Positions 1 to 64,000 of a stretch of 64,000 nt of DNA are shown here, in pieces. The stretch is from NCBI RefSeq assembly GCF_017873555.1, contig NZ_JAGGKE010000008.1:62001-126000 (forward strand), in the 5' to 3' direction. The notes under the pieces are model-generated. The model did no database searches and was not told the origin of the DNA. It saw only the letters and a list, made by a program, of their open reading frames with translations. Each line of letters begins with the position of its first letter. The stretch's first letter is position 1. A program made the translations under genes and the position numbers. This DNA is from Halorubrum trapanicum. GTDB lineage: Archaea; Halobacteriota; Halobacteria; Halobacteriales; Haloferacaceae.

Positions 1-1
1 C

Positions 2-907
2 GGCGCCGCGAAGTTCGGGATCCCGTACGACCGCGCCGCGGAGGCGACCCGAGCGGCGGCCGAGCGATTCGACGTGGTCGGAATTCACGCCCACGCCGGC
101 TCCGGCATCGACCCGGACCAGCTGGACAGCCACCGCGAACTGGTCGCGCGGATGGGCGACCTGGCGCGCGAGCTGGCGGGTCCGAGCAACGCAGGTGCCG
201 GCTCCTCCGGCGGCCCAGACGCGGCCTCCGACGCCGACCCCGTCGACCTCGAATACGTCGACGTCGGCGGGGGGTTCGGCGTCCCCTACGAGGAGGACGC
301 CCCGGCGCTCGACCTGCCGGCCGTCGCGGAGGCGACCCGCGAGGCGGTCGCGCCGCTCCCGGAGGGCACCGACCTCGCGATAGAGCCAGGGCGCTACGTC
401 GTCGCGGACGCCGGCGTCCTCCTGACGCGGGTGAACGCCGTGAAGCCGACGCCCGACGAGACGGTCGTCGGCGTCGACGCCGGGATGACGGACCTCCTGC
501 GCCCGGCGATGTACGACGCGTACCACCCGATCCGAAATCTGGGAGGCGGCCGGGAACGCGACGGGGGCGACGCTCCCGCCCCCGCCGAGCGGGAGGCAAC
601 CCCTGTCACGGTCGCCGGACCTATCTGTGAGACCGGCGATACCCTCTGTAGAGACCGAGCGCTCGCCGAGCCGGCCCGCGGGGACTGCCTCGCGGTCGGC
701 GTCGCTGGCGCGTACGGATACGAGATGGCGAGTCAATACAACTCACGACCGCGGCCGGCGGAGGTCGCGCTCGACGACGGAACCGCGACGGTCGCCCGCC
801 GCCGAGAGACGCTCTCCGACCTGACGACGGTCGAACGGGAGGCGACCTCCGGCGGCGACCGACCGGAGGCGACTCGCGGTGACGACCGAACGGGGGCGGA
901 CCGATGA
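2..907 (+). CDS. lysA: Diaminopimelate decarboxylase (C-terminal part, cut by window start)
   Basis: This enzyme is PLP-dependent and decarboxylates meso-diaminopimelate to L-lysine, the last step of the DAP pathway, in the cytoplasm. The open frame runs in from the left edge, with the first full codon at position 2, so the N-terminus with the PLP lysine is outside the window. Visible family motifs are AAKFGI near the edge, HAHAGSGI, the phosphate-binding GGGFG, EPGRY, GPICETGD with the active-site Cys, and GAYGYEMASQYN near the C-terminus. A Gly/Ser/Ala/Asp-rich insertion lies before the GGGFG motif, typical of haloarchaeal acidic loops. The stop overlaps the dapF start by 4 nt, so the genes are probably translationally coupled. 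Confidence 0.95.
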   Translation, partial: GAAKFGIPYDRAAEATRAAAERFDVVGIHAHAGSGIDPDQLDSHRELVARMGDLARELAGPSNAGAGSSGGPDAASDADPVDLEYVDVGGGFGVPYEEDAPALDLPAVAEATREAVAPLPEGTDLAIEPGRYVVADAGVLLTRVNAVKPTPDETVVGVDAGMTDLLRPAMYDAYHPIRNLGGGRERDGGDAPAPAEREATPVTVAGPICETGDTLCRDRALAEPARGDCLAVGVAGAYGYEMASQYNSRPRPAEVALDDGTATVARRRETLSDLTTVEREATSGGDRPEATRGDDRTGADR

Positions 908-1818
908 GCGTCCACGCCGTCCCGGTCGAGAAGTACCACGGCACGGGCAACGACTTCCTCGTCGTCGACGCGGCCGCCGAGGACGTCGGCGACCGCGCGG
1001 CGTTCGCCCGCGCGCACTGCGACCGCGAGACCGGCGTCGACGTGGGAACCGGTCGGTGCGGCGCGGACGGCGTCCTCTTCCTCAGCCTCGCGGAGCGGTT
1101 CGACCCGACGCGCGTCGTGATGACGCTCGTCCAGCCGGACGGCTCGACCGCGACGATGTGCGGCAACGGCGCCCGCGTCGTCGCCCGGTGGGCGCACGAC
1201 CGGACCGGCGACCGCGAGTTCATGATCGACACGCAGGCCGGCACCCGGCGCGCGACGGTGACCGCGGACGCGAGCGCGGCCACCATCGAGATGGGCGTGC
1301 CGACGTTCGACCCCCGCCGCGTCCCGGTCGCCCGCGAGCGCGCCCTCGCGGACGGGCCGCTGGTCGACGAGCCGGTCGAGGGGGTGACCGTCACCGCCGT
1401 CAACACCGGCGTCCCCCACGCGGTCGCGTTCGTCGACGGCGGCCGCGACGACCCTGACGGCATCGACGCGGTCGATCTCGAATCTGTCGCGCCGCCGGTC
1501 CGCCACGCCGACGTCTTCCCCGAGGGCGCGAACGTGAACCTCGCGGCGGTCGTCGACGACGGGAGCGGCGACGGGCCGGCGGTCCTCGACCAGCGCACCT
1601 TCGAGCGCGGCGTCGAGGGGGAGACGCGCTCCTGCGGCACCGGCGCGGTCGCGGTCGTCGCGGCCGCCCGCCGGCTGGGGCTGATCGACGGCGACTCGGC
1701 CGTGAGCCGTCCGCCGGGCGGCGAGCTGGAGATCACCGTTCCAGACGCGGGCCACGCGACGCTGACCGGGCCGGTCGCCCACGAGTTCTCTGGGACGCTC
1801 CCCGCCGATCCACGATGA
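904..1818 (+). CDS. dapF: Diaminopimelate epimerase
   Basis: DapF interconverts LL- and meso-diaminopimelate without a cofactor, using two cysteines as acid and base. Both are visible: Cys86 in the MCGNGAR motif and Cys244 in RSCGTGA. The N-terminal KYHGTGNDFLVVD motif is also diagnostic. The length of 304 residues is slightly above the bacterial norm (about 275), because of acidic loops. The start ATG overlaps the lysA stop, and the gene overlaps the next one by 4 nt (1815-1818), so it belongs to a lysA-dapF-dapE operon that supplies lysine. Haloarchaea lack murein, so a cell-wall role for DAP is not expected. Confidence 0.96.
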   Translation: MSVHAVPVEKYHGTGNDFLVVDAAAEDVGDRAAFARAHCDRETGVDVGTGRCGADGVLFLSLAERFDPTRVVMTLVQPDGSTATMCGNGARVVARWAHDRTGDREFMIDTQAGTRRATVTADASAATIEMGVPTFDPRRVPVARERALADGPLVDEPVEGVTVTAVNTGVPHAVAFVDGGRDDPDGIDAVDLESVAPPVRHADVFPEGANVNLAAVVDDGSGDGPAVLDQRTFERGVEGETRSCGTGAVAVVAAARRLGLIDGDSAVSRPPGGELEITVPDAGHATLTGPVAHEFSGTLPADPR

Positions 1819-3065
1819 GCGGCGGGATCGGCGCCGGTTCCGGCTCGAATGGGGGATCCGACTTCGATCCGGTCTCGTTCCTCGAAGACGCGGTTCAGAT
1901 TCCCTCCCACGAGTCGGTCGACGAGGTGCGCGAGTTCGTCGTCGACCTGCTGGACGCTCGCGGCGCCGACCCCGCGGTCGTCGCGGACGGCTGCGTCCTC
2001 GCGGAGAAGCGCTCTCCGGCGCCCGAGGCGGGACCGCACCTCGTGTTGAACACCCACCTCGACACGGTGACGCCGCACGTCCCGTTCGAGCGGGGGGAAG
2101 CGCGAGAAGATGAGCGCGGGGATTCCGCGTCGAGCGAGGGGGCCATCGAGGAGGTACTCCGCGGGCGCGGCGCCTGCGACGCGAAGGGACCGCTCGCGGC
2201 GCTCCTTGCGGGATTCCTCGCCGCCGACCCGGACCGCGGGCGGGTCACGCTCGCGCTCACGCCCGACGAGGAGGCGCTGTCGCTCGGCGCGGCGGCGCTG
2301 ACGGGGCGGCTCCCGGGGACCGACGACCGGCTCGACGGCGACCTGTACCTCGTCGGCGAGCCGACCGGGCTCGACGCGTGTACCGCCGCGAAGGGGCGGT
2401 TCCAGGCGACCGTCGAGCTGTCGGGGACGGCCGCGCACGCCGCGGAGTTCGCCGGCGCGAACGCGGTCGCGGCCGCGGAGGACGCGCTCGCCGCGATCCG
2501 GACGTTCGACGTGGGCGCCGACGCCCACCCGCAGCTCGGCCCGCCGAAGCTCACCCCGACGGTCGTCGAGGGCGGCGCGGCCACCAATCAGGTGCCCGCG
2601 GACTGCGGTATCACGGTCGACCGGCGGAGCGTCCCGCCCGAAACGGCCGCGGAGTTCCGGTCGTCGCTCGCGGACGCGGTCCGGGAGTCGCTCGCGGCCG
2701 CCGCCGGCGACCGCGACGGCGTCGGCGTCGCGGTCGCGCTCACCGACCGCGAGTCGCCCTTCTTAGAGGCGTTCGCGACGGATCCGGACCACGAACTCGT
2801 CCGAGCGGTCGCGGGCGCGGCGCGCGAGGCGGGCGACGCGGTCGGTCTCTCGAGCGAGCGGGGCGGCGACGTTCGGCCGTTCGGCGCGGCGACGGAGGCG
2901 TCGTACTTCGCGCCGGCGCCGACGGTCGTGTTCGGTCCCGGCGACCTCGCGGACGAGGCGGGCGCGGTCGCGCACGCCGAGCGGGAGTACGTCCGAGTCA
3001 GCGAGATCGAGGCGGCCGCGAAGACGGTCGAGCGCGCGGTGACGGCGCTGCTCTGCGACGAGTAG
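1815..3065 (+). CDS. dapE: M20-family peptidase, probable succinyl-diaminopimelate desuccinylase
   Basis: This is a zinc-dependent M20 metallopeptidase. In this operon it most likely hydrolyses N-succinyl-LL-DAP to LL-DAP, the substrate of the DapF encoded just upstream. The metal site is complete by motif: HLD at residues 81-83, Asp122 in GACDAKG, the catalytic Glu pair at 152-153 in TPDEEA, and Glu182 in VGEPTG. Residues 90-115 form an acidic insertion between the first two metal ligands. The gene overlaps dapF by 4 nt. M20 enzymes vary in substrate (acetyl-Orn, acetyl-Lys, Cys-Gly), so the substrate is inferred from context and not from the fold. Confidence 0.85.
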   Translation: MSGGIGAGSGSNGGSDFDPVSFLEDAVQIPSHESVDEVREFVVDLLDARGADPAVVADGCVLAEKRSPAPEAGPHLVLNTHLDTVTPHVPFERGEAREDERGDSASSEGAIEEVLRGRGACDAKGPLAALLAGFLAADPDRGRVTLALTPDEEALSLGAAALTGRLPGTDDRLDGDLYLVGEPTGLDACTAAKGRFQATVELSGTAAHAAEFAGANAVAAAEDALAAIRTFDVGADAHPQLGPPKLTPTVVEGGAATNQVPADCGITVDRRSVPPETAAEFRSSLADAVRESLAAAAGDRDGVGVAVALTDRESPFLEAFATDPDHELVRAVAGAAREAGDAVGLSSERGGDVRPFGAATEASYFAPAPTVVFGPGDLADEAGAVAHAEREYVRVSEIEAAAKTVERAVTALLCDE

Positions 3066-3090
3066 GAAGACGCGCTGCCGGCGCCGTCGA

Positions 3091-3588
3091 CTACAGCAGG
3101 AACTGCTCCTCGTCGTCCGCGAGGTCGACGAAGTCGTCCGCGGCGTCGATCAGCTCGTCGGCGGCGGAGTTGCCGAACCCCATCGCCTCCACGCGGACCC
3201 CCTCGTGGCGGAGGTGCGAGCAGAGCCGCGCGAAGTCGCCGTCGCCGGTACAGAGGACGACGGTGTCGACGTGGCTCGCGAGCGAGACGGCGTCGAGGCT
3301 CATCCCGAGGTCCCAGTCGGCCTTCTTCGAGCCGTCCGCGAACGTCTTGATCTCCTTGATCTTCGTCTCGAAGCCGATGTCGCGGAGCGCCTCGAAGAAG
3401 CTCTCCTCCTCGGGCGAGTCGGCGCGGATCACGTACGCGATGGCCCGGACGAGCGACCGGTCCGCGACGGCCCCCTCGAGCAGGCCGGCGTAGTCGATGT
3501 TCCGCGAGTAGACGCTCTGTGCGGAGTGATACAGGTTCTGCGAGTCCGCCAGCACCGCGACGCGCTGGTCCGGGTGAATATCGCTCAT
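3091..3588 (-). CDS. NYN/PIN-like domain protein (LabA/DUF88 type)
   Basis: This 165-residue protein has the NYN fold, a PIN-like nuclease fold. The visible signatures are an N-terminal VAVLADSQNLYHSA strand-helix carrying the first acidic residue, a middle KADWDLGMSLDA segment, and VLCTGDGDFARLC carrying the later Asp residues. These acids are the usual metal ligands, so RNase activity is possible but unproven. I placed the start at the ATG of MSDIHPDQ, because a purine-rich GGGGGA lies just upstream (reverse strand 3591-3598) and the longer frame adds only non-conserved sequence. The gene is convergent with dapE and divergent from the membrane protein at 3706. Confidence 0.82.
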   Translation of the reverse strand: MSDIHPDQRVAVLADSQNLYHSAQSVYSRNIDYAGLLEGAVADRSLVRAIAYVIRADSPEEESFFEALRDIGFETKIKEIKTFADGSKKADWDLGMSLDAVSLASHVDTVVLCTGDGDFARLCSHLRHEGVRVEAMGFGNSAADELIDAADDFVDLADDEEQFLL

Positions 3589-3705
3589 AGGTCCCCCTTC
3601 ACTCCCCGCCGTTAGGGGCTTTGGGATCGACGCGACCGCGTTCTCGGTCTCGTTGCCCCCGCAGCGACCACCATGGTTTATGTCGAGCGCTGGCGACCGT
3701 GTCCC

Positions 3706-4809
3706 ATGGACGAAAAGCGGTTCGTCGTCGCCCTCTTCGGTCTCGCGGTCGCGATCGTCTCCGGCTACGTGGCCTATCGGTTCGTCGCCCCGCTCACCGT
3801 CGGCGTCTTCCTCTACTACTCGACGCGGCGCTTCTACCACCGGCTCGAACGCTTCCGGCTGCCGGCCCGGATCCGCGCGGTGGTGTCGCTGTCGGTCATC
3901 GGCGTGCCGCTCATCGGACTGGTGAGCTACACGCTGGTGTTGCTAATCTTAGAGGCGCGGCGGTTCATCGAGGAGTACCCCGTGGCCGACACCATCGGCG
4001 CGGAGAACTCGGTGATCGCCGACCTCGCGGAGCTGTCGAACCCGACGATGGACGAGCTGCTCGCGGCGTACCGCTCCGGGCAGTTCGACCCTCTCATCGA
4101 CCTCGTCTCCGAGCAGGCGTCGCTGCTGGCGAGCACGCTCTCCGGGCTCGCCTTGAACCTGATCATCACCGTCATCGTCACGTACTACCTGCTCATCGAC
4201 GGCTCCCGGTTCCACGACTGGCTGCTCAGGTTCGACGACGACGCGATCGTCCGCGAGTACCTCGAAACCGCGGACGCGGAGCTGGAGGCGGTGCTGTACG
4301 GGAACCTGCTCAACGTCATCGCCATCTCGATCATCGCCGTCGTCACCTACCTCGGGTACAACGCGGTCGCCCCCGCAGCGGTCGAGATCCCGTACCCGAC
4401 CCTCGCGGGCGCGCTCACCGGCGTCGCCAGCCTGATCCCCGTGATCGGGATGAAGATCGTCTACATCCCGATCGCGGCGGCGATGTCGATACCGATCGCG
4501 CTCGACGGCGAGATCTCGCTGCTCGCGTACGTCGCCGGGTTCCTCGCCGTCGCGGTCGTGGTCGTCGACACCATCCCCGACATCGTCCTCCGACCGTACT
4601 TCAGCGGCGAGACGACCCACGTCGGCCTGCTCATGCTCGCGTACATCTTCGGTCCGGTCGTGTTCGGCTTCCACGGGCTGTTCCTCGCGCCGATCATCCT
4701 CGTGCTGGCGCTGACGTTCGCGGACACCGCGCTGTTGCGCCTGCTCGGCGCGGATCCGGATCCGGGACCCGAGGTTCCCGAGAGCCAGCGCCGGATCGAC
4801 GAGTTCTGA
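3706..4809 (+). CDS. AI-2E transporter family (PerM/TqsA-like) membrane protein
   Basis: This 367-residue protein has about eight hydrophobic segments in the AI-2E/PerM pattern: two N-terminal helices, a polar region (residues about 90-140) of family-typical helical sequence, then a block of helices with Pro/Gly-rich turns such as GVASLIPVIG and FGPVVFGFHGLFLAPI. Family members export small molecules or act as Na+/H+ antiporters; the substrate here cannot be told. I used the ATG at MDEKRF, since a TTTATG box A lies about 28 nt upstream (3677-3682), as expected for a leaderless haloarchaeal transcript. The upstream in-frame ATG at 3673 would remove that promoter from the leader. Confidence 0.85.
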   Translation: MDEKRFVVALFGLAVAIVSGYVAYRFVAPLTVGVFLYYSTRRFYHRLERFRLPARIRAVVSLSVIGVPLIGLVSYTLVLLILEARRFIEEYPVADTIGAENSVIADLAELSNPTMDELLAAYRSGQFDPLIDLVSEQASLLASTLSGLALNLIITVIVTYYLLIDGSRFHDWLLRFDDDAIVREYLETADAELEAVLYGNLLNVIAISIIAVVTYLGYNAVAPAAVEIPYPTLAGALTGVASLIPVIGMKIVYIPIAAAMSIPIALDGEISLLAYVAGFLAVAVVVVDTIPDIVLRPYFSGETTHVGLLMLAYIFGPVVFGFHGLFLAPIILVLALTFADTALLRLLGADPDPGPEVPESQRRIDEF

Positions 4810-4860
4810 GTCCGCGCGGGCGCTCGGCGGTCCGGCCGCAGTTCGCGGCGAGCCGAAGTC

Positions 4861-4866
4861 ATATAT
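4861..4866 (+). promoter_or_regulatory. Box A (TATA) of the FtsZ-like gene
   Basis: An ATATAT core in otherwise GC-rich DNA lies 25-30 nt before the ATG at 4891. This spacing predicts a leaderless transcript. Confidence 0.6.
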
Positions 4867-4890
4867 CCCCGCTCGACGACCGGGGCACGT

Positions 4891-6072
4891 ATGCGAGTAC
4901 ACGTCATCGGTCTCGGGGGGGCCGGGGGGCGAATCGCCGACCGGCTCGCCGCCGAGCACGACCCCGACCCGTTCCTCGCGGGCGTCAACGCGTTCGACAC
5001 CGACACCGACGCGCTCGGGACGCTGGACGCGCTCGGCGAGGAGCGCCGGTACCGGTTCGGCGACGCCGCGGGCGGGGACGGACTCGGCGGCGACCTCCAC
5101 GCGGGGCGCCGCCTCGGGGACGCGCACGCGAGCGAGCTTGGCAGGGCGATGGACGACCAGCGACCGTCGCTCGCCGAGGCGTTCCTGATCGTCGTCGGAC
5201 TCGGCGGCGGGGCCGGCGCGGGCGCGGCGCCCGCGCTCGCCGAGGAGCTGTCGCGGCTCTACGACGCCCCCGTCTACGCGTTCGGGTTCCTGCCGACCCC
5301 GAGCGAGACCGAGGAACCGGACGACGGCGACGGTCCGGGGAGCGCGTCGGCCGGGCCGTCCGGCGCCGCGACCTCATCCGGGAACGAGCCGGCGCCGCCG
5401 ACTCCACACCGCCCGCTGGCCGAGCGGAACGCCGCGCGGACCCTCGACGCGCTCTCGGACCGCTGCGCGGCGGTCTTCCCGTTCGACAACGCGGCGTGGC
5501 TCCGCCCCGGCGAAACGCTCGGCGGGGCCCGCGACCGGCTCAACGGGGTCGCCGCCGAGCGGATCGCGGCGCTGTTCGGCGCCGGCGAGACCCCCGACGG
5601 CACGGCGACGCCCCAGCAGGTGCTCGACGCGAGCGACGTCGCCCGGGCGGTGGGAAGCGACGGGGAGATCGCGGCGATCGGCCACGCGACACAGCAGGTG
5701 GAGTCGCCCGACGAGGGGTCGCGGTTCGGTCTCGGGCTGTTCGGCTCCTCGGAGCCGGCCGAGGTCGACGCGAGCGCCGCGGTGTCGGCCATCGAGACGG
5801 TCATCCGGAAGGCGACCCGCGGGAAGAACACGATCGAGGTCCCCGAGGGCCGGGCCGACCGCACCCTGCTCGTGGTCGGCGGCCCGCCCGCGTGGCTCAA
5901 CCGGGAGGCGATCGCCGACGGGCGGCGCTGGCTCGCCGAGGAGACCGGCTCGGACGCGATACTGAGCGGCGACGCGCCGGTCCCGGACGGCGACGCCGTC
6001 TCCGCGGTCGTGATCCGCTCGGGCGTCGACGAACCGGATCGGATCCGGGAGCTGCGCGAGACGATCGCGTGA
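4891..6072 (+). CDS. Divergent FtsZ/tubulin-superfamily protein
   Basis: This 393-residue protein resembles FtsZ/CetZ GTPases. The N-terminal strand and T1 loop read VIGLGGAGGRI (residues 5-15), followed by NAFDTDTDAL (33-42). The tubulin signature is GGGAGAGAAP (105-114), where FtsZ has GGGTGTGAAP, so both threonines are alanine. Residues 136-175 are a Pro/Ser/Asp-rich insertion. FPFDNAAW (196-203) matches the nucleotide-side region after helix 6. The T7-like loop VLDASDV (244-250) keeps both acidic residues but not the usual Asn. It could be an assembly factor with weak GTPase activity or a regulator of FtsZ/CetZ; I cannot assign it to FtsZ1, FtsZ2 or a numbered CetZ. It stands alone. Confidence 0.75.
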   Translation: MRVHVIGLGGAGGRIADRLAAEHDPDPFLAGVNAFDTDTDALGTLDALGEERRYRFGDAAGGDGLGGDLHAGRRLGDAHASELGRAMDDQRPSLAEAFLIVVGLGGGAGAGAAPALAEELSRLYDAPVYAFGFLPTPSETEEPDDGDGPGSASAGPSGAATSSGNEPAPPTPHRPLAERNAARTLDALSDRCAAVFPFDNAAWLRPGETLGGARDRLNGVAAERIAALFGAGETPDGTATPQQVLDASDVARAVGSDGEIAAIGHATQQVESPDEGSRFGLGLFGSSEPAEVDASAAVSAIETVIRKATRGKNTIEVPEGRADRTLLVVGGPPAWLNREAIADGRRWLAEETGSDAILSGDAPVPDGDAVSAVVIRSGVDEPDRIRELRETIA

Positions 6073-6155
6073 CCGCGCTCGAACGGACGGCGGCGGCGCT
6101 CGGCGGTCGGGCGCGGACCCGAACCGATTAACCGCGTGGCGCGCCCACTGAGACC

Positions 6156-6890
6156 GTGACGACGCAGGCAGACCTCGGGATCGACATCGACGTCCGGGAC
6201 GCCGCGGCGGTCGCGGAGCGCCGCGACGAGCTCGTCGCCGCCGTGCGCGACCACGCGGGACGGATCGCCTACCAGCTCGCTCAGCTCCGGGGGGGCGACT
6301 ACGGCCGCGAGACCCTCTCTACCCCCGGCGGCGAGTGGACCGTGAAGTACGAGGCGGGCGAGCTGGAGTTCCTCTTGTTCTCGCCGGACTCCGGCTCTGA
6401 CACGTACGTGATCTCGACGAAGCAGCCGCCGGAGCCGGCGGCGCTTGCGACGGCCCTCGCCGACTACGCGGCGTTCGTGGCGGCGTGGAACGACCACGTC
6501 GAATCGCTGTCGGGCGTCCTCGACGGCGTGAGCGCCGAGTTCCCCGAGCCGGCGACCACCGACGGGCTGGTGGCCGAGCGCGACCGCGTCCTCGATCGGA
6601 TCCGCGAGACCTGCGCGGTCATCGCCGGGGAGGTCCACCGCTACGAGAGCGACGACTACGGGACGTTCACGGCTCGGGTCGAGGGCGACCGCTGGGAGCT
6701 GAAGTACGACGAGGGGGCGGTCTCGTACCTCCGGGTCGGGGGTTCCGGCGGACTCTACCTCCTCTCGCAGTACGAGGCGCCCTCCGCGGCCGACGTCCGT
6801 GAGTACGCGGACCGGTTCCGCGGGTTCGTCGAGGCGTACAACGAGTTCGTCGACGGCCTCGAAAGCGACCTCGAACGCGTCTCCGTCTGA
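6156..6890 (+). CDS. Unknown protein with an internal tandem duplication
   Basis: I do not recognise this 244-residue protein. It consists of two similar halves. Residues about 20-118 contain GGDYGRETLS, then GEWTVKYEAGELEFL and a short strand ending YVIS. Residues about 140-240 contain ESDDYGTFTA, then DRWELKYDEGAVSYL and a strand ending YLLSQY. Each half ends with a helix containing YAAFVAAWNDHVESL or FRGFVEAYNEFVDGL. It has no signal peptide or membrane segment and is likely a soluble alpha/beta protein. The start is a GTG at 6156 with an AT-rich GATTAACC element about 25 nt upstream. Neighbours give no functional hint. Confidence 0.8.
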   Translation: MTTQADLGIDIDVRDAAAVAERRDELVAAVRDHAGRIAYQLAQLRGGDYGRETLSTPGGEWTVKYEAGELEFLLFSPDSGSDTYVISTKQPPEPAALATALADYAAFVAAWNDHVESLSGVLDGVSAEFPEPATTDGLVAERDRVLDRIRETCAVIAGEVHRYESDDYGTFTARVEGDRWELKYDEGAVSYLRVGGSGGLYLLSQYEAPSAADVREYADRFRGFVEAYNEFVDGLESDLERVSV

Positions 6891-7003
6891 CCCGCCGTCG
6901 CCCGGCTTACCGATCCAGCCCGACCGCGGCGCTCGAACGCGTCGAGGCGGTGCGCTCCGCCGAACGTGATCCGTATGTATGCGTATTCGGACACCAGTTT
7001 TGG

Positions 7004-7013
7004 TAATACTTAT
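7004..7013 (+). promoter_or_regulatory. Box A of purK
   Basis: TAATACTTAT lies 28-37 nt before the chosen purK ATG at 7041. It fixes the start at 7041, because the longer frame beginning at 6966 would start upstream of the promoter. Confidence 0.65.
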
Positions 7014-7040
7014 TCACTCCTGTTCAGTACCTACTCGCAC

Positions 7041-8222
7041 ATGTCGATCACCCTGCCGGGACCGACGCTCGGCGTCGTCGGCGGCGGACAGCTGGGCCGA
7101 ATGCTGGCCGAGGCCGCCGCGCCGCTCGGCGTCGACCTCGTCGTGTTGGACCCGACGCCCGACTGTCCGGCGGCGCCCGTCGCGGCCGACCAGATCGTCG
7201 CCGACTTCGACGACGCTGACGCGATCGATCGGCTCGCGGCCCGCGTCGACGCGTTGACGTTCGAGATCGAACTCGCGGACCCGGCGGTCCTCGCGACCGC
7301 GAGCGAGGAACACGGCGTACCGGTCCACCCCGACCCGGCCACCTTAGAGATGATCCAGGACAAACTGGTTCAAAAGGAGGCGCTCGCGGACGCGGGGATC
7401 CCCGTCCCCGAGTTCGTCGCGGTCGCGACCGCCGAGGGACTCGAACGCGTCGTCGAGGAGTTCGGCGGCGTGATGCTGAAGGCCCGGGAGGGCGGGTACG
7501 ACGGCCGCGGGAACGTCCCGGTCGAGACGCCCGACCAGGCCGCCGCCGCGCTCGATGCGGTCGGCGGCGCCGCGATGGTCGAGGAGTTCCTCGACTTCGA
7601 GCGCGAGATCGCCGTGATGGGGCTGAAGGGCGCGGACGGCGAGACCCGGACCTACCCCGTCACCGAGACGGTCCACCGCGAGGAGATCCTCCGCGAGAGC
7701 CTCAGCCCCGCCCGGGCCGACGACGCCGTCGTCGCCGAGGCCGAGTCGGTCGCACGCGACGTGCTCGACGTGCTCGACGGCCGGGGCGTTTTCGGGATCG
7801 AGCTGTTCGAGGCCCGCGACGGGGAGGTGCTGGTCAACGAGATCGCGCCGCGCCCGCACAACTCGGGTCACTGGACGATCGAGGGCGCGCGCACCTCGCA
7901 GTTCGAGAACCACGTCCGCGCCGTCCTCGGGTGGCCGCTCGGCCCGACCGACCTCGTCGCGCCCGCGGTCACCGCGAACGTGCTCGGCGACGTAGAGGAG
8001 ACCGAACCGGCGACGCTGTCCGGCGTCGAGGCGGTGTTCGCGGCGCCCGACGCCGACCTCCACTGGTACGGCAAAGACGACGTGTACCCGCTTCGGAAGA
8101 TGGGTCACCTGACGGTGACGGAGCGGGAGGCGGACTCACCGGGCGACGGCGAGACCGACCGCGACGCCCTACTTTCTCGGGCGCGCGACCTCCGTGACGG
8201 ACTGACGTTCCGGGACGCGTAG
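7041..8222 (+). CDS. purK: 5-(carboxyamino)imidazole ribonucleotide synthase
   Basis: PurK is an ATP-grasp enzyme that carboxylates AIR with bicarbonate and ATP to N5-CAIR in purine synthesis. The 393-residue product starts with the nucleotide-fold GVVGGGQLGRML, then has the central ATP-grasp with MLKAREGGYDGRGN, the metal-binding GIELFEA and NEIAPRPHNSGHWT motifs, and a small C-terminal domain. PurE, which uses the product, is encoded 660 nt downstream on the same strand. A hicBA module on the opposite strand sits between the two genes, and purE appears to be transcribed separately. Confidence 0.95.
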   Translation: MSITLPGPTLGVVGGGQLGRMLAEAAAPLGVDLVVLDPTPDCPAAPVAADQIVADFDDADAIDRLAARVDALTFEIELADPAVLATASEEHGVPVHPDPATLEMIQDKLVQKEALADAGIPVPEFVAVATAEGLERVVEEFGGVMLKAREGGYDGRGNVPVETPDQAAAALDAVGGAAMVEEFLDFEREIAVMGLKGADGETRTYPVTETVHREEILRESLSPARADDAVVAEAESVARDVLDVLDGRGVFGIELFEARDGEVLVNEIAPRPHNSGHWTIEGARTSQFENHVRAVLGWPLGPTDLVAPAVTANVLGDVEETEPATLSGVEAVFAAPDADLHWYGKDDVYPLRKMGHLTVTEREADSPGDGETDRDALLSRARDLRDGLTFRDA

Positions 8223-8240
8223 CCGCGGACCGGTCGGCTT

Positions 8241-8492
8241 TCACGAGTTGCGGTCGACCCACGCGCAGAAGGCGTCGAACTCGTGCGCTCCGGCGTCGTC
8301 CGCGATATTCCTGAGCGTTCCCTCCCGAAGTTCGTCGTGTAGTGGCACCGTGACGTGCCGCTTGTCTGTCTCGTTCGTCGGGTGTTCGTAGTAGAGCTGT
8401 GCGTGGTCACCTGTAGTCCGTCGCCACTCGAATCCACCGCGGTTGACGAGTACCTTCACGACCTCCCGACCGGAGAACGTGCGCCTCGCCAC
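8241..8492 (-). CDS. hicA: HicA-type toxin (mRNA interferase)
   Basis: This 83-residue basic-to-neutral protein has the HicA double-stranded-RNA-binding fold. It begins with a GREVVKVLVNRGGFEWRR helix and strand, followed by TGDHAQLYY, where His30 matches the catalytic His of HicA toxins, then VTVPLHDELREGTLRNI, the conserved family segment. HicA cleaves mRNA when not held by HicB. The start is GTG at 8492, one base after the hicB stop; no ATG fits. The order is antitoxin first, then toxin, the reverse of the classical hicAB order but common in archaeal and cyanobacterial pairs. Confidence 0.85.
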   Translation of the reverse strand: MARRTFSGREVVKVLVNRGGFEWRRTTGDHAQLYYEHPTNETDKRHVTVPLHDELREGTLRNIADDAGAHEFDAFCAWVDRNS

Positions 8493-8493
8493 G

Positions 8494-8763
8494 CTATTCG
8501 AGGACGTCGGGCGGCTTCGCGTCTCCGGTCGCGTTCTCCTCGGGATCGATCCCGAGTTCCCGAAGCTCTTCGTCGGTCGGCTCGCGGCCGACCTCTCCCC
8601 GATGGAGTGCGACGGCCTCGTCGAGGTTCTCCAGCGCGTCGGACCGGGACTCTCCCTGCGTCGTGACGCCCGTTCCCACGTCCCGGGCGATCCACCACCC
8701 TTCGTCTCGCCAGAGGCGGATCTCGCCTTCGTGGTCGGTTCCGTTTTCCGTCGAGCTTGCCAT
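8494..8763 (-). CDS. hicB: HicB-type antitoxin
   Basis: This 89-residue protein matches the short HicB family: a degenerate RNase-H-like fold with the motif LWRDEGWWIARDVGTGV, then TQGESRSDALENLDEAVALH, and an acidic C-terminal tail. It should neutralise the adjacent HicA. I chose the ATG at 8763 because a box A (8791-8797) lies 28-34 nt upstream and the longer frame beginning at 8844 adds an unconserved arginine-rich stretch. The tail has no obvious DNA-binding domain, so autoregulation may depend on the complex or be absent. Confidence 0.85.
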   Translation of the reverse strand: MASSTENGTDHEGEIRLWRDEGWWIARDVGTGVTTQGESRSDALENLDEAVALHRGEVGREPTDEELRELGIDPEENATGDAKPPDVLE

Positions 8764-8790
8764 TGCTGTACACTTCGTGCGATTTGGGTG

Positions 8791-8797
8791 ATAAGGG
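8791..8797 (-). promoter_or_regulatory. Box A of hicBA
   Basis: On the minus strand CCTTATC (plus strand ATAAGGG with its neighbours) lies 28-34 nt before the hicB ATG. It gives the toxin-antitoxin pair its own promoter, independent of purK and purE. Confidence 0.6.
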
Positions 8798-8882
8798 TTG
8801 GGCAGGGAACAACGAACCGACCGAGCCGAGACCGGTCGCCGCATCCGGGAGTTCCTTGTAGCCCTCCGCCGAACCCTCGTCC

Positions 8883-9491
8883 ATGACCACGGTGGACGAC
8901 CTGATCGACCGGCTCGAAGCTGAAGCGGCGGCCGACGCGGACCCGGCGACCACCCCCGACGTGGGGATCATCATGGGCTCCGACTCGGACCTCCCCGTCA
9001 TGGAGGACGCCTACGAGGCGCTCGACGACCTCGGCTTCGCGGAGCAGACCGACTTCGGCGAGGCGCCGGACGCGCGGTTCACCTACGAGAGCTACGTCGT
9101 CTCCGCGCACCGCACGCCCGAACTCATGTACGCGTACGGGGAGACGGCGACCGACCGCGGGCTGGACGTGATCGTCGCCGGCGCGGGCGGGAAGTCCGCC
9201 GACCTGCCGAACATGACCGCCTCCGTCGCGTACCCGGTGCCCGTGATCGGCGTGCCGGTCCAGGAGAAGTCGGTGGACTCGGTCATCGGGATGCCGACGG
9301 GCGCGCCGATCGTCGCCGTCGACGCCGGGAAGTCGTACAACGCGGCGCTGTCGGCGGCGCAGGTGCTCGCGCGCGAACACGACGAGATCGAGGAGCGGTT
9401 GGTCGACCTCCACGACGAGCAGACGGCGGGCGTCGCGGACGTCTCGGCCGCTCTCCACGACCTTGGGATCGACGGGTTCCGAGAGCGGTAG
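8883..9491 (+). CDS. purE: N5-CAIR mutase (phosphoribosylaminoimidazole carboxylase, catalytic subunit)
   Basis: PurE rearranges N5-CAIR to CAIR. The class I motifs are present: GIIMGSDSDLPVM, SAHRTPE with the catalytic His, AGAGGKSADLPNM, and PVIGVPVQ. The first 25 residues are an acidic extension before the conserved core, giving 202 residues in total. The partner enzyme PurK is encoded upstream on the same strand, separated by the opposing hicBA module. Confidence 0.96.
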   Translation: MTTVDDLIDRLEAEAAADADPATTPDVGIIMGSDSDLPVMEDAYEALDDLGFAEQTDFGEAPDARFTYESYVVSAHRTPELMYAYGETATDRGLDVIVAGAGGKSADLPNMTASVAYPVPVIGVPVQEKSVDSVIGMPTGAPIVAVDAGKSYNAALSAAQVLAREHDEIEERLVDLHDEQTAGVADVSAALHDLGIDGFRER

Positions 9492-9642
9492 CGGGACCTC
9501 GGCACGGCGACCGCTTCGCGGTCCGGACGCGTTCCGTTTCACTCCGCGACGAACCCGTTCGACGGCTCTCGGTCGGTTCGCGGGCGCTTCGACCGCAAAC
9601 CGTCGATACCGGCCCGCACGCCCGCGGACGCACAAGACTCAA

Positions 9643-9649
9643 CGCTTAT
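9643..9649 (+). promoter_or_regulatory. Box A of the nuo operon
   Basis: CGCTTAT at 9643-9649 predicts a start of transcription near 9673. A short leader would then hold a purine-rich GGAG (9680-9683) about 6 nt before the nuoA ATG at 9690, so this operon probably uses a Shine-Dalgarno site, unlike most genes around it. Confidence 0.55.
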
Positions 9650-9689
9650 GAGGGGGCGGTCCAAACGCCAGCACGTTACGGAGACCTAT

Positions 9690-10106
9690 ATGAGCGATTG
9701 GATAGCGATTGGCGCCTTGGCGGTCGTCGGCCTGCTCATCCCGATAGCGATGATGACAGTGTCGGCGCTGCTCCGTCCGAGCGTGCCTGAGACCGGTAAA
9801 AGTACCACCTACGAGTCCGGCGAGACCCCGACGGGCGGGACGCGGATCCGGTTCAACATCCAGTACTACATGGTCGCGTTGTTGTTCGTCGTGTTCGACA
9901 TCGAGACCGTGTTGCTGTTCCCGTGGGCGGTCATCTACCGCCCGGCCGTTCAGGCCGGCGTTCCGATGGCCGACCTGCTGTGGCCGATGTTGGCGTTCGT
10001 CGGCATTCTCGCGGTCGGACTCGTCTGGGCGTGGCGGTCGGGGGCGATCAGCTGGGCCCGCAGCCCCCGCGCGACCAGCAGAAAGACGACGGAGGAACTC
10101 AACTAA
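9690..10106 (+). CDS. nuoA: NADH dehydrogenase-like complex, subunit A
   Basis: NuoA is a small membrane subunit of complex I with three transmembrane helices. The 138-residue product shows these, together with the conserved loop YESGETPTGGTRIRFNIQYYMVALLFVVFD, in which the acidic residue before the second helix is typical. I chose the ATG at MSDWIAI rather than the one at 9648, because the upstream one lies within the promoter region and the downstream one has a ribosome-binding site. The stop overlaps the nuoB ATG by one base. Confidence 0.93.
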   Translation: MSDWIAIGALAVVGLLIPIAMMTVSALLRPSVPETGKSTTYESGETPTGGTRIRFNIQYYMVALLFVVFDIETVLLFPWAVIYRPAVQAGVPMADLLWPMLAFVGILAVGLVWAWRSGAISWARSPRATSRKTTEELN

Positions 10107-10804
10107 TGAGCAGCGATCAACCGTTTATCACCGACGAATCGCAGGTCGTAACCGAGACCAGAGACGCCCGGATGACCGGGCAGGGGGACCGGTTCAACTC
10201 CCGGCTCCGCGAGGCGTTCGGCTCCTCGCCGTTCATCCTCACCAAGTTCGACAAGTTCCTGAACTGGTGTCGGGGCTCTTCGATGTTCATGCTGCAGTTC
10301 GGCATCGCCTGCTGTAGCATCGAGATGATGCACACCTACGCGGTGAAACACGACCTCGACCGCTTCGGGTCGGGCGTCCCCCGCGCGTCGCCGCGGCAGG
10401 CCGACGTGATGATCGTCCCCGGGACGATCGTCTCGAAGTTCGCCCCGCGGATGAAGCGCGTCTACGACCAGATGCCCGAGCCGAAGTTCGTCGTCGGCAT
10501 GGGTTCGTGCACAATCTCCGGCGGCCCGTTCCAGGAGGGGTACAACGTGATCAAAGGCGCCGAGGAGGTCATCCCGATCGACATCCACGTCCCCGGCTGC
10601 CCGCCCCGTCCCGAGGCGCTCGTCTACGGCGTCGTGAAGCTGCAAGAGCGCGTCGCCAACGGCGAGGCCGCGCCCGTCACGGTCAAGCCGTACGAGCTGG
10701 AGGAGTTCTCGGACCTCGAACGCGACGAACTCGTCGACAAGCTGACCGACCAGATCGACGACGACGAGCTCGTCATGCGGTACAACTTCGCTGATTCGCC
10801 ATGA
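10106..10804 (+). CDS. nuoB: NADH dehydrogenase-like complex, subunit B
   Basis: NuoB carries the terminal Fe-S cluster N2, which reduces the quinone. The four cluster ligands are visible: Cys69-Cys70 in [10 protein letters not shown], Cys135 in [10 protein letters not shown], and Cys165 in [10 protein letters not shown]. The 232-residue length includes N- and C-terminal acidic extensions. The start ATG overlaps the nuoA stop (TAATG), with GGAGG about 10 nt upstream. The gene overlaps the next by 4 nt. Confidence 0.96.
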
Positions 10805-12465
10805 GCCTCGAACGACCGGACACCGTCGACGACGGCGCCGTCGAGCGCACCCCCGACGAGCTGGAGGCGCTGCTCGGCGACCTCGTCGTCGACCGCGACG
10901 ACCACCTGAACGCGCCCGGGTTCGTCATCCGCCCGGACACCGTCCAGGAGACGCTCTCGATCCTGAAACAGCAGGCGGGGTACGACCACCTCTCCGTCGT
11001 CTCCGCACAGGAGTACGAGAACCGCTACGAGTCGATCTACCACCTGAAGAAGTACGACGACCCGACCCAGGAGGTCAGCGTCGTCGTCCCCGCGGACAAG
11101 GACAACCCCGTCTCCGAGACGGCCGAACCGGTCTTCCGCACCGCCGACTGGCACGAGCGGGAGGCGTACGACCTGATCGGCGTCGAGTACGAGGGGCACC
11201 CCGACCTGCGCCGGATCCTGCTGCCCGAGACCTGGCAGGGCCACCCCCTGTCGATGGACTACGACAAGGACCGGCCGCAGATCGCCACGCTGCCGGAGCA
11301 CGCGAATCCGCTCGAGGAGCATCACAAGGACGCCGAGTCCGACACGATGTTCCTCAACATCGGGCCGCACCACCCGGCGACCCACGGGGTGCTCCACCTG
11401 AAGACGGTCCTCGACGGCGAGCAGGTCGTCGACGTCGAGCCGGACATCGGCTACCTCCACCGCAGCGAAGAGCAGATGGCGCAGTCCGGGACGTACCGTC
11501 ACCAGATCATGCCGTACCCCGACCGCTGGGACTACATCTCGGCGGGGCTGCTCAACGAGTGGGCGTACGCCCGCGCGGCCGAGGACCTCGCGGACATCGA
11601 GGTGCCGGAGTACGCGCAGGTCATCCGGACGATGGGCGCGGAGATGTGCCGGATCGCCGCGCACATGCTCGCGCTCGCCACGTTCGCGCTCGACATCAAC
11701 GGCGACTTCACGGCGACGTTCATGTACGCCATCAACGACCGCGAGCGCGTCCAGAACCTCTTGGAGGACCTGACGGGCCAGCGGCTGATGTTCAACTACT
11801 TCCGGCTCGGCGGCGTCGTCTGGGACCTGCCGGAGCCGCGCGAGGAGTTCTTCTCGAAGACCCGGGACTTCCTCGACCACCTCCCGGAGTCCGTCGAGGA
11901 GTACCACAACCTCATCACCTCGAACGAGATCTTCCAGATGCGGACGATCGACACGGGGATCCTCCCGCCGGAGGTCGCCAAGAACTACGGCGCGACCGGT
12001 CCCGTCGCCCGCGGCTCGGGCGTCGACTACGACCTGCGCCGCGACGACCCGTACGGCTACTACGACGAGCTGGACTGGGACGTCGTCACCGAGGAGGGGT
12101 GCGACAACTTCAGCCGCCTGCTCGTCCGGATGCGCGAGGTCGAGGAGTCGGCGAAGATCATCGAGCAGTGCGTCGACCTGCTCGAAGACTGGCCCGAAGA
12201 CGAGCGGAACATCCAGGCGAACGTGCCGCGCACGCTGCGCCCGGACGACGACACCGAGATCTACCGCGCCGTCGAGGGCGCGAAGGGCGAGCTCGGCATC
12301 TACATCCGCGCGGACGGGACGGACAAGCCGGCCCGGTTCAAGATCCGGTCGCCGTGCTTCTCGAACCTCCAGACGCTGCCGGAGATGGCGAACGGGGAGT
12401 ACATCCCGGACGTCATCGCGGCCCTCGGTAGCCTCGACGTCGTTCTCGGGGAGGTGGACCGCTGA
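10801..12465 (+). CDS. nuoCD: NADH dehydrogenase-like complex, fused subunits C and D
   Basis: This 554-residue protein fuses NuoC (residues about 1-165, with the signature DWHEREAYDLIGVEYEGHPD and RRILLPETWQGHPL) to NuoD (from about residue 180, with GPHHPATHGVLHL and YLHRSEEQMAQ, near the quinone channel). Fusion is known in haloarchaea and some bacteria. In NuoD the HPATHG loop helps to form the quinone-binding site next to cluster N2 of NuoB. The gene overlaps nuoB by 4 nt and nuoH by one base. Confidence 0.95.
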   Translation: MSLERPDTVDDGAVERTPDELEALLGDLVVDRDDHLNAPGFVIRPDTVQETLSILKQQAGYDHLSVVSAQEYENRYESIYHLKKYDDPTQEVSVVVPADKDNPVSETAEPVFRTADWHEREAYDLIGVEYEGHPDLRRILLPETWQGHPLSMDYDKDRPQIATLPEHANPLEEHHKDAESDTMFLNIGPHHPATHGVLHLKTVLDGEQVVDVEPDIGYLHRSEEQMAQSGTYRHQIMPYPDRWDYISAGLLNEWAYARAAEDLADIEVPEYAQVIRTMGAEMCRIAAHMLALATFALDINGDFTATFMYAINDRERVQNLLEDLTGQRLMFNYFRLGGVVWDLPEPREEFFSKTRDFLDHLPESVEEYHNLITSNEIFQMRTIDTGILPPEVAKNYGATGPVARGSGVDYDLRRDDPYGYYDELDWDVVTEEGCDNFSRLLVRMREVEESAKIIEQCVDLLEDWPEDERNIQANVPRTLRPDDDTEIYRAVEGAKGELGIYIRADGTDKPARFKIRSPCFSNLQTLPEMANGEYIPDVIAALGSLDVVLGEVDR

Positions 12466-13538
12466 TGGGCACGGCGCCCGCGCAGCTGTTCCCCGAGTTC
12501 ATCGTCGACACGCTCGGGCTCGACAGCGTTATCGGCGAGGTCGCGGCCTCGCTGGTCGCCGCCTTCGTCGTCGGGAACATCATCCTCGCGTTCACGGGCG
12601 TCGCGGGCCCGTGGGCGAAACGGAAGGTCACGGCCGCGTTCACCGACCGGATCGCGGTCGACCGGATCGGCCCGTACGGGCTGCTCATCATCCCGGCGGC
12701 CGCGGTCCAGCTGCTCGCGAAAGAGCTGATCGTCCCCGAGGGCGTCGACCGCCCCACGTGGGACATCGCGCCGATCCTCCTGCCCGCGTCGGCGCTGCTC
12801 GGCTTCTCGGTCATCCCGATGGGTCGGATCGGGCCGATCAACCTCCACCTCGCGGACCCGGAGGTCGGCTTCGCGCTGGTGTTCGCGTTCGCCTCCATCG
12901 CCTCCGTCTCGCTGGTGATGGCCGGCTACGCGTCGAGCAACAAGTACTCGCTTCTCGGCGGCCTCCGCGCCGTCGCGCAGAACCTCGCGTACGAGATTCC
13001 GCTCATCGTCACCGCGATGTCGGCCGTGATATTCGCCGGCACGCTCCAGATGAGCGGCATCGTCGGCGCGCAGACGGAGACGCTCGCGACGATCGGCGGC
13101 GTCGCAATCCCGTCGTGGTACGCGTTCGTGAACCCGTTCGCGTTCGTGCTGTTCCTCACGGCGAACATGGCGGAGATCGGACGGAACCCGTTCGACATCC
13201 CCGAGGCGCCGACGGAGATCGTCGGGGGGTACCAGACGGAGTACTCCTCGGCGTACTTCGTCCTCTTCTATCTCGGAGAGTTCGTCCACATCTTCCTCGG
13301 CGGAGCGATCCTCGCCGTGACGTTCCTCGGCGGCGCCTCCGGGCCCGGCCCGGAGAGCATCGGCTTCATCTGGTTCGTGGTGAAGATCTGGGGCTTCTTC
13401 CTGTTCACGCAGTGGGCCCGCGCGGCGATACCCCGCGTCCGGATCGATCAGCTGATCGAAATCGGCTGGAAAGGTATGCTGGTGCTGTCGTTCGCGAACC
13501 TGGTTCTCACGGCCGTAATCGTGGGGGTGATCGCGTAA
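12465..13538 (+). CDS. nuoH: NADH dehydrogenase-like complex, subunit H
   Basis: NuoH joins the membrane arm to the peripheral arm and forms part of the quinone chamber and the E-channel. The 357-residue product has about eight to nine transmembrane segments and family motifs including GPYGLL, MGRIGPINLH, GGLRAVAQNLAYEIPL, and the acidic loop NMAEIGRNPFDIPEAPTEIV with conserved Glu residues. Gene order (after CD, before I) and overlaps match other haloarchaeal nuo operons. Confidence 0.95.
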   Translation: MGTAPAQLFPEFIVDTLGLDSVIGEVAASLVAAFVVGNIILAFTGVAGPWAKRKVTAAFTDRIAVDRIGPYGLLIIPAAAVQLLAKELIVPEGVDRPTWDIAPILLPASALLGFSVIPMGRIGPINLHLADPEVGFALVFAFASIASVSLVMAGYASSNKYSLLGGLRAVAQNLAYEIPLIVTAMSAVIFAGTLQMSGIVGAQTETLATIGGVAIPSWYAFVNPFAFVLFLTANMAEIGRNPFDIPEAPTEIVGGYQTEYSSAYFVLFYLGEFVHIFLGGAILAVTFLGGASGPGPESIGFIWFVVKIWGFFLFTQWARAAIPRVRIDQLIEIGWKGMLVLSFANLVLTAVIVGVIA

Positions 13539-13539
13539 C

Positions 13540-14001
13540 ATGATCGGACTCATGAAATCCATGGCGACGACGATGAAGCACGCGCTGGACGGGAAGACGT
13601 TCACCGTGGAGTACCCGGAGGACGCGCCCGAGGTGAGTCCCCGGTTCCGCGGGGTCCACAAGTTCAGCCAGGAGCGGTGTATCTGGTGTCGGCAGTGCGA
13701 GAACGTCTGTCCGAACGACACGATCCAGATCGTTCAGGACGACCAGCGCAACGGCGAGCAGTACAACCTCCACATCGGGCAGTGTATCTACTGTCGGCTC
13801 TGCGAGGAGGTCTGCCCCGTCGACGCCATCCTGTTGACGCAGAACTTCGAGTTCACGGCGGACACGAAAGACGGCTTCGTGTTCAACAAAGAACAGCTCA
13901 AGAACGTCCCGTGGTACAAGGGGATCGACCCGCTGGAGTCCCGCAATCCCGATCGCGGCGCGTGGATCGGGGAGGGCGACGGCGAGGTCGACTACCAGTA
14001 G
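13540..14001 (+). CDS. nuoI: NADH dehydrogenase-like complex, subunit I (ferredoxin-type)
   Basis: NuoI binds two [4Fe-4S] clusters (N6a, N6b) that conduct electrons to NuoB. Two classical motifs are present: Cys47, 50, 53, 57 in CIWCRQCENVCP and Cys82, 85, 88, 92 in CIYCRLCEEVCP. The product has 153 residues. The start follows the nuoH stop after one base. Because NuoE, F and G are missing from the operon, this subunit may be the entry point for electrons from a soluble carrier such as ferredoxin; that is inference. Confidence 0.95.
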   Translation: MIGLMKSMATTMKHALDGKTFTVEYPEDAPEVSPRFRGVHKFSQERCIWCRQCENVCPNDTIQIVQDDQRNGEQYNLHIGQCIYCRLCEEVCPVDAILLTQNFEFTADTKDGFVFNKEQLKNVPWYKGIDPLESRNPDRGAWIGEGDGEVDYQ

Positions 14002-14044
14002 CGTCTCGAAATCTTCAAAGGGGTTCTCATAGGAGACAAACACA

Positions 14045-14311
14045 ATGGTTGAAGTCACCATCGCGTTCGGGCTGTTCGCCGCGGTTACGCTGGCGTTCGC
14101 CCTCGGGGTCGTCCTGGCGCGCGACGTGTTCCACGCCGCGCTGCTTCTGGGCGGAGCCCTCACGAGCGTCGCGGTGCACTACGTGATGCTGCGGGCGGAG
14201 TTTATCGCCGCCATGCAGATCCTCGTCTACGTGGGCGGGGTCCTCATCTTAGTCACGTTCGCCGTGATGCTCACGCGATCGGATTCCGAAACGGAGGTGA
14301 GTCGCGCGTGA
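14045..14311 (+). CDS. nuoJ1: NADH dehydrogenase-like complex, subunit J, N-terminal half
   Basis: This 88-residue membrane protein corresponds to the first three helices of NuoJ, including the conserved VVLARDVFHAALLLGGAL and IAAMQILVYVGGVLILVTFAVML with the pi-bulge-type glycines. In most organisms NuoJ is one chain of about 165-200 residues; here it is split, with the second half in the next gene, which overlaps by 4 nt. The 43-nt gap before this gene is the largest in the operon and contains a purine-rich AGGAG near the ATG. Confidence 0.88.
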   Translation: MVEVTIAFGLFAAVTLAFALGVVLARDVFHAALLLGGALTSVAVHYVMLRAEFIAAMQILVYVGGVLILVTFAVMLTRSDSETEVSRA

Positions 14312-14655
14312 GCAACGACGAGAGCCGCGGGTCGCGGATCGCGCCCGCAATCGCCGTCGGCGCCCTGTTCGCCGTGCTGGCCGCGACGGTCAACGCGGCG
14401 ACGTTCGGTTTCGAGGAGGTCGGGTTCCCGGCCGACGCTTCTGTCGTCCACAACATCGGATACGCCCTGTTCAATCTCGGCGGGTACGACATCGCGACGA
14501 TCCCCGCAGAGGGGTTCCTCGCCGCCTTCCTGATCGCCGCGGTCGCGCTCGACGTCGCGGTCGACGGGGCCGTCTACCTGGCGAAGCGCGAGGAGGACGA
14601 CTCCATCGTCTCCGCGCTCGGGCAGGCGTTCACCGACGGAGGTGACCGCCGGTGA
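14308..14655 (+). CDS. nuoJ2: NADH dehydrogenase-like complex, subunit J, C-terminal half
   Basis: This 115-residue protein starts at a GTG that overlaps the preceding stop (GTGA). It has two to three hydrophobic segments and a charged tail. Position and size match the second NuoJ part of haloarchaeal operons. Sequence conservation is weak, so the identification rests mainly on context. It overlaps nuoK by 4 nt. Confidence 0.8.
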   Translation: MSNDESRGSRIAPAIAVGALFAVLAATVNAATFGFEEVGFPADASVVHNIGYALFNLGGYDIATIPAEGFLAAFLIAAVALDVAVDGAVYLAKREEDDSIVSALGQAFTDGGDRR

Positions 14656-14972
14656 CCGCCATCGCCTCGTCGATCCCGCCGTCGTGGTACCTGCTGTTGG
14701 CGTCGGCCGTGTTCTGTATCGGACTGTTCGGCGTGCTGACGCGACGGAACGCGCTGTACTTCCTCATGAGCGTCGAGCTCATGATGAACGCGGCCAACAT
14801 CAACTTCGTCGCGTTCGCGCTGTACTACGGCGACCTCACGGGGCAGGTGTTCGCGCTGTTCGTCATCGCGCTCGCCGCCGCCGAGGTCGCCATCGGTATC
14901 GGCATCATACTCGTGTTATACCGTAACTTCGGCACGACAGACGTGACCGTTCCCGCGGAGATGAGGTGGTAA
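14652..14972 (+). CDS. nuoK: NADH dehydrogenase-like complex, subunit K
   Basis: NuoK is a three-helix antiporter-like subunit. The 106-residue product has the conserved sequence SVELMMNAANINFVAF with the essential membrane Glu, and the third helix AAAEVAIGIGIILVLYR with the second conserved Glu. The start is GTG at 14652, overlapping the nuoJ2 stop. nuoL begins two bases after its stop. Confidence 0.95.
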   Translation: MTAIASSIPPSWYLLLASAVFCIGLFGVLTRRNALYFLMSVELMMNAANINFVAFALYYGDLTGQVFALFVIALAAAEVAIGIGIILVLYRNFGTTDVTVPAEMRW

Positions 14973-14973
14973 G

Positions 14974-17019
14974 ATGGTGGACGCATTCGCATACGTTCCG
15001 GCGATCGTGCTCCTCCCGTTCTTCTCGTTCCTGGTCGCGCTCGGCGCGGGCAGGTACCTCCCGAAGGGCGGCGCCTTCGGCGGCATCGCGGCGACGGCGG
15101 GGTCGTTCCTGCTGTCGATCTGGGTCGCGGCGACCGTCGCGAGCGGCCGCGCGTACAACGAGACGCTGTACCACTGGGCGAGCGAGGGCGGCGCGGGGAT
15201 CGGGCCGACGGAGATCGAACTCACGTTCGGCGTCCTGATCGACCCGCTGTCGGCGCTCATGCTCGTCATCGTGACGCTCGTCGCGCTGCTCGTGCACGTG
15301 TTCTCGCTCGGGTACATGAACGACGAGGGCGAGACGGGGCTGCCGCGGTACTACGCCGGACTCGGCCTGTTCACGGCGTCGATGCTCGGCTTCGTCGTCG
15401 CCGACAACCTGCTGATGGCGTTCATGTTCTTCGAGCTGGTCGGGCTCTGCTCGTACCTGCTCATCGGCTTCCACTTCCGGGAGCCGGGTCCGCCGTCGGC
15501 CGCGAAGAAGGCGTTCCTCGTCACCCGCTTCGGTGACTACTTCTTCCTCGTCGGCGTCGTCGCGGTGTTCGCCACCTTCGGCACGGCGCAGTTCGCCGGG
15601 CCGGAGTCGTTCCCCGCGCTCGCGGACGCGGCGATCAACGGCTCCGGGTCGGTCGCGTGGACGCCCGGCGGTCTCGACCTCGGGACGTGGCTGACGGTCG
15701 TCGGCCTGCTCGTCTTGGGCGGCGTCGTCGGCAAGTCCGCGCAGTTCCCGCTTCACACGTGGCTCCCCGACGCGATGGAGGGTCCGACGCCCGTCTCCGC
15801 GCTCATCCACGCCGCGACGATGGTCGCGGCCGGCGTCTACCTCGTCGCGCGGATGTACGGCTTCTACGTGCTGACGCCGACGACGATGGCCGTCATCGCC
15901 TTCATCGGCGGCTTCACGGCGCTGTTCGCGGCGACGATGGGACTGGTGAAAGACGAGCTGAAGCAGGTGCTCGCGTACTCTACCATCTCGCAGTACGGCT
16001 ACATGATGCTCGCGCTCGGTGCGGGCGGGTACGTGGCCGCGGTCTTCCACCTGACGACCCACGCCTTCTTCAAAGCCCTGCTGTTCCTGGGCGCCGGCGC
16101 GGTCATCATCGCGATGCACCACAACGAGGACATGTGGGACATGGGCGGGCTGCGTTCGAAGCTGCCGGTGACGTACTACACCTTCCTCGCCGGCTCGCTC
16201 GCGCTCGCGGGCATCTTCCCGTTCGCCGGCTTCTGGTCGAAAGACGAGATCCTCTACGAGGCGCTCGTCCACGGACTCAACGACCCGCTGCTGCTCGGCG
16301 GCTACCTGATGGGGCTGCTCGCGGTGCCCGTCACCGCCTTCTACACCTTCCGGATGGTGTTCCTGACCTTCCACGGCGAGCCGCGGAGCGACACCGCGCG
16401 CGAGCCCGAACCCGTTCGCTGGAACGTGAAGGGGCCGCTGACGGTGCTCGGGTCGCTCGCGGTCGTCACCGGCTTCATCAACATGGTACCGGTCCAGAAG
16501 GTGCTCGGACTGGAGGGAATCGACCTGCTCCACCTCTGGCTCGACAACCACTGGGGCGGCATCGAGGGCCTTTCCTCGCACCACTACGCAGACCTGAGTC
16601 CGTACAGCAGCGGTTACCTCGTCGGCGGTGAGGTCGGAACCGTCCTCGTCGGCGCGGCAGTCTCGCTCGGCCTCGCCCTGCTCGGACTCGGACTCGCATG
16701 GCGGCTCTACAACGTGGCGTCGCCGACGGAACACACCGCCAAGCTCGGCGGGGTCAAAGACGTGCTGTACAACAACTACTACCTCGACGAACTACAGGTC
16801 TGGCTCGCGTATCGAACGGAAGACGTCGCGGGCGGCGCGAACGTCTTCGATCAGGGGATCATCGACGGCGTCGTGAACGGCGTCTCCTCGGTGAGCCTGA
16901 CCGGCGGCGGTCGGGTTCGGAAGCTCCAGTCCGGCGTCGTCTCGCAGTACGCCGCGCTGCTCACCTTCGGACTCGTCGCGCTGTTGCTCGTGCTCGGCGC
17001 GACCGGGGGGTGGTTCTGA
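14974..17019 (+). CDS. nuoL: NADH dehydrogenase-like complex, subunit L (proton-pumping)
   Basis: NuoL is the distal antiporter-like pump of the membrane arm. The 681-residue product has about 15-16 transmembrane helices, the conserved lysine helix in GGVVGKSAQFPLHTWLPDAMEGPTP, KDELKQVLAYSTISQYGYM, and FYTFRMVFLTFHGEP, followed by the long C-terminal amphipathic region and a last helix. It overlaps the nuoM start by one base. Confidence 0.96.
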   Translation: MVDAFAYVPAIVLLPFFSFLVALGAGRYLPKGGAFGGIAATAGSFLLSIWVAATVASGRAYNETLYHWASEGGAGIGPTEIELTFGVLIDPLSALMLVIVTLVALLVHVFSLGYMNDEGETGLPRYYAGLGLFTASMLGFVVADNLLMAFMFFELVGLCSYLLIGFHFREPGPPSAAKKAFLVTRFGDYFFLVGVVAVFATFGTAQFAGPESFPALADAAINGSGSVAWTPGGLDLGTWLTVVGLLVLGGVVGKSAQFPLHTWLPDAMEGPTPVSALIHAATMVAAGVYLVARMYGFYVLTPTTMAVIAFIGGFTALFAATMGLVKDELKQVLAYSTISQYGYMMLALGAGGYVAAVFHLTTHAFFKALLFLGAGAVIIAMHHNEDMWDMGGLRSKLPVTYYTFLAGSLALAGIFPFAGFWSKDEILYEALVHGLNDPLLLGGYLMGLLAVPVTAFYTFRMVFLTFHGEPRSDTAREPEPVRWNVKGPLTVLGSLAVVTGFINMVPVQKVLGLEGIDLLHLWLDNHWGGIEGLSSHHYADLSPYSSGYLVGGEVGTVLVGAAVSLGLALLGLGLAWRLYNVASPTEHTAKLGGVKDVLYNNYYLDELQVWLAYRTEDVAGGANVFDQGIIDGVVNGVSSVSLTGGGRVRKLQSGVVSQYAALLTFGLVALLLVLGATGGWF

Positions 17020-18551
17020 TGCTACTCGAAGCGCTCATGGCGGCCGCCTTCGTCGGCGCGCTGACGGTGTTCCTCGCGCCCGACGAGTGGGCCGGCCGAC
17101 TGGCGTTCGCGATCAGCCTGATCCCGTTCGTCGGGAGCCTCTACCTCTGGTCCGGCTTCGAGGCCGGCGGCAACGCGCTGCTCGGCGGCGAGGTCGCGTA
17201 CGCGACGCAGATCGAGTGGCTCGAAGTCGGCGGTCGTAGCGTCTCGTGGTTCGTCGGACTCGACGGGATCAGCCTCCCGCTGTTCGTGCTCACGACGTTC
17301 CTCGTGCCGCTGGCGATCCTTAGCGCGTGGACGCCCGTGGACACGCGGCAGAGCCAGTTCTACGGCCTGATGTTATTCATGGAGGCGAACCTGCTCGGCG
17401 TGTTCGCCGCGCTCGACTTCTTCCTGTGGTTCGTCTTCTGGGAGGCGGTGCTGGTCCCGATGTACTTCCTCATCGGGATCTGGGGCGGCCCGCGCCGCAA
17501 GTACGCCGCGATCAAGTTCTTCGTGTACACGAACGCGGCGTCGCTGCTGATGTTCCTCGGCTTCATGAGCCTCGTGTTCGCGCTCGGGGACTCGGTGTCG
17601 TCGTTCGCGCTGCCTGAGATCGCACAGGCGATCGCCGCGGGCGACCTGAGTGCGTGGTTCGGCATCCCGCCGGACCGGATCGCGATGGTGGCGTTCCTCG
17701 CGATGTTCCTCGGGTTCGCGGTGAAGGTCCCGATCGTGCCGTTCCACACCTGGCTGCCGGACGCTCACGTTCAGGCGCCGACTCCCGCGTCGGTGCTCTT
17801 GGCGGGCGTCCTCCTGAAGATGGGGACGTACGCGCTGCTCCGGTTCAACTTCACGATGCTCCCCGAGCAGGCGTCGATGCTCGCGGTCCCGATCGCGGCG
17901 ATCGCGGTCATCAGCGTCATCTACGGCGCGATGCTGGCGCTGGCCCAGAAGGACCTCAAGCGGATCGTCGCCTACTCCTCCGTCTCGTCGATGGGCTACG
18001 TCATCCTCGGACTCATCGTCTTCACCGAGTACGGGGTCGGCGGCGCGACGTTCCAGATGGTCGCGCACGGTCTCATCTCGGGGCTGATGTTCATGGCGGT
18101 CGGCGTCATCTACAACACCACCCACACCCGGATGGTCGGTGACATGGCCGGGATGGCCGACCGGATGCCGGTCACCGTCGGCATCCTCGTCGCCGGCGCC
18201 TTCGGCTACATGGGGCTGCCGCTGATGGCCGGCTTCGCGGGCGAGTTCTTCATCTTCGTCGGCTCGCTGTCCGCGCCGGCACTCCCGTACGCGCCGGTGT
18301 TCACGGCGCTCGCCATGTTCGGTATCGTCATCGTCGCCGGCTACCTGTTGTCGGCGATGCAGAGCACGCTGTTCGGGCCCTTCGAGCTCGAGACCGACTA
18401 CGAGGTCGGACCCGCGGCGTTCCACGACGTCGCCCCGCTCGCGGTGCTTCTGGTGGCGATCATCGTGCTCGGCGTCGCGCCCGACATCTTCTTCGAGATG
18501 ATCCGTGACGCTGCCGTACCCGTCGTCGAGGGGGTGACGCTCAATGGTTAA
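17019..18551 (+). CDS. nuoM: NADH dehydrogenase-like complex, subunit M (proton-pumping)
   Basis: NuoM is an antiporter-like pump subunit. The 510-residue product has about 14 helices, the conserved Glu in FFLWFVFWEAVLVPMYFLIG, the lysine motif FAVKVPIVPFHTWLPDAHVQ and KDLKRIVAYSSVSSMGYV. The ATG at 17019 overlaps the nuoL stop; a longer frame to 16698 runs inside nuoL and is not used. It overlaps nuoN by 8 nt. Confidence 0.96.
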   Translation: MLLEALMAAAFVGALTVFLAPDEWAGRLAFAISLIPFVGSLYLWSGFEAGGNALLGGEVAYATQIEWLEVGGRSVSWFVGLDGISLPLFVLTTFLVPLAILSAWTPVDTRQSQFYGLMLFMEANLLGVFAALDFFLWFVFWEAVLVPMYFLIGIWGGPRRKYAAIKFFVYTNAASLLMFLGFMSLVFALGDSVSSFALPEIAQAIAAGDLSAWFGIPPDRIAMVAFLAMFLGFAVKVPIVPFHTWLPDAHVQAPTPASVLLAGVLLKMGTYALLRFNFTMLPEQASMLAVPIAAIAVISVIYGAMLALAQKDLKRIVAYSSVSSMGYVILGLIVFTEYGVGGATFQMVAHGLISGLMFMAVGVIYNTTHTRMVGDMAGMADRMPVTVGILVAGAFGYMGLPLMAGFAGEFFIFVGSLSAPALPYAPVFTALAMFGIVIVAGYLLSAMQSTLFGPFELETDYEVGPAAFHDVAPLAVLLVAIIVLGVAPDIFFEMIRDAAVPVVEGVTLNG

Positions 18552-20046
18552 CGGTCTCCCCGGCGTGACGGCACTGTTGCCGGCGCTGCTCTTGGCCGTC
18601 ACCGGACTCGCGCTACTGCTCGTCGACACGATCCGGCCGGACGCGCGGTCGAACACGTCGATGGCGATCGTCGGCGCGATCGGTTCGCTCGCCGCGCTCG
18701 CGGCCACCGTCTGGCTCACCGCGAGCGGCGGGGTAAGCCCGGACGGCGGCGCGGTCTACCTGTTCGCGGACGCGATCAAGGTGGACACGTTGGCGTTGTT
18801 CTTCACCGCCATCTTCGCGTCGGTGACCGCGCTGGTGCTGGTCGCCGGACACGACTACTTCCACGACCACGCCAACCCGGCGGCGTTCTACTCGCTGGTG
18901 ACGTTCGCCGCGACCGGGATGGCGCTGCTCGCGGTCGCGAACTCGCTCGCGGTCGTGTTCGTCGCCCTGGAGATGGTGTCGCTGCCGTCGTACGTGCTCG
19001 TCGCGTACCTCAAGCACGACCGCGGGAGCGTCGAGGCGGGGCTGAAGTACTTCCTCGTCGGCGCGCTCTCCTCTGCCATCTTCCTGTTCGGCATCTCGCT
19101 CGTGTACGCGGCCACCGGGTCGCTCATCCTCGCCGACATCGCGTCGGCGTCTATCGAGGGGCTGACCGGCGTCCTCGGCGTCGGCGTCGTGATGATGATC
19201 GGCGGCGTCGCGTTCAAGACCGCCTCCGTCCCGTTCCACTTCTGGGCGCCGGAGGCGTACGAGGGCGCGCCCGCACCGGTGAGCGCGTTCCTCTCGTCGG
19301 CCTCGAAGGCCGCCGGGTTCGTCGTCGCGTTCCGCGTGTTCACCGAGGCGTTCCCGCTCGAACTGGCGGTCTCGGCGAACATCGACTGGATGCTCGCGTT
19401 CGCGATCCTCGCGGCCGTCACGATGACGGTCGGCAACTTCGCGGCCGCGGTCCAAGAGGAGGTCAAGCGGATGCTCGCGTACTCCTCTATCGGGCACGCC
19501 GGGTACGCGCTCATCGGCGTCGCCGCGCTCACGGTCGACGGACCCGCGAACGGCACGGTCATGGGCGCCGCGATGGCGCACCTGCTCGTCTACGGGTTCA
19601 TGAACACCGGCGCGTTCCTCTTCGTCGCGATGGCGGAGCGGTGGGGCGTCGGCCGCACCTTCGCGGACTACGCGGGACTGTGGCGGCGCGCGCCGGTCGC
19701 CTCCGTCGCGATGGCCGTGTTCATGTTCTCGCTGGCCGGGCTGCCGCCGTTCGCCGGGTTCTTCTCGAAGTACTTCCTGTTCCAGGCGGCCATCGACAAC
19801 GGCTTCCTGTGGCTCGCCGGACTCGGCGCGATAAACAGCGTCGTGTCGCTGTACTACTACAGCCGGGTCGTGAAGGCGCTGTTCCTCGACGACCCCGAGT
19901 CGCCGAGCGCGCTCGACGCGATCGACGTGCGGCCGACGGCGCTGTACGCCGCGGTCGTCTTCGCGGCGGTCGCGACGGTGCTACTCCTTCCCGGCTTCGG
20001 TCCCGTCATCGAGACGGCCGAGGCGGCGGCGTCCGCGCTGTTCTGA
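18544..20046 (+). CDS. nuoN: NADH dehydrogenase-like complex, subunit N (proton-pumping)
   Basis: NuoN is the third antiporter-like subunit. The 500-residue product has about 14 helices, with FVALEMVSLPSYVLVAYLK (conserved Glu), GGVAFKTASVPFHFWAPEAYEGAPAP (lysine helix) and EEVKRMLAYSSIGHAGYALIG. It is the last gene of the operon. T-rich tracts at about 20067-20090 (TTCGTTTCTGTTCT and TTGTTTA) just after the stop could serve as the archaeal terminator. Confidence 0.96.
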   Translation: MVNGLPGVTALLPALLLAVTGLALLLVDTIRPDARSNTSMAIVGAIGSLAALAATVWLTASGGVSPDGGAVYLFADAIKVDTLALFFTAIFASVTALVLVAGHDYFHDHANPAAFYSLVTFAATGMALLAVANSLAVVFVALEMVSLPSYVLVAYLKHDRGSVEAGLKYFLVGALSSAIFLFGISLVYAATGSLILADIASASIEGLTGVLGVGVVMMIGGVAFKTASVPFHFWAPEAYEGAPAPVSAFLSSASKAAGFVVAFRVFTEAFPLELAVSANIDWMLAFAILAAVTMTVGNFAAAVQEEVKRMLAYSSIGHAGYALIGVAALTVDGPANGTVMGAAMAHLLVYGFMNTGAFLFVAMAERWGVGRTFADYAGLWRRAPVASVAMAVFMFSLAGLPPFAGFFSKYFLFQAAIDNGFLWLAGLGAINSVVSLYYYSRVVKALFLDDPESPSALDAIDVRPTALYAAVVFAAVATVLLLPGFGPVIETAEAAASALF

Positions 20047-20182
20047 CCGGCGCTTCCGTCGGTCGACCTTCGTTTCTGTTCTGCCGTTGTTTACGGCGCC
20101 CGCGCCGAGTTCGACGATTTTGATCGGCGAGTCGAACGCCGGCGACCACAGATACTCCTTCCTTCGGTCCCTCAGTAGTTTC

Positions 20183-20500
20183 GTGTCTTGGACTCACACC
20201 TACCGGTGTCTGAACTGTCTCGACGAGGTCCTCACGCGGTCGTTCGACGTGTCGCACCTGTCGCGGACCTGCCCGAACTGCGACTCCTTCGAGCGGTTCG
20301 CCAACGAGACCGTGATCGACCGGTTCGAGTCGTTGGAGGCGTCGCCGCCGGCGGAACTCGACTGGGAGCGGCTACAGCGCCGGGAGAAGCTGCTCGTCGC
20401 GGAACGGCTCGCGCGTACGGAGAAGACGCTCGCGGACTTCGACGTGGCCGGAAACGAGAGCGAGGACGTGGGCGACGGCGTCAGCGCGACCGAGGCGTAG
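20183..20500 (+). CDS. Small zinc-ribbon protein of unknown function
   Basis: This product of about 105 residues has two CxxC pairs, CLNCLDEV and CPNCDSF, spaced as a zinc ribbon, followed by a charged helical region rich in Arg and Glu and an acidic tail. I know of no specific function; such proteins are common in haloarchaea. The start is uncertain: I prefer the GTG at VSWTHTYRC, since AGATACTCC lies about 28 nt upstream, but the frame stays open to an ATG at 20087. Confidence 0.6.
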   Translation: MSWTHTYRCLNCLDEVLTRSFDVSHLSRTCPNCDSFERFANETVIDRFESLEASPPAELDWERLQRREKLLVAERLARTEKTLADFDVAGNESEDVGDGVSATEA

Positions 20501-20512
20501 CGCCGCCCCGAC

Positions 20513-20743
20513 TCACCGAGCGTACAGTTTCCCGCCGACGAGGTCGGCGAGTCCGACGCCGTCGTCGGGCGTGACGGCCACGTAGGGGCGGTCGACCGGG
20601 CCGAACACGTCGACGACGCGGCCGACCGTCGAGAGCGACTCGTCGACGACGCTCGCACCGATCCGCGGCGGGTCTTCGCCGGGGTCGCCGCGTGCGATCG
20701 CCAGCCCCCCGGCGGTGCGGACGACGGTGCCGACGCGCCGCAC
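20513..20743 (-). CDS. gar1: H/ACA ribonucleoprotein subunit Gar1
   Basis: Gar1 binds Cbf5 in H/ACA guide-RNA complexes that make pseudouridine in rRNA. The 76-residue protein is a small beta-barrel with the diagnostic VGRVVDVFGPVDRPYVAVTP and a glycine near GGKLYAR. The start is a GTG at 20743, 2 nt after the srp19 stop, so the two genes form an operon. The srp19-gar1 pairing is common in haloarchaea. Confidence 0.88.
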   Translation of the reverse strand: MRRVGTVVRTAGGLAIARGDPGEDPPRIGASVVDESLSTVGRVVDVFGPVDRPYVAVTPDDGVGLADLVGGKLYAR

Positions 20744-20745
20744 GG

Positions 20746-21024
20746 TTACTCCCGGAGAACGCCGAGATACGCGGCGATCGCCTGAACGAGGTCGTTTTTC
20801 GCGGTGTCCTCGGTACCTTTGACCGCCACGGAGCCGCGGGCGTCGAACTCGCGCGGGTAGGTGGCGTCGCGTTCGACGACGGCGTCGTAGCCGACCTGCT
20901 GGACGGCCTTCGCGATCTCGTCGACGGTCGGCGCTTCGACCGCCAGATCCATCGGGACGCGGCGTCCCTCCGAGCGCGACAGCTCGGCGTCGAAGTAGGC
21001 GGGGTAGACGACGTTCTCGACCAT
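20746..21024 (-). CDS. srp19: Signal recognition particle 19 kDa protein
   Basis: SRP19 binds the S domain of 7S RNA and prepares it for SRP54. The 92-residue product has the family signature [18 protein letters not shown] followed by [19 protein letters not shown], and an RNA-binding basic segment near the middle. The 7S RNA it should bind is encoded in this same window at about 38325-38627. It is the first gene of a two-gene operon with gar1. Confidence 0.93.
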
Positions 21025-21082
21025 ATCGGAGAGCCGAGCGCGCGGCGTAAGGTCGTTTCGGACCGGCGCGGCCTGGGTGCGC

Positions 21083-22978
21083 TCAGGCCGTCCGGAACTC
21101 GAAGCGGGCCCCGCCGTCCTCGGCGGCGCGCGCGGCGACGGTCCACCCGTGCGCCTCGGCGATGCGCTTGCTGATCGCGAGCCCGAGTCCCGTGCCCGAC
21201 TCGTCGGTCGTGAACCCGCTCTCGAACACCCGATCGACGTCGTCTTCCGGGAGACCGTGTCCGTCGTCTTCGACGTAGAACCCGTCTACGGCGGTGTCGT
21301 CGCCATCACGGCGAGTCGTAGTCCCCACCCGGACCGAGAGCGGGTCGTCCGGGGAGCTGCGGCCGTGTTCGGCGCTGTTCCGGAAGACGTTCTCGAACAG
21401 CTCGCGCAGTCGCGTGCGGTTCGCCTCCAGGGTCGCGTCCGACTCGACGCTCAGGGTCGCGCCGTCGGTGTCGACGCTCTCCCACGCCTCGCGCGCGATA
21501 TCGGACAGCGAGACCGACTCCGTCTCTCCCACCGACCGCCCCTGTCTGGCCAGCGACAGGAGGTCCGCGACGAGTTCGTCCATTCGGGAAATCGCGTCCG
21601 CGGCCCTATCGAGGTGGTCCATGTCGCCGGTCTCGCGGGCGAGATCGACGTACCCCTCCGCGACCGACAGCGGGTTTCGGAGGTCGTGTGAGACGATGGA
21701 CGCGAACTCGTCGAGCCGTTCGTTCTGCCGTCTGAGCGTCTCCTCGCGCTCGCGTCGGTCGGTGACGTCGGTGTAGATGGCGTAGCCGGCCGCGTTCGCC
21801 GCGTCGAGGTGGATCGGGATGACGTGGAGGATGAAGTGGCGCGGCCCGTCCGCGGTGGTCCGCGTCACCTCTCGGCGGACGTTCTCGCCGCGCTGTAACC
21901 GTTCGTTGAGGTCGTCGGCCTCCGATTCGGCGTCGGGCGGAACGATGTACTCGTCGATGGACTCGCCGAGCACCGTGTCCGCGTCGTATCCGAACGTGTC
22001 TTCGAACGCGTCGTTCACCTGCCGGACGACCGGGTCGCCGTCGGCGTAGTCGTAGGCGATAGCGGGGTCCGGGACGTTCGTGAACAGCGCGAGGAGCCTG
22101 TCGCGTTCGGCCCGGAGCGTCTCGGTGACGGCGATCCGGTCGAGCGTCTCCTCGAGGTGGGAGCCGAGCAACTCCGCCAGCCGGCGATCGGCGTCGTCGA
22201 ACTCGTTCGTCCCGTCGGCCGCGGCGGCGAGTTGAAAGACGACGTCGTCGCCGACCGGAACGGTGAGCAGTGCGTCGAACTGGCTCTCGGGGTTCGGATT
22301 CGGCGCGATCGACGTGTCGCCGGTCCGAATGGCTCGTCCGGCCACGCCGCTGCCGACGCGGACCCGGTTACAGTTCTCGACCGGCGTCCCGCTGGAAGCG
22401 ACCACCGGCTCGACCCACTCCTCGTCGCGGACGGCCACCACGCACTGGTACTCCGGGAACACCTGTTCGGCCACCGCGATAGCGGCCCGGTACGCCTCGT
22501 CGACCGACCTGACGGCGGCCAGTTCCGTCATTCCGGCGTTGAGCTGTTCGATCCGCGAGGGCGTCCGCGTCGGCTCCGACCGGGTGACGGACCGCCGATC
22601 GCGTGCGAGCAGCCACGACACGGTCTCCGAGAGCGCCTCGGGCGTTCCGGCGACGGCGTCCACGACCGAGTCGGTCGCGATCTCGCCCGTCGGATCGTCG
22701 ACGTATGCGACCACGGCGCTGGTGCGGTCGGCGGATCGGACGCGTTCCAGTCCCGCCTCGTCGACGACGACGGCCACGTCGACGTCGGCGATCCGCTCTT
22801 CGGTGACTGCGTCAGGCGTAACGGCGTGTGCCTCGACCGTGAACGTTCCGTCGCCGTCGGAGCCGTCGCCGTCGGAGCCGTCCCCGTCGGACTCGACCCG
22901 TGACCCGATGTCTCCGGTGAGTTCGGGGTCGTCGCCGAGCACGAGAACCGACGCGTACTCGCCCAACGCAGAAGTCAC
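21083..22978 (-). CDS. Sensor histidine kinase with pseudo-receiver, GAF and PAS domains
   Basis: This soluble kinase of 631 residues has, in order, a receiver-like domain (1-125) whose phosphorylation site looks degenerate, a GAF domain (150-280), a PAS domain (295-405), a HisKA dimerisation domain with His431 in [11 protein letters not shown], and a HATPase (520-631) with [10 protein letters not shown] (N box), DDGHGLP (G1) and GTGLGLA (G2). No transmembrane segment is seen, so the signal is probably intracellular, such as redox, light or a small molecule. The start is a GTG at 22978, supported by a box A at 23006-23014. No response regulator is adjacent. Confidence 0.9.
22848..22892. repeat. 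Three 15-nt tandem repeats inside the histidine kinase gene
   Basis: The unit CCGTCGCCGTCGGAG is repeated three times, the last copy with two changes. In frame it adds three SDGDG units at residues 30-44 of the kinase, in the loop of the receiver-like domain. The length is a multiple of three, so gain or loss of a unit keeps the frame. Confidence 0.9.
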
Positions 22979-23005
22979 GATGGTACATGATAGCTCGCGC
23001 CGAGA

Positions 23006-23014
23006 GTATAAGTC
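23006..23014 (-). promoter_or_regulatory. Box A of the histidine kinase gene
   Basis: Minus-strand GACTTATAC lies 28-36 nt before the GTG start at 22978 and supports a leaderless transcript from that GTG. Confidence 0.6.
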
Positions 23015-23200
23015 TTCTTACCGGTCACGGGACCCGGTCGTCCCGTTCCCGCCGGTCGGTATCCATCCGGCTGCGGCCGAGGTCGTGTTCCCGTCGTGGA
23101 CGTGTTCGCGTTCTCGCCGTGGTCGGGGTCGCGTTCCCGCGACGACCGGCGAGGAGCGACCCCGGAACCCTTTTGGAGCAACACGGGCCACGTTCGTGTA

Positions 23201-25981
23201 ATGAGCGATCTCGAAGCGGAGTACCGTCTCGACTACTTCGAGGAGGAAGGGTTCGAGCGGAAGGAGTGTTCCTCCTGCGGCGCGCACTTCTGGACCCGCG
23301 ACGCCGACCGCGAACTGTGCGGCGAGCCGCCGTGTGCGGACTACAGCTTCATCGACGATCCGGGCTTTCCGGAGGCTCACTCGCTGTCAGAGATGCGCGA
23401 GGCGTTCCTCTCCTTCTTCGAAGACCACGGCCACGAGCGGATCGACCCGTACCCGGTGGCCGCGAACCGCTGGCGCGACGACGTCCTCCTGACGCAGGCG
23501 TCCATCTACGACTTCCAGCCGCTCGTCACCTCCGGGCAGACGCCGCCGCCGGCGAACCCGCTGACGGTCTCCCAGCCCTGTATCCGGATGCAGGACATCG
23601 ACAACGTCGGCAAGACGGGTCGCCACACGATGGCGTTCGAGATGATGGCCCACCACGCGTTCAACACGCGCGAGGAGGTCGCGGAAGACGAGTACGCCTA
23701 CCACGGCGAGGTGTACTGGAAAGACGAGACGGTCCAGTACTGCGACGAGCTGTTCGAGAGCCTCGGGGCGGATTTGGAGGAGATAACCTACATCGAGGAC
23801 CCGTGGGTCGGCGGCGGCAACGCCGGTCCCGCCATCGAGGTCATCTACAAGGGCGCCGAGCTGGCGACGCTCGTCTTCATGTGTATGGAGCGGGACCCCG
23901 ACGGCGACTACGAGATGAAAGACGGGCACACGTACTCGTTCATGGACACGTACATCGTCGACACCGGGTACGGGTTAGAGCGGTGGACGTGGATGAGCCA
24001 GGGGACCGCGACGGTGTACGAGGCGATCTACCCCGACGCGATCGACTTCCTGAAGGAGAACGCGGGGATCGAACACACGGAGGCGGAACGCGAGATCGTC
24101 CACCGCGCCGCGAAGCTCTCCGGCCGACTCGACATCGACGACGTCGACGACGTGGAGGCCGCGCGCGGCGAGATCGCCGACCGGCTCGACGTCGACGTCG
24201 ACCGGCTCCGAGAGCTGGTGGAGCCGCTCGAATCGATCTACGCGATCGCCGACCACTCGCGGACGCTCGCGTACATGTTCGGCGACGAGATCGTCCCCTC
24301 GAACGTCGGCACGGGCTACCTCGCCCGGATGGTGTTGCGCCGGATGAAACGGCTCGTCGACGAGGTGGGCGTCGACGCGCCCCTCGACGAGCTGGTCGAC
24401 ATGCAGGCCGAGCGGCTCGGCTACGAGAACCGCGACACGGTCCGCGAGATCGTCCGCAGCGAGGAGCGGAAGTACGAGGAGACGCTGGAGCGCGGCGCCC
24501 GGAAGGTCGAGCAGCTCGCCGACGAGTACGCCGGCACCGGCGAGCCGATCCCGACCGCGGAGCTGCTCGAGCTGTACGACTCCCACGGGATCCAGCCCGA
24601 CATGGTCGCCGACATCGCCGACGAGCGCGGCGCGGCCGTGGACGTGCCCGACGACTTCTACGCGCTCGTCGCCGACAGACACGAGGAGGGCGACGCCGAG
24701 GCGGAGCGCGACGAGCGCGACGAGCGGCTCGCGGACCTCCCCGAGACCGAGAAGCTGTTCTACGACGACCAGGGACGCACGGAGTTCGAGGCGGTCGTCC
24801 TCGACGTGCTGGACGCCGAGGAGGGGTACGACGTCGTCTTAGACCAGACGATGTTCTACCCCGAGGGCGGCGGGCAGCCGGCAGACAGGGGGCAGCTCAC
24901 GGTAGGCGAGACGACCGTCGACGTCACCGACGTCCAGGAGCGCGACGGCGTCGTGCTCCACCGCACCGACGCGGACCCCGGGAAAGGCGAGTTCGTCAAG
25001 GGACAGGTCGACGGCGACCGCCGCGAGCGACTCCGGACGCACCACACCGCGACCCACCTCATCGGTCACGCCGCGCGTGAAGTGCTCGGCGACCACGTCC
25101 GGCAGGCGGGCGCACAGAAGCGGACCGACTCCGCCCGGCTCGACGTGCGCCACTTCGAGCGTATCACCCGGGAGGACGTCAAGGCCATCGAGCGCGTCGC
25201 CAACGAGCTGGTCCGCGACGACGTCCCCGTGCGCCAGGAGTGGCCCGACCGCAACGAGGCGGAGGCGGAACACGGCTTCGACCTGTACCAGGGCGGCGTC
25301 CCGCCGGGAACGAACGTCCGGCTGATCCACGTCGGCGACGCCGACGTACAGGCCTGTGCGGGCACCCACGTCGACCGGACCGGCGAGATCGGCGCCGTGA
25401 AGGTGCTGAAGACGGAGCCGGTCCAGGACGGCGTCGAGCGGATCGCCTTCGCGGCCGGCGCCGCGGCGGTCGAGGCGACCCAGCGCACGGAGGACGCGCT
25501 GTACGACGCGGCCGACGTGCTCGACGTCGACCCGCTCGACGTGCCCGACACCGCCGAGCGCTTCTTCGAGGAGTGGAAGGCCCGGGGGAAGGAGATCGAG
25601 TCGCTCAAAGAGGAGCTGGCGACCGCGCGCGCCTCCGGCGGCGCCGACGCCGAGGAGGTGGAGGTCGACGGGACGACCGCGGTGATCCAGCGGCTCGACG
25701 GCGACGCCGACGAGCTGCGCGCGGCCGCCAACGCCCACGTCGACGACGGGAAGGTCGCGGTGATCGGCAGCGGCGCCGACGGCTCCGCCAGCTTCGTCGT
25801 CGGCGTCCCCGACGGCGTCGACGTGAACGCCGGGCAGGTCGTCTCGGAGCTGGCCGGCCGCGTCGGCGGCGGCGGCGGCGGCCCGCCGGACTTCGCACAG
25901 GGCGGCGGCCCGGACGCCGACGCGCTCGACGACGCGCTCGACGCGGCGCCGGACGTCCTTCGCAGCCTCCAGGAGGCCTGA
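23201..25981 (+). CDS. alaS: Alanyl-tRNA synthetase
   Basis: AlaRS charges tRNA-Ala and edits mischarged Ser and Gly. The 926-residue product is of archaeal type: an N-terminal zinc-like motif (CSSC...C...PPC), the class II catalytic core with [15 protein letters not shown] and [13 protein letters not shown], the editing domain with the HxxxH metal motif (His615 and His619 in HHTATHLIG) and CAGTHV, and a C-terminal DHHA1 domain ending in a glycine-rich GGGGGG segment. I took the ATG at [10 protein letters not shown], with a box A-like CCCTTTTGG about 30 nt upstream; the ORF is open further up but not conserved. Confidence 0.97.
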
Positions 25982-26013
25982 CGGTCTCGTATCCGCGCAC
26001 CACCACTCCACCC

Positions 26014-26817
26014 ATGCCACACGCGACCAACGCCGGCGTCGAGATCCGGTATGAGGTGGACGCCCCCGACGCAGGCGACCCCGACGAGGCGGTCGTCTTC
26101 TGCGGCGACGTCGGGCTGGGCGCGTGGCAGTTCGGCTGGCAACACGCCGCGCTGGCGGGACCGCACACGGTCATCACGCCGGAGACGCGCGGCATCGGGC
26201 GGTCGGACGCGCCGCCGGGACCGTACGCCGTCGCGGACCTCGCGGCCGACATCGACGCGGTCTGTGCGGCCGAGGGGATTCGGAACGCCCACCTCGTCGG
26301 CTACGGTCTCGGCGGCGGCGTCGCGCTGACGGCCGCAATGGCCTCCTCGCGGCCGACGAGCCTCACGCTGGTGGGAACGCCGCCCGCGGGCGACGCGTAC
26401 AACCCCGACGGCGTCTGGGCCGACCCGAACGACCAGGCCGCGGTGGAGGGATCGCTGAACGGGCTGCTCTCGGTCGACTTCCGCGAGGCGCACCCGGACG
26501 CGCTCTCGCGGATCGCGGAGTGGCGCGTCGCGGAGGACGCCGACCGGGAGGCGTACGAGGCGCACCGCGCGGCGATCGAGGGGTTCGACCTGACCGACGC
26601 GCTCTTCGAGGTCACGACGCCCGCGCTCGTCGTCCACGGAACCGACGACACGGTCTGTCCGATCACGGCCGGCGAGACGCTCGCGGAGGGGCTTCCACGC
26701 GGCGAGATAACGACCGTCGACGGCGCTCGACACCTCGTCGGCGTCGAGGCGTCGGCCGCGGTCAACGACCTACTCGTCGGCTGGCTCGCCGAGCACGCGA
26801 GCGACGCGTTCGAGTAG
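26014..26817 (+). CDS. Alpha/beta-hydrolase fold protein lacking the serine nucleophile
   Basis: This 267-residue protein has the alpha/beta-hydrolase fold: an N-terminal strand ending VVFCGDVGLGAWQFGWQ, an ETRGIGRSD segment, a nucleophile elbow, then HGTDDTVCP with the usual acid (Asp211 or Asp212) and ARHLVGVE with the usual His (His240). At the elbow the sequence is GYGLG (residues 96-100) where the family has GxSxG, so position 98 is Gly rather than Ser. Classic Ser-His-Asp hydrolysis is not expected. It could be a binding protein, a lyase or a cofactor-free dioxygenase-like enzyme. It follows alaS by 32 nt and may be cotranscribed. Confidence 0.8.
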   Translation: MPHATNAGVEIRYEVDAPDAGDPDEAVVFCGDVGLGAWQFGWQHAALAGPHTVITPETRGIGRSDAPPGPYAVADLAADIDAVCAAEGIRNAHLVGYGLGGGVALTAAMASSRPTSLTLVGTPPAGDAYNPDGVWADPNDQAAVEGSLNGLLSVDFREAHPDALSRIAEWRVAEDADREAYEAHRAAIEGFDLTDALFEVTTPALVVHGTDDTVCPITAGETLAEGLPRGEITTVDGARHLVGVEASAAVNDLLVGWLAEHASDAFE

Positions 26818-26915
26818 CGTCGCCGTCTCCCGACCGACGATCCCCGCGTCCGCGTCGTCGGCCGGCGTGTCCGGCGCCGCAACCGTTTTGTGACTATCCC
26901 GTCTCCGTTCGGTCG

Positions 26916-27629
26916 ATGACTCGCCTTCGGTTCGCCCTGTTGAACGCCGCCCACGACGGCGCGAACACCCGTCGGAACTTCCGCCGAGAGATCGACGCCG
27001 ACCTCGTCGAGTTCGACGCCGTCGGGGGAGATATCCCCGACCACACCGAGTTCGACGGCGTCGTGGTGACGGGGTCGCGCTCCTCGGTCTACTGGGATGA
27101 GGCGTGGATCCCGCCGCTCGTCGACTACGTCGCGGAGGCCGCGGACGCGGGCGTCCCGGTGCTCGGCGTCTGTTACGGCCATCAGGTGCTCGCGGAGGCG
27201 CTCGGCGGCCGCGTCGCGGGGATGGACGGCTTCGAGATCGGCTACAACGAGATCCGCCGGCCCCGCGACGACCCGCTGTTCGACGGGATCGGCGAGTCGT
27301 TCACCGCCTTCACGACCCACGGCGACGCGGTGGTCGAACTCCCGCCGTCCGCGACGCTGCTCGCCGAGAACGACCGCGGCGTCCACGCGTTCCGGGACGG
27401 TCACTGCTGGGGCGTCCAGTTCCACCCCGAGTACGACGTCGAGACCGCCCGCGAGGTGACCGACGGGAAGCGCGACCAGATCGGCGACGCCCGCGTGGAC
27501 AACGTCCTCGACTCGATCACGCCGGAGGCGTACGACGCCGCCTGCGAGGCGAAGGCGCTGTTCGAGAACTTCACCGCCTACGCCGAGCGCCTCGCCGCCG
27601 ACGGGGCGGAGGCGGCGGCGGACGACTGA
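26916..27629 (+). CDS. Class I glutamine amidotransferase domain protein
   Basis: This 237-residue stand-alone amidotransferase has the full catalytic triad by motif: Cys in LGVCYGHQVLAEALGG, and His and Glu in WGVQFHPEYD. The N-terminal strand carries VVVTGSRSSVYWDEAWI, the oxyanion-strand pattern. It resembles GMP-synthase-like amidotransferases (YfeJ/COG0518 group), which often act on gamma-glutamyl compounds, but no synthetase partner is nearby. The start ATG at MTRLRFALL is 35 nt after a GTTTTGTGA element. Confidence 0.88.
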   Translation: MTRLRFALLNAAHDGANTRRNFRREIDADLVEFDAVGGDIPDHTEFDGVVVTGSRSSVYWDEAWIPPLVDYVAEAADAGVPVLGVCYGHQVLAEALGGRVAGMDGFEIGYNEIRRPRDDPLFDGIGESFTAFTTHGDAVVELPPSATLLAENDRGVHAFRDGHCWGVQFHPEYDVETAREVTDGKRDQIGDARVDNVLDSITPEAYDAACEAKALFENFTAYAERLAADGAEAAADD

Positions 27630-27721
27630 GCGGGTCCTGTCGCCCGGACGACCGATCGAAGCCCGTCTCCGCAGCCGACGCGGTGGCGGCCGCCCCGGAC
27701 GACCGAGCGCCCCCGGTCGAA

Positions 27722-27732
27722 CACCCTTATAC
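27722..27732 (+). promoter_or_regulatory. Box A of the PIN-ATPase-KH gene
   Basis: CACCCTTATAC lies 23-33 nt before the ATG at 27755, which predicts a leaderless mRNA and supports the choice of that ATG. Confidence 0.65.
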
Positions 27733-27754
27733 CCCTCCCGGACCGATCCGCGGT

Positions 27755-29644
27755 ATGAACGTAGTACCGGACACGAGCGCGGTCGTCGACGGCCGCGTGT
27801 CCGAACGCGTCGCGGACGGGACCTACGAGTCGGTCACCGTGTTCGTCCCCGAGGCGGTCGTGGGCGAACTGGAGTCGCAGGCGAACGACGGTCTCGAATC
27901 CGGCTGGGACGGGCTGAGCGAGCTCAAGCGGCTCTCCGACCACGCCGACGACGGGACCATCGAACTGCGGTACGTCGGCGAGCGCGCGAGCGGCGACGCC
28001 CGCTCGAACGCCCACGAAGGCGACGTGGACGCGCTGATCCGCGACCTGGCCGCCGACCACGACGCGACGCTGCTGTCCAGCGACGTGGTCCAGGCCGAGG
28101 TCGCCCGCGCGAAGGGACTCGACGTCGAGTACGTCGAACCCGTCGCCCGCGGCGTCGTCGACGACCTCCCGATTCAGGACTTTTTCACCGACGAGACGAT
28201 GTCGGTCCACCTCAAGACCGACACCGTTCCGAAAGCGAAACGCGGGACGCTCGGCGAGATGCGGTATGTCGAGATCGACGAGGGGCCGACCGACGAGGCA
28301 CAGATGCGCGAGTGGGCCAACTCGATCGTCGACCTGGCCCGCCAGTCCAGCGAGGGGTTCATCGAGCTGTCGGACGACGGGATGGACATCGTCCAGTTCC
28401 GCGACTACCGGATCGCGGTCGCGCGACCCCCCTTCGCGGACGGGATCGAGATCACCGCGGTCAGACCGATCGCGAAGACGACCCTCGACGACTACGAGTT
28501 CGCCGACGAGCTGCGCGACCGGTTCACGGAGCGGAAGCGGGGCGTGCTCATCTCGGGGTCGCCCGGCGCCGGCAAGTCGACGTTCGCGCAGGCGGTCGCG
28601 GAGTTCTTGAACGACAGCGACTACGCGGTGAAGACGATGGAGAAGCCGCGGGACCTCCAGGTCGGCCCGGAGATCACCCAGTACGGCGCGCTCGGCGGCG
28701 AGATGGAGAACACCGCCGACTCGCTGCTCCTCGTCCGGCCCGACTACACCATCTACGACGAGGTGCGGAAGACGAACGACTTCGAGGTGTTCTCGGACAT
28801 GCGGATGGCCGGCGTCGGCATGGTCGGCGTCGTCCACGCCTCCCGCGCCATCGACGCGCTCCAGCGGCTCGTCGGCCGCGTCGAGCTCGGGATGATCCCC
28901 CAGATCGTCGACACCGTCGTCTACATCGAGGCCGGCGAGGTCCACACGGTGTACGACGTGACCACCGAGGTGAAGGTGCCCGCCGGACTCACCGCCGAGG
29001 ACCTCGCGCGCCCGGTCATTCAGGTGTCGAACTTCGAGACCGGCCGGCCGGAGTACGAGATCTACACGTTCAACCGGCAGGTCGTCACGGTCCCGCTCGA
29101 CGAGGACGGCGGCGAGGCGGAAACCGAGAGCGGCGTCGGCCGCATCGCCAAAAAGGAGATCGAACGCGAGATCAAGTCGGTCGCGCACGGCCGCGTCGAC
29201 GTGGAACTCAACGGCGACGACGAGGCGGTCGTCTACGTCACCGAGGGCGACATCGGGACGGTGATCGGGAAGGGCGGCGGCCGCATCGCCGACATCGAGA
29301 ACCGCCTCGGGATCGACATCGACGTGCGCACCCACGACGAGAAGCCCGGCGGGTCGGGATCGGGTCCGTCGGGCGGCGCCGCCGAGAACGGCCGCGGCGA
29401 CGGACAGGTCGGCGCCGAGCGCGGGACGGCGGTCGCGCCGGAGATCACCTCGCGGCACGTCGTCATCGACGTCGACGACGGGGTCGGCGAGACGGTCGAG
29501 GTGCGCGCCGACGGCGAGTACCTCTTCACCGCCACCGTCGGCCGCGGCGGCGAGGTCCAGGTCTCCCGCGGCTCCGCCATCGCCGAGGAGCTGGAGGACG
29601 CGATCGACCGAAACCGGACGGTGACGGTCGTTCCGGCCCGCTGA
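27755..29644 (+). CDS. PIN domain - secretion-type ATPase - KH domain protein
   Basis: This 629-residue protein joins three modules. An N-terminal PIN nuclease fold starts with NVVPDTSAVVDGR and includes VPEAVVGELESQA and the later acid in LSSDVVQAEVA. The central part is a VirB11/PilT-like ATPase with the P-loop SGSPGAGKST (Lys274), a Walker B-like DYTIYDEVRK and a VVHASRAIDAL segment. Near residue 500 is a KH domain with VIGKGGGRIADIE, followed by a small C-terminal region with a predicted beta-hairpin. This architecture is conserved in archaea. RNA binding or processing is likely; the substrate is unknown. Confidence 0.9.
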   Translation: MNVVPDTSAVVDGRVSERVADGTYESVTVFVPEAVVGELESQANDGLESGWDGLSELKRLSDHADDGTIELRYVGERASGDARSNAHEGDVDALIRDLAADHDATLLSSDVVQAEVARAKGLDVEYVEPVARGVVDDLPIQDFFTDETMSVHLKTDTVPKAKRGTLGEMRYVEIDEGPTDEAQMREWANSIVDLARQSSEGFIELSDDGMDIVQFRDYRIAVARPPFADGIEITAVRPIAKTTLDDYEFADELRDRFTERKRGVLISGSPGAGKSTFAQAVAEFLNDSDYAVKTMEKPRDLQVGPEITQYGALGGEMENTADSLLLVRPDYTIYDEVRKTNDFEVFSDMRMAGVGMVGVVHASRAIDALQRLVGRVELGMIPQIVDTVVYIEAGEVHTVYDVTTEVKVPAGLTAEDLARPVIQVSNFETGRPEYEIYTFNRQVVTVPLDEDGGEAETESGVGRIAKKEIEREIKSVAHGRVDVELNGDDEAVVYVTEGDIGTVIGKGGGRIADIENRLGIDIDVRTHDEKPGGSGSGPSGGAAENGRGDGQVGAERGTAVAPEITSRHVVIDVDDGVGETVEVRADGEYLFTATVGRGGEVQVSRGSAIAEELEDAIDRNRTVTVVPAR

Positions 29645-29790
29645 GGCGACGCGGCTCCGGGACGCGCCCCGCGCGCAGACGTTTCCGAACCCTGTCACGT
29701 CGTCGTTCGACGCGGCGGCGTACCACGATCGACGTATCGTATTCCTCCTGAAAGATAACGCTTTTTTGCCGTTGGTCGGAACGACGTGGT

Positions 29791-30939
29791 ATGGCCGATG
29801 AGTTAAAACGCGGGCTTGAAGGCGTCCTCGTCGCGGAGTCGGATCTGAGCTACGTCGACGGCGAGGTCGGGAAGCTCGTGTATCGCGGGTACGACATCGA
29901 GGACCTCGCGCGCGGCGCGAGCTACGAGGAGGTGCTGTATCTGCTGTGGCACGGCTCCCTCCCCACCGCAGCCGAGCTCGACGCGTTCGCCGCCGACCTC
30001 GCGGCGGAGCGCGCGGTCGACGACGACGTCGTCGAGACGGTCCGCGCGCTCGCCGACGCCGGCGAGCGACCGATGGCCGCGCTCCGGACCGCGACGTCGA
30101 TGCTGTCCGCGTACGACCCGGACGACGACGAGCGCGGCGACGACGGCGAGACCGCCCTCCGTCAGGGCCGACGGATCACGGCGAAGATTCCGACGATCCT
30201 CGCCGCGTTCGAGCGCGTCCGGCAGGGAGAGGAGCCGGTCGCGCCCGATCCGGACCTCTCGCACGCCGGTAACTTCCTCTACATGCTCACCGGGACCGAG
30301 CCGGACGCCGTGAGCGAGGAGACGTTCGACATGGCGCTCACGCTGCACGCCGACCACGGACTCAACGCCTCCACGTTCACCGCGATGGTGATCGGGTCGA
30401 CGATGGCGGACGTCTACTCCGGCGTCACCGGCGGTATCGGCGCGCTCTCCGGGCCGCTCCACGGCGGCGCCAACCAAGACGTGATGGAGGTGCTCCACGA
30501 GGTGGACGCCTCCTCGAAGGACCCGGTCCAGTGGGTGAAAGACGCCCGCGACGAGGGGCGGCGCATCCCCGGGTTCGGCCACCGCGTCTACAAGGTGAAA
30601 GACCCCCGCGCGAAGATCCTCGAAGAGAAGCTCCGCGACCTCTCGGAGTCGTCCGGCGACACGAAGTGGCTGGACTACACCACCGCCATCGAGGAGTACC
30701 TCACCGACCAGGGGCTCGTCGAGAAGGGGATCGCCCCGAACGTCGACTTCTACTCCGGCTCCGTCTACGACTCGCTCGGCATCCCGGTCGACATGTACAC
30801 GCCCATCTTCGCGATGAGCCGCGTCGGCGGCTGGATCGCCCACGTCGCGGAGTACCAGGAGGACAACCGCCTCATCCGCCCGCGCGCCCGGTACACCGGT
30901 CCCGAGGACGCCGAGTTCGTCCCCCTCGACGAGCGGTAG
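29791..30939 (+). CDS. citZ: Citrate synthase
   Basis: Citrate synthase condenses oxaloacetate and acetyl-CoA. The 382-residue protein is of the short dimeric type found in archaea. The catalytic residues are visible by motif: His in HADHGLNASTFT, His in PGFGHRVYKVKDPRA, and Asp in PNVDFYSG. The start is at MADELKRGLEG, and an AT-rich ATAACGCTTTTTTG sits about 25-37 nt upstream as the promoter. The KorAB pair nearby (32.4-35.1 kb) also serves the TCA cycle. Confidence 0.96.
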   Translation: MADELKRGLEGVLVAESDLSYVDGEVGKLVYRGYDIEDLARGASYEEVLYLLWHGSLPTAAELDAFAADLAAERAVDDDVVETVRALADAGERPMAALRTATSMLSAYDPDDDERGDDGETALRQGRRITAKIPTILAAFERVRQGEEPVAPDPDLSHAGNFLYMLTGTEPDAVSEETFDMALTLHADHGLNASTFTAMVIGSTMADVYSGVTGGIGALSGPLHGGANQDVMEVLHEVDASSKDPVQWVKDARDEGRRIPGFGHRVYKVKDPRAKILEEKLRDLSESSGDTKWLDYTTAIEEYLTDQGLVEKGIAPNVDFYSGSVYDSLGIPVDMYTPIFAMSRVGGWIAHVAEYQEDNRLIRPRARYTGPEDAEFVPLDER

Positions 30940-31066
30940 GCGGGTCACCCGACGGTCCCCGTTTCTACTGTCGGCCCGTTTCGATACTCGAACGCCGCGA
31001 CATCAGTCGTCTCCTCGTCGGGCACCACCCGCGGCCGTCGGGGGGAACCGACCCCGTCCCGTCGTC

Positions 31067-32302
31067 TCAGATGTCGAACCGCTCGCGAGCGAACTTCGCC
31101 AGAAGCGGGAGATCGGAGAGGTGGAGCAGCTTCGCCATCGACGCCTTCTTGCCGCGGTTCGCCTCCTCCAGCGTGTTCTCGTCCGCCTGACGGAGGTCGC
31201 GCATGAACCGGTCGTACCGCTCGTTGGGCGCGAGGTACAACAGTCGCGTGAGCATCAGCCGCGCCTTCATCCGCGGGGCCACGTCGCGGTGCCAGAGCCG
31301 CTCGTAGACCGCGAGGCTCTCCGCGTCGAGGCGGCGCTCCGAGTCGGTGAGACAGCGGTCGACGGTGGCCGCCGCGGCGCGGGCCGACTTCATCGCCTTG
31401 TGGATCCCCTCGCCCCACAGCGGGTCGATGGAGGGGACCGTGTCGCCGATCGCGAGGAAGCGGTCGGTGTGCATCCGTCCCGGACGCTGGATGTGTGCGG
31501 AGCCGCGGTGGACCTTCTCGCCGATCTGTTCGGCGTCGGCGAAGCGGGGGTCGCGGTTCACCCACTCGTCGAGGTACCCGTCGACCGTCTTGCCCGCCTC
31601 GGCGAACTCGCGGTGGCGGTCGTTCTGGATGTAACAGAGTCCCACCTTCGCGGTGTCCTCGCCGGTCGCGAAGATCCACGAGTAGCCCCCGGGCGCGATG
31701 TTGTGGTCCAGGCGGAGCATCATCGCGCGCCGGAGGTCCGCGTACTCGGGGTGGTTCATCTCGACGCCCTCCATCTCGTACTCGATCCCGATCGCCTGGT
31801 TCTCGCGTTCGAGGTCGACGACGTCGAGCGCGCTCGCGAGCGGCGCGGCCGGGCCGGTGGCGTCGATCACGACGTCGGCGTACACCTCCTCGTCGCCGTT
31901 GTACCGGACGCCTTCGATGACGCCGTCGTCGTCGAGGACCGGCCGCGAGACCCGCGCGTCGAAGCGGTACTCCGCGCCGTTCTCGCGGCCGTCGGCGACG
32001 AGGAACCGCTTGAACTCCGCGAACTCCAACACCGCCCCCGGCTGGTAGCTCTCGTAGTACTCGTTGGGCGACTCCAACACGACGTCGTCGGTGAACGACA
32101 TCACGACGTCGTCGGGGATCCCGAACGAGGACATCATCGACGGGAACGTGCCGGCGGTCGACTTGTTGCTCTGTCGCGGGAACTCGTCTTCCGACTCCGT
32201 CTCGAGGACGACGACGTCGTAGTCGCGCGTCGCCAGGTCGCGGGCGCACTGCGCGCCCGCCGGACCCGCGCCGGCGATCGCGACGTCGTAGCGGTCAACC
32301 AT
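31067..32302 (-). CDS. Geranylgeranyl-reductase-family flavoprotein
   Basis: This 411-residue FAD protein has an N-terminal Rossmann motif GAGPAGAQCARDLA, the family's middle region with PGGYSWIFATGEDTAKVGLCY, and the second FAD motif FLAIGDTVPSIDPLWGEGIHKAM. Members saturate geranylgeranyl chains of archaeal ether lipids, or act on other isoprenoids and quinone side chains; the substrate cannot be told. The start is the ATG at MVDRYDVAIAG, since a TAATTAGG box A (about 32325-32332) lies 25-30 nt upstream and the longer frame adds only six residues. Confidence 0.85.
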   Translation of the reverse strand: MVDRYDVAIAGAGPAGAQCARDLATRDYDVVVLETESEDEFPRQSNKSTAGTFPSMMSSFGIPDDVVMSFTDDVVLESPNEYYESYQPGAVLEFAEFKRFLVADGRENGAEYRFDARVSRPVLDDDGVIEGVRYNGDEEVYADVVIDATGPAAPLASALDVVDLERENQAIGIEYEMEGVEMNHPEYADLRRAMMLRLDHNIAPGGYSWIFATGEDTAKVGLCYIQNDRHREFAEAGKTVDGYLDEWVNRDPRFADAEQIGEKVHRGSAHIQRPGRMHTDRFLAIGDTVPSIDPLWGEGIHKAMKSARAAAATVDRCLTDSERRLDAESLAVYERLWHRDVAPRMKARLMLTRLLYLAPNERYDRFMRDLRQADENTLEEANRGKKASMAKLLHLSDLPLLAKFARERFDI

Positions 32303-32430
32303 ACACGGGAAATACGGACCCACCTAATTAGGCTTGCTGAAACCCGCCGCAAAATCCGCACGAACACCCTCGTTCGGCCGGTTTTGGCCGTCGCGAGAGG
32401 ACGGAATCCGCCCGGGACCGTCCGGCGGTC

Positions 32431-33294
32431 TCAGTAGAACTCGCGGACGAGGTCGGTCGCGCTCTCGGGGGCGCCGTCCGGGAGGACGGACATGTCCTCG
32501 TCGACCCCGTGCTGTTCGTGGTACGGCACCGACGACTCGTCCTTGTAGATGACGCCCTGGTGTTCCTTCTCGTTGTCGAGGATGACGTCTTTCGCGTCCT
32601 CGCGGGAGGTGGGGTCGTGGTCCTCCTCCTTCAGGTCGACCAGCGAGTCGCGGAAGTAGTCGTACGTGTCGACGTCGTTGAACGTGACGCACGGCGAGTA
32701 GACGTTCACGAAGCCGAACCCGTCGTGTTCGATGGCCTCCTGGATGATCTCCTGGTGGCGGAGCGCGTCCGAGGAGAACGACTGCGCGATGAACGTCGCG
32801 CCCGACGCGAGCGCCAGCGCGTGCGGGTTGACCGGGGGCTGTTTCGGGCCCTCGGGGCTCGTCGACGTCTCGAAGTCCTCGCGGGAGGTCGGCGAGGCCT
32901 GCCCCTTCGTCAGCCCGTAGATTCGGTTGTCCATCACGACGTACGTCATGTCGACGTTTCGCCGGACGGCGTGGACGAAGTGGCCCGCGCCGATGGAGTA
33001 GCCGTCGCCGTCGCCGCCGGCGACCATCACTTCGATGTCGGGCCGGGCCATCTTGACGCCGGTGCCGACAGGGAGCGCGCGCCCGTGAACGCCGTGGAGC
33101 GCGTAGCTGTGCATGTACGTGCCGATCTTGCCGGAACAGCCGATGCCGGCGACGACGAAGGTGTTGTCGGGGTCGTTGCCCGTCTCCGCGAGGCCCTTCA
33201 TCATCCCGTTCATCGTGCCGAAGTCGCCGCATCCCGGGCACCAGGTCGGCTGCTTGTCGGACTTGAAGTCGGTGAATCGAATGTCTGAGCTCAT
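32431..33294 (-). CDS. korB: 2-oxoacid:ferredoxin oxidoreductase, beta subunit (probably 2-oxoglutarate)
   Basis: This 287-residue subunit binds thiamine pyrophosphate and one [4Fe-4S] cluster and passes electrons to ferredoxin. Cluster ligands by motif are Cys19 and Cys22 in WCPGCGDFG, Cys53 in GIGCSGK, and Cys202 in SPCVTF. The TPP motif is GGDGDGYSIGAGHFVHA, with MDNRIYGLTKGQASPTS. It starts 3 nt after the alpha subunit stop. The size fits the halobacterial KorB rather than the larger PorB, and citrate synthase is encoded close by; the substrate assignment rests on these points. Confidence 0.8.
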   Translation of the reverse strand: MSSDIRFTDFKSDKQPTWCPGCGDFGTMNGMMKGLAETGNDPDNTFVVAGIGCSGKIGTYMHSYALHGVHGRALPVGTGVKMARPDIEVMVAGGDGDGYSIGAGHFVHAVRRNVDMTYVVMDNRIYGLTKGQASPTSREDFETSTSPEGPKQPPVNPHALALASGATFIAQSFSSDALRHQEIIQEAIEHDGFGFVNVYSPCVTFNDVDTYDYFRDSLVDLKEEDHDPTSREDAKDVILDNEKEHQGVIYKDESSVPYHEQHGVDEDMSVLPDGAPESATDLVREFY

Positions 33295-33297
33295 TGG

Positions 33298-35055
33298 TTA
33301 CGCCTCCACCCCCTCCGCGAGGGTCGCCTTGATCTCCGCTGCGAGTTCGTCGGCCTTGAACCGCACGCCGTTGTACTTGTTCACGCGGTCGACCCGTTCG
33401 AGCACGTCGTGCTCGACGAGGTCAGCGAACTGCCCCCGCTCGTTACACTCCACGACGACCGTCGTCTCGGCGGCCGCGACGTCAGCCGAGAGGTCCGGCC
33501 GCGGGAAGATGTACGGGACCGAGAGCACGCGCACGTCCTGTCCCTCGTCGTCGAGCATCTCGACCGCCTCGGCGAGCGCGCCCTCGTTCGACCCCCACGT
33601 GATCACGAGGGTGTCGGCATCTTCGTCGCCGAACTCGCGGGGACTCCAGTCCTCGCGCTCGCGGGCCGTCTCGACCTTCCGGTTGCGCTTGTCGACCTGC
33701 TCGACGCGCATCTCCGTGTCCTCGGTCCGGCGGCCCTGCTCGTCGTGTTCGAGACCGGTGGACATGTGCGCGCCGTCGGCCGTGCCGGGGAACGCCCGGG
33801 GCGAGACCCCGTCGTCGGTGATCTCGTGGGGCTGGAAGCCGCCGGAGTCGCTCATGTGGTCGTCGATCGTCGTCTCGTCGACGACCTTGCCGCGGTCGAT
33901 CTCGACCTCGTCCATGTCGAACGTCTCGGGGGAGAACGTCTGCTCGGTGACCGCCATCGAGAGGTCGGCGGTGAGGTACACCGGGAGCTGGTACTTCTCG
34001 GCGAGGTTGAACGCCTCGACTGTCTTCCAGAAGCACTCCGCGATGGTGGTCGGCGCGAGCACGAACCGCGGCACCTCGCCGTGGCCGCCGTACAGCATCT
34101 GGTTTAAGTCGCCCTGCTCCTGTTTCGTCGGCATCCCGGTCGACGGCCCGGAGCGCATCACGTTACAGATGACGAGCGGCGTCTCCGAGGTGGCGATGAG
34201 ACCGAACGTCTCGGTCATCAGGTCGATCCCCGGCCCGGAGGTCGCCGTCATCGCGCGGGCGCCGCCGCGGGCCGCGCCGAGCGCCATGTTGATCGCGGAC
34301 AGCTCGTCTTCCGCCTGAACGACGTGGCCGCCGTACCGGTCGATGCGGCCGGTGAGGTACGTCATCACGTCGGTCGCGGGCGTGATCGGGTAGCCGGCGT
34401 AGAAGCGGCAGCCGGCCGCGATGGCGCCCATGCCGATCGCCTCGTCGCCGTTGAGGAGGACGTAGTCCTCGTCGGTGGTCTCGAGGTCGTAGTCGAACTC
34501 GTGGTCGTACTCGTCGGCGACGTACGACCGGCCGGCGCGGGCGGCCTCCTTGTTGTTGTCGACCAGCTTCTGTCCCTTGTCCTTGAACCGCTTCTCGAGC
34601 GCCGAGTCGAGGTTCTCGATCGGGAACTCGGCCACCTCGCAGGCGGCGCCGAGCGCGACGACGTTCCGCATGATCGCCCCGCCCGCCTCCTCGGCCAGGC
34701 TCTTGAGCGGCACGTCGAGACCGATCATCCCCTCGGGGATCTCGACGTCCTGCATCGTCGTCCGCTCGCCGTCGTAGATGATCACCGACCCCTCGTGGAG
34801 CTCGTCGAGGTTCTCCTCGATCGTCCGGGGGGTCAACGCGATGAGCACGTCGAGTCGGTCCACGACGCTCTGTACCTTGTCGACGGAGGTCCGCACCTTG
34901 TAGGCGGTGTACCCGCCTCGGATCCGCGATGCGAAGTCCTTCGACGTGAACACGTGTCGACCCGCGCGGGAAAGCGCCTGTGCGAAGATCTTCCCCGTCG
35001 AGTCGATGCCGTCGCCGGCCTCTCCGCCGACAGCCCAGTTGAAATCCGCGGCCAT
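33298..35055 (-). CDS. korA: 2-oxoacid:ferredoxin oxidoreductase, alpha subunit (gamma-alpha fusion, probably 2-oxoglutarate)
   Basis: This 585-residue protein begins with a gamma domain (FNWAVGGEAGDGIDSTGK, then RIRGGYTAYKV), followed by the alpha domain (GAIAAGCRFYAGYPITPATDVM, the FeS-free pyrimidine-binding domain) with SGPGIDLMTETFGL and RSGPSTGMPTKQEQGDL, and a C-terminal domain with VITWGSNEGALAEAV. It oxidatively decarboxylates a 2-oxoacid with CoA and ferredoxin. The beta subunit follows directly, so this is an operon. A GCCTTTTGA box A-like element lies about 30-40 nt upstream of the ATG. Shorter than PorA at the window end. Confidence 0.82.
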   Translation of the reverse strand: MAADFNWAVGGEAGDGIDSTGKIFAQALSRAGRHVFTSKDFASRIRGGYTAYKVRTSVDKVQSVVDRLDVLIALTPRTIEENLDELHEGSVIIYDGERTTMQDVEIPEGMIGLDVPLKSLAEEAGGAIMRNVVALGAACEVAEFPIENLDSALEKRFKDKGQKLVDNNKEAARAGRSYVADEYDHEFDYDLETTDEDYVLLNGDEAIGMGAIAAGCRFYAGYPITPATDVMTYLTGRIDRYGGHVVQAEDELSAINMALGAARGGARAMTATSGPGIDLMTETFGLIATSETPLVICNVMRSGPSTGMPTKQEQGDLNQMLYGGHGEVPRFVLAPTTIAECFWKTVEAFNLAEKYQLPVYLTADLSMAVTEQTFSPETFDMDEVEIDRGKVVDETTIDDHMSDSGGFQPHEITDDGVSPRAFPGTADGAHMSTGLEHDEQGRRTEDTEMRVEQVDKRNRKVETAREREDWSPREFGDEDADTLVITWGSNEGALAEAVEMLDDEGQDVRVLSVPYIFPRPDLSADVAAAETTVVVECNERGQFADLVEHDVLERVDRVNKYNGVRFKADELAAEIKATLAEGVEA

Positions 35056-35423
35056 GTGCTATGGGCAAGGTTCCGGCGGACTCATCAAAAGGCTTCTGGA
35101 AGGAGACACCGAGGCGTTTCTGAACGAACGTGTTTGTATTCGCGAATATTGTCACTTTCTACCGCCGTAGATGCCCTAAATACGAATATAATTAGACGTA
35201 TGTTCACCAAATTCCTCACGATCGACCCCTCGCGTCGGACCGGTTTTCGACGTTCGTCGAATACGTTCGCCCGGAGATCGACCCGGGAGGTGCGCGCCGG
35301 AGACCGGCACACAGGCGGGGCGCGGGTATCGGCCGTGACGGGCGCCCCGACCGAACCGGTTTCGACACGGGCAGGACCGACGCCGACGGGAAGGGGTTTG
35401 TGTCTCCCTCGCCGAACCGTGGT
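35056..35423. other. AT-rich divergent intergenic region with a palindrome
   Basis: No gene is seen in these 368 nt between korA (leftward) and the oxidoreductase at 35424 (rightward). The left end carries the korA promoter. The middle is unusually AT-rich and holds a perfect 12-nt palindrome, TATTCGCGAATA, at 35137-35148, then a pentamer inverted repeat ATACG...CGTAT at about 35179-35201. These look like operator sites, but for an unknown regulator. The rest is GC-rich without a signal I recognise. Confidence 0.5.
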
Positions 35424-36068
35424 ATGGACACGACAGCGACGGTCGAGTCGGTCGAGTCGGTCGGTCCCGACACGTACGCCCTTCGGTTCCGCGCGCCCGA
35501 CGGGTTCGCGGCCCAACCCGGACAGTTCGTGAAGCTCGGCACCGAGATCGACGGCGAGTCGGTCGCGCGCTTCTACACCCTCTCGTCGCCCCGCGTCGGC
35601 GAGACGTTCGAGGTCACGGTCGGCATCGACCCCGACGAGGGCGGCGAGTTCTCGGCGTTCCTCTCGGACGCCGAGGCGGGCACCGAGATGACGCTCTCCG
35701 GTCCCTTCGGCGACCAGCACTACGACGGCGAGCCGCGCGCGGTCGTGATCGCTGGCGGTCCCGGGATCGGTCCCGCGGTCGCCATCGCGGAGCGCGCGCT
35801 CGACGAGGGCGCCGAGGCCGCGGTCGTCTACCGCGACGACGACGTCGCCCACGCCGACCGGATCGACGCCCTCCGCGAACGGGGCGCCGCGATCCGCCTC
35901 GTCGACGCTGACGGCCCCCTGACCGACGCCGTCGCCGACGTCCTCGCGGGCGCGGACGGCGAGATGGTCTTCGTCTACGGGTTCGCGGACCTCGTCGCCG
36001 ACGCGGAGGCCGCCGTCGACGCGGCCGGCGGCGACGCGGACGCCGCGAAGGTCGAGAACTTCGGATAG
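35424..36068 (+). CDS. FAD-dependent oxidoreductase, ferredoxin-reductase fold
   Basis: This 214-residue flavoprotein has the FNR fold: an FAD-binding barrel with RFYTLSSP (the RxYS-type FAD motif) and a NAD(P)-binding domain with the Gly-rich GGPGIGPAVAIAERAL. It lacks a ferredoxin or [2Fe-2S] domain, so it needs a partner. The start at MDTTATVESVES is my choice because the upstream nine codons of the open frame look unconserved. Its neighbours are an aldo/keto reductase and korA, so a role in electron transfer is plausible but untested. Confidence 0.8.
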   Translation: MDTTATVESVESVGPDTYALRFRAPDGFAAQPGQFVKLGTEIDGESVARFYTLSSPRVGETFEVTVGIDPDEGGEFSAFLSDAEAGTEMTLSGPFGDQHYDGEPRAVVIAGGPGIGPAVAIAERALDEGAEAAVVYRDDDVAHADRIDALRERGAAIRLVDADGPLTDAVADVLAGADGEMVFVYGFADLVADAEAAVDAAGGDADAAKVENFG

Positions 36069-36173
36069 TATCGGTACCTTCGGGTAATCGCGGTCGACGG
36101 GAGTACTGCTCCGCTGCCGGTCTCGCCCGCCGGTGCCGCCACGCTTTACGTACCGCGCCCGAGACGTGCCGGT

Positions 36174-37199
36174 ATGGACTACCGACGACTCGGCGACACC
36201 GGACTCAGCGTCTCGGAGCTCTGCTTCGGCACCTGGCGCTTCGGCCGCGAGACGAACGGCGTCGTGGAGACGGGCCGCGAGGAGTCGCACGAGCTGCTCG
36301 ACGCGGCCGCGGACCGCGGGATCAACTTCATCGACACGGCCAACGTGTACGGGACGCCGAACGGCAAAAGCGAGGAGTACATCGGCGAGTGGCTCGCGGA
36401 CCGCGACCGCGAGGACTACGTGATCGCCTCGAAGGTGTATTTCCCGTTCGACGGCCGCGGCGAGCCGGGACCCAACGACTCGGGGCTGGGGCGGAAGCAC
36501 ATCCGGGCACAGATCGAGGGCACCCTCGACCGCCTCGACACCGACTACCTCGACATTTACTACATCCACCGCTGGGACGAGGAGACCCCGATCGAGGAGA
36601 CGATGCGCGCGCTCGACGAGCTGGTCGCGGAGGGGAAAGTCCACCACCTCGGCGCGTCGACGATGGCGGCGTGGCAGCTGACGAAGGCGCAGTGGACCGC
36701 GGACGTCAACGACTACGCGGGCTTCGACGCCGTCCAGCCGCTCCACCACGCGGGCTACTACGAGGACGTGAAGGAGTATCTCGACGTCTGTATCGACCAG
36801 GACCTGGCGGTCTGTCCGTACTCCCCGCTCGCGGGCGGGTTCCTCACCGGGAAGTACGAGCGCGCCGACCCGGACGACCCCGAGCAGGTGATCGCGCCGG
36901 ACGGCTCCCGCGCGAGCTTCGACGACCGGTTCGAGCGCTTCTACCTCTCCGAGCGCGGCTGGAAGGTGCTCGACGCGGTGCGCGAAGTGGCCGACGAACT
37001 CGACGCGACGCCCGCGCAGGTCGCGCTCGCGTGGCTCACCGAGTGGGACGAGTTCACCTGCGTCCCCATCGTGGGCGCGCGGACGGTCGACCAGCTCGAC
37101 GAGAACGTCGCCGCGGCCGACCTCGCCCTCTCCGACGACCAGTGGGACCGGATCATGGACGCGCGCTACGACCCGGACGGCAACCTCTGGGGCCACTGA
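36174..37199 (+). CDS. Aldo/keto reductase
   Basis: This 341-residue (beta/alpha)8-barrel protein has the catalytic tetrad of the family: Asp54 and Tyr59 in FIDTANVYG, Lys87 in ASKVYF, and His132 in YYIHRWD. It probably uses NADPH; the C-terminal part ends with the usual IVGARTVDQLDENVAA cofactor-side segment. It belongs to the group of Kv-beta/YhdN-like reductases (AKR13-like), whose natural substrates are unclear. The upstream gene is 105 nt away and may have its own promoter. Confidence 0.92.
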   Translation: MDYRRLGDTGLSVSELCFGTWRFGRETNGVVETGREESHELLDAAADRGINFIDTANVYGTPNGKSEEYIGEWLADRDREDYVIASKVYFPFDGRGEPGPNDSGLGRKHIRAQIEGTLDRLDTDYLDIYYIHRWDEETPIEETMRALDELVAEGKVHHLGASTMAAWQLTKAQWTADVNDYAGFDAVQPLHHAGYYEDVKEYLDVCIDQDLAVCPYSPLAGGFLTGKYERADPDDPEQVIAPDGSRASFDDRFERFYLSERGWKVLDAVREVADELDATPAQVALAWLTEWDEFTCVPIVGARTVDQLDENVAAADLALSDDQWDRIMDARYDPDGNLWGH

Positions 37200-37258
37200 G
37201 CCGCCGGGGACCGCGGTCCGTACCGGCTCTGCCGGTCGCTGCCTCTTGACGCCCGGAA

Positions 37259-37717
37259 CTACGTCTCGAAGTCGGGCAGGTCGTCCGGCGCGTCGAAGTC
37301 GGCCTCCCAGTCGATGTACTCCTCCTTGAGCGTTTCACAGACGATCTGCCCCAGCTCCGTGAGACCGGCGTTGATCGCGGAGACCGTGCCCCACGAGTCG
37401 AGGTCGGGATGGAGGTCGCGCTCCTTCCAGTCTTCGGGGAGTCCCGGCGCGTGGTAGCCGACGCGGTCGGCGAAGTCGTCCCAGAAGAAGTCGAACCGGG
37501 AGACCAGACCGAGGTCGAGCGCGATCTCCCAGTCGTCCTCGTCCATGTCGCTGCCGGCGGCCCACTCCGCGAACGCCTCCTCCCACGCGCCCTCGCGGAG
37601 GAAGGCTTCCAGTTCGTCGCGGCGGTACTCCCCGCCGGACACCTCGGCGTCCTCGTACTCGTTCGGGTCGACGGCGGCGAGTTCGGGGGGATCCGGCGGG
37701 TCGACGTCGAGTGACAT
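37259..37717 (-). CDS. Hypothetical acidic protein
   Basis: I do not recognise this 152-residue protein. It is acidic, begins with a Pro/Asp-rich tail of about 20 residues, then has a helical region containing Trp-rich motifs (GAWEEAFAEWAAGSD, DMDEDDWEIALDLG, FDFFWDDFADRVGYHAPG) and a C-terminal helix ending in DDLPDFET. No signal peptide, membrane segment or metal site is seen. The ATG start is supported by a short intergenic space; the gene is divergent from the membrane protein at 37832. Confidence 0.7.
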   Translation of the reverse strand: MSLDVDPPDPPELAAVDPNEYEDAEVSGGEYRRDELEAFLREGAWEEAFAEWAAGSDMDEDDWEIALDLGLVSRFDFFWDDFADRVGYHAPGLPEDWKERDLHPDLDSWGTVSAINAGLTELGQIVCETLKEEYIDWEADFDAPDDLPDFET

Positions 37718-37831
37718 GTGCCGAGTTGGGTGCCGGCGGGGCAAAACCCTACGGGAACGGATCGGCCGCGAGGGCGCCGCCGGCGCCGTCCGATCCGGTC
37801 CTTTTACCGCGGCGCCGTCCCGAGGGCGGGT

Positions 37832-38245
37832 ATGGACCTCCGCGCCCTCTCGCGTCGGGTGGGAATCGCCGCCGCCGTCGTCACCGTGATCGCGCTCGTC
37901 GCGCCGTACGCGATCATCTCTGGACCGGCGTACGCGTCGCAGCTGGCGACCTACTACGCCTCCGGGGTCGTCGGCTGGGGCGGAATCGCGCTGTTCGCGC
38001 TGCTCTCCGCGGTCGTCATCGCCTCCGTCGAGCAGGGGAACGTCGACCCTGGGACGCTCGCGGGCGTCGCGGTCGCCCTCGGGCTGGCGACGACCGCGAG
38101 CGCGGCCAGTTGGGCGCTGGCGGTGGAGCCGAGTCCGGTGTTCCGCGACCACCTCTGGCTGGTGTGGCACGCGCGCGCCGTCGTCGCGCTGTCCGTCCCC
38201 GTCCCGCTCGCCGCCGCGGCGTACGCCTGGGACCTGCTGTCGTAG
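37832..38245 (+). CDS. Four-helix membrane protein of unknown function
   Basis: This 137-residue protein has about four hydrophobic segments (residues about 10-30, 46-64, 76-95, 110-132), with a short charged N-terminus (MDLRALSRRV). The polar loops are short and include VEQGNVDPG. I do not recognise the family. The ATG at MDLRAL is preceded by TCCTTTTACC about 28 nt upstream, a box A-like element; the longer frame beginning at 37718 lies in a different, Arg-rich sequence and is rejected. Confidence 0.75.
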   Translation: MDLRALSRRVGIAAAVVTVIALVAPYAIISGPAYASQLATYYASGVVGWGGIALFALLSAVVIASVEQGNVDPGTLAGVAVALGLATTASAASWALAVEPSPVFRDHLWLVWHARAVVALSVPVPLAAAAYAWDLLS

Positions 38246-38290
38246 GTCGCCGGGACGCGTCGCGGCGAGGACGGCCGCCGAACGAAAGGC

Positions 38291-38297
38291 CCTTATG
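38291..38297 (+). promoter_or_regulatory. Box A of the SRP RNA gene
   Basis: CCTTATG is centred about 30 nt before the predicted 5' end of the 7S RNA near 38325, the spacing expected for an archaeal promoter. Confidence 0.65.
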
Positions 38298-38324
38298 GGA
38301 CACCCGAATAGCGTCGAACGGACT

Positions 38325-38627
38325 AGGTCGGGCGGTTAGGCCCCGCTCGTCACCCGTGAGGCAGTCTTTAGCGGGGACCGAACAGCGGGCGCGTCCGGTC
38401 AGACCGGCACGGGCCCCGAGAGCCAACGTGGAAGCCTCGTCCGCCGGGGACAGCGGTCCGCGACGCCCGCTCGCAGGAGCGGTCCGTCGCGGTTCGTCGG
38501 CGACACCGGGTCAGGCGCGGAAGCGAGCAGCCCACCGCCGAACGCCCGTCGCTCGTCGGGTCGCGGGGTGGAGGAGGCAATCGGGATACCCCGTGACGGA
38601 ACGCCGGGCTACCCCGCCTGTCCGCCA
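38325..38627 (+). ncRNA. ffs: Signal recognition particle 7S RNA
   Basis: This is the RNA scaffold of the SRP, which carries ribosomes to the membrane. The length of about 303 nt matches haloarchaeal 7S RNA. Its two ends pair: GGTCGGGCGG (38326-38335) with CCGCCTGTCC (38614-38623), nine of ten pairs counting one G-U. The S-domain helix 8 signature is present, GTCAGGCGCGGAAGCGAGCA (38510-38529), which holds the GGAA tetraloop and the SRP54-binding loops followed by GCC. The Alu-domain-like start GGGCGGTTAGG follows the 5' end. SRP19 is encoded elsewhere in this window (20746-21024). Exact ends are estimated to within a few bases. Confidence 0.88.
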
Positions 38628-38694
38628 TTCATACCGATTCTCGTCTCGTGAGTGGTGACGCTGTGGCGGTGCGGTCGCCGGCGTGATCGTCTTC

Positions 38695-39003
38695 GAAGTC
38701 CCAGCTGCTTACTTATAAATAGTTGCTGCCGGATCGGCGACGAACACCGCCGAAGCCCCAGCCGCGAGGACTCGCGCGCCTCGTTGCGCGCTTCAGTCGC
38801 TCGCTGCGCTCGCTCCTTCCAGTGCTTACGTCGGCGTGCTTTGCCCTCGCGGCTGCCCCTTCGAGTCCCACCCCACACCGCACAGCCCCGCACCTCACGC
38901 CTCCCCAGCCTCGCCGCTCACGCCCTGCGGGCGTTCGCGGCGTCCCTCGCGCGTGCTGACTCGCGGCCGCCGGTGGCGGCCGCTCGCAGGCACGCGCCAC
39001 CGC
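38695..39003 (+). repeat. Structured non-coding element, copy A
   Basis: This gene-free segment is homologous to copy B at 54599-55046 (opposite strand). Left to right it holds a direct-repeat half GAAGTCCCAG (38695-38704), a box A ACTTATAAATA, GAACACCGCC at 38742, the second half GAAGCCCCAG (38752-38761), an 11-bp stem P1 (38759-38769 with 38845-38855), CTGCCCCTTCGAGTCCCACC, CACCTCACGCCTCCCCAGCC (38891-38910), hairpin P2 (38912-38942) and stem P3 (38949-38956 with 38990-38997) around a 9-bp hairpin (38963-38983). The last block, TCGCAGGCACGCGCCACCGC, ends 27 nt before the stop codon of the opposing GNAT gene. ORFs inside are Arg/Pro-rich shadows. It starts 68 nt after the SRP RNA. Confidence 0.85.
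38711..38721 (+). promoter_or_regulatory. Box A inside copy A of the structured element
   Basis: ACTTATAAATA is one of the strongest TATA sequences in the window. It lies about 26 nt before GAACACC at 38742, so transcription would start at the beginning of that conserved motif. Copy B has the same arrangement. Confidence 0.65.
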
Positions 39004-39030
39004 GACAGAGAACAGGACTAATCTCGCGGC

Positions 39031-39615
39031 TCAGCGACCGGTGTCGTACTTGTACGTCGCCGAGTCCGGGTCGATCCCGAAGTCCTCGGCGGACTCCTCC
39101 GGCTCGTCGCCGCCGGTCGGCTCGGCGTCCTTGAACGCCTGCCGGAAGCGGCTCGGCATCTCGAACTCGTCGACTGCGAGTCGAAGGCCGACGACGCCCC
39201 CGCCGAGGAACTCCCGCTTCTCGGTGAGGCGGTCCGAGAGCGCGGGCGGGAGGTCGTCGGTGTCGACGCGCTCGAAGCCGAACTGCGTCAGGTACTCCGG
39301 CTGGTCGGTGAGCACGTACACCGTCTCGAACCCGTCCGCGGCCGCGGTGTCGACGAGGCGCTCGACGACGTGCGCCCCGACCCCGCGGTCGCGCCACTCG
39401 GGGAGGACGCCGATCCCCGTGAGTTCGATCCGGTTCGCCTCGCCCTCGTCGCCGCGGTGGAGCCGGAGCCGGCCGAACCCGGCCCGGTCGCCGGACTCCT
39501 CGTCGACCGCGATCACGTAGTCCCGCGACCGGAAGGCGACGTCGTCGAGCCCCAGCTGCTCGATCGCGTCCAACAACCACGCCTCGTCACGGTTTTTGGC
39601 GTCGCGGACGTACAT
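39031..39615 (-). CDS. GNAT-family N-acetyltransferase
   Basis: This 194-residue protein has the GNAT fold. Motif A is ELTGIGVLPEWRDRGVGAHVVERLVDTAAADGF, with the acetyl-CoA pyrophosphate loop RDRGVG, followed by VYVLTDQPEYLTQFGFERV, the usual motif B. An acidic tail of about 40 residues follows. The substrate is unknown; amino-acid acetyltransferases such as ArgA C-termini share the DQPEYLTQFGFE pattern. The start at MYVRDAKNRDE is supported by a GCTTTTTACC box A about 28 nt upstream. The stop is 27 nt from the end of structured element A. Confidence 0.85.
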   Translation of the reverse strand: MYVRDAKNRDEAWLLDAIEQLGLDDVAFRSRDYVIAVDEESGDRAGFGRLRLHRGDEGEANRIELTGIGVLPEWRDRGVGAHVVERLVDTAAADGFETVYVLTDQPEYLTQFGFERVDTDDLPPALSDRLTEKREFLGGGVVGLRLAVDEFEMPSRFRQAFKDAEPTGGDEPEESAEDFGIDPDSATYKYDTGR

Positions 39616-39756
39616 GGAGAGCCGTATGAGGGCGGGGGTAAAAAGCGGTTCCCCGGCGGAGCCCGCAGCTCCCCCCGCCCGCGAAACCGGCTCCGAACGC
39701 GGCGAACTCCGTGCGCATCGGGCCGCTTTTGCCCGCCGGTCGCCGACCCGACGCGT

Positions 39757-41709
39757 ATGGACTTCGCCGCGCTGGCGGAACGGGCGGAAGGGGTGGCCGC
39801 GAACGACGGCGACATCGAGACGACGCTCTCGGTCGCCGATCTGCTCGCGGACGCCGGGACCGCCGAAGGCACCGAGAACGGCGGTTCGGACGACGACCTC
39901 CCCGTCCTCGTCCGATTTCTTCTCGGACGCGTCTTCCCCGCCCACGACACCCGCACCCTCGATGTCGGACCCGCGCTCTGTCGCGAGGCGATCGCCCGCG
40001 CCGCCGGCCCGAACGTCTCCGCGGCCGACGTCGAGGACCGCCTCGCCGAGCGCGGCGAGATCGGCGCCGTCGCGGCCGCGTACGACTTCGGCGGACAGCG
40101 CGGACTCGCCGCGTTCGGAAGCGGCCGCGACGCCCTCACGGTCGCCGGGGTCGACGAGGAGCTGCGCGACCTCGCGGCCGAGAGCGGCGACGGGAGCGAG
40201 TCGCGAAAGCGCGACGCGCTGTTCGGGCTGTTCACCCGATGCTCGCCGAGCGAGGCGGCGTTCCTCGCTCGACTGGTCCTCGGCGAGATGCGGCTCGGCG
40301 TCGGCGAGGGGACGGTCCGTGACGCGGTCGGGGAGGCGTTCCTCGTGTCGGAATCGAGTCCCGGATCCGGCGACGCGGACGAGGATGCGGACGGCGACGC
40401 TCCCGAACTCCGCGCGTCCGAGGAGGCGGTCGCCGCCGTCGAACGCGCCCTTCAGGTGACCAACGACTACGGTCGAGTCGCGGTCCGCGCCCGCGACGAG
40501 GGGATCGACGGACTCCGCGAGGAGTCGCTGCGCGTCGGCCGACCGGTCCAGGCGATGCTCGCGCAGACGGGCACCGCGACCGACGCGGTCGACGCGTTCG
40601 GCGAGGTCGCCGTCGAGACGAAGTTCGACGGCGCACGCGTACAGGTTCACTACGCTCCGGCCGGGGACGCGGCAGATGCTAGCTCGCCGGCCGGGGATGC
40701 GGCCGCCGGGGACGCGGCGGACGGGAACGCGGTAGACGACGGCGCGGCGGACGGAGAGGTGGCGCTCGGCCCGCGGCTCTACTCGCGGAACATGGACGAC
40801 GTGACCGAGGCGCTCCCGGAGATCGTCGAGTACGTCGCCGAACGCGTCGACGTTCCGGCCATCCTCGACGGCGAGGTCGTCGCGGTCGACGACGACGGCG
40901 ACCCGCTCCCGTTCCAGGAGGTGCTTCGGCGGTTCCGGCGGAAACACGACGTCGACCGCATGCGCGAGACCGTCTCGCTGCGGCTCCACGCCTTCGACTG
41001 CCTCCACGCCGACGGCGACGACCTGCTCGACGAACCGCTCCGCGCCCGCCACGAGCGGCTTCAGGAAGTGCTCCCGGACGCGGCCGCCGAACTCGCGCTC
41101 GCGGACGACCCGGAGGCGATCGCGGCCGAGGAGCGGGCCGCCCTCGATGCCGGCCACGAGGGCGTCATGCTGAAGAACCCCGAGGCGGCGTACACGCCCG
41201 GCAATCGTGGACGCGACTGGCTGAAACGCAAGCCGGACGTGGAGACGCTCGACGCGGTCGTCGTCGGCGCCGAGTGGGGCGAGGGGCGCCGCGCGGAGCT
41301 GTTCGGCACGTTCCTGCTCGCCGTCCGCGACGAGAGCGGGGACCGGTCGTCGGAGGGCGACGGCGGCGCGAGCGAGGCCGCCGACCGCCGCGCGTCCGAC
41401 CGCGAGGCCGCCGACCTCGCGCCCGCGGGGTACGCCACGGTCGGCAAGGTCGCCACGGGGATCACGGACGAGGCGCTCGCGGACCTCACGGAGCGGCTGG
41501 AGCCGCACGTCGTCGACGAGACCGGGACGACGGTCGCGTTCGATCCCGAACTGGTGGTCGAGGTCGGCTACGAGGAGATACAGGCCTCGCCGACGTACTC
41601 GGCCGACTACGCCCTCCGGTTCCCGCGGTTCGTCGGCGTCCGCGAGGACAAGGGCGTCGGCGACGCCGACTCGCTCGCTCGCGTCCGTCGGCTCGCCGGC
41701 GACGACTGA
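39757..41709 (+). CDS. lig: ATP-dependent DNA ligase
   Basis: This 650-residue replicative-type archaeal ligase seals nicks with ATP. It has an N-terminal DNA-binding domain, then the nucleotidyltransferase core with the adenylated Lys289 in VAVETKFDGARVQVHY, YSRNMDD, ILDGEVVA, EGVMLKNPEA and DWLKRKPD, and a C-terminal OB domain ending EIQASPTYSADYALRFPRFVGVREDKG. An Ala/Asp/Gly-rich insertion of about 35 residues sits directly after motif I (residues about 303-332). The start is the ATG at MDFAALAERAEG, after a CTTTTGCC element about 29 nt upstream. Confidence 0.95.
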   Translation: MDFAALAERAEGVAANDGDIETTLSVADLLADAGTAEGTENGGSDDDLPVLVRFLLGRVFPAHDTRTLDVGPALCREAIARAAGPNVSAADVEDRLAERGEIGAVAAAYDFGGQRGLAAFGSGRDALTVAGVDEELRDLAAESGDGSESRKRDALFGLFTRCSPSEAAFLARLVLGEMRLGVGEGTVRDAVGEAFLVSESSPGSGDADEDADGDAPELRASEEAVAAVERALQVTNDYGRVAVRARDEGIDGLREESLRVGRPVQAMLAQTGTATDAVDAFGEVAVETKFDGARVQVHYAPAGDAADASSPAGDAAAGDAADGNAVDDGAADGEVALGPRLYSRNMDDVTEALPEIVEYVAERVDVPAILDGEVVAVDDDGDPLPFQEVLRRFRRKHDVDRMRETVSLRLHAFDCLHADGDDLLDEPLRARHERLQEVLPDAAAELALADDPEAIAAEERAALDAGHEGVMLKNPEAAYTPGNRGRDWLKRKPDVETLDAVVVGAEWGEGRRAELFGTFLLAVRDESGDRSSEGDGGASEAADRRASDREAADLAPAGYATVGKVATGITDEALADLTERLEPHVVDETGTTVAFDPELVVEVGYEEIQASPTYSADYALRFPRFVGVREDKGVGDADSLARVRRLAGDD

Positions 41710-41834
41710 GCCCGGAACCTCGACGGAATCGGGGATACGCGTGACAGAGCGACGAACTGCGGCCGCGACGCCGATCGCGACACCGGCCGCGACCGATAGC
41801 CACCCTCAAGACGACCGCGGCCGGAGGCGGTGAC

Positions 41835-42569
41835 ATGACGGTCCGTTACGAGGAGCTCGCGGTGGAGTGGCTCGGCTACGCGACGGCGCGGCTGGAGACG
41901 GACGAGGGATCGGTCGTCTACACCGACCCCGGGCGGTACGGCGTCCTCGACGACTACTGGGCGCGCGACGGCGACCTCGTCGCCGTCACCCACGACCACC
42001 ACTACGACACCGACGGGATCCGGTCGGTCGCGAGCGAGGACGCGACGCTCGCGATCTACGACGCGGTCGACCCCGCCGGTATCGACCGCGACGTGGAGTC
42101 GATCGACGCGCTCGCGGCCGACTACGACGTGGTCCGCGTCGGCGAGGAGGACCGCGTCGACGTCGAGACGCCCGCCGGCGAGGTCCGGGTGTGGTCCGTC
42201 CCCGCCCGCAACGACCCCGAGGGACCGAACGCCGGTCCCGACGGCTCGGTCGCGCATCCGCCGGGCTTCGGCTGCGGCTTCCTGCTGTCGCTCGGCGGGC
42301 GCACCGTCTTCTGGCCGGGCGATTCGGACGCGCTCGACGGGTTCGCCGAGCTGGACGTCTCCGTCTTCCTCGCGAACATCGGCGGGGGCGGCATCGTCGC
42401 CGACCGGCGCGAGTCGGCCGACCTGGCCGAGGCGATGGACCCCGACCTCGTCGTCCCGATCCACTACGACACCTTCGAACAGCTGGAAGCCGACGGCGAG
42501 GCGTTCGCCGGCGACGTCGCGAGCCGGTCGATCCCCGTCGCGCTCGACGCGCGCTCCGCGAACCAGTAG
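41835..42569 (+). CDS. Metallo-beta-lactamase-fold hydrolase (UlaG-like)
   Basis: This 244-residue protein belongs to the MBL-fold group that includes UlaG-like lactonases. Metal ligands are suggested by THDHHYDTDG (the HxHxxD-like motif, here HDHHYD), GDSDAL and VPIHYDTF. The substrate is unknown; relatives hydrolyse sugar lactones, phosphodiesters or act as RNA-linked hydrolases. It lies between the ligase and the GCS2-like gene with only short gaps, but the neighbours do not suggest a shared pathway. Confidence 0.85.
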   Translation: MTVRYEELAVEWLGYATARLETDEGSVVYTDPGRYGVLDDYWARDGDLVAVTHDHHYDTDGIRSVASEDATLAIYDAVDPAGIDRDVESIDALAADYDVVRVGEEDRVDVETPAGEVRVWSVPARNDPEGPNAGPDGSVAHPPGFGCGFLLSLGGRTVFWPGDSDALDGFAELDVSVFLANIGGGGIVADRRESADLAEAMDPDLVVPIHYDTFEQLEADGEAFAGDVASRSIPVALDARSANQ

Positions 42570-42638
42570 TCGATTCAGACACGGAGGGAGTCTCGCGGTC
42601 GGTGGCCTTTTTACTTCGCCGAGTCCTTCCCCGGTCGC

Positions 42639-44219
42639 ATGACCACCGAGTCCGCGCTCGCCGACGGGGTCCGGGAGGCGCTTTCGGTCGACGCCGAGGC
42701 GTTCGCCGAGCGCGCGGCCGAGGAGGCCGAGATCGTCAAACAGGAGCTTCGCGACGGCTCCTTCGACAATCACCAGTCGATCGTCGGCTTCGAGTACGAG
42801 TTCTACGCGGTCGGCGACGGCCGATGGAGCGAGGAGTCGCGGGCGGGCGAGTACGCGCTGATGCGCGTGCCGCGCCGCATGCTGGAGCTGATGGGCTTCG
42901 AGAAGGAGCTGGGACTCCACAACGCCGAGATGTCGACGAGTCCGCAGCCGCTCTCCGACCACGGCCTCCGCGCGCAGCTCGCCGAGGTCCGCGCGCGGCT
43001 GGAGGCCGCGGAGAACACCGCCGGCGTCGAGGGGATGCGGCTCGTCTCCGACGGGCTCTGGACCATCCCGCCGGCGGGCGAGACCGCAGACGAGTACCTC
43101 ACCGACAGCGTCGCGGTCGACGGCGTCGTCGTCGCGGTCAACATGAGCGACGCGGTCCGGTACCACGCGATGGCCAACACGCGCCGAGAGGCCCCGACCG
43201 ATTCCGAGGGTGAAGACCCCGTCGTCGTCCTCGACGCGCCGGGCGTGTCGCTGTCGGCGGAGACGGTGATGCCGGAGAGCCTCATCACCTCGATCCAGCC
43301 GCACTACCAGGTGGCACACGCCGAGACGCTGCCGCGGCACTTCCGGTACGCGCTCCGGATCGCCGGGCCGCTGCTGGCGCTCGGGGCGAACTCCCCCTTC
43401 TTCCCGCCGGAGCTGTACGACGACGACTGGGACGGCGGGCGCGTCCTCGACGAGGGCGCGACCGCGAACCGGATCCACGTGTTCGAGTCCGTCCTCAACG
43501 CTCGGACCGACGCGGACAAGGTGCGGTTCCCGAAGGACTTCCGTGACGTCGAGACCGCGGTCGACCGCATCGCGGCCGACGAGACGCTGATCCCGATGCC
43601 GGACCCGGGCGGCAGCGACCGGTTCGACGACGCGTTCGCGACGTTCCGGACGAAACACGGCAGCTACTGGCGGTGGGTCCGCCCCGTCTTCGAGGGGTCG
43701 AGCCGCTCGGCCGCGAACGCCCGGATCGAGTTCCGGCCGATCCCCGGCCAGCCCACCGTCCGCGACTCAATCGCGTTTCAGGGAGCGTTCGCGGGGCTGA
43801 TGCAGGCGCTCGCGCAGCGCGAACACCCCGTCATCGGGCTCGACTGGGAGACCGCCCGCGACAACTTCTACGCCGCGGTCGCTGACGGACTCGACGCCGA
43901 CATGGAGTGGATCGACCTCGACGGGGGGAGCACGACCGACACCGACGAGCTGTACGCGGACCTCCTCGACCACGCGGAAGCTGGACTCCGCACCGCCGGC
44001 TGCGCCGACGACGAGGCCGCCGAGTGGATCGCGCCGCTCCGCTGGCGCGTCGCGAACCGCACGACGCCGGCGAGCTGGAAGCGGGACCGCGTCCGTGCCC
44101 GCCTCGACGACGGCGACGACTTCGCGACCGCCGTCACCGACACCCAGCGCGAGTACATCCGCCAGCAGGCGGAGACGCTCATCGACGGCGGCTTCTCGGC
44201 GTGGGTCGACCGCTCCTGA
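42639..44219 (+). CDS. Glutamate-cysteine ligase-like (GCS2-family) protein
   Basis: This 526-residue protein resembles carboxylate-amine ligases of the GCS2 family. Near residue 50 it has IVGFEYEFYAV (the EE-type Mg-ATP strand), then GLHNAEMSTSPQPL (the E-s-s-P motif), and later IEFRPIPGQPTVRDSIAF, which matches the family's C-terminal strand. Haloarchaea use gamma-glutamylcysteine as their main thiol, so GshA activity is possible; the ligand could also be another amino acid. The last 100 residues extend beyond typical GCS2 proteins. A CTTTTTACTTCG element about 30 nt upstream supports the start. Confidence 0.62.
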   Translation: MTTESALADGVREALSVDAEAFAERAAEEAEIVKQELRDGSFDNHQSIVGFEYEFYAVGDGRWSEESRAGEYALMRVPRRMLELMGFEKELGLHNAEMSTSPQPLSDHGLRAQLAEVRARLEAAENTAGVEGMRLVSDGLWTIPPAGETADEYLTDSVAVDGVVVAVNMSDAVRYHAMANTRREAPTDSEGEDPVVVLDAPGVSLSAETVMPESLITSIQPHYQVAHAETLPRHFRYALRIAGPLLALGANSPFFPPELYDDDWDGGRVLDEGATANRIHVFESVLNARTDADKVRFPKDFRDVETAVDRIAADETLIPMPDPGGSDRFDDAFATFRTKHGSYWRWVRPVFEGSSRSAANARIEFRPIPGQPTVRDSIAFQGAFAGLMQALAQREHPVIGLDWETARDNFYAAVADGLDADMEWIDLDGGSTTDTDELYADLLDHAEAGLRTAGCADDEAAEWIAPLRWRVANRTTPASWKRDRVRARLDDGDDFATAVTDTQREYIRQQAETLIDGGFSAWVDRS

Positions 44220-44286
44220 CCGGCCGACAGGCCCCCTCGCGACCGCGACACAGTACAGTTATCGGCCCGCCGCGTCACCCGCTCGT

Positions 44287-44727
44287 ATGGACGAGCTGAT
44301 CGCCGCGGCGCGCGACGCCCTCGACGCCGCCCACGTCCCGTACTCCGAGTACCGCGTCGGCGCCGCGCTCCGGACCGCCGACGGCACGGTCTACACGGGC
44401 TGTAACATCGAGAACGCGAACTACTCCAACAGCCTCCATGCCGAGGAGGTTGCGCTCGCGGAGGCGGTGAAGAACGGTCACCGCGAGTTCGACCGGATCG
44501 CGGTCTCCTCCGGCGTCCGAGACGGGGTCACCCCCTGCGGGATGTGCCGGCAGTCGCTCGCGGAGTTCGCGGCCGACGACCTCGTCGTCGCCTGCGACGA
44601 GGGCGGCGACGCGGTCACGGAGTACACGCTCGGCGAACTGCTCCCGAACACGATCAGCGAGGGAACGCTCGACGACGCGGAAGCGACCGCCGCCGACGCC
44701 GCGGACGCCGAAAAGAGAGGGAACTGA
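44287..44727 (+). CDS. cdd: Cytidine deaminase
   Basis: This zinc enzyme deaminates cytidine and deoxycytidine to uridine. The 146-residue product has NIENANYSNSLHAEEVA, where His51 binds zinc and Glu53 is the catalytic acid, and TPCGMCRQS, with Cys84 and Cys87 as zinc ligands. The C-terminal 20 residues are an acidic tail. Uridine phosphorylase, which uses the product, is encoded at 49186, not adjacent. The gene is convergent with the Mrp ATPase. Confidence 0.95.
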   Translation: MDELIAAARDALDAAHVPYSEYRVGAALRTADGTVYTGCNIENANYSNSLHAEEVALAEAVKNGHREFDRIAVSSGVRDGVTPCGMCRQSLAEFAADDLVVACDEGGDAVTEYTLGELLPNTISEGTLDDAEATAADAADAEKRGN

Positions 44728-44744
44728 CGCGACCGACGGTCCCG

Positions 44745-45887
44745 TTACTCCGAGGCGGACACCGGGTCGGGGTCCGCTGGCTCCTCGCCGCTTCCGTCGC
44801 CGGCTTCGCTACCCTCCTTGCTCTCGGCGTCCCACTCGCCGACGCGCTCGGCGACCCGCTTCCGGTTCACCTCGCCGACGCGGTCCGCGACGGAGTCGAC
44901 CATCTCGAAGAGGTTTTCCTTGACCGGACTGTCCGGGTCGCGCACCGAGGGACCGTCGGACCCCGCCGAGTCGAAGTCGGGGTGGACGGGGAGCCGCGAG
45001 AGGACGGGGACGCCGTAGTCGTCGCGGATCTCGTCGCCGCCGCCCTCGCCGAAGACGGCGTGGGTGTCGCCGCACTCGGGGCACTGGAACGCGCTCATGT
45101 TCTCGACGACCCCGAGGACCGGCGCGTCGTGCTCGTCGAACAGGCGCAGTCCCTTGCGCGCGTCGGCGACCGCCATCTCCTGGGGCGTCGTGACGATGAC
45201 GACGCCCGCGACGGGCAGCGACTGGAGCAGGTTCAGCGACGCGTCGCCGGTGCCCGGCGGGAGGTCGACGACGAGGTAGTCGAGCTGTCCCCACTCCACC
45301 TCGTTGACGAACTTCATCATCACGTTGTTCACCATCGGCCCGCGCAGCACCGCCGGCTGGTCGCCGTCGGGCATCAGGTGGTCGGTGCTCATCACGCGGA
45401 CGCCGTCGGAGGCCGGCGGGACGATCTCCTCGTTCGGCGTGACGCCCGGCTCGTTCTCGGTTGGCAGCAGCCGCGGGACGTTCGGCCCGTGGACGTCGGC
45501 GTCGAGGATGCCGACTCTGGCACCGCGCTCGCGGAGTCCGGCGGCGAGGTTCGCGGCCACGGTCGTCTTGCCGACGCCGCCCTTTCCGGAGGCGACGGCG
45601 ATCACGTTTCGGACGCCGGGAAGGGCGTCGGTCTCGTGGCCGTGCTCCTCACGGAACTCGGCGCGGAGCTCCGGTTCGAGACCGGCCGCCTCGATCACCT
45701 CGCGGACCGCGTCGCCGATCTCCATCTCCGCCGGCGCGTGCGGGGCGTTGAACGCGAGCGACACCTCGGCGGTGCCGTCGCTGATCGTTACGTCGTCGAC
45801 GAGACCCATCGCGACGATGTCGTCGTCGTTTTGCGGGTCCTCGACGGCGGCGAGTCGGTCGGTCAGTTCGGCTTCGGTGAGTGTCAT
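44745..45887 (-). CDS. apbC: Mrp/NBP35-family Fe-S cluster carrier ATPase
   Basis: This 380-residue P-loop protein transfers Fe-S clusters to targets. The N-terminal part (1-80) is a MIP18/DUF59 domain (EDPQNDDDIVAMGLVDDV), followed by the deviant Walker A ASGKGGVGKTTVAANLA (about residues 99-115), GILDADVHGPN, LIDLPPGTGD-like YLVVDLPPGTGDAS, and the cluster-binding CxxC in FQCPECG. The C-terminal tail is acidic. Its target is not shown; candidates in the window are the many Fe-S proteins of the Nuo, OFOR and NrfD complexes. Confidence 0.93.
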   Translation of the reverse strand: MTLTEAELTDRLAAVEDPQNDDDIVAMGLVDDVTISDGTAEVSLAFNAPHAPAEMEIGDAVREVIEAAGLEPELRAEFREEHGHETDALPGVRNVIAVASGKGGVGKTTVAANLAAGLRERGARVGILDADVHGPNVPRLLPTENEPGVTPNEEIVPPASDGVRVMSTDHLMPDGDQPAVLRGPMVNNVMMKFVNEVEWGQLDYLVVDLPPGTGDASLNLLQSLPVAGVVIVTTPQEMAVADARKGLRLFDEHDAPVLGVVENMSAFQCPECGDTHAVFGEGGGDEIRDDYGVPVLSRLPVHPDFDSAGSDGPSVRDPDSPVKENLFEMVDSVADRVGEVNRKRVAERVGEWDAESKEGSEAGDGSGEEPADPDPVSASE

Positions 45888-45974
45888 TGGTCTGGGTCGG
45901 GCGGCGTAGTCGATTCGGGTTCGATTCGGGCGGCGGGTCGTTTTGCGAGCTGTACGAGCGCCACCGGGACCGCG

Positions 45975-46298
45975 TCAGAAGAACACGGTCCCGATGATGA
46001 TCGTCGCCACGAACAGGCTCCCCCACAGGACGGTGGTGAGTCCGGCGAGGTACCCGACGCCGAGCAGCCCGGCGAACCGGTCGCTCGGGTCGCCGATGAA
46101 CCACGCCGCGACCATCGCGTACACCGGCGCGAGGACGATCCCGAAGATCAGGTACGTCCCCGGGCCGACGAACGGGAGCGTGTACTCCGCGGACAGCGGG
46201 ACCGCTCCGGGCACCGCGGCGGTCGGCGCCGGCGCGAGGCCCGCGACTGAGGCTGCGACCGCTGCGAGGAGCCCTGTGAGGGGGACGAGCGCGGTCAT
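45975..46298 (-). CDS. Small membrane protein of the NrfD operon
   Basis: This 107-residue protein has three hydrophobic segments, the first an Ala/Val-rich N-terminal helix that may be a signal anchor, then YLIFGIVLAPVYAMVAAWFIG and a third at the C-terminus. I do not recognise it. It overlaps the nrfD stop by 4 nt on the same strand, so it is likely a small subunit or assembly factor of the same complex. The gene is last in the three-gene operon. Confidence 0.75.
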   Translation of the reverse strand: MTALVPLTGLLAAVAASVAGLAPAPTAAVPGAVPLSAEYTLPFVGPGTYLIFGIVLAPVYAMVAAWFIGDPSDRFAGLLGVGYLAGLTTVLWGSLFVATIIIGTVFF

Positions 46299-47617
46299 GC
46301 GTCCACCTCCTCGTGCTCTTCGATCGCGTGGAGCTCGACGACCGGGATCACCTTCGAGACGACGAGGAAGAACAGCACGACGATTCCGACCGTTCCCAGC
46401 ACCGCCGAGATCTCGACCGGCGAGGGGACGTACTGCCCGGGCACCCCGTCGTACAGGGCGAAGTGCGCGTGCTGGAGTCCCTCGACGACGAACAGCACCT
46501 TCTCGGTGAGCGTCCCGATCAGGACGCCGACTGAGATCCCGACCAGCGCGCGGATATCGAACAGGTCGGGCCGCAGCGCCGTCGCGAACGCGTACAGCAT
46601 CGCGAGGACGACGAGGCCGATCGCGACCCAGTACAGCGGGGTCGAGATCTTCACCTCGGTCGCGTGCTGGAGCGTGGTCGGCGCCGCGAAGATCCCCGTG
46701 ATCACCTGCTGGAGCTGGAGCCACAGGAAGATGAGGCTGAAGAAGCCGAGCCACTTGGCCAGCCCTTGGAAGACGGCGCGGGGGATGAGCTCCTCCCAGC
46801 CGTACGCGTGGCGGAACGCGGCCGCGATGATGATGATCCCGCTCACCGCGGAGGTCAGCGCGATGGAGAGGAACGACGGTCCCTGAACGCCGCCGTGCCA
46901 GCCCGCCATCGACGGCAGCAGCGAGAACAGCCACGGGATCACCCCCCCGTGAAGCAACAGCGGCGCCATGATGATGATCGCGAACGCGATCCACCAGACC
47001 ATGCGCTCGACAACCTCGTCTTCCGTCTCGGTGTACCCCACGGTCAGCGCCGCGTACAGGGGTTCGAGCCGGTTCGGAAGCCGGTCGCGGAGCCGGTTCA
47101 CGTCGTAGCGGATCGTCAAGGCGAGGTACGTCGCCGTCAACACGAAGTAGGCCGTGATGACGGTCACGTCCCACATCAGCGGCGACCACTGGACGCGGGT
47201 GGGCCACGCCGGCAGCACGCTCGTCACCAGCCGGTCGGGTCGCCCGACGTGGATGAGGATGAAGATGCCCGCGCAGGTCAGCGCGGCGATGGTAAGCAGC
47301 TCCGCCAGGCGCGCGACGGGCTGGTAGGTGTCCATCCCGAGCAGGCGCACCGCCGCCGACAGGATGATCCCGCCGTGGGCGATTCCTACCCACCAGATGA
47401 ACGCGCCGATGTACAGCCCCCACGGCACCCCGCCGCCGGAGCCCCAGTCGGCGAGGTTGGTGACTATCAGGCCGTTCCGGAGCTGCTGGCTGTAGAAGAA
47501 CAGCCAGACGCCGATCAGCCCGAGCGCGACCGCGAGCGCGGCGACGTACCGGTTCGAGAACGTCTTGATCGGGCGGACCAGCGTGTCGCGGTCGACGCCG
47601 GTCACGTCGACGCTCAC
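46295..47617 (-). CDS. nrfD: NrfD/PsrC-family membrane quinone-interacting subunit
   Basis: NrfD-type proteins anchor Fe-S partners in the membrane and exchange electrons with quinone. The 440-residue product has about nine to ten transmembrane helices, with the family-typical VPWGLYIGAFIWWVGIAHGG near the N-terminus, RPDRLVTSVL and a central MVWWIAFAIIIMAPLLLHGGVIPWLF. It overlaps the upstream Fe-S protein by 4 nt and the downstream small protein by 4 nt. No catalytic molybdoprotein is encoded next to it. Confidence 0.88.
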   Translation of the reverse strand: MSVDVTGVDRDTLVRPIKTFSNRYVAALAVALGLIGVWLFFYSQQLRNGLIVTNLADWGSGGGVPWGLYIGAFIWWVGIAHGGIILSAAVRLLGMDTYQPVARLAELLTIAALTCAGIFILIHVGRPDRLVTSVLPAWPTRVQWSPLMWDVTVITAYFVLTATYLALTIRYDVNRLRDRLPNRLEPLYAALTVGYTETEDEVVERMVWWIAFAIIIMAPLLLHGGVIPWLFSLLPSMAGWHGGVQGPSFLSIALTSAVSGIIIIAAAFRHAYGWEELIPRAVFQGLAKWLGFFSLIFLWLQLQQVITGIFAAPTTLQHATEVKISTPLYWVAIGLVVLAMLYAFATALRPDLFDIRALVGISVGVLIGTLTEKVLFVVEGLQHAHFALYDGVPGQYVPSPVEISAVLGTVGIVVLFFLVVSKVIPVVELHAIEEHEEVDA

Positions 47618-48879
47618 GCCTCTTCACCCCCGTTCGCGGCCGCGCCCCGGTCGAGGACCTCCTTGCGGTCGTCGACGAGACCCACGTCCTCGTAAGCGAC
47701 CGGCCCCTCCACCTGTTCGGCGTGCGGCGACGGCTCGTTGCCGATGAACTGAACGTTCGGCTCGGTGCCGCGTTCCTCCATCAGCTTGAACGTCGACACC
47801 GTGTGCCCCTTGCGGTTCGGGTAGGTGGAGGTGTCGTTCTCCTGTCCGTCCCGGTACTCCGCGAGGTGCTGGTTCGGATCGCTCTCCGGGTCGTTGAGGT
47901 CCCCGAAGTGGATCGCGTTCATCGCGCACGCCTCCTCGCAGGCGGTGGTGCCGATCAGGTCCTCGCCCATCTGGCCGTCCTGCCGGTCGACGCAGAACGT
48001 ACACTTGCCCATCACGCCCTCCGGTGGACGGGAGCCGACCCAGCGCCCGCGATCGTCGATCTGGTGGTCGTCGTCGACCTCGGACTCGGGCACGTCCGGC
48101 TCGCCCCACTGGAAGTAGTTGACGCCGTACGGGCACGACACCTCGCAGTACCGGCAGCCGATACAGATGTCGTAGTCCGTGAGCACGAGACCGTCCTCCT
48201 CGCGGGTGTGGCGGGCGCCGACCGGACACACCTTCGTACACGGCGAGTCCGTACAGTGCTGGCAGGTCCGGGGGAGGAAGTTCGTCTCGTCGCCCTGCCC
48301 CTCGTCCTCGAACGAGAAGACGTACATCCAGTTGGCGCCCCGCGAGAGGTTGTGCTCCTGGTTACACGCGACCATACAGGCGAGACACCCGTCGCAGTTG
48401 TTGAGGTTGATCGTCATCCCCCAGCGGGTTCCCTCGCCGTCGTCGCCGCCGGCGCCGGCGGTGCCGTTGCCGCCGGTGGTCGCGCCCGCGGTGCCGAGTC
48501 CGCTGAGGCCGAGCGCGGCCGCCGCGGCGCCCTTCTTCATCACCGATCGACGCGACTCGGCGTCGTCACCGCCGACGTCCCGCAGGGCCTCCCCGATGCC
48601 GCCGAACGCCTCCTCGACGCGGTCGACGGCGTTCACGTCGTCCGCGTCGACCTCGTCGGGGTCGGGGATCGCTATCTCGCGGTCGTCGACGTCGAACTCC
48701 TCGAGGATCCGGTCGTGGTACCGGCGGTAGAACTCGACCTCGGAGAGCTCGTCCGCGGCCACGCGCTGGGCGTCGCGGGCCATCTCCGCGCCGAGTTCGG
48801 CGTCGAACTCCGTCTCCTCGAGGAGCTGCCTGTCCTCCTCGTCTACGGTCGTGTACATCGATTCGTCGTCGGTGCTCAT
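47614..48879 (-). CDS. Four-cluster ferredoxin-type protein with internal twin-arginine motif
   Basis: This 421-residue protein resembles DmsB/PsrB/NrfC-type electron-transfer subunits. It contains the motif set for four [4Fe-4S] clusters: CDGCLACMVACNQ, CQHCTDSPCTKVCPVGA, CIGCRYCEVSCPYGV, and CTFC...CEEACAMNAI. Residues 110-130 carry a twin-arginine-like stretch (ESRRSVMKKGAAAAALGLSG). Normally that sits at the N-terminus, but here about 108 acidic residues precede it, with no internal ATG to shorten the product. The order Fe-S protein, NrfD, small protein suggests a membrane-bound quinone oxidoreductase module. Confidence 0.88.
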   Translation of the reverse strand: MSTDDESMYTTVDEEDRQLLEETEFDAELGAEMARDAQRVAADELSEVEFYRRYHDRILEEFDVDDREIAIPDPDEVDADDVNAVDRVEEAFGGIGEALRDVGGDDAESRRSVMKKGAAAAALGLSGLGTAGATTGGNGTAGAGGDDGEGTRWGMTINLNNCDGCLACMVACNQEHNLSRGANWMYVFSFEDEGQGDETNFLPRTCQHCTDSPCTKVCPVGARHTREEDGLVLTDYDICIGCRYCEVSCPYGVNYFQWGEPDVPESEVDDDHQIDDRGRWVGSRPPEGVMGKCTFCVDRQDGQMGEDLIGTTACEEACAMNAIHFGDLNDPESDPNQHLAEYRDGQENDTSTYPNRKGHTVSTFKLMEERGTEPNVQFIGNEPSPHAEQVEGPVAYEDVGLVDDRKEVLDRGAAANGGEEA

Positions 48880-49185
48880 GGTGGAAGTGGAGTCGGTACC
48901 CCCCGCTCGCGGACGGGGGTCGCGGGACCGCCGTCGGACCCGCCGCGGACGTCGACGCGCGACTGACGCCGCAGGACCGGGTTCGACATTCCCGGTGATG
49001 CTACGCGATCCGGGGGGTCAACCGTGACTCAAATTCCAAACCCCTGGCAACGCCGCCGAAGATGTTCGATCTCTCGCATAAAAGATCGTGTCACAGCCGA
49101 AGACAGCCCGGAGCGGGTGAGGGGGCGCGTGGTCCGCTCCGCCGAGCCGGAACTACTTTTAAATGCCTCTCCGAACGCCGAGGAC
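48880..49185. other. Divergent intergenic region between Fe-S operon and udp
   Basis: No gene is seen in these 306 nt. The right end holds the udp promoter (CTACTTTTAAATG, about 49153-49165). A GCATAAAAG element at 49077-49085 could serve a second rightward start, and TTTGGAATTTGAG (about 49030-49042 on the minus strand) a leftward start with a leader of more than 100 nt for the Fe-S operon. No hairpin or repeat stands out. Confidence 0.45.
49153..49165 (+). promoter_or_regulatory. Box A of the uridine phosphorylase gene
   Basis: CTACTTTTAAATG is centred about 27 nt before the ATG at 49186, and supports that start rather than the upstream open frame. Confidence 0.6.
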
Positions 49186-50052
49186 ATGACCGACGAGACC
49201 GACGCAGGCGCTTCCGACGCGGACTCCCCGGCCTCCGACGCCGAAAGCGAGGATCCGAACGACGGGGCCGGCTACCACGTCGAGGCCGCGGCCGAGGACG
49301 TCGCGGACGCGGTCCTCCTCCCGGGGAACCCCGAGCGCGTCGACAAGATCACGGCGCTGTGGGACGACCACGAGGAGGTCGCGCGCCACCGCGAGTACCG
49401 CACCGCGACCGGGACGTACGACGGCGCGCCGATCTCCGTCACCTCCACGGGCATCGGCTCCCCGTCGGCCGCCATCGCCGTCGAGGAGCTGGCGCGCGTC
49501 GGCGTCGACACGTTCATCCGGGTCGGCTCCTGCGGCGCGATCCAGCCCGAGATGGACGTGGGCGATCTGGTGATCACGACCGGGGGCGTCCGCCAGGAGG
49601 GGACGAGCGACGAGTACGTCCGCGAGGACTACCCGGCGACCGCCGACGGCGAGGTCGTCTCCGCGCTGGTCGCCGCCGCAGAGCGGCTGGGCCACGAGTA
49701 CCACACCGGCGTCACCATGAGCGCCGACTCCTTCTACGCCGGGCAGGGCCGCCCCGGGTTCGAGGGGTTCGAGGCCGCCGGCTCGGACGAGCTCGTCGCG
49801 GAGCTCCGCGACGCGAACGTGAAGAACATCGAGATGGAGGCGTCCGCGATCCTCACGATCGCCAACGTGTACGGGCTTCGGGCGGGCGCGGTCTGTTCCG
49901 TCTACGCGAACCGCGTGACCGGCGAGTTCCGGACGGAAGGCGAGTCGCGCGCCGCCGAGACCGCGAGCCTCGCGGTGAAGCTGCTCGCGCGCATGGACGA
50001 GGCGAAACGCGAGGCGGGCGCCGACCGCTGGCACGCGGGTCTCTCGCTGTAG
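49186..50052 (+). CDS. udp: Uridine phosphorylase (PNP/UDP family)
   Basis: This family cleaves nucleosides with phosphate to base and ribose-1-phosphate. The 288-residue product starts with an acidic Ser/Asp extension of about 30 residues, then has LLPGNPERVDKI, GIGSPSAAIAVEEL, RVGSCGAIQPEMDVGDLVI and NIEMEASAILTIANVYGLRAGAVC, the active-site core. This pattern is closest to uridine phosphorylase, although purine specificity cannot be excluded. Cytidine deaminase at 44287 provides uridine. Confidence 0.9.
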   Translation: MTDETDAGASDADSPASDAESEDPNDGAGYHVEAAAEDVADAVLLPGNPERVDKITALWDDHEEVARHREYRTATGTYDGAPISVTSTGIGSPSAAIAVEELARVGVDTFIRVGSCGAIQPEMDVGDLVITTGGVRQEGTSDEYVREDYPATADGEVVSALVAAAERLGHEYHTGVTMSADSFYAGQGRPGFEGFEAAGSDELVAELRDANVKNIEMEASAILTIANVYGLRAGAVCSVYANRVTGEFRTEGESRAAETASLAVKLLARMDEAKREAGADRWHAGLSL

Positions 50053-50107
50053 CCGCCGCCCGCGACCCCGCCGCGTTGGCGATATCTGTCTGCGAGCGTT
50101 CCAAAGC

Positions 50108-50116
50108 GACTTTATC
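50108..50116 (+). promoter_or_regulatory. Box A of the NDH-2-like gene
   Basis: GACTTTATC lies 23-31 nt before the ATG at 50139 and fixes that start. Confidence 0.6.
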
Positions 50117-50138
50117 CGCGGGCCGCGGAGCGATACGC

Positions 50139-51320
50139 ATGAGTACACAGGTCGTCGTCGTCGGCTCCGGGTACGCCGGCGCCGGGGCGGTGAAGGCGTT
50201 CGAAGACGAGGTCGGCGAGGGCGAGGCGGAGCTCACCTGGATATCCGAACACGACTATCACCTCGTCTTACACGAGGTCCACCGCGCGATCCGCAACCCC
50301 GCGGTCGAGGACAAGATCACGATCCCCGTCGACGAGATCAAATCGCCCCGGTCCGACTTCGTCCAGGGCCGGGTCGTCGACGTCGACACCGACGACCGCG
50401 TCGTCGAGACGGACGACGGGACCACCGTCGACTACGACTACCTCCTCCTCGGCGTCGGCTCGACGACCGCATTCTTCGGCATCGAGGGGCTGAAGGAGCA
50501 CGCCCACCAGCTGAAGGGGCTCGACGACGCGAAGGCGATCCACGAGGACGTCCGCGAGGCGGCGGCCGAGGCGACCCGCTCCGACCCCGTCGAGGTCATC
50601 GTCGGCGGCGCCGGTCTCTCCGGCATCCAGACCGCCGGCGAGATCGCCGAGTACCGCGACAAACACCGCGCGCCGATCGAGATCAAGCTGGTCGAGGGAC
50701 TCGACGAGGTCTTCCCCGGCAACGACCCGCAGATCCAGGGCGCGCTCCGCCAGCGGCTGGAGGACGCCGACGTGGAGATCCTCACCGGCGACTTCATCTC
50801 GAAGGCCGACGAGGACGCCGTCTACCTCGGCGGCGGCGACGAGGAGGAGCCGGCGGAGCTCGGCTACGACGTGCTGATCTGGACCGGCGGCATCACGGGC
50901 CAGCCGGAGCTGGAGAACGTCGAGGTCGAGAAGGACGAGCGCTCGAACCGCGTCCACGCCGACGCCGATTTCACCACCAGCGACGACCGCGTGTTCGCCA
51001 TCGGCGACACCGCCCTCGTCGAGCAGGGCGACGACGACGTGGCGCCGCCGACCGCGCAGGCCGCCTGGCAGGCCGCCGAGGTCGCCGGCGAGAACCTCGC
51101 GCGCGCCGCACGCGGCGCGCCGCTCCGCTCGTGGACCCACGAGGACAAGGGGACCGTCATCTCCGTCGGCGAGGACGCGGTCGCCCACGACGTGATGGGC
51201 ATGCCGATCAAGACGTTCGGCGGCACGCCCGCGAAGCTGCTGAAGAAGGCCATCGCCACGCGCTGGATCAACAAGGTCTCCTCCGCGAGCCGCGCGTTCG
51301 GCGCGTTCGGGGATATGTAG
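50139..51320 (+). CDS. FAD/NAD(P)-dependent dehydrogenase (NDH-2-like)
   Basis: This 393-residue flavoprotein has two Rossmann motifs, VVVVGSGYAGAGAV at the N-terminus for FAD and VIVGGAGLSGIQTAGEIAE in the middle for NAD(P), plus the FAD-contact VFAIGDTALVEQG and the family C-terminus. It belongs to the NDH-2/pyridine nucleotide-disulfide-oxidoreductase group and probably passes electrons from NADH to quinone without pumping protons. Such an enzyme would be needed because the Nuo complex here lacks the NADH module. No Cys-pair active site is seen, so it is not a disulfide reductase. The C-terminal region is amphipathic and may attach to the membrane. Confidence 0.87.
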   Translation: MSTQVVVVGSGYAGAGAVKAFEDEVGEGEAELTWISEHDYHLVLHEVHRAIRNPAVEDKITIPVDEIKSPRSDFVQGRVVDVDTDDRVVETDDGTTVDYDYLLLGVGSTTAFFGIEGLKEHAHQLKGLDDAKAIHEDVREAAAEATRSDPVEVIVGGAGLSGIQTAGEIAEYRDKHRAPIEIKLVEGLDEVFPGNDPQIQGALRQRLEDADVEILTGDFISKADEDAVYLGGGDEEEPAELGYDVLIWTGGITGQPELENVEVEKDERSNRVHADADFTTSDDRVFAIGDTALVEQGDDDVAPPTAQAAWQAAEVAGENLARAARGAPLRSWTHEDKGTVISVGEDAVAHDVMGMPIKTFGGTPAKLLKKAIATRWINKVSSASRAFGAFGDM

Positions 51321-51432
51321 GCGCGGGCGACTCGCGACGGCGACGCGTCTCTCGGCTTCGACTTCCGACTCTTTTCGACGAGAAGCAGTTAGAACTGCGG
51401 CAGACAGCCGGTCGAAGAGCCTCGTTCCGCAG

Positions 51433-51966
51433 TCAGTGTTCCGCCGGCTCGTCGGGCGCCCGCATGTCGTCGATCCGAAGGATGAGCACGTTCGCGGTGT
51501 CGTCTTTGCCGTCGACGGTGCCGTCGATGACGAGCTTCGAGAGCGGCGTCGGGCCGACGGTGACGCTGTCGCCCTCGTGGAAGTCGCGGACCGACCCCTG
51601 GACGTGGATCTCGGCGCGACACAGCTCGGGGTGGTGGACGCTGGAGAGGTCGATCCCGTCGACGTTGACTCCCTCGACCTCCTCGCCCTCGTGGTAGATC
51701 GGGACGTCGGCCGGCTCGTCCATGCGCTGGATGTCGAGCGCCTCGTAGGCGTTCGAGGTGGGCTTGTAGCCGCCCTTCGGACCAGGTACCCCTTCGACCA
51801 GCTGGAGGGCCTTGAGGCTCTGCATCTGGTTGCGGATCGTCCCCGGATTACGGTCGACCTCCTCGGCGATCGCCTCGCCTTTCACGGCGTCCTCCTGTTC
51901 CCCGTACAGGTTGATCAGGGCCGAGAGGATGCTTTTCTGGCTCGATGTGAGCTCGATCGATGACAT
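51433..51966 (-). CDS. Winged-helix transcription regulator
   Basis: This 177-residue protein has an N-terminal winged helix (residues about 5-75) with ILSALINLYGEQEDAVKGEAIAEEV, RNPGTIRNQMQSLKALQLVEGVPGPKGGYKPT. This pattern matches the HTH that in other archaea is joined to CBS domains. Here the C-terminal 100 residues are different, acidic and beta-rich, with the sequence GPTPLSKLVIDGTVDGKDDTANVLILRIDDM, a possible small-molecule sensor or RNA-binding fold. A CATTTAAG box A lies about 27 nt before the ATG. Target genes are unknown. Confidence 0.8.
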   Translation of the reverse strand: MSSIELTSSQKSILSALINLYGEQEDAVKGEAIAEEVDRNPGTIRNQMQSLKALQLVEGVPGPKGGYKPTSNAYEALDIQRMDEPADVPIYHEGEEVEGVNVDGIDLSSVHHPELCRAEIHVQGSVRDFHEGDSVTVGPTPLSKLVIDGTVDGKDDTANVLILRIDDMRAPDEPAEH

Positions 51967-52072
51967 GGTCGCGAATACATCACGCCCCCGCTTAAATGCG
52001 ATGGAACTCGCTTATAAATGATCGTGTGGAATCCGCTCGGTGGCCGGATACAGCCGGTTCCGACCGACCGGT

Positions 52073-52291
52073 TCACTCCCCGCGAAGCCGCTTCATCCGG
52101 ACGTACGCGATCGGACTCGAGAGCGCGACGACCACGCCGACGCCGATCAGCGCGACCCCGAGATCCGCCGCGACGAACGAGACCGCGGCGCCGACGAGTC
52201 CGACCGCCGCGCCGGTGAACGCGACCGCGATGGTCGCGCCGATCGGCTCGATGTCGCCGGGGTCGACCGAGTAGGGATCGGAACTGCCCAT
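52073..52291 (-). CDS. Small two-helix membrane protein
   Basis: This 72-residue protein has an acidic N-terminus (MGSSDPYSVDPGDIEPIG), two hydrophobic segments (about residues 18-38 and 42-60) and a basic tail (RMKRLRGE), so the C-terminus should face the cytoplasm. I do not know its function. The ATG start at 52291 is chosen over the longer frame to 52399, which adds an Arg/Pro-rich stretch. Confidence 0.68.
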   Translation of the reverse strand: MGSSDPYSVDPGDIEPIGATIAVAFTGAAVGLVGAAVSFVAADLGVALIGVGVVVALSSPIAYVRMKRLRGE

Positions 52292-52427
52292 GAACGCCCC
52301 GTGGCGGGCCGGGCGCAAAACGGTGTCCGATCCGGCGAGGGGGGGACGGTGGGGTCGCCGGCGAATCCAGGGCGACGCGAGCGCGCCGATCCCCACCATT
52401 CAAGCGCCGGCGCGCCGCGTAGCCGGT

Positions 52428-53333
52428 ATGACCACGGTCAGGATCATCGGCGCGCCGACCGACTACGGGGCGAACCGACGCGGGGTCGACATGGGACCGT
52501 CGGCGATCCGATACGGCGGACTCGCCGACCAGCTCGCCGGCGCGGGCGTCGAGACGGTCGACGCGGGCGACCTCCTCGTCCCGCGGGCCGAGGAGCGCGA
52601 TCCGGACGCGGACGCGCCCAGCGAGGGGAAAGCCAAGTTCCTCCGCGAGACGGCGGACGTCTGTCGACGGCTCGGCGACGAGGTCGCCGCGACGCTCGCG
52701 GACGGCGAGGTGCCGCTCGCGCTCGGGGGCGACCACTCAATCGCCATCGGGAGCCTCGTCGGGTCCGCGCGCGACGCCGATGTCGGCGCGGTATGGTTCG
52801 ACGCGCACGCCGACCTCAACACGCCCGCGACGACGCCCTCGGGGAACGTCCACGGGATGCCGCTGGCGGCCGCGCTCGGGATCGGCGAGTTCGCGGACAC
52901 CGAGTGGGCGAACGCGCCGGGGCTCTCGCCGGAGAACGTCGCGCTCGTCGGGCTTCGGTCGGTCGACGGCGCGGAGGCGGAGCTAATCCGCGACCGCGGC
53001 TTCGCGGCGTACACGATGTCGGACATCGACGAGCGGGGGATCACGGACGTCACCGAGGAGGCGCTCTCCGTCGCCTCGGCCGGCGTCGACGGGATCCACG
53101 TCAGCCTCGATCTGGACTGGCTCGACCCGAACGCGGCGCCCGGGGTCGGCACGCCCGTCCGCGGCGGCGTCACCTACCGGGAGGCGCACAGCGCGATGGA
53201 GATCGTCGACCGGACGGACGCGCTCCGGTCGATGGAGCTGGTCGAGGTGAATCCGACGCTCGACCAGCACAACGAGACGGCCGAGCTGGCGACGGAGCTG
53301 GCGGCGAGCGCGCTCGGGAAGCGCGTCCTATAA
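52428..53333 (+). CDS. rocF: Arginase
   Basis: Arginase hydrolyses L-arginine to ornithine and urea with a dinuclear Mn centre. The 301-residue product has the RocF-type N-terminus GAPTDYGANRRGVDMGPSAIRY, the metal motifs GGDHSIAIGSL, WFDAHADLNTPATTPSGNVHGMPL and SLDLDWLDPNAAPGVGTPVRGG. The combination of GNVHGMPL and GTPVRGG favours arginase over agmatinase. A weak CCATTCAAG element about 30 nt upstream may be the promoter. Confidence 0.9.
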   Translation: MTTVRIIGAPTDYGANRRGVDMGPSAIRYGGLADQLAGAGVETVDAGDLLVPRAEERDPDADAPSEGKAKFLRETADVCRRLGDEVAATLADGEVPLALGGDHSIAIGSLVGSARDADVGAVWFDAHADLNTPATTPSGNVHGMPLAAALGIGEFADTEWANAPGLSPENVALVGLRSVDGAEAELIRDRGFAAYTMSDIDERGITDVTEEALSVASAGVDGIHVSLDLDWLDPNAAPGVGTPVRGGVTYREAHSAMEIVDRTDALRSMELVEVNPTLDQHNETAELATELAASALGKRVL

Positions 53334-53367
53334 ATCGAGGGCGGTCGAGCCGACCGAGCCGAACGCC

Positions 53368-53667
53368 TCAGACGCCGCGGTCCAACTCTTCGACGACCTG
53401 CTGGAGGTCCGCCGCGGCCTCGACGTCGCCTTTGATCTCCTCCCGGCGGCGGACCGCCGCCGAGTCGGCGTCGTACGCCCGGACGAACTCGGCGCGGGTG
53501 TGCTCGTCGAACGCGTGACGGATCGCGAAGTAGCCGTCGGGGACGATGGTGCCGCACACCTTGCACTCGTGGCGCTGGTGGTCGTTCGTCTGGTGGACGA
53601 TCGCCGCCTCCACGTCGTCGAAGGCGGCGTCGCAGTCGCCGATGCCGCACGTCCAGCGAGGGGCCAT
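53368..53667 (-). CDS. Small double zinc-finger protein
   Basis: This 99-residue protein has two C2H2-like fingers in tandem: CGIGDCDAAFDDVEAAIVHQTNDH and CKVCGTIVPDGYFAIRHAFDEH. The rest is an acidic helical tail. It probably binds nucleic acid or a protein; no function is known to me. The start at MAPRWTCGIG is the only ATG before the first finger. It is convergent with the arginase gene. Confidence 0.8.
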   Translation of the reverse strand: MAPRWTCGIGDCDAAFDDVEAAIVHQTNDHQRHECKVCGTIVPDGYFAIRHAFDEHTRAEFVRAYDADSAAVRRREEIKGDVEAAADLQQVVEELDRGV

Positions 53668-53825
53668 ACCCGAACACTCGCCCGAGGGGGATTAACGGTT
53701 TCCCAAGCCGTCCGGTTCTTCTCCCGGCGTCGACCGGCGCTCGCCGACGGGGCGCCCGGCCCGCGGTCGCGGCACCGTCGTCGTCGAACGATACGCCTTT
53801 GCGCGGGCGCGACGACCGTTCGACC

Positions 53826-54590
53826 GTGACCCGATCGAGAACGCGCGTCGACGCCCACGTCAAGGTGCTCGACGACGAGGTCGTCGCCCGCGCGAAGGCC
53901 CGCGGGATCGACGCGCTCGTGTACGCGCCGCACTTCACGCGCCTCCCGACGATCCGCGAGCGCGCCGCTCGGCACTCCGACGACGAGCTGACCGTCGTCC
54001 CCGCCCGCGAGGTGTTCACCGGCGACTGGGGCAACCGGCGCCACCTCCTCGTCTTCGGTCTCTCCGACCCGGTCCCCGACTACATCACCTTCGAGGGCGC
54101 GATGGCCGAGTTCGAGCGGCAGGACGCCGCCGTGCTCGTCCCGCATCCCGGTTTCGCCACCATCTCGCTCACGCGGCCCGAGGTCGACGCCCACGCCGAC
54201 CGAATCGACGCGGTCGAGACGTACAACACGAAGCTGCTGCCACACCAGAACGCCCGCGCGCGCCGGACCGCCGAGGCGGCCGGTCGCGTCGGGTTCGGCT
54301 CGTCGTACGCGCACCTCCCCGGCACGGTCGGCGAGGCGTGGACCGCCTTCGAGGGCGACCTCGACGACGAGGAAGCAATCGTCGACGCCTTCCGCGACCG
54401 GCGCCCTCGGAAGGTGATCCATCGCGGCGGGGCCGGCCACCGGCTCCGCGGTCTCGTCGAGTTCGCACACCTCGCGTACGAGAACACGTGGGCGAAGCTC
54501 GACCGGATGTTCCTCTCCGGCAACGAGCCGACCCTCCCGTCGAACGTCGCCTACGAGGGACGGTTCGACGACGTGAGCGTGTACGAATAG
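53826..54590 (+). CDS. PHP-domain protein with altered metal motifs
   Basis: This 254-residue protein has the PHP fold of phosphoesterases: VDAHVKVLDDEVVARAKARGIDALVYAPHF, then VPAREVFTGDWG, VLVPHPGFATIS, DAVETYNTK and FGSSYAHLPGTVG. In motif I the usual HxH reads HVK, and the usual GSDAH motif reads SSYAH, so two of the normal metal ligands are missing. Catalysis may be lost or altered. The start is a GTG at 53826, about 22 nt after an ATACGCCTTTG element; no ATG fits. The stop lies 8 nt from structured element B. Confidence 0.75.
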   Translation: MTRSRTRVDAHVKVLDDEVVARAKARGIDALVYAPHFTRLPTIRERAARHSDDELTVVPAREVFTGDWGNRRHLLVFGLSDPVPDYITFEGAMAEFERQDAAVLVPHPGFATISLTRPEVDAHADRIDAVETYNTKLLPHQNARARRTAEAAGRVGFGSSYAHLPGTVGEAWTAFEGDLDDEEAIVDAFRDRRPRKVIHRGGAGHRLRGLVEFAHLAYENTWAKLDRMFLSGNEPTLPSNVAYEGRFDDVSVYE

Positions 54591-54598
54591 ATAGCCGT

Positions 54599-55046
54599 GC
54601 GGTGGCGCGTGCCTGCGAGGCCGCCCCGCGGCCGAGCCGCGAGGGACCGAAGGTCCCTCTGGAAGCCGGCGCGAAGCGCCGGCGACAGCACGCGCGAGGG
54701 AGTCGCTGGCGGCGCCAGCCGCCAGCGACGAGGCTGGGGAGGCGTGAGGTGCGGTCCCGCGAGCGATCGGAGAGAGCGAGCGGGAGTACGGAAGTCGCAG
54801 CCCGCGAAGCGAACGTAGTGAGCGAGCAGGAACGTCTTCCGGCGGTTGCGGTGTTGTGCGGGTGGGACTCAAAGGGGCAGCCGCGAGGCGGGCGCAGGCG
54901 ATGTAAGCACCGCAGGAGCGAGCAACGCGAGCGACGAGGAGCGAAGCGAGCGTGCGCCCGCCTCGTGGCTGGGGCTTTGGAGGTGTTCACCGGCAATCTA
55001 CAGCCGATTATTTATAAATAACCGCCTGGGGCTTTGGCGGTGTTCT
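54599..55046 (-). repeat. Structured non-coding element, copy B
   Basis: This is the second copy, reversed and longer than copy A. Read on the minus strand, it begins with AAAGCCCCAG (55035-55026), then TTTATAAATA (55020-55011), GAACACCTCC (from 54987) and the second AAAGCCCCAG (54978-54969), exactly 57 nt after the first as in copy A. Stem P1 is 18 of 19 pairs (54953-54971 with 54878-54896). Blocks of 20 nt identical to A lie at 54732-54751 and 54599-54618. P2 is a perfect 11-bp stem (54702-54729). P3 (54605-54612 with 54688-54695) encloses hairpins at 54641-54659 and 54665-54683. An extra 90-nt segment (about 54752-54850) is absent from A. The distal end lies 8 nt from the PHP gene stop. 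Confidence 0.85.
55011..55020 (-). promoter_or_regulatory. Box A inside copy B of the structured element
   Basis: TTTATAAATA on the minus strand lies about 27 nt before GAACACC at 54987, the same spacing as in copy A, so leftward transcription could begin at that motif. Confidence 0.65.
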
Positions 55047-55089
55047 CGGACCCACCGATCACCACGCGACGGTCACCATTGCTATCTAC

Positions 55090-55590
55090 TTATAAGCCGA
55101 ATCCGGCCGCGGCCTCCGAGACCGCGGAGAGATCCAGATCGAGGGTGAACAGGTAGGTGTGGATCGCCCAGAACGCCGCCAGCTCGATCGCGGTGATGAT
55201 CACGGTGACGAGGTCGGCGTACTTGCTGCTCGTCGTCACGCCGCTCGGCATCCCGAACTCCCTGTCGGAGAACGGGTGGAACAGCGCGATGCCCCGCCGG
55301 CTCCCGACCACGTCGAGGACGTAGTGCGTCAACACGCCGATCCAGACGTACTGGAGGTTGCCGAAGAAGATCGGGTACGCGAGGAAGATCGCCAGCACGG
55401 GGAGGCTGTGAAGCGTCTTCCGGTGGCGCCCGAAGGCGGTGTCGACGTCGGGGAACAGCGCCCCCAACACAACCGGGACGGTGATCTCCGCGACGGTCGT
55501 CGCGGTCGCCGCGTCGAGACCCGGTTCGACGATGAAGCCGAGTCCCAAGGCGAGCAGCAGGCCGTTGAGGACGTGGCCGCGTTTGTTCAT
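55090..55590 (-). CDS. YdjM-like metal-dependent membrane hydrolase (DUF457 family)
   Basis: This 166-residue protein has four hydrophobic segments and the family's polar motifs: NKRGHVLNG near the N-terminus, LGALFPDVDTAFGRHRKTLHSLPVL with Asp and His residues that probably bind metal, and THYVLDVVGSRRGIALFHPFS. The family includes the E. coli inner-membrane protein YdjM; the natural substrate is unknown. The stop codon overlaps an ACTTATAAG sequence that borders structured element B. Confidence 0.85.
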   Translation of the reverse strand: MNKRGHVLNGLLLALGLGFIVEPGLDAATATTVAEITVPVVLGALFPDVDTAFGRHRKTLHSLPVLAIFLAYPIFFGNLQYVWIGVLTHYVLDVVGSRRGIALFHPFSDREFGMPSGVTTSSKYADLVTVIITAIELAAFWAIHTYLFTLDLDLSAVSEAAAGFGL

Positions 55591-55723
55591 ACCGTTCGCT
55601 TCGCGCGTCGACAGGTCAAACCACCGGATCGCGGCGACGACTGTCGGGCGCGCTTCCCTCCGATCCGCCGGGGCGCCGCTCGCGGGTCGAAAGAGCCACG
55701 GCGGGCGCGCTCGACCCGCCCGT

Positions 55724-56845
55724 ATGGAGTACGAGGAGCCGAAGTTCTTCCACGTGATGCAGTACGCCGCGGCCGCCGCCGGCGACGTTATCGACATGGT
55801 GAGCGGCAACCCCGACTGGGAGCCGCCCGCCGCGCTCCGCGATGCGCTCCGCGAGTACGCCGACCTGCCGCCCGCCGACTTCCAGTACCCGCCGAGCGAC
55901 GGCCTCCGCGAGCTACGGGAGGCGATCGCGACCCGCGAGAACGTCGCCCCCGAGCGCGTGGTCGTCACCAACGGCACCGGCGAGGCGAACTACCTCGCGA
56001 TGGCGCGCGCGCTCGACCGCGGCGCCGGCGACGAGGCGCTGCTCACCGACCCGGTGTACCCGTACTACCCCGGGAAGACGCACCTGCTCGGCGGGGAGCC
56101 GACGCTCGTCCCGACCGCCCGCGACGGGAGCCTCGACCTCGACGCGGTCCGCGAGGCGGCGAGCGAGGACACCGCGCTCATCGTTCTCAACACGCCGAAC
56201 AACCCGACCGGCGCCGTCTACGAACTCGACGCGATCCGGGAGGTCGTCGCGGTCGCCGAGGCGGTCGACGCGCTCGTCGTCGTCGACGAGGTGTACGACC
56301 GGTTCGATCTGTCCGGCTCGTTCGAGTCGGCGCTGACGCTCGGCTCCGACCGCGTCGTCGTCACGAGCGGCTTCTCGAAGTCGATGGCGATAACCGGGTT
56401 CCGCGTCGGGTACGGGATCTTCCCCGAGGCGCACGTCGACGACGCCAAGACGCGGCACATGCTCGTGAACGTCACCGGGGCGCGCCCCTCCCAGTACGCG
56501 GTCTACCACGCGCTCGTCGAGACGCCGCCGGAGTACTACGCCGAGTCGCGCGGCCTGCTCGCGGACCGCGTCGACGCCTTCACGGACGCGCTCGACGCGG
56601 CCGGCGCGGAGTACAGCCGCCCGGAGGGGGCGTTCTACGTCCTCGCGCGCTTCCAGGGGTTCCCCGGAACGATGGCGAACGTCAAGCGGCTGGTCGACGA
56701 GGCCGGCGTCGCCGGAATGCCGGGCGAGGCGTTCGGCACCGCTCGCGACGAGTGGATCCGGTTCGCGCTAGTGACGCCGCGCGCGACGGAAGCCGCCGAG
56801 CGGCTCGCGGACTACTTCGCCGACGGCGCGCCCGGTCCGAGGTGA
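55724..56845 (+). CDS. PLP-dependent class I/II aminotransferase
   Basis: This 373-residue fold-type I aminotransferase has the PLP lysine at Lys219 in SGFSKSMAITGFRVGY, the conserved NTPNNPTG at 156-163, the Asp and Tyr of VVVDEVYDRF and a VSGNPDWEPP N-terminal signature. The N-terminus MEYEEPKFFHVM is unusually short. Substrate choice among aspartate, aromatic or branched-chain amino acids is not clear. Leaderless initiation is likely, though no clear TATA is seen upstream. Confidence 0.88.
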   Translation: MEYEEPKFFHVMQYAAAAAGDVIDMVSGNPDWEPPAALRDALREYADLPPADFQYPPSDGLRELREAIATRENVAPERVVVTNGTGEANYLAMARALDRGAGDEALLTDPVYPYYPGKTHLLGGEPTLVPTARDGSLDLDAVREAASEDTALIVLNTPNNPTGAVYELDAIREVVAVAEAVDALVVVDEVYDRFDLSGSFESALTLGSDRVVVTSGFSKSMAITGFRVGYGIFPEAHVDDAKTRHMLVNVTGARPSQYAVYHALVETPPEYYAESRGLLADRVDAFTDALDAAGAEYSRPEGAFYVLARFQGFPGTMANVKRLVDEAGVAGMPGEAFGTARDEWIRFALVTPRATEAAERLADYFADGAPGPR

Positions 56846-56935
56846 ACGACCTCCGCCGTGCGCCGCGGGACGCCGATCGGGACGGCAGCCGATCCGTCTC
56901 GCGTCCCGATGACTGAATCGTTCCCACGACTCCGC

Positions 56936-56949
56936 CGTATTCAAATACG
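56936..56949 (+). promoter_or_regulatory. Inverted repeat overlapping the ileS promoter
   Basis: CGTATTCAAATACG is a perfect inverted repeat (arms of 6, 2-nt centre) placed 20-33 nt before the ileS ATG, where box A should be. A protein bound here would block TBP. Confidence 0.5.
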
Positions 56950-56968
56950 CGCGCGAAGACCAACGCGT

Positions 56969-59900
56969 ATGGAGCAGATCGACGACCAGTACGCGCCCGC
57001 GGACGTCGAGACCGCGGTCGACGAGTACTGGGACGACCACGACGCCTACGAGGCGGCGAAGGAGGCGCACGCCGACGACCCGCCGTTCTTCTTCGTGGAC
57101 GGCCCGCCGTACACCTCCGGGCAGATGCACCTCGGAACGGCCTGGAACAAGACGCTGAAAGACGCCGTCATCCGGTACAAGCGGATGACCGGCCACCGCG
57201 TCACCGACCGTCCCGGCTACGACATGCACGGGCTCCCGATCGAAGTGAAAGTCGAGGAGGAGCTCGGCTTCGAGAACAAGCGGGACATCGAGGAGTACGG
57301 GATGGAGGCGTTCATCGAGCGGTGCAAGGAGTTCGCCGTCGAGAACCGGGCGGCGATGGACGAGGACTTCAAGTCCATCGGCGCGTGGATGGACTGGGAC
57401 GACCCCTACGAGACGATAGACCCCGAGTACATGGAGGCCGCCTGGTGGGCGTTCTCCGAGGTCGCCGACAACGGTCTCGTCGAGCAGGGGAAACGCTCCA
57501 TCTCGCAGTGTCCGCGCTGCGAGACCGGGCTGGCCAACAACGAAGTCGAGTACGAGGACGTCGAGGACCCCTCGATCTACGTGAAGTTCCCGCTCGCCGA
57601 CCGCGAGGGGAGCCTCGTCATCTGGACGACGACGCCGTGGACGATCCCCGCGAACACCTTCGTCGCCGTCGACGAGGACCTGACCTACAACGCGGTCCGC
57701 GCGGAGAAGGACGGCGAGGAGGAGGTGCTGTACGTCGCGGAGGAGTGCGTCGAGGACGTACTTCAGGAGGGCCGATACGAGCGCTACGAGGTCGAGACCG
57801 AGCTGACCGGCGACGAGCTGGTCGGCTGGGCGTACGACCACCCGCTCGCCGACCGCGTCGCCGAGTACGCGGACTTCGAGGGCGCCGGGCAGGTATACGC
57901 CGCCGACTACGTCGAGGCGGACCGCACCGGGCTCGTCCACTCCGCGCCGGGCCACGGGGAGGAGGACTTCCACCGCGGCACCGAGCTCGGCCTGGAGATC
58001 TACTGCCCCGTGGAGCCGAACGGCGAGTTCACCGAGAGCGCCGGGGAGTACGCCGGGCAGTTCGTCCGCGACGCCAACGACGACATCGTCGACGACCTCG
58101 TCGCCGACGGCCACATGCTCGCGCACGGCACCGTCGAGCACAGCTACGGCCACTGCTGGCGCTGTGACACCGGGATCATCCAGCTGGTCACCGACCAGTG
58201 GTTCATCTCGATCACGGACGTGAAAGCGGACCTCCTCGACAACATGGAGGACTCCGAGTGGCACCCGGGGTGGGCGCGGGACAACCGCTTCCGCGACTTC
58301 ATCGAGGACGCGCCCGACTGGAACGTCTCCCGCCAGCGCTACTGGGGGATCCCGATCCCCATCTGGGTGCCGGAGGACGCCGACTCCGGGAACCTCGACG
58401 AGGACATGATCGTGATCGGCACCCGCGAGGAGCTCGCCGAGCGCGTCGAAGAGGACGTCGACCCCGAGTCGATCGACCTCCACCGCCCCTCCGTCGACGA
58501 CCTCACCGTCGTCGAGGCGGGGACGACCTACCGACGGATCGACGACGTGTTCGACGTGTGGATCGACTCCTCGGTGGCGTCGTGGGCGACGCTCGGCTAC
58601 CCGAGCGACGAGGCGGCCCACGAGGAGCTGTGGCCCGCGGACCTCATCATCGAGGCGCACGACCAGACGCGCGGCTGGTTCTGGTCGCAGCTCGGGATGG
58701 GGACCGCCGCGGTGGACCAGATACCTTACGAGGAGGTGTTGATGCACGGCTTCGCCAACGACGAGGACGGCCGGAAGATGTCGAAGTCGGTCGGCAACAT
58801 CGTCACGCCCGAGGAGGCTATCGACCGCGCCGGGCGCGACCCGCTCCGCACCTACCTCCTCAGCCACGACCAGCAGGGGGTCGACCTCGCGTTCGAGTGG
58901 GACGGACTCGGCGAGATCCAGGGCAAGCTCAACATCCTCTGGAACGTGTTCCGGTTTCCGCTGGAGTACATGGCCCTCGACGGCTACGACCCGGCCGACG
59001 CCGACCTCTCCGACGGCGAGCTCGAGTTCGTCGACGAGTGGGTGCTCTCGCGGCTCCAGTCCGTGGAGACCGAGGTCGCGGACGCTTGGGACGACTACCG
59101 GGTCAGCGACGCGGTCAACGCCGTCATCGAGTTCGTCACGCAGGACGTGTCGCGGTTCTACGTGAAGGCGGTCCGCGATCGCATGTGGGAGGAGGCCGAC
59201 TCCGCCTCGAAGCGCGGCGCCTACGCCACGCTCGCGACCGTCCTCGACGAGGTGATCCGGCTGCTCGCGCCGATCGCGCCGTACCTGACCGAGCGGATGT
59301 ACCAGCGGCTCGACGGCGAGGCGACGACGGTCCACGCGCTGTCGTACCCCGAGCCGGACGCGGCCCTGCGCGACCCCGACCTCGAACGCGACGTGGCGGT
59401 CTTCCGCGACGTCGAGGAGGCCGCCGCGAACGCGCGCCAGCAGGCGGGCCGCAAGCTCCGCTGGCCCGTGCCGCGCGTCGTCGTCGAGACCGACGACGAG
59501 ACGGTCGCGGGCGCGGTCGACCGGCTCGAAGCGCTCATCGCCGACCGCGTCAACGCCCGCGAGGTGGTCGTCACCGACGCGTTCGACGAACTGGTCGAGA
59601 CCGCGGAGCCGCAGATGGCCGCCATCGGGCCGGCCTTCGGCGGCGACGCACAGCGGGTGATGGAGGCGGTTCAGGGTGCGACCCGCGCCGCGGTCGAGGG
59701 CGGTGAAGTCGCGGTCGACGGCGAGCCGGTCGACCTCGACGACGAGATGGTCGAGTACGTCGCGGAGCCGCCGGAGCACGTCTCCGGCGCCGACTTCGAG
59801 GGCGGCACCGTCTACGTCGACACCTCCTTGACCTCCGACATCGAGTCCGAGGGGTACGCCCGCGACGTGATCCGCCGGATTCAGGAGATGCGCAAGGAAC

Positions 59901-60121
59901 TCGACCTGGACGTGGAGGCAAGGATCCGCGTCGGAGTCGACGTCGACGACGGCCGCGTCGCCGGCTTCGTCGACGACCACGCCGACCTGATCGCCGGCGA
60001 GGTGCGCGCCGACGCGTGGCTCGACGACCCGAGCGACGCTGCGGACGCCGAGGGCGGTCTCGTCGAGGAGTGGGAGGTCGAGGGAATCGCGGTCACGATC
60101 GGTATCGAACCGGTCGCGTAG
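56969..60121 (+). CDS. ileS: Isoleucyl-tRNA synthetase
   Basis: IleRS charges tRNA-Ile and edits valine. The 1050-residue product has the class I HIGH-type motif in PPYTSGQMHLGTAW (His54), the editing domain CP1 with TTTPWTIPANTF, the KMSKS loop at 603-607 and a long C-terminal anticodon domain. The archaeal/eukaryal type is shown by length and NVSRQRYWGIPIP. The ATG at MEQIDDQYAP is chosen over the frame beginning at 56858, because a promoter-like inverted repeat lies directly upstream. Confidence 0.97.
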   Translation: MEQIDDQYAPADVETAVDEYWDDHDAYEAAKEAHADDPPFFFVDGPPYTSGQMHLGTAWNKTLKDAVIRYKRMTGHRVTDRPGYDMHGLPIEVKVEEELGFENKRDIEEYGMEAFIERCKEFAVENRAAMDEDFKSIGAWMDWDDPYETIDPEYMEAAWWAFSEVADNGLVEQGKRSISQCPRCETGLANNEVEYEDVEDPSIYVKFPLADREGSLVIWTTTPWTIPANTFVAVDEDLTYNAVRAEKDGEEEVLYVAEECVEDVLQEGRYERYEVETELTGDELVGWAYDHPLADRVAEYADFEGAGQVYAADYVEADRTGLVHSAPGHGEEDFHRGTELGLEIYCPVEPNGEFTESAGEYAGQFVRDANDDIVDDLVADGHMLAHGTVEHSYGHCWRCDTGIIQLVTDQWFISITDVKADLLDNMEDSEWHPGWARDNRFRDFIEDAPDWNVSRQRYWGIPIPIWVPEDADSGNLDEDMIVIGTREELAERVEEDVDPESIDLHRPSVDDLTVVEAGTTYRRIDDVFDVWIDSSVASWATLGYPSDEAAHEELWPADLIIEAHDQTRGWFWSQLGMGTAAVDQIPYEEVLMHGFANDEDGRKMSKSVGNIVTPEEAIDRAGRDPLRTYLLSHDQQGVDLAFEWDGLGEIQGKLNILWNVFRFPLEYMALDGYDPADADLSDGELEFVDEWVLSRLQSVETEVADAWDDYRVSDAVNAVIEFVTQDVSRFYVKAVRDRMWEEADSASKRGAYATLATVLDEVIRLLAPIAPYLTERMYQRLDGEATTVHALSYPEPDAALRDPDLERDVAVFRDVEEAAANARQQAGRKLRWPVPRVVVETDDETVAGAVDRLEALIADRVNAREVVVTDAFDELVETAEPQMAAIGPAFGGDAQRVMEAVQGATRAAVEGGEVAVDGEPVDLDDEMVEYVAEPPEHVSGADFEGGTVYVDTSLTSDIESEGYARDVIRRIQEMRKELDLDVEARIRVGVDVDDGRVAGFVDDHADLIAGEVRADAWLDDPSDAADAEGGLVEEWEVEGIAVTIGIEPVA

Positions 60122-60244
60122 CGGTTTCGACGGCTCGGGCGTGCGGTTCGGTTCCCCGGTCGGAGCGGGTCGGTCGACCTGCGGCCGCCCGCCAATCACG
60201 CCGCCGCCGAAACCTATAGGTGCGTTCTTTACTCACGGTCGACC

Positions 60245-60718
60245 ATGCATGTCCGGGCGGCCCGGCCCGACGACGCGGAAGTACTGCGGACCGCGGTCTC
60301 TCGAGCGCGCGAGGAGACGGTGTTCGACGACATCGGCGCGCCTTTACTCGACGTGTCCGCCGCGGGCGTCCGCGAGGCCGCCGCCGAGGCCGAGTGGACG
60401 TTTCTGATGGAGAGCGACGGGGACGACCCCGTGGGGCTGGCGATCGCACACCCGGATCCCGGCGGAACGGAGGCCGAGCTGCTGGCGCTGTGGGTTCACC
60501 CGAACCGTGTCGGAGAAGGCGTGGCGAACGAACTCCTCGCCCGCGTCGGAAACGCACTGGCTGACCGCGATATCGAGGTGCTCCGCGCGACGGTCCCCCC
60601 GGACCGCCCCAGCGCAGAGGAGTTCTTCAGCACGCACGGGTTCGCGCCGCGAGGGACCCGCCGAAGCCCGGCGGGCGACGAATCGGTCGTCGTCGCGGAC
60701 CCGCGCGAACTCACCTGA
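60245..60718 (+). CDS. GNAT-family N-acetyltransferase
   Basis: This 157-residue protein has the GNAT pattern MHVRAARPDDAEVLRTAV, then ELLALWVHPNRVGEGVANELLARV, where RVGEGV is the acetyl-CoA loop, and EFFSTHGFAPRG in motif B. The substrate is unknown. A CCTATAGG sequence about 30 nt upstream of the ATG (60213-60220) may serve as box A. Confidence 0.85.
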   Translation: MHVRAARPDDAEVLRTAVSRAREETVFDDIGAPLLDVSAAGVREAAAEAEWTFLMESDGDDPVGLAIAHPDPGGTEAELLALWVHPNRVGEGVANELLARVGNALADRDIEVLRATVPPDRPSAEEFFSTHGFAPRGTRRSPAGDESVVVADPRELT

Positions 60719-60756
60719 CGCGGTCGAACCGGCCGCCGCCCTGTCGGGTCGCTCGC

Positions 60757-61185
60757 TTACTTCAGACGCTCCTGGAGGAACGACGGGTGGGCCGCGGTCA
60801 CGCCCTCGACGCCGAGCAGCTTCTCGGAGATGACGTCGCCGAGTTCGTCGCCGTCGCCGGCTCGCACCTCGGCCATCAGCATGTGGTCGCCCGAAGATGT
60901 GTACAACGCCTGAACCTCGTCGAGCGACTTCAGCTCTCTGGTGGCCTCCACGTACTGGCCCGAATCCACGTCCATCCCCACCATGGCGATCGACTGCGAG
61001 GAGAGCTTCTTCGGGTCGACCTCCGCGGAGTAGCCGACGATCACGCCCCGGTCTTCGAGGCGGTCGATGTACTTGCGCACCGTCGGCTTCGAGACGTCGG
61101 CTCGCTCGGCGATCTCTCCGCAGGACGCCTGCGCGTCCTCTTCTAACACGGAGAGGATCCGTTCTTCCGTCGATACCGTACTCAT
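60757..61185 (-). CDS. lrpA: Lrp/AsnC-family transcription regulator
   Basis: This 142-residue protein has an N-terminal HTH (ILSVLEEDAQASCGEIAERADVSKPTVRKYIDRLEDRGVI) and a RAM ligand-binding domain (about residues 65-140) with MVGMDVDSGQYVEATRELKSLDEV. It probably senses an amino acid or related metabolite. It follows porAB on the same strand; as I recall, Halobacterium has the same porA-porB-lrp arrangement, which supports the naming. Its own box A, TATTTTTTC (about 61207-61215), lies 22-31 nt before the ATG. Confidence 0.9.
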   Translation of the reverse strand: MSTVSTEERILSVLEEDAQASCGEIAERADVSKPTVRKYIDRLEDRGVIVGYSAEVDPKKLSSQSIAMVGMDVDSGQYVEATRELKSLDEVQALYTSSGDHMLMAEVRAGDGDELGDVISEKLLGVEGVTAAHPSFLQERLK

Positions 61186-61226
61186 ACCACTCCGTTTGTC
61201 ACCAATGAAAAAATACCTTGCGAATC

Positions 61227-61232
61227 AAAAAA
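61227..61232 (-). terminator. T-tract after porB
   Basis: A run of six T on the minus strand lies about 37 nt after the porB stop. Archaeal transcription often ends at such tracts. A second T-run at 61207-61212 may double as the lrp box A region. Confidence 0.5.
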
Positions 61233-61268
61233 CGAACTCACCGCGCCGTGAACGGCCGTCGACCCCGT

Positions 61269-62207
61269 TCAGGCGTGTTTGTCGAGGAACATGTCGTGGG
61301 AGCGCTCCCACTCGTACTCGTCGTCCCAGTAGCGCTCGGCGAGCGGTTCGTCGGGCATCTCGCCGATCGCCTGCTTCTCCTCGGTGTACGAGGGGCGGTC
61401 CTCGTCGACGTAGAAGCGACCGGTGAGCACCTCGCCCTCGTAGAGCGACTCCTCGGTCTCGCGCATCATCTCCTGGGCCTCGACGCGGTCCGTCTTGTCG
61501 AACTCGTAGTCGTCGGACTCGTTGACGTCGATGTACGGGACGTACTGGCGCGCGTCCTTGTTCCAGGTCGGACACTGGGTGAGGAAGTCGACGTGCGCGA
61601 ACCCGTCGTGTTCGATCGCCTCGATGATGATCTCCTTCGCCTGGTTCGGGTTCACCGCGGCCGTACGGGCGACGTAGGAGGCGCCGGCGTTCAGCGACAT
61701 CGAGAGCGGCTTGATCGGCTCCTTGGCGCTGCCCGAGGGCTGCGTCTTCGACTTGTGGCCCTTCGGGCTGGTCGGGGAGGTCTGCCCCTTCGTGAGCCCG
61801 AAGATCTCGTTGTTGAACACGATGTACGTCATGTCGTGGTTCTCCCGGGCCGTGTGGATGAAGTGGTTCCCGCCGATCCCGTAGCCGTCGCCGTCGCCGC
61901 CGGCGGCGATCACTTCGAGGTCGGGATTCGCGAGCTTCGCGGCGCGGGCCACGGGCAGCGAGCGCCCGTGGATCGTGTGGAACCCGTACGTGTCGAGGTA
62001 GCTGTTCAGCTTGCCGGAACAACCGATCCCGGTACACAGCAGGGTCTCCTCAGGCGTGCGCCCGACCTCCGGGAGCGCCTGCTTGAGCGCCTTCAGGACG
62101 CTGAAGTCACCGCAGCCCGGACACCACGTCGGCTGCGGCTCCACGCCGGGGGTGTACTCGTCGCGGTCGATCTCTCGCTCCTCTCCGATTGCTGAAAACG
62201 TGCTCAT
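61269..62207 (-). CDS. porB: 2-oxoacid:ferredoxin oxidoreductase, beta subunit (probably pyruvate)
   Basis: This 312-residue subunit binds TPP and a [4Fe-4S] cluster, with Cys29 and Cys32 in WCPGCGDFS, Cys63 in GIGCSGK and Cys211 in FLTQCPTW. The TPP motif is GGDGDGYGIGGNHFIHT. It starts 3 nt after the porA stop. Compared with the 287-residue KorB at 32431 it has an N-terminal extension of 10 residues and a longer C-terminus. The pyruvate assignment rests on size, the adjacent lrp and recalled synteny with Halobacterium. Confidence 0.8.
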   Translation of the reverse strand: MSTFSAIGEEREIDRDEYTPGVEPQPTWCPGCGDFSVLKALKQALPEVGRTPEETLLCTGIGCSGKLNSYLDTYGFHTIHGRSLPVARAAKLANPDLEVIAAGGDGDGYGIGGNHFIHTARENHDMTYIVFNNEIFGLTKGQTSPTSPKGHKSKTQPSGSAKEPIKPLSMSLNAGASYVARTAAVNPNQAKEIIIEAIEHDGFAHVDFLTQCPTWNKDARQYVPYIDVNESDDYEFDKTDRVEAQEMMRETEESLYEGEVLTGRFYVDEDRPSYTEEKQAIGEMPDEPLAERYWDDEYEWERSHDMFLDKHA

Positions 62208-62210
62208 TGG

Positions 62211-64000
62211 TTAGTCACCTGCGGCTGGGACGAAGGTGGTCTGATGGCCGGACGCGTCGCCGTCGCCCTCGACGACCGCGGCCTCGAACCCGTCGACGAT
62301 CTCCGCCGGCTCGAACGGGTTCCCGTTGTACTTCAGCAGGCTCGACAGCTTCTCGCCGTAGCGGCCGAGGTTCTTCTGGACGAGCCCGCGGAACTGTCCG
62401 GACGCCGTCATCTCGACGACGAGGACCTCGTCGACGCTCTCGACGAACGCCGCGACCTGCTCGGTCGGGAACGGCGCCATGTCGGAGACGCCGTACGACT
62501 TCACCGAGACGCCGGCGTCGTTGAGGCGACCGACCGCCTCCTCGACGGTGCCCTGCTGGCTCCCGAACGTGAGGATGCCGTACTGGGCGTCCTCGGGACC
62601 GGCGTAGGAGCCGGTGTCCTCGGTGTCGAGGTCGGCGCGGATCGCCTCCAGCTTCTCCGTGCGGCGGTCGATCTGCGCGACGCGGTTGTCGGGCGACTCG
62701 GCGATGTGACCGGTCGGGTCGTGCTCGTTGCCGGTCGCGAGGAAGCGACCGCCCTTCTGACCGGGGATCGAGCGCGGCGAGACGCCGTCGCCGACGTCGT
62801 GCTGGAACCGGTGGAACTTCCCGTCGGCCGAGTGCGGCTCGTCCGCCAGCGCGTCCTCGGAGAGCGTCTTCCCGAGCGTCGGGTTCGGCTCGCGGTCGAA
62901 GTGGCGCTTCGGGACGTTGGTCATCTCGCCGCCGAGCTTCTGATCGTACAGGAGGATCGACGGGATCTGGTACTCGTAGGCGAGCCGGAAGGCGAGCCGC
63001 GACTGCTCGTACGCCTCCTCGACGGTGCCGGGCGCCAGCACGACGCGCTGGGAGTCGCCCTGCGAGGTGTAGAGGACGTGTTCGAGGTCGGACTGCTCCG
63101 GCTTCGTCGGCATCCCGGTCGAGGGACCGGCGCGCATGGCCTCGACGAGGACGATCGGCGTCTCCGTCATCTCCGCCAGCCCGAGCGGCTCCGACATCAG
63201 CGCGAAGCCGCCGCCGGAGGAGCCGGACATGGCCTTCACGCCGGCGTGGGAGGCCCCGACCGCGAGCGCGGCCGCGGCGATCTCGTCTTCGACCTGCTCG
63301 GAGATCCCGCCGAGCTTCGGCAGGTTCTTCGTCATGATGGTGAACACCTCGGTCCACGGCGTCATCGGGTAGCCGGCGATGAACCGGCACCCCTCGTCGA
63401 TGGCGCCGTAGGAGATGGCGTCCGAACCGGACATGAGAAGCTGCTGTTCGTCGTGTTCGCCGGTCGGGACCGACACGTCCGGGGCGTCCACGTCGTACTC
63501 CTCTCGCACCTGATCGTACGCGATCTGGAGGATCTCGAGGTTCGGCTCGAGGATCTTCTCCGGCATCGCGTCGCGCATGAGGTCCTGGACGTGGTCGAGG
63601 TCCATCCCGGTCAGCGCGCAGGTCGCGCCGACGCCGGCGGTGTTCCGCATGACCTCGCGGCCCTGGTCGCGGGCGAGCCCGCGGAGGTCGAGGGGGTACA
63701 CGTGCCAGTCGTTCTCCTCGGCGCGCTCCTCGAAGTTCGGGATCTCCGAGGCGTCGAGGAGTCCCTCGTCGTACACGATGATCCCGCCCTCGCGGAGCTC
63801 GTCGAGGTTCTCGGAGAGGGGTTTGATCTCCTCGTTCCCGTAGACGGCCTCCTCCTGCGGGTTTCGGGCGAACGAGTCGCCGAGCGCGAGCAGGAAATTG
63901 TAGCCGTCTCCCCGGGATTCGACGGGGTCCGCCGACGCGCGGACCTCGGTGTAGGTGTGACCGCCGCGGATCCGCGACGGGTAGTGCCGATGCGTGAAGA
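62211..64000 (-). CDS. porA: 2-oxoacid:ferredoxin oxidoreductase, alpha subunit, partial (probably pyruvate)
   Basis: At least 596 residues are encoded; the start lies beyond the right edge. Visible parts are the end of the gamma domain (RIRGGHTYTEVR near the edge), the alpha domain with GAIDEGCRFIAGYPMTPWTEVF, MSGSSGGGFALMSEPLGLAEM and RAGPSTGMPTKPEQSDL, and a C-terminal domain with GILTFGSQQGTVEEAVGRL. It is homologous to KorA at 33298 but longer. It forms an operon with porB. The internal ATG at 63776 is not the start, since conserved sequence continues upstream to the edge. Confidence 0.85.
   Translation of the reverse strand, partial: FTHRHYPSRIRGGHTYTEVRASADPVESRGDGYNFLLALGDSFARNPQEEAVYGNEEIKPLSENLDELREGGIIVYDEGLLDASEIPNFEERAEENDWHVYPLDLRGLARDQGREVMRNTAGVGATCALTGMDLDHVQDLMRDAMPEKILEPNLEILQIAYDQVREEYDVDAPDVSVPTGEHDEQQLLMSGSDAISYGAIDEGCRFIAGYPMTPWTEVFTIMTKNLPKLGGISEQVEDEIAAAALAVGASHAGVKAMSGSSGGGFALMSEPLGLAEMTETPIVLVEAMRAGPSTGMPTKPEQSDLEHVLYTSQGDSQRVVLAPGTVEEAYEQSRLAFRLAYEYQIPSILLYDQKLGGEMTNVPKRHFDREPNPTLGKTLSEDALADEPHSADGKFHRFQHDVGDGVSPRSIPGQKGGRFLATGNEHDPTGHIAESPDNRVAQIDRRTEKLEAIRADLDTEDTGSYAGPEDAQYGILTFGSQQGTVEEAVGRLNDAGVSVKSYGVSDMAPFPTEQVAAFVESVDEVLVVEMTASGQFRGLVQKNLGRYGEKLSSLLKYNGNPFEPAEIVDGFEAAVVEGDGDASGHQTTFVPAAGD

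Follow-up and report, generated by a model that had tools for sequence, protein, structure and literature searches.

The window considered here, a stretch of 64,000 nucleotides from Halorubrum trapanicum, contains two gene-free segments (copies A and B) that share ordered blocks of sequence, which raises the question of what kind of element they represent. A sequence-only reading had taken them for a pair of homologous structured non-coding elements, belonging either to a structured RNA family or to a non-autonomous repeat. The blocks are present in both copies, in the order described and in opposite orientation. Their chance origin is ruled out by a 20-mer that, at a tolerance of 3 mismatches, matches the 3.08 Mb genome at 135 sites (68 on the forward and 67 on the reverse strand), whereas its reversed control matches none; a tolerance of 2 mismatches leaves 131 sites. 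The elements are homologous and structured, as proposed, and the assignment to non-autonomous repeats stands; instead of a pair, however, approximate 20-mer matching gives ~131-135 copies, and the family would make up roughly 1.3-1.5% of the genome. BLAST with copy A against the same genome returns at least 42 matches (40 of 237 first-look candidates scored).

Copies A and B are probably (at about 0.6) members of a single family of non-coding DNA repeats that form hairpins and are dispersed between genes, a family that is confined to the chromosome, mostly inherited in place and altered by ectopic conversion. It is best read as a haloarchaeal counterpart of the bacterial REP and BOX elements that works as DNA, of the same kind as these but with a new anatomy and behaviour.

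Architecture of the repeat

The repeat is about 260-350 bp long, and its modules are arranged in the order half-site units, P1, CCC/CCC loop, P2, variable interior, C-rich linker, 20-nt block, P3, CTCCCTC and P4. Upstream lie the half-site units, at least one and in some copies several, each about 55-60 nt long and consisting of a constant part, CRAAGCCCCAGCCGC, and about 40 nt. P1 has 5 bp and P2 11 bp and more; each copy thus contains three palindromic stems, the long one being interrupted by the CCC/CCC loop, and the pairings P1-P4 show compensatory base pairs across copies. The variable interior of module 1 ends in GTGCTTACGTCG, P4 encloses an inner hairpin, and the element ends at GGCACGCGCCACCGC. 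In the boundary profile this 3' end is sharp (last C 1.66 bits, next base 0.40, following base 0.02), while on the 5' side conservation fades gradually. Extra hairpin cassettes (GAGGGACC/GGTCCCTC and GCCGGCGC/GCGCCGGC) are found in some copies, including copy B, and about a quarter of the matches in genome G016 are partial. The features of copy A and its surroundings are as follows.

38316-38627, + strand: archaeal SRP RNA gene (Rfam RF01857, 175.8 bits), ending ~110 nt upstream of copy A
38713..38721, + strand: box A-like TTATAAATA preceding copy A; the family as a whole does not conserve it
38741..39004, + strand: full element of copy A, beginning where conservation sets in and ending at the sharp 3' boundary (...GGCACGCGCCACCGC) of the boundary profile; nhmmer match 38741-39005, E 3.6e-59
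38751..38755, + strand: P1 5' arm CGAAG (half-site CRAAGCCCCAG), covarying
38756..38758, + strand: CCC, 5' side of the 3x3 internal loop, invariant (138/138 copies)
38759..38769, + strand: P2 5' arm CAGCCGCGAGG
38770..38844, + strand: variable interior of module 1; contains GTGCTTACGTCG, a motif conserved order-wide
38845..38855, + strand: P2 3' arm
38853-38869, + strand: third block CTGCCCCTT[C/T]GAGTCCC (CTGCCCCTTYGAGTCCC)
38856..38858, + strand: CCC, 3' side of the internal loop (135/138 copies)
38859..38863, + strand: P1 3' arm CTTCG, covarying
38893..38913, + strand: conserved unpaired block CCTCACGCCTCCCCAGCCTCG
38912..38942, + strand: P3, an exchangeable hairpin
38949..38956, + strand: P4 5' arm GCGCGTGC
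38957..38989, + strand: inner exchangeable hairpin of P4
38989-39003, + strand: end block GGCACGCGCCACCGC
38990..38997, + strand: P4 3' arm GCACGCGC

Copy B lies on the opposite strand and is arranged as follows.

54599..54990, - strand: full element, enlarged by inserted hairpin cassettes and by one more module of ~95 nt
54599-54613, - strand: end block GGCACGCGCCACCGC
54614..54687, - strand: P4 region, holding two additional hairpin cassettes (GAGGGACC/GGTCCCTC and GCCGGCGC/GCGCCGGC)
54729..54749, - strand: conserved unpaired block CCTCACGCCTCCCCAGCCTCG
54864..54880, - strand: third block CTGCCCCTTTGAGTCCC (3' arms of P2 and P1, and loop)
54969..54979, - strand: half-site CAAAGCCCCAG with the P1 5' arm
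55009..55020, - strand: palindromic box A-like TTATTTATAAATAA, between two half-site units
55026..55036, - strand: extra upstream half-site unit

The sequence-only reading had overlooked the arm of P1 and P2 at 38751-38769, which has its partner within the third block. Its box A was located at both copies (TTATAAATA; 38713-38721 and 55009-55020), and the distances of 27 and 8 nt to the stop codons of convergent neighbours agree with the ORF table. Neither observation extends to the family: only 51/148 copies carry a box A, and the convergent gene ends are a coincidence of copies A and B, the family showing no gene-orientation preference. The orthologue of copy B in G027 shares the extra ~95-nt module. 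In G062 (L066) a second full element, inverted and accompanied by an AT-rich stretch, separates the SRP RNA from the orthologue of copy A.

Distribution and placement

The repeat is found in 52/52 genomes of the genus examined, with 9-194 sites per genome and a median of 76.5 (up to 2 mismatches). Named records with an exact match to the block are overwhelmingly from Halorubrum species, with Haloparvum and Halorussus in addition, and on this basis the genus is taken to be Halorubrum. Beyond the genus the 20-mer is common in few genomes only (98 sites in G124, 44 in G041, 14 in G083 and 9 in G193). The core motif of module 1, TGCGGTGCTTACGTCG, occurs well above control in many genera of several families, and the core module is present across the order Halobacteriales. 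At loci outside the genus module 1 is kept and P1 is changed to GAAAG/CTTTC, and the P2 arms are wholly different in sequence yet complementary. A three-module form of the repeat is present in Halobaculum.

Two variants are of separate interest. In Halorussus litoreus and H. halobius (L312, L318, L326) an exact 21-nt block appears in another family, with no full-length match to the Halorubrum profile at these loci, which may reflect either horizontal transfer or old divergence. In family f17 (L220, L222-L224, L228) module 1 continues into a further repeated sequence rich in hairpins (CTCTCCGGCCCGCCCCGCTCGCCGC...GGTTTCGACGCCAGCACC), which seems to be a distinct 3' part specific to that lineage.

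Within the 1.2 Mb surveyed in G016, 40/43 full copies are free of called genes. A simple gene caller of our own revealed no preference for gene orientation, convergent gene pairs included, and spacing is not regular but near random (CV 0.89). Apparent strand runs among the positions in G019 and G177 were set aside as a likely artefact. The first 100 kb of the G016 chromosome record (C1:1-100000, L126-L130) contain zero elements, against about one per 23 kb elsewhere, and are possibly an island.

Among the replicons tested, the repeat is confined to the main chromosome. The 607-kb megaplasmid of H. ezzemoulense has 0 sites, and in the complete genome G030 one contig carries 66/66 sites and the other two none, although both site-free contigs do carry Y1 transposase genes. 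This confinement raises the question of what separates chromosome from megaplasmid in these cells. The phage collection yielded no match to the repeat, and viral carriage was dismissed, a single match at the edge of a viral contig being due to chance.

Pairing in the conserved stems

The P1-P4 stems contain 4154 Watson-Crick pairs (97%), 36 G.T (0.8%), 71 A.C and 113 other combinations. By contrast, the SRP RNA used as a control, from 30 of the same genomes, has 2604 Watson-Crick, 310 G.T and 4 A.C pairs. In a replicate of 46 elements from named genomes G.T again falls below A.C (11 vs 21), and replacements of Watson-Crick pairs on both sides (207) outnumber one-sided changes to G.T (32) or A.C (60). 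The excess of A.C comes mostly from two columns (P2 position 4 and P4 position 3) and therefore does not exclude RNA by itself.

The loops are of DNA type. Among the perfect hairpins of the elements, the triloop is closed by C-G in 153/154. C-TNC-G triloops, which are C-GNA-G on the opposite strand, make up 44% and C-GNA-G 14% of element hairpins, against 22 and 20 of 708 (about 3% each) in the rest of the 1.2 Mb of G016; the replicate set from named genomes repeats the pattern. GNA loops with G-C closing pairs form extraordinarily stable DNA mini-hairpins, GCGAAGC having a Tm of 78 °C (PMC4686876). No tetraloops of the UNCG or GNRA type were found among the perfect palindromes in the elements.

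These results bear on the proposal of a structured RNA family, in which a multi-copy non-coding RNA would be transcribed from the upstream box A. The compensatory pairs in P1-P4 are compatible with this proposal, as is an architecture kept across families, with its GAAAG/CTTTC form of P1 outside the genus. In a third of the copies a box A precedes the half-site by 20-55 nt, and in these conservation climbs near the expected start, about 25 nt past the box. The box is nevertheless present in 24/46 copies of G000, the genome of copy A, but in only 8/40 of G016, and Rfam 15 gives no match over the element, the best E of 1.5 being far below the gathering score. Folding z-scores favour neither strand; in 96/96 copies the fold of the minus strand is 25 kcal/mol lower, but shuffles attribute 23 kcal/mol of this to composition, and a strand call by folding energy was dropped. 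With G.T pairs few relative to the SRP control and even fewer than A.C, triloops of DNA type and a box A in the minority of copies, the conserved structure is read as a DNA fold rather than an RNA, and transcription as a structured RNA family is unlikely.

Mobility, inheritance and concerted change

The sequence-only reading would have been refuted by blocks that belonged to a known transposon or RNA family; this did not occur, as no named family matched. Rfam 15 and the open literature, to which the search was limited (subscription literature being outside its scope), hold no description of the repeat, and the family is apparently, and provisionally, unnamed. Its closest likeness is to the bacterial REP/BIME/REPIN and BOX elements, with which it shares an intergenic location, about a hundred copies, a palindromic, modular and non-coding structure and no target duplication seen; like them, it is present as many intergenic palindromic copies per genome. 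Unlike them it is haloarchaeal and larger (260-350 bp), combines fixed unpaired blocks with exchangeable hairpins, occupies only the main chromosome among the replicons tested, shows strong genome-wide concerted change and needs no RAYT-type Y1 gene in the genome. Integron attC sites are folded single-strand recombination sites with a short stem, an unpaired symmetrical spacer, a second stem and a variable terminal part. This layout resembles that of module 1 (P1, CCC/CCC, P2, variable interior) and serves as a lead only. No integron integrase (TIGR02249) scores over the cut-off in any of the 52 genomes, and no cassettes of that system occur. The class I 58-bp intergenic repeats of halovirus HF2 (PMC8707807) resemble the upstream units in unit length and in an AT-rich promoter motif; a relation was rejected in view of the lack of sequence match in the phage collection.

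Several means of movement were considered. No target duplication is detected (observed equals shuffled for 5-8 nt), nor do the 5' start and the 3' end share a visible inverted terminal repeat, which speaks against a MITE. Both features agree with a PATE derived from IS200/IS605, that is, a non-autonomous copy that a Y1 transposase formerly mobilised as folded ssDNA. The PATEs and SMRs of Haloquadratum walsbyi (PMC3119063) are likewise non-coding, numerous and heterogeneous in sequence, with palindromes near their ends, palindromic cassettes inside palindromes and no target duplication; the one sharp end of the repeat also recalls their description, and its triloops suggest folded ssDNA. The Halorubrum repeat differs from PATEs in that its sites are vertically stable, with low turnover, and it is not tied to Y1 genes; a link to IS605 ends would be putative. 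The Y1 transposase is absent from 11/52 genomes, including G028 (110 copies) and the complete G016 (125 copies) as well as G019 (130), which also led to the rejection of a REPIN/RAYT system. Copy number is not correlated with Y1 genes (Spearman -0.04, p 0.77), and the repeat is missing from the tested secondary replicons, where such transposons occur; an origin as PATEs is thus improbable. A SINE-like element, copied by reverse transcriptase from a promoter-driven RNA with an exact 3' end, would fit the exact 3' and ragged 5' ends. It is largely refuted, and has very little probability left, because the RVT_1 domain is found in 0/52 genomes, with control genomes positive, and the promoter lacks conservation.

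The sites themselves are mostly inherited vertically. G016 and G021 are two species whose flanks are about 94-95% identical; they share nearly all the sites that could be tested, in the same position and orientation, and three elements have no counterpart. In the more distant G016, in-place counterparts exist for copy A and for four further sites of G000, and two others are empty; copy B is common to G027, G029, G016 and G021 and missing in G023, G028 and G031. At the three presence/absence candidates the intergenic flanks are replaced, so that none is a clean empty site with precise ends or a clean insertion, and any mobility as a discrete unit is hypothetical. The gap of copy B is occupied in G019 and G014 (L118, L122) by an element in the opposite orientation, pointing to an independent origin at the same gap.

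Conserved blocks remain intact at orthologous sites with unalignable flanks. Selection on a host chromosome element (a site for chromosome organisation, segregation or recombination) would explain this, together with the presence in 52/52 genomes and the absence from the 607-kb megaplasmid and the two G030 contigs. Such a role has a low probability, given a copy number from 9 to 194, near-random spacing, no gene-orientation preference and the partial matches in G016. Of similarly low probability is an order-wide haloarchaeal DNA-hairpin element with a main-chromosome host role, for example a folded single-strand or cruciform site for recombination or anchoring, in which gene conversion would exchange the cassettes and leave the unpaired recognition blocks unchanged. 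From the exact 3' end, the invariant CCC/CCC loop and the 20-nt block, specific contacts with proteins would be expected.

The copies change together within each species. P1 is CAAAG/CTTTG in 37/47 G000 copies and CGAAG/CTTCG in 36/42 copies of G016, 16/16 of G021 and 10/10 of G025, and at the orthologous loci L002 and L060 the base pair is switched on both arms. One P1 pair that differs in nearly all copies between species is concerted evolution. Orthologous copies also have P3 replaced wholesale while module 1 stays ~99% identical. Ectopic gene conversion is probably the homogenising process, and is made plausible by Haloferax volcanii, where genes convert efficiently between DNA molecules (PMC8223754, PMC11276520); in Halorubrum the conversion would be ectopic rather than allelic.

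For a REP/BOX-like family of DNA repeats, the feature kept would be the DNA fold, with near-perfect palindromes and DNA-type triloops, in which exchangeable hairpin cassettes alternate with invariant single-stranded blocks. Copies would mostly be passed on in place, and ectopic gene conversion between them, correcting or swapping hairpin arms as is plausible in polyploid haloarchaea, would make the family change in step. The repeats may extrude in vivo as ssDNA hairpins or cruciforms, and a putative trans-acting enzyme may have enabled their first spread. The family would offer a natural, countable system in which to follow how dispersed DNA hairpins evolve in concert in polyploid archaea.

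A tandem array of near-identical upstream units, with no TATA box, is located at G016:C1:738957-739334 (L165) and has a counterpart on C51 of G021 (L243). The array is longer in G016 than in G021, and upstream-unit arrays of this kind expand and homogenise locally.
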